20,930 bases of DNA. Source: a virus. Made by a program: the position numbers and the translations under genes. Where the stretch lies: the IMG/VR virus record IMGVR_UViG_3300034683_000012, positions 1-20,930 of that record; one strand, 5' to 3'. The notes beneath the pieces were generated by a model. That model was not told the DNA's origin. It saw only the letters and a list, made by a program, of their open reading frames with translations, and searched no databases. This document shows, one piece after another, positions 1 through 20,930 of the stretch. Within the stretch, counting starts at the first letter, position 1; every line of letters starts with the position of its first letter.

Positions 1-135
1 TGGCTTAAGAAAGTCGATAACGTCATATACGGCATTCTTTTCTAATAGCATTGCCCCTATTGTAGCCCTCTCCGCATCCATGTTGTGCGGCAACGCAACG
101 CCTTGTATGCTTTTTATTTCTTTATTGTTTTTCAT
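1..135 (-). CDS. dnaB: Replicative DNA helicase DnaB, N-terminal end (partial, runs off left edge)
   Basis: The first 45 codons of a gene that leaves the window are visible. The peptide contains ALPHNMDAERATIGAMLLEK followed by NAVYDVIDFL, which matches the start of the DnaB N-terminal domain (pattern L-P-H-x-x-x-A-E-x-x-x-[IL]-G-x-x-L). In this family the N-terminal domain forms the trimeric collar of the hexameric 5'-3' helicase that unwinds the replication fork; the RecA-like ATPase domain would lie outside the window. ATG at 135 is the only good start, and a promoter sits about 60 bases upstream. It has its own promoter and a 126-base gap from the preceding HNH gene, unlike the overlapping genes of the operon above. 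The assignment rests on the N-terminus only; a primase-helicase fusion cannot be excluded. Confidence 0.85.
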   Translation of the reverse strand, partial: MKNNKEIKSIQGVALPHNMDAERATIGAMLLEKNAVYDVIDFLKP

Positions 136-140
136 TCTGT

Positions 141-173
141 TTTGCCTTAGGTTTGCCTTAGGTCTGCCTTGTT
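141..173. repeat. Three tandem 11-bp repeats in the dnaB leader
   Basis: Two perfect copies of TTTGCCTTAGG (141-151 and 152-162) are followed by a degenerate third, TCTGCCTTGTT (163-173). They lie between the predicted dnaB transcription start (about 190) and its ATG at 135, so they are in the 5' leader. They could be protein-binding iterons of an origin, an operator, or an RNA element; the sequence does not decide. Confidence 0.6.
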
Positions 174-195
174 ATTACTTTGTTTAAATATTTAC

Positions 196-227
196 CAAAG
201 GTATATGTAAAATTATTCACCGCCAAA
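196..227 (-). promoter_or_regulatory. Bacteroidota-type promoter for dnaB
   Basis: On the minus strand the -33 element TTTG (224-227) is followed by 20 bases and then TACCTTTG (196-203), a full match to the TAnnTTTG -7 element of the Bacteroides primary sigma factor. Transcription should begin near 190, about 55 bases before the dnaB ATG. The leader holds the 11-bp repeats. Confidence 0.65.
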
Positions 228-267
228 TTATTCGTGTTAATTAAACTTAAACTCATCAAAATTATTC
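210..267. repeat. Three copies of AAATTATTC around the dnaB promoter
   Basis: The 9-mer AAATTATTC (GAATAATTT on the coding strand) occurs at 210-218, 225-233 and 259-267. The second copy overlaps the -33 element and the third overlaps the stop codon of the HNH gene. All have the same orientation, with start-to-start spacing of 15 and 34 bases. In A+T-rich DNA some recurrence is expected, so binding-site function is only inferred. Confidence 0.4.
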
Positions 268-570
268 TCGGCCGAAGTATTTCTTCACCAAACCTACATC
301 CTCTGGTCTTACGTTTTTGACAACCTGTTCATACAGCGAATTACACTTTTTCCTAAACTCTACATTGTTATCGAATAGGTTATGGTGCGATCGGCAAAAT
401 ATGGCCAAATTCCATCGTTCTGTATAATATTGTGGTGCAAGCGATCTTGGCAATAAATGAGCTAAATCGTTACCATATCCGCCGCAGAAATAGCAAACCT
501 TATCCATTTCTTTCTTAATCTTCGCCAATTCTGCATTCTTTCGAGCCTGCGATTTACTCACTTTTCTCAT
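262..570 (-). CDS. Small HNH endonuclease
   Basis: This 102-aa protein has a compact HNH (beta-beta-alpha metal) nuclease core. CYFC at residues 26-29 and C59-x2-H62/H63 form the expected zinc-binding framework. H38 in AHLLPRS is the likely general base, N54 is the middle residue, and RSHHNLFD (60-67) carries the final His. About 20 lysine-rich residues precede the core. It is the last gene of the DNA-metabolism operon, 27 bases below the stop of the 66-aa gene and just before the dnaB promoter. Phage HNH proteins can nick DNA during packaging, process recombination intermediates or act as homing enzymes. Since it lies beside ERF and exonuclease genes and far from any terminase, a role in replication or recombination (NinG/Rap-like) seems more likely, but this is inference from position. 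Confidence 0.75.
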   Translation of the reverse strand: MRKVSKSQARKNAELAKIKKEMDKVCYFCGGYGNDLAHLLPRSLAPQYYTERWNLAIFCRSHHNLFDNNVEFRKKCNSLYEQVVKNVRPEDVGLVKKYFGRE

Positions 571-584
571 CAGTACAATTCGTT

Positions 585-816
585 GTTGTGTGCAATGTTA
601 CTGACCACACACAGGCCCCATAATTGTAAATTTTTCTGATACTGTTTTAGGTCTCCATATTTTACCGCGTTTTACAACTATTCTTTCATTCCCTTCGTAT
701 TCAACAGCTTTGACATAATCTCCACCTTGAAAACCCATATTTTCAAGCACTTTGCATTGTACCTGTATTCCGTCAAACTCACATAATATTTTTGCCATAA
801 AAACACTGCACACAAC
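585..816. repeat. 15-bp inverted repeat flanking the 66-aa gene
   Basis: GTTGTGTGCAATGTT (585-599) and AACACTGCACACAAC (802-816) are inverted copies matching at 14 of 15 positions. They are separated by 202 bases that contain almost the whole 66-aa gene. Each arm lies just upstream of a start codon: 802-816 is 4 bases before the ATG at 798, and 585-599 is 15 bases before the HNH ATG at 570. The second arm also overlaps the stop codon of the 66-aa gene. Confidence 0.5.
598..798 (-). CDS. Unrecognised 66-aa protein
   Basis: The product begins MAKILCEFDG and contains FQGGDYVKAVEYEGNERIVV followed by KRGKIWRP. It looks like a small single-domain beta protein with no membrane segment and only two cysteines in its first 17 residues (MAKILC and VQCKV), too few for a zinc ribbon. 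I prefer ATG at 798 to the in-frame GTG at 813, because 813 falls inside the inverted repeat and would add only MCSVF. It is preceded by an unusually long untranslated stretch for this operon (129 bases) and followed 27 bases later by the HNH gene. I have a faint recollection of similar short proteins in Bacteroidota mobile elements but cannot name a family. Function is unknown. Confidence 0.55.
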   Translation of the reverse strand: MAKILCEFDGIQVQCKVLENMGFQGGDYVKAVEYEGNERIVVKRGKIWRPKTVSEKFTIMGPVCGQ

Positions 817-927
817 ACATTATAAAAAACAGTGGGGTATTGTGCTATTTTTAAACCACTTGCTACTAAGTTGATTTTGTATCGGTGATAATTCCGTAGC
901 TCCGAACTCCCCACCGATTTTTTATAA
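799..927 (-). other. 129-base intergenic leader with inverted repeat
   Basis: This is the longest non-coding gap inside the DNA-metabolism operon. It contains a perfect 7-base inverted repeat, ATCGGTG (881-887) and CACCGAT (912-918), with a 24-base loop. A run of T's follows it on the plus strand (917-923), so as an intrinsic terminator it would face the plus strand, against the genes. I see no TAnnTTTG promoter here. It may be a structured 5' leader of the 66-aa gene or merely spacer. Confidence 0.35.
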
Positions 928-1164
928 TCAAACGTTAAAATAATAGTCTTGGTAATAGTCTTGATTTCTTTTCTTTTTCGGCAAACTTTCTACCTTAACC
1001 GTAAGCTTAAAATATTTCGGTTTGACTAATTTTATGGTCTTATCATCAACCCTCACATGTTTATAATTTTCTATTATCTCTCTCCCGATTGGAGTTAATT
1101 TCTCTACCTGAATCCTTCGTTCGAAGTTTTCGGATATTTCTGTGTTTGAAAATAAGTTCTTCAT
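928..1164 (-). CDS. Unrecognised 78-aa basic protein
   Basis: This small, lysine- and arginine-rich soluble protein has LTPIGREIIENYKHV at about residues 23-37 and a C-terminal end KKKRNQDYYQDYYFNV. The repeated QDYY comes from a 12-bp tandem duplication in the DNA near 940-963. Its ATG overlaps the TGA of the preceding gene by 4 bases (ATGA), the usual sign of translational coupling in this operon. No catalytic or metal-binding motif is visible. Its position among recombination and nucleotide-metabolism genes suggests a nucleic-acid-related accessory role, but I do not recognise a family. Confidence 0.6.
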   Translation of the reverse strand: MKNLFSNTEISENFERRIQVEKLTPIGREIIENYKHVRVDDKTIKLVKPKYFKLTVKVESLPKKKRNQDYYQDYYFNV

Positions 1165-1550
1165 TGATAATTAATTGTTCTAAGTTGTTCTTTCTCGAAT
1201 GACAAAAGAGATCGCAGCGCATCTATTTGATGGACGCATGAACTGTTTATTCGGTCTAACTTATCGACAAGAAACGCCTCATCTTCGGCTATCGAATCGA
1301 CAAGTGCATTTTGAGCTTTGGCTGAAAGGCAATTTTCTTTTGCAATAGCAATTATCGTATTGGCTATTTCTGACGTAACCTTGCGTCTGTAAATGCGTTT
1401 AGCCTCCGCCAACATATTACCCGACCTTGCCAAATAAACGGACAGGGTGTTTATCCGTTCTTTAATCTCTGGCACGTTGTCAGAACAATCTATTTCAAGA
1501 TAGCTCTGCATCTTTTCGGCCTCTTCAAGAAGGTTTTGCATGCTCGTCAT
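1161..1550 (-). CDS. Phage-associated helical protein of unknown function (129 aa)
   Basis: The protein appears almost entirely alpha-helical. Its centre carries VYLARSGNMLAEAKRIYRRK (about residues 38-57) and, near the end, DRINSSCVHQIDALRSLLSF. This pattern (ARSG-x-MLAEAK, then R-[IL]-N-x-S-x-x-H-Q-[IL]-D-x-[IL]-R) resembles a conserved but uncharacterised family I recall from Bacteroidota phages, usually close to nucleotide-metabolism and recombination genes as here. No enzymatic motif is seen. It starts at ATG 1550, inside the end of the 51-aa gene (26-base overlap in another frame), and its stop overlaps the next ATG by 4 bases. The long helices suggest an oligomeric or partner-binding protein; that is inference. 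Confidence 0.7.
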   Translation of the reverse strand: MTSMQNLLEEAEKMQSYLEIDCSDNVPEIKERINTLSVYLARSGNMLAEAKRIYRRKVTSEIANTIIAIAKENCLSAKAQNALVDSIAEDEAFLVDKLDRINSSCVHQIDALRSLLSFEKEQLRTINYQ

Positions 1551-1680
1551 TTTCTAAATTATTTTTAAATTGATTTGCATAGTCTTCCATCGCTTTGATG
1601 ATCCATTTTCTGTCGCATTCATAAAGGTGAAACTGGTGTTCATCTTCATAGCGTTTTAAAATCTCTCGGGCTGTTTTCAT
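1525..1680 (-). CDS. 51-aa small phage protein
   Basis: A short open frame starts at ATG 1680 and ends with TGA at 1525. It begins MKTAREILKRYEDEHQFHLY and continues with ECDRKWIIKAMEDYANQF. It fills what would otherwise be a 148-base hole between the fused nucleotide enzyme (stop at 1699) and the 129-aa gene, and its 3' end overlaps the latter by 26 bases. The composition (E, K, R, W and Y rich with a regular helix pattern) is that of a real protein. Similar short proteins containing a W-I-I-x-A-M-E-x-Y-A segment are, as I recall, common in Bacteroidota phage early regions; none has a known function. Confidence 0.7.
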   Translation of the reverse strand: MKTAREILKRYEDEHQFHLYECDRKWIIKAMEDYANQFKNNLENDEHAKPS

Positions 1681-1698
1681 GTGTTTATTTTTTAATTT

Positions 1699-2502
1699 TT
1701 AATACGGTAAAAATTCAGCTAAATTCATTATTCGTTTATATCCAACGTTGTATCGTCTGTTGTGTGGAGCATCCATCAAAAAGCAACAAATGCCGTTTCT
1801 GTTTAGTTCTACGAAGTTATCAAATCTGTCATCTATGAATATATCGCACTTACCTCTTAATGCCTCAACCTTGCTGCCATCATGACCTACCGATATTAAC
1901 TCCACATCAGGATAGCCGTTCTTAATCAGCCATTCTCTCGTCCATTCACTTGGTATTGATCGAGACGTTACGTAACATACAGGTTCAAACGCCAAGTCAT
2001 CAGGATCAACCTTTCTTGGGATGTTCAGCCAAAACTCTTTGTTAGTGTTTAACTCATCAAACCTCTCTTTAGAGAAATTGGCATCGTGCCACCAAGAAGG
2101 TATGTCGCAATGATGATACTCGCACCAATAATTAATCGTGTCTGCCAATACGTCGTCTATATCCAATCCAACCGTAGGCATATCAAGGTATCCGTGTAAC
2201 CTGTCATCTCCTTGCGGATAGATACGCTGAAACTCTTTCAAGAACGCCAAGTTACACATAGCATGATCTAAATGCGATAATCCGCTCTCTTGATCGAAAT
2301 CTTCTCCGTCTCTAAATGCGTTGATGTGCCTCAACAAAGAATTTATAACATTAGACCATTTCATGCCTTTTCGATAATTGTTTGCGCCGTATTTATCCGC
2401 CCCAAATGTAAACACCTTGCCAAGTCCTTCTAAGACTGATGGTGGTATTAAGTCGAGTTGAGTTTTACCTTCGTTATAACGCAATCCTTTTCCGTCTGCC
2501 AT
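1699..2502 (-). CDS. Fused dATP/dGTP diphosphohydrolase (DUF5664 type) and HAD deoxyribonucleotidase
   Basis: Two catalytic domains are joined. Residues 1 to about 92 match the all-alpha dATP/dGTP diphosphohydrolase family (MazG-like superfamily): GKGLRYNEGKTQLDLIPPS, then FGADKYG-x2-NYRKGMKW, LLRHINAF-x-DGE and GLSHLDHAMCNLAFL. Residues from about 110 onward show all HAD motifs of the 5'(3')-deoxyribonucleotidase (NT5C) type: I, D114-x-D116 in GLDIDDVLADT; II, T179 in YVTSRS; III, K211; IV, D224-D225 in IFIDDRFDN. The expected joint chemistry is dNTP to dNMP plus pyrophosphate, then dNMP to deoxynucleoside, in the cytosol. I use ATG at 2502 rather than TTG at 2508, because the latter would run into the upstream stop. 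It lies 3 bases below the exonuclease gene. Substrate preference is not readable from the sequence. Confidence 0.85.
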   Translation of the reverse strand: MADGKGLRYNEGKTQLDLIPPSVLEGLGKVFTFGADKYGANNYRKGMKWSNVINSLLRHINAFRDGEDFDQESGLSHLDHAMCNLAFLKEFQRIYPQGDDRLHGYLDMPTVGLDIDDVLADTINYWCEYHHCDIPSWWHDANFSKERFDELNTNKEFWLNIPRKVDPDDLAFEPVCYVTSRSIPSEWTREWLIKNGYPDVELISVGHDGSKVEALRGKCDIFIDDRFDNFVELNRNGICCFLMDAPHNRRYNVGYKRIMNLAEFLPY

Positions 2503-2504
2503 AA

Positions 2505-3401
2505 TCAATCTTGTTTTTTTAGTTGAGTTACTATTCCTCCTTTAACTGGTGATGTTTTTATATATTTCTTCGCCAAATCAGGATGTTCTTCTTTGAATTT
2601 CTTGGTGTCGAAGTTCTCCCTGACAGAATCTTTTCGTTTAGTAATGATGAAGTAATCTGTCTCCCATTTAGTGATGTTGAACTTTTCAAATAACTCTTCT
2701 ATGTTGGATTGATATTGTTTCTTCATCTCACTAAGGGTGTCGATCTGTTCGGCAATTTCTGCGATATTCTTTACCAATTCAAGCGCCTTGTCCTCATACT
2801 CTTTCGGCACAATAGAAACAGGTGTATATTGTTCTCCGTTCTTGTCGCATTCGAGAAGCTTTATCACCTCTTCTTGGTCAATCTCCTGAACTTGAACAAA
2901 CTTAGCACCATCCTTAATCCATATCGCATATAGTCCTTTAATCTCAATTTCAGGGTTTAGCAGGTTGAATAGGTACTTGTAAATAGACAATTGCCAACTA
3001 AGATACTTTTCGTCCAAAACATACGTTGTCTTTACGTCGGCCAAACATATTTCTCCTTCTAATAATATCACCTTGTCTATCCCAGAAGCGTAATGTTCGT
3101 AGTCGGTAACCAAATATTCATTCTCGATTACATCAAAGCCTATTTCGTCTTTCATATCTGCATACCATTGCACTTCTTCTCGGTCGATTATCCCAAAGTC
3201 ATCGTACAGTTGGCATCCTTCGTGTATAGCAGTACCTCTTTCGGACTTGCTTCTTAACATAGCTTCCGGTACGTCGGAGTATTTGTTCGGGAACAGTTGC
3301 CGACCGATTACCCCAGTTATTCCGAATAACTGTTTGTAGCCATACCAATATGTATGGTTTTCTGGATTAAATACGACGCCAGATTTTTTTAATTCTATCA
3401 T
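2505..3401 (-). CDS. PD-(D/E)XK exonuclease (RecB/Cas4-like fold), partner of ERF
   Basis: This 298-aa protein has PD-(D/E)XK nuclease motifs in order: GTAIHE (56-61, giving H60 and E61), E94 within VIENEY, GIDK with D109, D122-x-K124 in CLADVKTT, and Q137-x3-Y141 in WQLSIYKYL. This is the RecB-nuclease/lambda-exonuclease type of metal-dependent DNA nuclease. A helical, lysine-rich C-terminal third (about 190-298) probably binds DNA or a partner. No Cas4-type C-terminal cysteine cluster is present, and there are no cas genes nearby. Its start overlaps the stop of the ERF gene by 4 bases (ATGA), the standard arrangement of a phage two-component recombination system: the exonuclease resects double-strand ends and ERF anneals the exposed strand. 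Confidence 0.83.
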   Translation of the reverse strand: MIELKKSGVVFNPENHTYWYGYKQLFGITGVIGRQLFPNKYSDVPEAMLRSKSERGTAIHEGCQLYDDFGIIDREEVQWYADMKDEIGFDVIENEYLVTDYEHYASGIDKVILLEGEICLADVKTTYVLDEKYLSWQLSIYKYLFNLLNPEIEIKGLYAIWIKDGAKFVQVQEIDQEEVIKLLECDKNGEQYTPVSIVPKEYEDKALELVKNIAEIAEQIDTLSEMKKQYQSNIEELFEKFNITKWETDYFIITKRKDSVRENFDTKKFKEEHPDLAKKYIKTSPVKGGIVTQLKKQD

Positions 3402-3988
3402 TTTACCCTATTTCTTGCATCTTCAACTAATTTCTTAAACTCTTCATCCTTCCACAGGTTCTTGAACACCTTAACCACCGCATCTATGGAGGCATTGTCT
3501 TTGCACAATTCTAACGCTTTCTTAGCTTGCTCGATGTCGCTTTTAGGTGTAGGTTTGGCTATTGGTTTAGGTGTAGGTTCTGGCTCATCTTTGCCATGCT
3601 TATTGGTAGCATCTGGGTCTTTTGTGTCGTCTATACAGAACAGTCCGTTTAAAGCGTACTTTCGTGCATACGACGATGCAGCACCTGTGATTTGTGCTCC
3701 GTCCATGCCCTTCTTTGCTTCTTCTTCACGTGCAAATGCTGTAGTACTAATACTGTCTTTACCGTCAGAAAGCGTTGCAATAGCTTCAACATATACCCTG
3801 TCAGCCACACAAATGATTTCATCTGACATTACCAATGTACATCCATTTTCTTTTAATAGTGGTTTCAAGGCCTCCAAAACATCTTCAGCTGATCTGAAGT
3901 AATATTTGCCGAAGCTGTTGTATTGGCTCTTTGGTGCTTTTAGATTGCTTTGAATGGCAATCAATTTGTCGTTTAATTCTTTCTCCAT
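3398..3988 (-). CDS. erf: ERF-family single-strand annealing recombinase
   Basis: The 196-aa protein matches the ERF superfamily. YNSFGKYYFRSAEDVLEALK (residues 23-42) and the signature GAQITGAASSYARKYALNGL (97-116) are typical, the latter matching the family pattern G-x2-x-S-Y-A-[RK]-[RK]-Y-A-L. A proline/lysine-rich linker (about 134-150, with repeated PTPKP-like units) separates the annealing domain from a small helical C-terminal domain (151-196). The family forms rings on single-stranded DNA and promotes RecA-independent annealing for genome circularisation, repair and recombination with other phages. It is second in the operon, 21 bases below the 81-aa gene, and is coupled to the exonuclease gene by an ATGA overlap. 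Confidence 0.9.
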   Translation of the reverse strand: MEKELNDKLIAIQSNLKAPKSQYNSFGKYYFRSAEDVLEALKPLLKENGCTLVMSDEIICVADRVYVEAIATLSDGKDSISTTAFAREEEAKKGMDGAQITGAASSYARKYALNGLFCIDDTKDPDATNKHGKDEPEPTPKPIAKPTPKSDIEQAKKALELCKDNASIDAVVKVFKNLWKDEEFKKLVEDARNRVK

Positions 3989-4009
3989 AACATTAATTTT
4001 TAATTGTGT

Positions 4010-4255
4010 TTAGTAATCAAATTTTTTCAATTTATCTGCGGCTTCACAAGCATGCTTTAGTATCAACTCCATGTCGTCCAAAGACAACTGTTCATCGTCT
4101 AAGCTCTCTTTGACCGCCACATTACCATCTTTCACGACTGAAATATTGGATTGCGCGAAATTAACCACTATCTGTAAGCGTGGGTGAATGATGAACGTCA
4201 TCGTTCTGTTTGCAGTATCAAATACTGTTTCGTAATTGTAATTATTCATTTTCAT
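4010..4255 (-). CDS. Unrecognised 81-aa protein, first gene of the recombination operon
   Basis: This soluble protein begins MKMNNYNYETVFDTANRTM. It appears to have a beta-rich first half (TFIIHPRLQIVVNFAQ, then NISVVKDG) and an acidic helical second half ending AADKLKKFDY. No membrane, cysteine or catalytic signature is visible. Its ATG at 4255 is about 13 bases below the predicted transcription start and follows an A-rich tract, as is usual for Bacteroidota starts; a second ATG two codons on (4249) is a possible alternative. As the promoter-proximal gene before ERF and its nuclease it is likely expressed early, but I do not recognise the family and assign no function. Confidence 0.65.
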   Translation of the reverse strand: MKMNNYNYETVFDTANRTMTFIIHPRLQIVVNFAQSNISVVKDGNVAVKESLDDEQLSLDDMELILKHACEAADKLKKFDY

Positions 4256-4274
4256 TTTAATTAATTTTACTCGG

Positions 4275-4306
4275 CAAAGCTAACATGTATTTTTTCATTA
4301 TCCAAA
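4275..4306 (-). promoter_or_regulatory. Bacteroidota-type promoter for the DNA-metabolism operon
   Basis: On the minus strand TTTG (4303-4306) is followed by 20 bases and then TAGCTTTG (4275-4282), an exact TAnnTTTG -7 element. The predicted start is near 4269, leaving a leader of about 14 bases before ATG 4255. It sits just downstream of the terminator that closes the lysis cassette, which fits a boundary between two transcription units. Confidence 0.75.
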
Positions 4307-4323
4307 TAATTAGTCGATTATTT
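4304..4323. promoter_or_regulatory. Palindrome overlapping the -33 element (possible operator)
   Basis: AAATAAT (4304-4310) and ATTATTT (4317-4323) form a perfect 7-base inverted repeat with a 6-base centre, overlapping the TTTG -33 element. The size and position suit a dimeric repressor or activator. The arms are pure A/T, so chance is a real alternative. Confidence 0.4.
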
Positions 4324-4346
4324 TCTGTGATTTAATGTTATTTAAC

Positions 4347-4374
4347 AAAAACGGCCTCATCGATAGACGAAGCC
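4347..4374 (-). terminator. Intrinsic terminator of the late/lysis operon
   Basis: On the minus strand GGCTTCGTC pairs with GATGAGGCC (9-base stem, including two G-T wobbles) around the tetraloop TATC (4353-4374), followed one base later by five T's (4347-4351). It starts 30 bases after the stop codon of the spanin gene and lies before the next promoter. Confidence 0.8.
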
Positions 4375-4404
4375 ATTAAGGTTGAAATATCGTAATTTGT
4401 TATA

Positions 4405-5004
4405 TTATAATAGTTTGAATCCGTAACGTTTGCTTAGCAGCCATAGAATGAAACAAAGCAAAATGCCTACCACTATACCTATAAGAAACAACCTGAAATT
4501 AAATCCCGTCGTAGGAGTTGTCTTTTCGGACAAACTTTTATTCTCATTTGTTACCAACTCAATCGATTGTTGCAAGTTTTTGTTGAGCGTTATAAGACTG
4601 TCAACCTTTTTGCCGTAACTTTGACTTAAAAACTCTAATTGCTTTATTGTATTCTCGTAAACACTCTTACTTTGCGTTATCGTTTCGTTTGCCTTCGGAT
4701 ATTGTCCGTCTGGCTTAATTTGAGCTCCTGTGTCGTAATTAATCACATGAGACGACACTTCGCTTTGCAGTCTTATGTTCTCATCTCTTGTGCGCTCTAA
4801 GTCGGTCTTTAATAGCTCAACCTCAATTGTCTTCTTTTGAAGCTCATCTTTTAACGTGATAACTTGCGAACTATCAATTTTGGTTACCACTTTTTCTTGA
4901 ATAATCTGCTTAGGTTTGCAGCCTATTATGATTAACAGAACTATCAGTAGTATGACCATTTTCGTGAATATACGAAAAAGGTGTTTTATCTTTTCTTTTG
5001 TCAT
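4405..5004 (-). CDS. Probable unimolecular spanin (outer-membrane lipoprotein with C-terminal membrane anchor)
   Basis: The 199-aa protein has a basic N-terminus, a hydrophobic stretch from M16 and a lipobox ending LIIIGC at C29, so it should be an acylated lipoprotein. Residues about 45-165 are a periplasmic region rich in heptad-like coiled coil (IEVELLKTDLERTRDENIRL, and later VDSLITLNKNLQQSIELV). Residues about 172-190 (FLIGIVVGILLCFILWLL) form a single transmembrane segment with a basic tail SKRYGFKLL. A lipoprotein at one end and a membrane anchor at the other is the topology of unimolecular spanins such as phage T1 gp11, which link outer and inner membranes and fuse them in the last step of lysis. 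It lies 3 bases below the endolysin gene and is last before the terminator, as expected. The lipid anchor and membrane fusion are inferred. Confidence 0.8.
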   Translation of the reverse strand: MTKEKIKHLFRIFTKMVILLIVLLIIIGCKPKQIIQEKVVTKIDSSQVITLKDELQKKTIEVELLKTDLERTRDENIRLQSEVSSHVINYDTGAQIKPDGQYPKANETITQSKSVYENTIKQLEFLSQSYGKKVDSLITLNKNLQQSIELVTNENKSLSEKTTPTTGFNFRLFLIGIVVGILLCFILWLLSKRYGFKLL

Positions 5005-5007
5005 AGC

Positions 5008-5532
5008 TCAACTAAATAGGTGTTTATATTTTGACGGTATCTGTTTGCGCAAAACAGTCTCAATCTCTTTCACGCTTATATCCAAATCATTGTTTAGATC
5101 GAATATCTTGTTCTGCTTAGCGACAATATCTTTCGTAATCACGTAATCAGGCTTACCAATGGCCGCAGGATAGAACACGGCAAGATAAACATCCACCCAT
5201 GTTTTCATTCGGCCTTTGTACGGCCTTAAATAAGCCAATACATAGTCAAGTTGCTGCACGTTGTTCATCGAAAGTAGAACCCACGTAGTTGTGCCTAATG
5301 CTTTAGCAGTAGATGGTAAAAATTGTATCAGGCCTCCAGCCATACTTGTCTGATTAATAGCTTTCGGATTTAATCTGCTTTCAAACCACATCACAAACAT
5401 CAACCAATTCGGATCGATGCCGAGTTCACCTGAAATCCTTATGACCTTATTAATGAACTCTTCTTTGTTCTCTTTTACGTATTCTTCAAATGCCAACATC
5501 TTCTTTACTCTTTCTTGTTTTACAATCTTCAT
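5008..5532 (-). CDS. Lysozyme-fold endolysin / lytic transglycosylase
   Basis: This 174-aa protein shows the goose-lysozyme/SLT fold signature: LGIDPNWLMFVMWFESRLNP, with the likely catalytic E51, followed by SMAGGLIQFLPSTAKALG (63-80), the second conserved substrate-cleft motif. It should cleave the glycan strands of peptidoglycan. There is no signal peptide, so it would depend on a holin or other pore to reach the wall. The C-terminal third has no recognised wall-binding domain. The ATG at 5532 lies within the 3' end of the membrane/coiled-coil gene (47-base overlap); an internal ATG at 5499 (MLAFEEYV) is an alternative start that reduces the overlap to 14 bases. Holin-like, endolysin and spanin genes lie in consecutive order, forming a lysis cassette. 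Confidence 0.85.
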   Translation of the reverse strand: MKIVKQERVKKMLAFEEYVKENKEEFINKVIRISGELGIDPNWLMFVMWFESRLNPKAINQTSMAGGLIQFLPSTAKALGTTTWVLLSMNNVQQLDYVLAYLRPYKGRMKTWVDVYLAVFYPAAIGKPDYVITKDIVAKQNKIFDLNNDLDISVKEIETVLRKQIPSKYKHLFS

Positions 5533-5914
5533 TTAAACATGACATGGCCTCTGCCGCTCTTCGATCGTTTATGGCCGTATCGATCATTTTCTGCATGCCT
5601 GCTATTTTTCGGTCGTTATCTGCTACTTTATATTCAAGTTCTTTCATCTTTCTGTTAGCCTCATCAAGCGCCGATTTATAATTTTCAATAAGGATTAGTT
5701 GCTGCTCTATTATTTTATCTTTGCCCTCGATAATTTTATTGAAAGTTTCTTGTTGCTGCGCCGCATTGTTTAGCAACTTGGTCATGGCATCGGCCGCAGT
5801 ACCTATTGCATCGGCCTCCGATTTACCTTTGTCTTCTCTCAACTTAAAAAGCCAAGACACCCCACCTCCCGTGAGTAGTCCAGCCAATGCAGATAATATT
5901 AAATCCCAACTCAT
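5486..5914 (-). CDS. Putative holin: one membrane segment plus coiled coil
   Basis: The 142-aa product starts MSWDLILSALAGLLTGGGVS and continues WLFKLRED: a short N-terminal transmembrane segment (about 4-23) with a glycine-rich centre, followed by positive charge. Residues about 45-112 form a long amphipathic helix or coiled coil, and the tail holds C126-x4-C131. I recall similar single-span, coiled-coil, cysteine-tailed proteins directly upstream of endolysin genes in Bacteroidota phages, where they are often called holins. The stop overlaps the endolysin gene by 47 bases. One span with a long soluble tail is unusual for a classical holin, so a scaffold or other lysis regulator is possible. 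Confidence 0.55.
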   Translation of the reverse strand: MSWDLILSALAGLLTGGGVSWLFKLREDKGKSEADAIGTAADAMTKLLNNAAQQQETFNKIIEGKDKIIEQQLILIENYKSALDEANRKMKELEYKVADNDRKIAGMQKMIDTAINDRRAAEAMSCLNEDCKTRKSKEDVGI

Positions 5915-5916
5915 AT

Positions 5917-6099
5917 CTAATCCTTTATTTTATAGTTAATGCCGTTGCTTTCTAACAATCTTATTATTTCTTTTATGTTGTTCGTCTCAATGTCGTAAAC
6001 GTTATAATTTGTCGGCCTAAGAACTTTTCTTAGATAATCATTGTTGTCGAACAAGTCCTGAAACTTGGACAAACTGCCAAATTTTATGTATAATTGCAT
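5917..6099 (-). CDS. Unrecognised 60-aa protein
   Basis: This small soluble protein begins MQLYIKFGSLSKFQDLFDNN and ends with IKEIIRLLESNGINYKIKD, suggesting a beta-alpha-beta or ferredoxin-like mini-fold. It starts one base after the stop codon of the HExxH gene (TGA-G-ATG) and stops two bases before the holin-like gene, so it is part of the same tightly packed unit. No membrane segment or catalytic motif is visible and I do not recognise a family. Confidence 0.55.
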   Translation of the reverse strand: MQLYIKFGSLSKFQDLFDNNDYLRKVLRPTNYNVYDIETNNIKEIIRLLESNGINYKIKD

Positions 6100-6100
6100 C

Positions 6101-6424
6101 TCACAAATATCTTATGAAAGCAAACCGCTTTCTCGTTTTTAAATAATCCTCATCCTCATCGTTGGCATAAGCCTCTCTCTCGAACACTACATTGACATAC
6201 GCATCTCTGAAGTTTCTGTATATTACTAACTTTACCAACCAATCAATCACATACCACAAATAAAATAACACGTACCACAATTCTTTCATCTGCGCTGTGT
6301 GAATTTCTTCATGGTTTATTGTCAACTCGTCAATCTCTGCGTTTTTTCTCACAAATAATACACCGAACAAATTGATTGCCTTGTACCCTTTGAATGGGAT
6401 GATGTTGTTTCTAATTATTTTCAT
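6101..6424 (-). CDS. Small membrane HExxH protein (putative minimal zinc metallopeptidase)
   Basis: The 107-aa protein carries HEEIH at 38-42, preceded by ELTIN, which is the zincin-type HExxH motif. It is followed by a hydrophobic aromatic segment, ELWYVLFYLWYVIDWLVKLV (48-67), that may span or sit in the inner membrane. FEREAYAND (81-89) supplies E82 or E84 as a plausible third metal ligand, as in the gluzincin pattern. The C-terminus is basic (TRKRFAFIRYL). I recall similar short proteins in Bacteroidota genomes without known function. Its start overlaps the previous gene by 14 bases and it lies between the tail fibre and the lysis genes. Its size is far below a normal metallopeptidase, so it may be a degenerate or regulatory metal-binding protein; substrate and activity are unknown. 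Confidence 0.6.
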   Translation of the reverse strand: MKIIRNNIIPFKGYKAINLFGVLFVRKNAEIDELTINHEEIHTAQMKELWYVLFYLWYVIDWLVKLVIYRNFRDAYVNVVFEREAYANDEDEDYLKTRKRFAFIRYL

Positions 6425-6677
6425 CGCTCAATAATTTGTTAACTGCTATTTGTACGAACGCCTTAAAATATTGGCCGACATATTTTTCGATGATGGCCTT
6501 GTTATCGTCCGTCAGCTCCACAATCGGATTCTTGTACAAATCTAAACAAAACGAATGTTCTGCCAAACTTTGCGTCGTTTTAAAAATCACCTCTGCCAAC
6601 TCTTTCGACAAATCGTATTCTATGATTGAGCCGTCAATCATCTCAATCTGTAATTTTGATAAATCTACTGTTTTCAT
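6411..6677 (-). CDS. Unrecognised 88-aa protein downstream of the tail fibre
   Basis: This acidic soluble protein starts MKTVDLSKLQIEMIDGSIIE, has a helical core LAEVIFKTTQSLAEHSFCLD and ends KAFVQIAVNKLLSDENN. Its ATG at 6677 is 11 bases below the stop of the giant tail protein, and its 3' end overlaps the HExxH gene by 14 bases. The position could suit a tail-fibre assembly factor or chaperone, but nothing in the sequence shows that, and no known motif is visible. Confidence 0.6.
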   Translation of the reverse strand: MKTVDLSKLQIEMIDGSIIEYDLSKELAEVIFKTTQSLAEHSFCLDLYKNPIVELTDDNKAIIEKYVGQYFKAFVQIAVNKLLSDENN

Positions 6678-6688
6678 ATTTTTTAAAA

Positions 6689-9600
6689 TTATTGTCCTCT
6701 ATCTACATGAGGTCTCCAATATCCACCGTAATAAACAAGAATAACCAATGAGTTGCCGCTCAAAAAGAAATCCTCGTTCGATGACTTATACCTAATATTG
6801 CTACCACTTGTCGTACATTTTAACCATGTATCTGAATTTGAAATATTCATTACGATCTTAATCATACCGTTTGTTGGAGTAGCACCGTTACCATCCGCAT
6901 TTATTTTTAATATCCCTGAGCTTGAATAAGCCATTGTTATAACCAACAAAGATGTATCTGTGTTTATTGTATAGTTTGTACTCGCTGCCATAGATAGTGT
7001 CGTATATGCCATTTGGGGAAACCCTAAATTAGTCATTTTTTTAATATTGTCCAATATAGCCCCTCCAAATTTTATGGTTGCCGACGAATTACCTATAAAA
7101 ATATCATTATAAAATCCTTCATATCCAAGATATATGTCATTTTCGGATTCAATTCTTATTCCGAACGTTGATTCAATTCTTAAATGACCACTCGAATTTG
7201 GCTGTATGCTACCTGCAAAAGTCCCAAGTCCTGTGTACCACTCTATCTTTTGAGAATTACTACCATCATATATTAGTTGTAGTCCGCTGTTATCTAAGCG
7301 TCCCTTTCGTTGTGTTGTGAATGTAGGTGGTAAATCAATATATCCTCCAGATTTTATCTCGAGAGAACCAAGATAACCACTTACTGCATCGATAACACCG
7401 CTAAATACGCCATCCGTAAACTTCACACTCCCATCATGCCGTATTATTGCCTTAGCTGTACCACTAAGCGCATCATTATACGTCCCGCCAGCAACAAGAA
7501 ACGGCAAATCTTTATTCGTACCCTGTATCCCGCTGATAAGGCCTGTTACCTGCGGACTGTCTAACTCCCTGTATTCTGTTATTACCGTGCTGATTAGGCC
7601 GCCATCTACCCGAGTCCCGAATTTGTCGGTTATCGCCTTACTTCTGTTTACCTCCGATACTATCCGATTATACCTTTGAGAATGTGTCTTACCCCCAATA
7701 GTCTCTTTGTAAGTACCCATTGTGGCACTGTCATAGATGGTAGTCCATGTAACTCCGTCAACAGAAATTTCTGTTTTAGTGCCGTAAAATGTTCGTCCGT
7801 CTGTGTAATCGTGCCATATCTGAATGTAGTCTATGTCGTTATATACTTGGCCTAAGTCTATTCTAACGTAGTTTGATGTTGCTGGTGTCGTGCCGTTTAT
7901 CTGCGCATAGGTGTTTATATTGTTATCGGTAGCATTTGCAGCTGGATAGCTTGCGTTGAACGTACCATTCGATGATGGTGTTTTACCTTGTGCTACATTA
8001 GTACCATCTTTACGTATTACATTAATCTCTCTCCATACATTATTCGTGCTTAACGTGCTGCCTTGAATCCAATCTCTTACATAACGAGCTTTCATGTAGC
8101 CGTCGGCTGCTAATTGAGCGTCGTCTGCAGACGTTTGTGCCGCATCTATTTCCGCCTGCACATCTTCGGGTGCTGGTGTCCAGTCGGTTGCCTTGTTGCC
8201 TTTTTCAAATTTAACTCGTGTAATATAAAAAGGAATTGTATTGTTAGTATAAAACCTTAAAGACCTGTTATTTGCTGAGTCTAACTCCCCCTCTACCTTA
8301 ATTAATTTCCAGTCTGTTGTTACAGAAAACAAAGTACTTAATGACGCACCACCGCCTTGATAGCCCATATATACAGTAGTCTCAGAATCAGCCCTTATAA
8401 ATGCCTGGTAAGAATATCTATTTCCGGATTCTGCTATTATAGTTCCATCGCTGAATGTACTACCTGAATGAATACCCATAGGAGTTCCCGTAATCGGTGT
8501 TACCTTAAGCGCTTTATCATAGATATAATCATCAACAACTTCAATAATTGCAGAAGAACCCAATGGAGAAAATATAGAAGTGGTGTCTCTTAAAAAGTTA
8601 CTCTCAGGAACTAAGTTTCTACCGCCTATCTGTAGATTATTTACAGCCTCCCATTCACTCGAAACAGCATATCCTGTGTAAACTGTAGAGGCAGGATTTT
8701 TATAAACAACTTTTACTCTTGACCAAATATATTGTCCTTGCACCCAAGTTGGCTGTGTAATGCTCCATCCACTTGTTGGTTGAACCGTTTTTGAAGTAGA
8801 AATAGCGTATTCTTCTGTTACGCTTTCAATACCTGTCCCAACATCTCCTTTCTTGGGAGTGATATTGGCAGGTGTGGTATATGTAGTACTTCCGCTCGAA
8901 TAAGTCGTTTTTGTTCTTGTCCAAAGTTGTTCTCCTTCCAAAAGTGTTGGTGCGGTCGTAGTCCATCCAGTAGTAGGTGGTGTGGTTGCGCTTGTGTTCT
9001 TGGCAAATTCAACATCAACCAAAGTTACTGAAACTCCGTCTGAACCAGTCCTTGCCTTTGCGAATGACTGTGTCTTGGTAACACTAAATGAAGCACCATC
9101 CTGCGTTTTACCACTTATGGTAAATGTTATAAAGGCATTGTCTAAGGTCATGTTCGACGCATTGCCAAACACGCACGTTAATCCGCTTTCGCTTTTTGTC
9201 CCTACGGTTATGCCTGTTGATGTTGCTGTTACATTAAACTTACCGTTCCCAGTACCAACTCCGTCATAATCTAATTCAGTAGCACCTTCAAATACTCTAA
9301 TGGTAGTACCTGAACCTGAATAATCTGAAACAACCCCTTCTGGGGATGCGGGTAATACGTCAGCTTCGTTACTTAATACTACATTAATCGCATTTACCCC
9401 GCTTGCTCCTTTAAATACCACAGGTATTGTCATCGTATCGAGTAGGATAGTTTTTGTAGCTGTGTCGTATAGTCTTACAGTATAACTTGTTTTACCATCT
9501 CCAATTGCAGGAGCTATAGTTACGGGACTTGCTATTGCGGTGCTTGGCTCTGTGCCTCCGCTTGGTGTAACCGTTATAAACCCTCCTTGCGTCGTCGTTG

Positions 9601-12600
9601 TTCCGCTTCGTAACTCTCCTGAAATCGTTACAGATGTATGTACTCCACTTGTGATTGCATCAGGTGCATTCTTATAAATTACCGGAGCACTTGCTTTTAT
9701 AGACCAATAAGTAGCTTTTACAACTGCAGCATCTATTTCGGCCTGCACGTCTTCTGGAGCAGGCGTCCAGTCGGCAGGTTTGTTACCTTCAACTAATGCG
9801 AGATTACATATTACCACAAAATCGCCGGGAGCTAATCTACCAGAGAACTGAAAATAAATAACTTGCGTTCCTATATCGGCTTGTGATGATGGTATTGATA
9901 GTACTACATTTTTTCTCTCTATTGAAGTATTAATGTTAAAATACCCATAATTTGTAAAATAATTTAGACCATTTGTTTGTACTATTGCGACACCAACATT
10001 TTCAATAACTTTTGACGCATAAATATCAAACGATAATGAATAGGTTGTACCTTTTTTTAATTTCGGGTAATTTATATTATTATATCGTAAAACTGCATAC
10101 TGTGTATTTTCGGCAATACAGCTCCATTTCACACCATTAACGTCAAGTACATTTTCAGAAGAAATCGTAAACGCGCTTGAATTATATACTGTTTGTCCCC
10201 ATCCGGAGCTACCTTTATTTGTTCCAAGCAGTAAGTTTCTTCCGCCTACCTGAAGGTTATTTACAGCCTCCCATTCACTCGAAACAGCATATCCTGTATA
10301 AACCGTAGAGGCAGGATTTTTATAAACAACTTTTACTCTTGACCAAATATATTGTCCTTGCACCCAAGTTGGCTGTGTAATGCTCCATCCACTTGTTGGT
10401 TGAACCGTTTTTGAAGTAGAAATAGCGTATTCTTCTGTTACGCTTTCAATACCTGTCCCAACATCTCCTTTCTTGGGAGTGATATTGGCAGGTGTGGTAT
10501 ATGTAGTACTTCCGCTCGAATAAGTCGTTTTTGTTCTTGTCCAAAGTTGTTCTCCTTCCAAAAGTGTTGGTGCGGTCGTAGTCCATCCAGTAGTAGGTGG
10601 TGTGGTTGCGCTTGTGTTCTTGGCAAATTCAACATCAACCAAAGTTACTGAAACTCCGTCTGAACCAGTCCTTGCCTTTGCGAATGACTGTGTCTTGGTA
10701 ACACTAAATGAAGCACCATCCTGCGTTTTACCACTTATGGTAAATGTTATAAAGGCATTGTCTAAGGTCATGTTCGACGCATTGCCAAACACGCACGTTA
10801 ATCCGCTTTCGCTTTTTGTCCCTACGGTTATGCCTGTTGATGTTGCTGTTACATTAAACTTACCATTTGCAGTACCAACTCCGTCATAATCTAATTCAGT
10901 AGCACCCTCAAATACTCTGATAGTCGTACCAGAGCCTGAATAATCAGAAACAACACCTTCTGGCGATGCAGGTAATACATCGGCTTCGTTGCCTAATATT
11001 ACATTAATTGCATTAACCCCACTTGCACCCTTAAATACGACAGGTATTGTCAATGTATCTAAAAGAGTTGTTTTAGAGGCAGTGTCGTATAGTCTTACAG
11101 TATAACTTGTTTTACCATCTCCAATTGCAGGGGCTATTGTTACAGGACTTGCGGTTGCAGTGCTTGGCTCTGTGCCACCATTTGGAGTAACAGTTATAAA
11201 TCCACCTTGTGTTGTTGTCGTTCCGCTCCTAAGCTCACCTGAAACTGTTACAGACGTATGCGTACCGCTTGTGATTGCATCCGGTGCATTCTTATAAATT
11301 ACAGGTGCGCTTGACTTTATAGACCAATAAGTTGCTTTTACAATAGCGGCGTCAATCTCTGCCTGAACATCTTCTGGGGCTGGTGTCCAGTCGGTGGCCT
11401 TTGAACCAGTTTCGAGTTTTATCTCCTTAATATAAATGTCTGACCCCGCCTGAACAAACAGATTAATAGGCTTTAAATATTTTTCTACACTCCAATTACT
11501 TGTTTTTATTTTTACCCATACTCTTCCCCAATTCGTTGCTGGATAAAAACTTAAAGAACCACCATTATCTGACCCAACAGCGCCATTTGAGGCAACAGTT
11601 GATACAGGATATGAATAATTACTAATTATAAATTTAACTTGTCCATTACCCTTTAAATCAAAGGAAAAAACATATTCTGAATTTCGAGTAAATTCAAAAC
11701 TTTTTGGGAAGGTACTTAATTGTACTTGTTCTTGCCCTGATGAATTGTCTGTATGTAATTCTTGTTTTGTATTTGTAAGTAAATTCCTTCCGCCTATCTG
11801 AAGATTATTAACTGCTGTATCGTCCGTGTACCGTATCTTCTTAGTCCAATGCGACTGATTATAAACAGTACTGTCCTGTAATGCGGTAAGCACATCACCT
11901 TGTTTATACGCTACTCCGTTAATTGTCATGTCTGCATTCAGTACCCACATATCGCCCAATTTGTACGACGTAGGTTGAATAAGATATGTGGTACTTTTAC
12001 CGTCAGCAGTAGCTTGTGCTTCTGAGGCTAACTGTAGAGCTAAAACTGCATCACTGTCGGCTATAAGCGTCCATGAATAAACTCCATTGTTTACGACGAA
12101 CCGCCAACTTTTACCAGCATCTGGTGTAGTTTGATTGTCAATAAATTCTTGCGTGTTTGTGAACGTATCACCTATATGCCTATTCTTTATTTCATCAGTT
12201 GTCCATTCAGATGCAGGATAGTTAGATAGAGTAGGAGAATAAGGATAGAACCAATTAGAGACCTCACCGTCTATTTGAGCCTGTAATCTGTCAACTTCTG
12301 AATTAATCAACCCAACAGCAGCGGAAGCGTCGTTTATGGCTTGTTGCGCTTTCTGATCAGCCTGATTAGCTAACGATTGTGCATCTTGTATGTCAAACGA
12401 AGTGCCATCAGCCCATTCGTCAAGATTAAACCCGCTTGAAAGAAATACCGTACTCCCAACTATTCTGTTACCAAGTCTTGTGAATTTGGTAGTTTCTTTG
12501 CCTGTTAAGTCATACGAGTTTATACCAGAATACTGAATAAACGACGGTGCATCGTTGCCTACCGTAGAGAGTATCATCGCACCCTGTCTGTTTACATCGG

Positions 12601-14809
12601 TTGAACCGAGTTGAAAGATGGTATCGCCAACTTCTGGTATATCGCTATTTAACGCAGCATCTGTCTTGCTCAACTCAATGTAATCAGTGCCTACGGCTAC
12701 TACTTTTCGCCAATAAAACTTTTGTCTTGTACCCGTAAATATCTGACATCTTGCAAAGTCGGATGTTGAGAATAAGTTTTCAACTTCTCCGTCTTTAGAA
12801 TCAAAGTAACATCTGTAAAAGTCGGTAGTTTCTTCAACTTTTGTGCACAACATATTAGCTGCACTGATAATCAACTGACCTCCAACACTTCGTGCTTCGT
12901 GTATTAAGACTGAAAAGAACTCCGCTCTTTGTCTTACAAGTAATTGGTCAACCTCCGCAACCGAAGTACCGTTAATGTTCTTAATAGCCGCACCAGAACC
13001 GAGTAGGCCAGAGGCAAACGTACCAACCTCTATCCCTTCGAGAAATTTTATTAACTTTTGAGCAGTGTCTTCGGATACCTTAGATAGAAATTGCCTGTCT
13101 CCTATTAATCTGATAAGACTTTCGGTTTGTTTGACATCCAATATAGAGCCACCAGCGCCGCTTAAAAGGTAATTGATCTGATTTTGTATCTTCTGAATAG
13201 TCCCGACTTGTTTCTCTTCGGTTAGTGTTACTTCATAAATAGGTATAATTTCATCACCTTCTTTAATCCTTAGGTTGTCGATTATGATACTCCCTGCTAT
13301 ACCCAAATCTGTGTCTGCAAATTGAAGATAATCACCCTCTACTATGGTGTCGTGAAGAATAGGATTGCGAGCCATGTAAACGGGAGAAATGTTTACTTCG
13401 TATGTGTATCTTACATAATCATTCTTAGATAGATATTCTTGTCCTGCTGATAATAATCTTTGCGAAGCTGCCTCTATATATACCTCTGGCATTTCTATGT
13501 TTAAGAGGACAAATTTATCGCCAGCCTTGATGTTCATCGAAGCATACGGGAAATATAGTCCTATACCTTCGTCCAATACCCTGTTACATGTAAGTATGTA
13601 CTTGTTGCCTTCTTTTACGCATGACAGTATTTCAAATTCTCGGCCGCCGCAAAGGCCGTTTTTCATTGATATAGTTGCGCCTGGCAAGTAGTCGTTTATA
13701 TCAAATCCAATATCCTTTAAGGTTATCTTGAATGATGGTACGGTTGCGCCTTCTTCAAATATACCGTTGTCTGTAATAGGAGTGCCATCGCTGTTAACAG
13801 AATCGGACGCAATCTCGTCCAAATTACCGTTGTCTCCAGAATCCAAATTGACTATTATACCAGCTGCACTTAATTGAGATGCGGTCATGCCTTCGAGCGA
13901 AGGATAAATTTCTGGTAATGATTCATCGCTACCATCAAAGAATACGCTACCCTCCATGACACCCAAAGCACCTACATTTGGACTGTCAATATACGGGTCC
14001 AATGTGGTATAAGGAAATGACGGTAACATGAGGTTTTGAACCGCCATGTTGTTAGGGAGGTATAACGATAAATCTGGCTTTGTTAATTTGTTGTAGTATC
14101 TAAACGGTAAGTTTCTCGTGCTGCCGTAAACCCTTAGTCTGGTTATGATTTGTTGTTCCGGATCGGCTATTCTTGTTATCCTGTTTAGTCCGTTACCCTT
14201 ACCGTACTCAAACACATCGCTTATGATATTACCAGCAGTCCCTATGGTTATCGTTCGACCACGAATGATGAAATTAGATTTAAACGTAGTAGATACAAGC
14301 GACAAAGCGCCCCAAACATTTAATCTGTCTGCGGTGATAAATACATTGTTTACGGTTATGTTTGAATCGTTAACAGTTACAGTCCACGCACGGTCGCCCG
14401 TGTAAACCCTGTCAAGATTGGCTTTTATCCTGTCGGCTAAGTCGTGAATGGTCAGTGCGTGAAATCCGAATGAAGGTAGAGAAGAGAAATGAATGAGGTT
14501 ATCGTTAAGAACGTAGTCCAAGAACTCGCATCTTACCAACTCGTCCGAATAGCTGTTAAATTTTACGTTATCGTATGTGAACGCATCTCCCGTAGTGTTC
14601 TTGGTCGCTTTCTTTATGATAGATGGATCGTAGTTTAACGTAAATTGTTCGCCGCGATATATCACATAATCACCTATTGAGAAATCTATAGGATAGGGTG
14701 ATGTTATCGACGCAGTGATAAACCTGTCCCCCATGAAAGAGCCGCTGTACTCTAATTTGTGAATATCGCAAAGCTTTTCGTTGTTCTTATTGTAAACCTT
14801 CCAACTCAT
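6689..14809 (-). CDS. Giant Tal-like tail-tip / receptor-binding protein (2706 aa)
   Basis: The N-terminus (about 1-540) resembles the tail-associated (Tal, gp27-like) hub that closes the siphovirus tail tip: MSWKVYNKNNEKL, DFSIGDYVIYRGEQFTLNY and repeated beta structure. A helical connector region follows at about 540-690 (IQNQINYLLSGAGGSILDVK, then VDQLLVRQRAEFFSVLIHEA). The distal part is modular. Three NNLQ[IV]GGRNL segments start near residues 1001, 1517 and 2056, each ending near DWTPAPEDVQAEIDAA. Two long tandem units of immunoglobulin-like beta repeats lie between them. A discoidin/F5-8C-like domain lies at about 2270-2390 (NVAQGKTPSSNGTF to YVRIDLGQ). The C-terminal 300 residues look like a fibre tip (GYLGSLEIKSGG; YYGGYWRPHVDRGQ). 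It shares one base with the upstream gene (TGATG) and probably binds capsular or surface glycans. No depolymerase active site is evident. Confidence 0.85.
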   Translation of the reverse strand: MSWKVYNKNNEKLCDIHKLEYSGSFMGDRFITASITSPYPIDFSIGDYVIYRGEQFTLNYDPSIIKKATKNTTGDAFTYDNVKFNSYSDELVRCEFLDYVLNDNLIHFSSLPSFGFHALTIHDLADRIKANLDRVYTGDRAWTVTVNDSNITVNNVFITADRLNVWGALSLVSTTFKSNFIIRGRTITIGTAGNIISDVFEYGKGNGLNRITRIADPEQQIITRLRVYGSTRNLPFRYYNKLTKPDLSLYLPNNMAVQNLMLPSFPYTTLDPYIDSPNVGALGVMEGSVFFDGSDESLPEIYPSLEGMTASQLSAAGIIVNLDSGDNGNLDEIASDSVNSDGTPITDNGIFEEGATVPSFKITLKDIGFDINDYLPGATISMKNGLCGGREFEILSCVKEGNKYILTCNRVLDEGIGLYFPYASMNIKAGDKFVLLNIEMPEVYIEAASQRLLSAGQEYLSKNDYVRYTYEVNISPVYMARNPILHDTIVEGDYLQFADTDLGIAGSIIIDNLRIKEGDEIIPIYEVTLTEEKQVGTIQKIQNQINYLLSGAGGSILDVKQTESLIRLIGDRQFLSKVSEDTAQKLIKFLEGIEVGTFASGLLGSGAAIKNINGTSVAEVDQLLVRQRAEFFSVLIHEARSVGGQLIISAANMLCTKVEETTDFYRCYFDSKDGEVENLFSTSDFARCQIFTGTRQKFYWRKVVAVGTDYIELSKTDAALNSDIPEVGDTIFQLGSTDVNRQGAMILSTVGNDAPSFIQYSGINSYDLTGKETTKFTRLGNRIVGSTVFLSSGFNLDEWADGTSFDIQDAQSLANQADQKAQQAINDASAAVGLINSEVDRLQAQIDGEVSNWFYPYSPTLSNYPASEWTTDEIKNRHIGDTFTNTQEFIDNQTTPDAGKSWRFVVNNGVYSWTLIADSDAVLALQLASEAQATADGKSTTYLIQPTSYKLGDMWVLNADMTINGVAYKQGDVLTALQDSTVYNQSHWTKKIRYTDDTAVNNLQIGGRNLLTNTKQELHTDNSSGQEQVQLSTFPKSFEFTRNSEYVFSFDLKGNGQVKFIISNYSYPVSTVASNGAVGSDNGGSLSFYPATNWGRVWVKIKTSNWSVEKYLKPINLFVQAGSDIYIKEIKLETGSKATDWTPAPEDVQAEIDAAIVKATYWSIKSSAPVIYKNAPDAITSGTHTSVTVSGELRSGTTTTQGGFITVTPNGGTEPSTATASPVTIAPAIGDGKTSYTVRLYDTASKTTLLDTLTIPVVFKGASGVNAINVILGNEADVLPASPEGVVSDYSGSGTTIRVFEGATELDYDGVGTANGKFNVTATSTGITVGTKSESGLTCVFGNASNMTLDNAFITFTISGKTQDGASFSVTKTQSFAKARTGSDGVSVTLVDVEFAKNTSATTPPTTGWTTTAPTLLEGEQLWTRTKTTYSSGSTTYTTPANITPKKGDVGTGIESVTEEYAISTSKTVQPTSGWSITQPTWVQGQYIWSRVKVVYKNPASTVYTGYAVSSEWEAVNNLQVGGRNLLLGTNKGSSGWGQTVYNSSAFTISSENVLDVNGVKWSCIAENTQYAVLRYNNINYPKLKKGTTYSLSFDIYASKVIENVGVAIVQTNGLNYFTNYGYFNINTSIERKNVVLSIPSSQADIGTQVIYFQFSGRLAPGDFVVICNLALVEGNKPADWTPAPEDVQAEIDAAVVKATYWSIKASAPVIYKNAPDAITSGVHTSVTISGELRSGTTTTQGGFITVTPSGGTEPSTAIASPVTIAPAIGDGKTSYTVRLYDTATKTILLDTMTIPVVFKGASGVNAINVVLSNEADVLPASPEGVVSDYSGSGTTIRVFEGATELDYDGVGTGNGKFNVTATSTGITVGTKSESGLTCVFGNASNMTLDNAFITFTISGKTQDGASFSVTKTQSFAKARTGSDGVSVTLVDVEFAKNTSATTPPTTGWTTTAPTLLEGEQLWTRTKTTYSSGSTTYTTPANITPKKGDVGTGIESVTEEYAISTSKTVQPTSGWSITQPTWVQGQYIWSRVKVVYKNPASTVYTGYAVSSEWEAVNNLQIGGRNLVPESNFLRDTTSIFSPLGSSAIIEVVDDYIYDKALKVTPITGTPMGIHSGSTFSDGTIIAESGNRYSYQAFIRADSETTVYMGYQGGGASLSTLFSVTTDWKLIKVEGELDSANNRSLRFYTNNTIPFYITRVKFEKGNKATDWTPAPEDVQAEIDAAQTSADDAQLAADGYMKARYVRDWIQGSTLSTNNVWREINVIRKDGTNVAQGKTPSSNGTFNASYPAANATDNNINTYAQINGTTPATSNYVRIDLGQVYNDIDYIQIWHDYTDGRTFYGTKTEISVDGVTWTTIYDSATMGTYKETIGGKTHSQRYNRIVSEVNRSKAITDKFGTRVDGGLISTVITEYRELDSPQVTGLISGIQGTNKDLPFLVAGGTYNDALSGTAKAIIRHDGSVKFTDGVFSGVIDAVSGYLGSLEIKSGGYIDLPPTFTTQRKGRLDNSGLQLIYDGSNSQKIEWYTGLGTFAGSIQPNSSGHLRIESTFGIRIESENDIYLGYEGFYNDIFIGNSSATIKFGGAILDNIKKMTNLGFPQMAYTTLSMAASTNYTINTDTSLLVITMAYSSSGILKINADGNGATPTNGMIKIVMNISNSDTWLKCTTSGSNIRYKSSNEDFFLSGNSLVILVYYGGYWRPHVDRGQ
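8201..8626 (-). other. Exchangeable module 3 of the tail protein
   Basis: This insert lies between DWTPAPEDVQ and GGRNL of the third segment (about residues 2062-2203). It has a carbohydrate-binding-module-like beta-sandwich pattern (YSYQAFIRADSETTVYMGYQ, then SLRFYTNNTIPFYITRVKFE), with sequence unrelated to modules 1 and 2. Confidence 0.55.
8685..9244. repeat. 560-bp perfect direct repeat, copy A (inside tail protein gene)
   Basis: Every base matches 10305-10864 at a constant offset of 1620. It encodes the segment with DGVSVTLVDVEFAKNTSAT, TPANITPKKGDVGTGI and ISTSKTVQPTSGW. The first mismatches outside are at 8684 and 9245. A more diverged repeat continues on both sides (about 8636-9780 against 10256-11400). 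Confidence 0.95.
9781..10246 (-). other. Exchangeable module 2 of the tail protein
   Basis: This insert (about residues 1522-1677) contains YSLSFDIYASKVIENVGVAI and FVVICNLALVEGNKPADW, a jelly-roll carbohydrate-binding-module pattern. It is clearly A+T-richer than its surroundings: lines 9901-9960 and 10021-10080 each have 13 G/C of 60, against 26 of 60 in 9001-9060. Confidence 0.6.
10305..10864. repeat. 560-bp perfect direct repeat, copy B (inside tail protein gene)
   Basis: This is identical to 8685-9244, in the same orientation and reading frame. Between the two copies lie module 2 and the diverged half of the repeat unit. Recombination between copies would delete or duplicate exactly 1620 bp (540 codons) without changing frame. 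Confidence 0.95.
11401..11797 (-). other. Exchangeable module 1 of the tail protein
   Basis: This insert (about residues 1005-1136) contains YVFSFDLKGNGQVKFIISNY and INLFVQAGSDIYIKEIKLET, again a jelly-roll-like beta-sandwich but unrelated in sequence to modules 2 and 3. It is bounded by NNLQIGGRNL and ATDWTPAPEDVQ, the same junctions as the other two. Confidence 0.6.
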
Positions 14810-15291
14810 CAGATTAATGCTATTATTTCGCTACCGGAATATTGAGGTACTACCTTTGTTCTTGGGTCTGTAACCCTAAATCTTATCGTAAATGTCATAA
14901 GTTTACCATCATACCCAGAAAGATTAGGCTCATAGCTTACGAACCTTACTCCTTTTCTGCCTATGCCTGTGTGTACGTCGTACATCTTCATCTTTACTCC
15001 GTTACCGTCCTGTCCTGTAAGATAGTTTAAAAACAATTCTATCTTTGTGCTCCAATAATCGCCTGAATATCCTATTTCTACGTTAAGATCATAAGCTTTT
15101 AATGGGAGAACACTCGGCTCAAACCAATCTTCTCCGTCTTCTTCAGGCCAATCGTCTGTAACCACATCTTTGGCTTCTAAGTTAAGTTGTAGCGGAAACG
15201 ATAAACAAACCATATTAAAGTCTCTTACCAAGTCCTTCAATACAGCACCTGTTTTTTCTTTCTGAAACAATATGGTATATGCTTCTGCCAT
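14809..15291 (-). CDS. Distal-tail-like (Dit-type) protein
   Basis: The 160-aa protein appears beta-rich, with LSFPLQLNLEAKDVVTDDWP, LPLKAYDLNVEIGYSGDYWS, and a C-terminal strand pattern LMTFTIRFRVTDPRTKVVPQ. Its place between the tape measure and the Tal-like hub is that of the distal tail protein, which forms the hexameric ring joining tail tube and tip. The family is too diverged for a direct motif, so the assignment rests mainly on order, size and fold impression. Its TGA shares one base with the tail-fibre ATG. It has a candidate promoter of its own immediately upstream, and its start follows a 53-base gap, which is wide for this region. Confidence 0.6.
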   Translation of the reverse strand: MAEAYTILFQKEKTGAVLKDLVRDFNMVCLSFPLQLNLEAKDVVTDDWPEEDGEDWFEPSVLPLKAYDLNVEIGYSGDYWSTKIELFLNYLTGQDGNGVKMKMYDVHTGIGRKGVRFVSYEPNLSGYDGKLMTFTIRFRVTDPRTKVVPQYSGSEIIALI

Positions 15292-15307
15292 AGCGATTAT
15301 TTACTTA

Positions 15308-15338
15308 CAAATTTAACAATTTAATCAGAACATTCAAA
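15308..15338 (-). promoter_or_regulatory. Candidate internal late promoter before the tail-tip genes
   Basis: On the minus strand TTTG (15335-15338) is followed by 19 bases and then TAAATTTG (15308-15315), matching TAnnTTTG. A start near 15302 would leave about 11 bases of leader before ATG 15291. It lies in one of the few gaps of the late module. The sequence is very A/T-rich, so a chance match is possible. Confidence 0.5.
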
Positions 15339-15344
15339 ATATTC

Positions 15345-15845
15345 TCAATCTTTTTCGTGGACTTTTACGTTGCCTTCAAACGAAATATTACACTCGGTAT
15401 TTTTATATACACTTATACTTGCTAATCCTCTTTGTACAAGGTGGACATCAGCGCATCCGTAAACGGTAACATATATTTTAGCGTGATCTTTCGCCTCTAT
15501 TTCTATATCCGAAGCTCCGTTCACATATATATCTCTCACAGAGAATCCGCTGAATACGAATTTACCGCTACTGCCAAGAACGACACAATCGCTTTGAGGG
15601 TTATTTACGTAAAACTCGGTATTTACGTATATGTTATTCTTTTCAAGCAACTCTTTGTCGATGTTGTTAACGATAAACTCGTTTGACGGGAAGTTGTTCT
15701 CCATGACGAAATCAATACCCTTCTTATATTTGTCAATTAACGTCTGATGGTCAGAGTTTAGATCCCATTCGTTAAACCACTTGTCGCAAAGGCCTACTCG
15801 TCTTGCCGATGTTCTTAGTTCTATGTTGAGTTCTTTTAAGTCCAT
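15345..15845 (-). CDS. Unrecognised 166-aa protein with beta-solenoid-like C-terminal half
   Basis: Residues 1 to about 65 are helical and charged (MDLKELNIELRTSARRVGLC, DKWFNEWDL). From about residue 70 the protein alternates short strands: YVNTEFYVNN, GKFVFSGFSVRDIYVNGASD, IEIEAKDHAKIYVTVYGCAD, VHLVQRGLASISVYK, FEGNVKVHEKD. This looks like a few turns of a right-handed beta-helix and resembles the DUF2807/GIN adhesin-type solenoid; that comparison is only by eye. It starts one base below the tape-measure stop and lies before the distal tail gene, so it may be a tail-tip or tape-measure-associated component. I do not know a named function. Confidence 0.55.
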   Translation of the reverse strand: MDLKELNIELRTSARRVGLCDKWFNEWDLNSDHQTLIDKYKKGIDFVMENNFPSNEFIVNNIDKELLEKNNIYVNTEFYVNNPQSDCVVLGSSGKFVFSGFSVRDIYVNGASDIEIEAKDHAKIYVTVYGCADVHLVQRGLASISVYKNTECNISFEGNVKVHEKD

Positions 15846-15846
15846 A

Positions 15847-18800
15847 TCATTTAACTTTTAGAGATTTAGTACCAGCCGAAACAGAGTTTAAGAAGTCCAT
15901 GATGTCTTCTGCCATCTTGGATGCCTTCTCTGTGTTTCTCGCTATGTTTTGTAGTTGAATTAATTGTGCCTTACCCAATGCGGTTATCTCCGGCATGTCC
16001 GAATCGATAAGCCTCTTGACAAAGTCCAATTGCATTGCAATGTCAGCCCTGATACCGTTTACATAAGAAGCAAGTAATGAGGCTGTGTCTTCGGTTATAC
16101 CCTTTATCCCAGCCGCCAATCCTCCTTCTTCTTTATCGGGTTTATCTTTAAGCGAAACGCCGTAATTATCCTCCATGTATTTATTGAGAGAATCGAGAGC
16201 TTTATAATAGGCCTCCGATTTCTTTTCTCCCTCCATAAGGATTTTGGCAAGTCCTTCCATCTCCCTTTCATCAAGCACATAGTCTTGCCCGAAATAACCA
16301 CCTTTGCCGTCTTCTCCAAACAATGCTATTCGTGCTTTCTCCATCATCGGCTGTAATATTTGCATCTTAAGCATGTCATTCATCACACCGGCTAATATGT
16401 CGGCAGATGTCTTTCTAAACGCCTCTGCACCGTCTTCTCCCTTCTTCCATGCCTCAAATAACGCATCTCCCAATTGAGACGCCCAATTCTTAAAGTCGAT
16501 GTTTAACAGGTCAGAAGCTGCATCTTCGGCAAAGTATCTAAGTTCTTCTTCTGCTTCTTTTATGGCTGCATCGTAATCTGCAAGCTTTTTCTTGTCGGTG
16601 TTTTTCTTTGCCTCTTCTGCTTTTCTTTGAATCTCTAACTGTTTAAGTTGAAGCTCAAGATTTTTCTTTTGTTCTGCAAGCAATTCTTTCTGATTACCCA
16701 AAGAACGGCGAAGTGATTCTTCAATAGATTGATATGCTGCCTCTAACTTTCTAACCTCTGCCTCACTTTTTTGGATGGCTTTATCAAGTTTTTTGTCATG
16801 TGCTTGCGCTATCTTGCCAACCCAATTAGCAACTTCTCCCATAGCAGCGCCTATGCCTCCGACTATACCTCCTTTTGCAAAGCCTTCGCCTATATTAGAC
16901 ACCGAGCTTATTGCGTCCATAGCATATCCTATATTGTCAGCAACATCTTCATTGCCCAATGCCTCAAACATAGATCTTATGCCACCGAGTGTGCTTGAGA
17001 ACAGATCAAGGTATGGTTGTGCATTTCTAAACGCATCGGCAATCTTATTCTCGGCTGCCTCTAACTTTGTCCCAGCAGTAGCGGCGTCTGTCTGTGCTTG
17101 TGCAAGTGATTTATATTCTACGCTTATCCCTTGTATTTCTTTTTTTTCTACGGGTAATACTCCACTTTTATCAGTCGTAGTAGTTGATTTTACTCCGTAT
17201 GTGCTTACCACTCTGCCACCAGCCTCTACGATAGACAAATTTGCTCTCGCATCTTTAAGCTCTTTTAAAGCGTCTATATACTCGGATATGCCTTCTGTTA
17301 ACGATTTAAAAGGATTGCGTGATTCGTATTCGTTTCTTAGTTTCTTAAGTACCGACATGAGTTCCTTAAACTCGTTTATCGGTAAACTTTTACCCGAAGA
17401 AGCCTTAAACTTTTCTAAGTCGGATATAATACTCTCAATAACCGAAGTAGATAATCTGTCAATGTCCTCAAATGCCATTATCCACGTATCACTCTCTTTG
17501 AATATCTCGAAGTCTAAAGAAGCAAGTGCCTCCTTAGTTCTTTTTCTGCTTTCATCTACCGCTGCCTGTGAAGCTCCGTTCTTAATCAAATCTGCAACAT
17601 CTTGTTCTCCTTGTGCTATTATGTCCTTTCGTTGTTGTTCGTAGTTTTTATAGGTACTTAGTAGCTCTGCGGCTCTCATCAAACTTTCATCGGACAGTTT
17701 CTTTGATTCTTCTTGATAGGCTTTGACAAGTGCAGATGTTTTTCCGCCGAACATCTTTGCTACGGTATCAGGGTCTGCTTTTATGAGTTCAGCAAATGAT
17801 ATCCCTACTTTATTGCCTTTTATCTCATCCTCTATTTCTTTTTGCAGCTGTTCTAACACGGACTTAAAGCCTACCTTACCGCCGAACACTGCGTTTATGG
17901 CAAAACTGTAATCTCCCGATTCTTTATAAAGTTTAGAGAACAAATCCCATTTGGCTATTGTCTCTGTAATCTGTCTCTCTACGTCGGCCAACGTTGTTTC
18001 TACCGACTGTCTGTCTAATCCAGTTAAAGCTTTAGCCGCATCGACACGTGCCTGCGTGCTGCCTGTTTTGCGTATCTTCTCCAATTCTGATCTTAATGTA
18101 TCTGGATCAAATTCTGGATATATAGCTTTGGCTACACTCTTTGCTCTATCACTACCTGCTATCTTAACCCATTCTTCGTACATTGAGTTGGCCTCCATCA
18201 ACAAAGCAACTCTATCTTTCAGGATGTCGTTTGTAGCATTAGTTTCATTCGTGCTTTCTTTATCTCTTAACGCAATCTTTGCCTTAATATCCTCGATTTC
18301 TTTCAGCTTCTTATTCCACTCATCAGTGCCGATAAGTGAATCGTCCATTAAATCTAATTGATTCTGTGCGGCACTTAATTGATTCTCCCAATATAATTTA
18401 TTCTGTTTTACGTCTTTATCATCAATCTTCAACCAATCAAACAAAGATTCGGCCTCATTTCTCTTTTTGATAAGATCGTTTTCTGCCTTCAATATGTTGT
18501 TTATGGTAATAGGTACAGTATTTAGTGCAGCATTTGTTTTCATTACATTTCCTGCAGTGCCAGTGCCTATAACTCTTTCAAATTGCATAGGGAACAATTG
18601 CTCAATTTCTTTCGACAATTCATCAGACAACTTACCTGTTGTTTCTATGTCATTTCGCACACGCTTAATAAACTCATCGGCAAACTTCTGCCCTTTTTTT
18701 ATAACCGCCTCATCGTATATCTTAGCATATCCTTGAACTGCAGTTTCTATTGCTTTTGTTTGTAACTCTTGTGTGGCTTTTGTTACGGCCTCTGCTTTGG

Positions 18801-19941
18801 CAGTCTTGTATATCTCGTCTCTTAAAACCCTATATGCGCCAGCCTTATCATTAAGACTTGATATTTCTGAACCCATAGCAGACAGTATATCTCCGTGTTG
18901 AGATAATATTTGTGCTCTTGCGTCATACCATTCAGCAGTACCTTCTCTCGTTTTATCAAGATTTTCAAATAGTTTATCTAATTGAGCTATTTCTTTTGCG
19001 GATGCCTCTGCGAAACTTTTTCCCAATTCTTTTATTTCTTTTCCTGTTAACTTGGCAGCACTACCAAATTTAAACATGTTGCCAATAGCATCTAATATCT
19101 TAGCACCGAACAAGGTCATTACGGTAACTACCGCAACAAATGCAGTCTGCCAACTGAATATACTTGCAGCAACCTGTCTCCATACAGGTATGGCCTTTAT
19201 ATTCTGATTCATGCCATCCTTTTGCTGCTGCCTTAGTATTTTATATTCTTCATTGGCTCTTTTTACCTCATCGGCAAACATAGGTGCGTTGTTGGATATG
19301 GCCGCGAAGAATATATTAGCACCATACGCAATAGACGGGAGCTCTCGTGCTAATTGTTGTACCTGAAAAGTAAGGCCGTTAAAACCAGACTTGTAATTAC
19401 CGACGTTTCGCCGATAACGCATTGAGGCTTGTTCGGCCTCATTTAATTTTATGGTTGTTTGTTGGATGTTTTTAAGTAGTTCTTTACCTGCGGCTGCCTC
19501 CCTTTCTGCCTCACCTAATCGATCATACTCATAGATTAGCTTTCTTATTTGTTCTTTATAAGAAAGAATACTACCTTCGGCCAAGTTCTGTTTTTTTGAC
19601 GCATCGACAAGACTTTTGCCTACATTGTCAAGTTCTTGCTTAACTTTGGCAAATTCTTGGATAGTCTCGGTCGCATCGGCAGACTTTGGTAGTTTTCTGT
19701 ATTGTTGTTCTAATTCTTTCGTCCGTTGAATAAGTTGTTCGATGTAGCCTATCTCTTCTTGTGTAGCCTTAGCCCCAGCATTGCCTCTTTTTGCAGTTGC
19801 AGAAGTATTGGTAGTAGCGCTTACCTTGAGCTTTACCTCAAGCTTCTTAAGTTGTTTGAGCGCTCTCTTTTTTATAGCCTCTAACTGTTTGGGATTATCC
19901 TTATACAGAATAGAGAAATATAACGATCCGAGTTTTGCCAT
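15847..19941 (-). CDS. Tail tape measure protein (1364 aa)
   Basis: This long, mostly helical protein has extended charged coiled coils (about 65-175, 480-560, 700-900, 1060-1140) and a hydrophobic segment at about 264-283 (WQTAFVAVVTVMTLFGAKIL). A second glycine-rich hydrophobic stretch lies near 1020-1045. The segment RRNVGNYKSGFNGLTFQVQQ, followed by LARELPSIAYGANIFFAAIS and NNAPMFADEVKRAN (about 177-230), is the block I associate with tape-measure proteins of Bacteroidota siphoviruses. The protein sets tail length and helps DNA pass the cell envelope; at about 0.15 nm per residue it suggests a tail near 200 nm. Its ATG is 2 bases after the stop of the frameshifted chaperone, the canonical order. 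No lytic domain is recognised in it. Confidence 0.93.
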   Translation of the reverse strand: MAKLGSLYFSILYKDNPKQLEAIKKRALKQLKKLEVKLKVSATTNTSATAKRGNAGAKATQEEIGYIEQLIQRTKELEQQYRKLPKSADATETIQEFAKVKQELDNVGKSLVDASKKQNLAEGSILSYKEQIRKLIYEYDRLGEAEREAAAGKELLKNIQQTTIKLNEAEQASMRYRRNVGNYKSGFNGLTFQVQQLARELPSIAYGANIFFAAISNNAPMFADEVKRANEEYKILRQQQKDGMNQNIKAIPVWRQVAASIFSWQTAFVAVVTVMTLFGAKILDAIGNMFKFGSAAKLTGKEIKELGKSFAEASAKEIAQLDKLFENLDKTREGTAEWYDARAQILSQHGDILSAMGSEISSLNDKAGAYRVLRDEIYKTAKAEAVTKATQELQTKAIETAVQGYAKIYDEAVIKKGQKFADEFIKRVRNDIETTGKLSDELSKEIEQLFPMQFERVIGTGTAGNVMKTNAALNTVPITINNILKAENDLIKKRNEAESLFDWLKIDDKDVKQNKLYWENQLSAAQNQLDLMDDSLIGTDEWNKKLKEIEDIKAKIALRDKESTNETNATNDILKDRVALLMEANSMYEEWVKIAGSDRAKSVAKAIYPEFDPDTLRSELEKIRKTGSTQARVDAAKALTGLDRQSVETTLADVERQITETIAKWDLFSKLYKESGDYSFAINAVFGGKVGFKSVLEQLQKEIEDEIKGNKVGISFAELIKADPDTVAKMFGGKTSALVKAYQEESKKLSDESLMRAAELLSTYKNYEQQRKDIIAQGEQDVADLIKNGASQAAVDESRKRTKEALASLDFEIFKESDTWIMAFEDIDRLSTSVIESIISDLEKFKASSGKSLPINEFKELMSVLKKLRNEYESRNPFKSLTEGISEYIDALKELKDARANLSIVEAGGRVVSTYGVKSTTTTDKSGVLPVEKKEIQGISVEYKSLAQAQTDAATAGTKLEAAENKIADAFRNAQPYLDLFSSTLGGIRSMFEALGNEDVADNIGYAMDAISSVSNIGEGFAKGGIVGGIGAAMGEVANWVGKIAQAHDKKLDKAIQKSEAEVRKLEAAYQSIEESLRRSLGNQKELLAEQKKNLELQLKQLEIQRKAEEAKKNTDKKKLADYDAAIKEAEEELRYFAEDAASDLLNIDFKNWASQLGDALFEAWKKGEDGAEAFRKTSADILAGVMNDMLKMQILQPMMEKARIALFGEDGKGGYFGQDYVLDEREMEGLAKILMEGEKKSEAYYKALDSLNKYMEDNYGVSLKDKPDKEEGGLAAGIKGITEDTASLLASYVNGIRADIAMQLDFVKRLIDSDMPEITALGKAQLIQLQNIARNTEKASKMAEDIMDFLNSVSAGTKSLKVK

Positions 19942-19943
19942 GA

Positions 19944-20611
19944 TTATAGTTTATTACGCTTTTTGTATTTTTCGATCGACCGATTGATCCTATCAGCCGA
20001 CGGTTTGCCAAACTTTTTCTTTTCAGGTTTGATGTATGACACGGGCTTGTCGCTTATTATCAACTCTAATTGTGCATTGGTCACAGTCCAATAATAATCA
20101 TACATCGGTATCTTACAGAATAATATTATTTTCGGCTGCATCATCCAACTGTAATCTTTTAAGTAATCCCACGCTGCACCGTATCTTGTCCTTGACGGAT
20201 AGAAGACACTTCTTTCTTGTTCATCATCATCATCGTATCCCTCATATCGGTCATCAATATGGTATTCACGAAGTACGATTGCAGCGGTATTTTTTTTTTA
20301 CCGATAGCCAATACCTCCGTTAAATCTGCTTCGGAGTATTGTTTTACGTAATAAAACCATCTCCACAAGAACGGATAGAAGAACTTGATCTTCAAGAAAC
20401 CGTTAAGAATGATACATGCAGCAGTCTGATAATTGGCTACCGCATCGTTGCCTTCTTTTAGGATGATCTGATTGATCTTTCTTACCGTCCCTGCATGAAG
20501 CCATTTGATCTTATACGTCTTGTTTCGTATCTTGGCGTAATCGGGTAAATTCTCTATGATAGAGTTTAATTCGTCTTGTGCTTCTTTAGATGGTTGTTTT
20601 ACAGTTGCCAT
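19944..20611 (-). CDS. Frameshifted tail assembly chaperone (G-T type fusion, about 222 aa)
   Basis: The product would share its first 107 residues with the 150-aa protein, shift -1 in the A10 run (20290-20299), and continue for 115 residues to the TAA at 19944. The -1 frame has a TAA exactly at the 5' edge of the run (20300-20298) and then stays open for the entire distance. Its new part reads NTAAIVLREYHIDDRYEGYD, a block of acidic residues, then DYYWTVTNAQLELIISD and a basic end SIEKYKKRNKL. Long-tailed phages commonly make such a pair (G and G-T) between the tail-tube and tape-measure genes; the T part recruits tail-tube subunits onto the tape measure. The downstream part lacks a convincing start of its own: ATG 20144 would cut the domain in half. 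Frameshifting is inferred from sequence. Confidence 0.78.
20159..20611 (-). CDS. Tail assembly chaperone, zero-frame product (G type, 150 aa)
   Basis: The unshifted product starts MATVKQPSKEAQDELNSIIE and has a helical body with an aromatic stretch, FLKIKFFYPFLWRWFYYVKQ. It ends about 43 residues after the A run with a methionine-rich segment and a polar tail. The fold impression, size and place between tail tube and tape measure match tail assembly chaperones, which coat the tape measure during tail building and are absent from the virion. It follows the terminator by only 11 bases, with no promoter in between, so it is presumably made by read-through from the tail-tube transcript. Confidence 0.75.
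   Translation of the reverse strand: MATVKQPSKEAQDELNSIIENLPDYAKIRNKTYKIKWLHAGTVRKINQIILKEGNDAVANYQTAACIILNGFLKIKFFYPFLWRWFYYVKQYSEADLTEVLAIGKKKIPLQSYFVNTILMTDMRDTMMMMNKKEVSSIRQGQDTVQRGIT
20290..20299 (-). promoter_or_regulatory. A10 slippery site for -1 frameshifting
   Basis: Ten consecutive A's on the coding strand follow GGT and are read AAA AAA AAA ATA in frame zero. Tandem-lysine slippery sequences of this kind allow -1 ribosomal slippage, and runs of nine or more A's also permit polymerase slippage. An internal GGAGG lies 14 bases upstream (20314-20318). Confidence 0.8.
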
Positions 20612-20622
20612 AGATTTATTTT

Positions 20623-20652
20623 AAAAAAGGGCAGTGGATCGTTCCACCACCC
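20623..20652 (-). terminator. Intrinsic terminator after the tail-tube gene
   Basis: On the minus strand GGGTGGTGGA pairs with TCCACTGCCC (10-base stem with two G-T wobbles) around loop ACGA (20629-20652), followed directly by six T's (20623-20628). It begins 22 bases after the stop codon of the partial upstream gene and ends 11 bases before the next ATG. Confidence 0.88.
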
Positions 20653-20674
20653 TCTTAATTATTAACCCAAAATA

Positions 20675-20930
20675 TTAAGCCCCAGCCAAAAGGATAATGT
20701 CAGCTCCGTCCTGATTAGGTTTCGGGAATATCTGAACATTAAAGTAAGCAGGAGTGCCAGAAGCAATAACAGGATTAGCGAACATCTCCACATTCGGGAG
20801 TGCTACCAATCTTGTACCATCCTCCGATGCAAGAATAAGCGATCCTGTTACTTTTTTGGTTTCGGTTGAATATCCTTGTCCTGAAAGCGATAATCCTCCT
20901 AAGGTATTAGTGCCACTTGAAACGGCCGTA
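20675..20930 (-). CDS. C-terminal end of probable major tail (tube) protein, partial
   Basis: Eighty-four codons and a TAA (20677-20675) are visible; the gene enters from the right edge. The peptide appears beta-rich and lacks cysteine: GGLSLSGQGYSTETKKVTG, LILASEDGTRLVALPNVEMF, then ANPVIASGTPAYFNVQIFPK and a short acidic end. A small beta-sandwich protein just upstream of the frameshifted chaperone and tape measure is normally the major tail-tube protein. The strong terminator directly after it fits a very abundantly expressed structural gene. Identification is by position and composition, because the N-terminal half is not in the window. Confidence 0.6.
   Translation of the reverse strand, partial: TAVSSGTNTLGGLSLSGQGYSTETKKVTGSLILASEDGTRLVALPNVEMFANPVIASGTPAYFNVQIFPKPNQDGADIILLAGA

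Follow-up and report, generated by a model that had tools for sequence, protein, structure and literature searches.

The window, a 20,930-nucleotide stretch of viral DNA (positions 1 to 20,930 of IMG/VR record IMGVR_UViG_3300034683_000012), carries on its minus strand two overlapping reading frames, here called G and T, which are directly followed by a tape-measure protein gene. G (20159..20611, ATG at 20611) is a zero-frame ORF of 150 codons, and its tail-chaperone-like product of 17.5 kDa is the one expected without slippage. It contains a run of ten As (20299-20290), which the zero frame reads as GGT AAA AAA AAA ATA and which comprises the heptamer A_AAA_AAA; the minus strand at this site reads ...GCTATCGGT AAAAAAAAAA TACCGCTG..., with GGT before the run and TACCG after it. 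T (19944..20297) is an extension of 117 codons plus a stop in the -1 frame, in which no start codon precedes 20144. As described in the initial annotation, the -1 frame has a TAA (20300-20298) at the 5' edge of the A10 run and ends two bases ahead of the tape-measure ATG (19944 versus 19941); the number of open codons is 117 and not the 116 given there, the stop being located at 19946-19944. The region 20159..20289 is thus dual-coded: its zero frame specifies the C-terminal helices of G, and its -1 frame the acidic linker of T, behind which lies the folded part of T. The predicted fusion G-T (19944..20611) has 222 aa and a mass of 26.4 kDa, and its computed translation passes at the junction from ...AIGKKK to NTAAIVLR....

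The tape-measure protein gene (15847..19941, minus strand) was recognized by its match to PHROG 9959 (E 1.8e-45). The initial annotation assumed the gene order tail tube, chaperone, tape measure; the upstream gene, represented in the window by its C-terminal 84 codons (20675..20929, minus strand), gave no family match, and is a putative tail tube gene by its position. A gene of 192 aa occupies the same place in one of the relatives (L006) and likewise gave no family match. Elsewhere in the window (6689-14809), a tail-tip/fibre-like protein of 2706 aa contains an internal duplication of nearly identical stretches approximately 1620 bases apart, which was seen from two near-copy antisense or alternative-frame ORFs (8818-9269 and 10438-10889).

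Conservation of the A run among relatives

Relatives were collected by scanning viral contigs, Bacteroidota genomes and named phages with zero-frame protein patterns derived mainly from the part upstream of the run, and the loci were read automatically. This resulted in 113 analysed loci, which together with the window make 114 sequences, grouped in 64 clusters at 90% amino acid identity. A run of nine or ten As was found at the homologous place in all 114 sequences, and a shorter run in none. The distance from the start of the run to the zero-frame stop is 41-68 codons (median 53, 64 clusters), and the -1 frame is open for 117-163 codons in the relatives whose contig is long enough. A run of eight or more As is on its own not unusual at the base composition of the window; the whole arrangement, i.e. 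the run plus the open -1 frame among relatives, is far beyond chance. The initial annotation had proposed such a comparison, and both the run and the two frames proved to be kept throughout the 114 sequences. Separate genes with a conserved internal start, which it had named as a finding that would speak against a fusion, were looked for among the relatives and not found, and its claim stands; neither did any of the 114 sequences encode G-T as a fusion in a single frame.

The run is read in three codon registers: AAA AAA AAA (51 clusters), CAA AAA AAA ACN (12 clusters) and GCA AAA AAA AAA CTT (one cluster), and in every register, and in all 114 sequences, A_AAA_AAA is in the zero frame. The 12 clusters of the CAA register form one clade (support 100/99), so that the register change occurred once; the loss of one A at the 5' side is matched by one A at the 3' side, by which nine As are kept. 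This ninth A is supplied by the next codon, which is ACN in 12/12 clusters of the CAA register versus 12/51 clusters of the main register. All lysine codons within the run are AAA, whereas before the run AAG makes up 62% of the lysine codons of the same genes, and none of the 64 clusters has a run of fewer than nine As or any AAG in it. Long runs are also rare outside the locus: six related genomes (359 kb) contain eight A/T runs of at least nine, six of which are the slip site itself, leaving two elsewhere versus 13.5 expected overall under an order-4 model. In several records of 60-73 kb the slip site is the sole A9 on either strand.

The TAA that flanks the run in the window was considered as a functional element and rejected because it is not conserved: it is missing from relatives that have GGC or GCC before the run and from the CAA-register clade, and is incidental.

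A tape-measure gene lies next to T in the window and in most relatives with enough sequence. The exception is Dulem virus 40 (L011, PP511379; locus 3713-4954), in which an opposite-strand integrase directly follows T in the place expected for the tape-measure gene, and a large gene of 6.1 kb in opposite orientation lies past the integrase. A locus from a Muribaculaceae MAG (L018, 3747-6438) also has no tape-measure ORF after T. Since short ORFs and a phosphoesterase-like gene, which we take to resemble a host PHP-type phosphoesterase, are found there instead, T may in this case be located near a prophage end.

Selection on the two reading frames

In the overlap, the -1 frame contains no stop in 3004 codons, compared with 367 stops in the +1 frame (64 clusters); upstream of the run, the -1 frame has 426 stops in 6916 codons. 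When the zero-frame codons of 30 representatives were resampled synonymously, the product of the probabilities was near 1e-40, a figure that is not corrected for phylogeny. The divergence per codon position follows the same division: it is.13/.07/.35 upstream of the run, which is a zero-frame pattern,.08/.14/.15 in the overlap, which is a compressed dual pattern, and.15/.10/.39 in the part coding for T only, which is a -1-frame pattern past the zero-frame stop. Among 46 disjoint pairs, 43% of the zero-frame fourfold sites differ upstream of the run versus 19% in the overlap (Fisher 9e-20), and the value is already 20% in the first ten codons past the run (46 disjoint pairs; 1e-7), the P values being guides only because codons within one pair are not fully independent. 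These patterns indicate that both frames are under selection from directly after the run.

In the overlap (20159-20289) a helix is predicted for the zero frame, against an acidic, poorly ordered linker (DDDDEQ) for the -1 frame. The sequence YPSRT, located in the overlap or at its edge, is invariant in the -1 frame. Among the relatives, the codons at -15 to -1 before the run differ at 30% of their fourfold sites, versus 41-54% further up; this lowered variability may hint at an upstream element.

Predicted structure of the protein products

Structures of G and T were modelled with AlphaFold, rows from annotated phage records being left out of the input. The model of G, of moderate confidence (pLDDT 72), consists of a beta-hairpin followed by helices. 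Among 350,542 PDB chains its top match was the HK97 tail assembly chaperone 2OB9, with a weak Foldseek score (E 0.92), and on re-alignment this structure gave a Z of 5.4 over 89 residues (rmsd 6.6), followed by the prophage protein YqbN (3KLU; Z 4.8, weak). Both are the best structural neighbours of the G model, with weak scores and an identity of 4-11%, at which homology is not established by sequence. The matches among viral models included the N15 GT protein and several annotated tail assembly chaperones. That chaperones top a list drawn from 350,542 chains is telling, even though the individual scores are weak.

The model of T (pLDDT 71) has a poorly ordered stretch in its first 30 residues, which corresponds to the overlap-coded acidic part, and then a more confident small fold. 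It had no PDB match with a Z of at least 2 and no useful viral match, results that say little because of the pLDDT of only 71. Comparison of G and T with Pfam, PHROG and PDB sequence profiles returned nothing significant. Based on the fold matches and the gene order, G and G-T are putative tail assembly chaperones.

A probable programmed -1 frameshift at the A run

Three explanations that require no programmed shift were considered and rejected. T could be a separate gene, re-initiated after the stop of G at an internal codon such as the ATG at 20144; the window indeed has ATG ATG at 20144/20141, and short downstream ORFs are annotated separately in public records. The -1 frame is however selected and stop-free across the overlap, upstream of any start, and it is there without ATG, GTG or TTG in 59 of the 64 clusters, the other five having only a lone TTG or GTG at codons 5-8. 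This near-absence of start codons argues against internal initiation of the upstream part of T. Moreover, the ATG positions further down T are not conserved and come only after the -1-frame motif YPSRT..G, and the A run would be left unexplained, so that two separate genes are very improbable. Long A runs can also be hypermutable, and replication slippage of the DNA could vary the run length between phage particles as a phase-variable switch. Nevertheless, the length is constant in near-identical contigs and isolates (A10 in the five-contig cluster of the window and in the LoVEphage group) and the zero-frame register is kept in all 114 sequences, which makes phase variation very improbable as well. 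A mistake in assembly or sequencing, or a frameshift mutation of recent date, comes to mind for any homopolymer, these being prone to errors; but the same arrangement recurs across the Bacteroidota, in genomes of isolates as well as in complete phages and metagenome contigs, no relative has a single fused ORF, and the chance of such an error or mutation is negligible.

The stops of the -1 frame, the divergence, the fourfold sites and the start codons indicate that translation of the -1 frame begins with the run, and place the change of frame at or very near it. Together with the universal A9 or A10, the stop-free -1 frame, the selection on both frames right after the run, the tape-measure neighbour, the lack of fused or separately started homologues, and the weak but specific match to the HK97 chaperone, this supports what the initial annotation had proposed, namely that a net -1 shift at the A run joins two tail-chaperone parts. 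The locus thus very probably encodes G/G-T tail assembly chaperones, with a programmed net -1 frameshift taking place at A10. The comparison of relatives indicates that both frames are selected, that the switch maps to the run, that the run is universal and that an alternative start is absent; the existence of the G and G-T products, their ratio and their roles we infer. The fusion family, which belongs to phages of the Bacteroidota, is previously unannotated.

Under a programmed frameshift, normal decoding would give G (150 aa), and some decoding events would gain a net single base at the run. This could happen when RNA polymerase puts one A too many, or two too few, into the mRNA, or when the ribosome steps back one base on A_AAA_AAA; decoding would then go on in the -1 frame and yield G-T (222 aa). 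In phage lambda, both G and GT are tape-measure-binding proteins, and recruitment of the tail tube subunits falls to T (PMC5009743). By analogy, many copies of G and few of G-T would cover the tape measure, the T part recruiting the tail tube subunits.

RNA polymerase or ribosome

Both routes predict the identical protein, and sequence alone cannot separate them. For G/GT genes, slippage by the ribosome is the accepted mechanism, and those shifts that have been studied by experiment are described as ribosomal (PMC5009743). The same programmed shift could be made by the ribosome alone, through a tandem slip of tRNA-Lys by -1 on A_AAA_AAA, the mode of lambda-type G/GT genes; each of the three registers has this heptamer in the zero frame, and an RNA structure need not be present for low-level shifting. 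On the other hand, seven As or A_AAA_AAG would do for the ribosome, but all clusters keep nine As or more and use no AAG. A downstream RNA stimulator was not found either (mean z of +0.12 for 30 representatives versus -0.17 in control stretches), in a test that covered 60 nt and nested structures; a pseudoknot may still be present. Shifting by the ribosome alone thus has a little less than an even chance.

According to Baranov et al. (PMC1088944), when homologues conserve the length of a run of nine As, that run very likely functions in transcriptional slippage. The run described here has at least nine As and is conserved in length among its homologues (A9 or A10 only, in three registers). Slippage of RNA polymerase, a route left open by the initial annotation, appears at least equally likely given the nine-A minimum in three registers. 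It is suggested, acting alone or together with ribosomal slippage, by this minimum in all registers, by the recovery of the ninth A in the CAA-register clade, by the lack of a downstream structure, by the avoidance of such runs elsewhere and by the published criterion. Judged from these sequence features it is only slightly favoured, because nine As in the main register also follow automatically from KKK plus A_AAA_AAA, and because the CAA change happened a single time. That the G : G-T ratio of a widespread phage family is set by RNA-polymerase slippage and not by ribosomal frameshifting is a real possibility, somewhat short of probable. A G/GT pair using RNA-polymerase slippage was not found reported in the literature searched.

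Comparison with known frameshift systems

The class of G-T frameshifts was described by Xu, Hendrix and Duda (2004, as cited in PMC5009743). The present locus has in common with lambda G/GT a pair of overlapping frames ahead of the tape-measure gene, the net -1 shift, a short form next to a predicted extended fusion, and a putative chaperone-like fold of the short form. As in lambda-type genes, the downstream part is open from the slip site without a start of its own and the slippery sequence is kept among homologues. A slip site close to where G ends is usual, though not defining, and is not observed in the present family: the shift of lambda lies near the 3' end of its G gene, whereas here 41-68 codons separate the run from the stop, most of them coding in both frames. 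Lambda-type slip sites are sequences like GGGAAAG, versus a homopolymer of A9 or A10 here, and no sequence similarity between lambda G/GT and the present family is detectable. The family is therefore distinct from lambda-type G/GT in its long dual-coded overlap, and in a nine-A minimum that is maintained despite a changed codon register.

Genes with transcriptional slippage at A8-A10 include IS elements of Deinococcus and Nostoc, spa13 and mxiE of Shigella, and dnaX of Thermus (PMC1088944, PMC5009743). They resemble the present locus in that a stretch of at least nine As is conserved, a single gene yields two products (predicted here), and A runs are avoided elsewhere. None of these named genes is a phage tail chaperone, and polymerase slippage by a Bacteroidota enzyme is a candidate mechanism here. 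The locus offers a clean system for asking whether phage tail assembly is tunable at transcription, not translation, and also how some 40 codons can serve for a structured helix in one frame and at the same time for a linker in the other.

The genes of LoVEphage, BI-TP1 and PV4-TP1 represent the same locus, with A10 and both frames, and differ in lacking a joined frameshift annotation: their parts are recorded as separate hypothetical proteins (e.g. BI-TP1 gp28/gp27). That the shift is expected near the stop codon helps to account for this. In the SEA-PHAGES annotations it averages 26 nt before the stop, and for eukaryotic viruses the predictor PRFect failed on almost all cases with more than 51 nt (PMC10885494). 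No frameshift in this phage family was found in the searchable literature (subscription papers lay outside the search), and the papers on LoVEphage and gut prophages are silent on it. Since annotation tools expect a shift close to the stop codon, gene calls need to be corrected across the whole group. In a large group of temperate Bacteroidota phages, formerly unknown fragments would thereby become the tail assembly chaperones; one member of the group is LoVEphage, whose detection rate in gut viromes is about 8% (PMC12629997).
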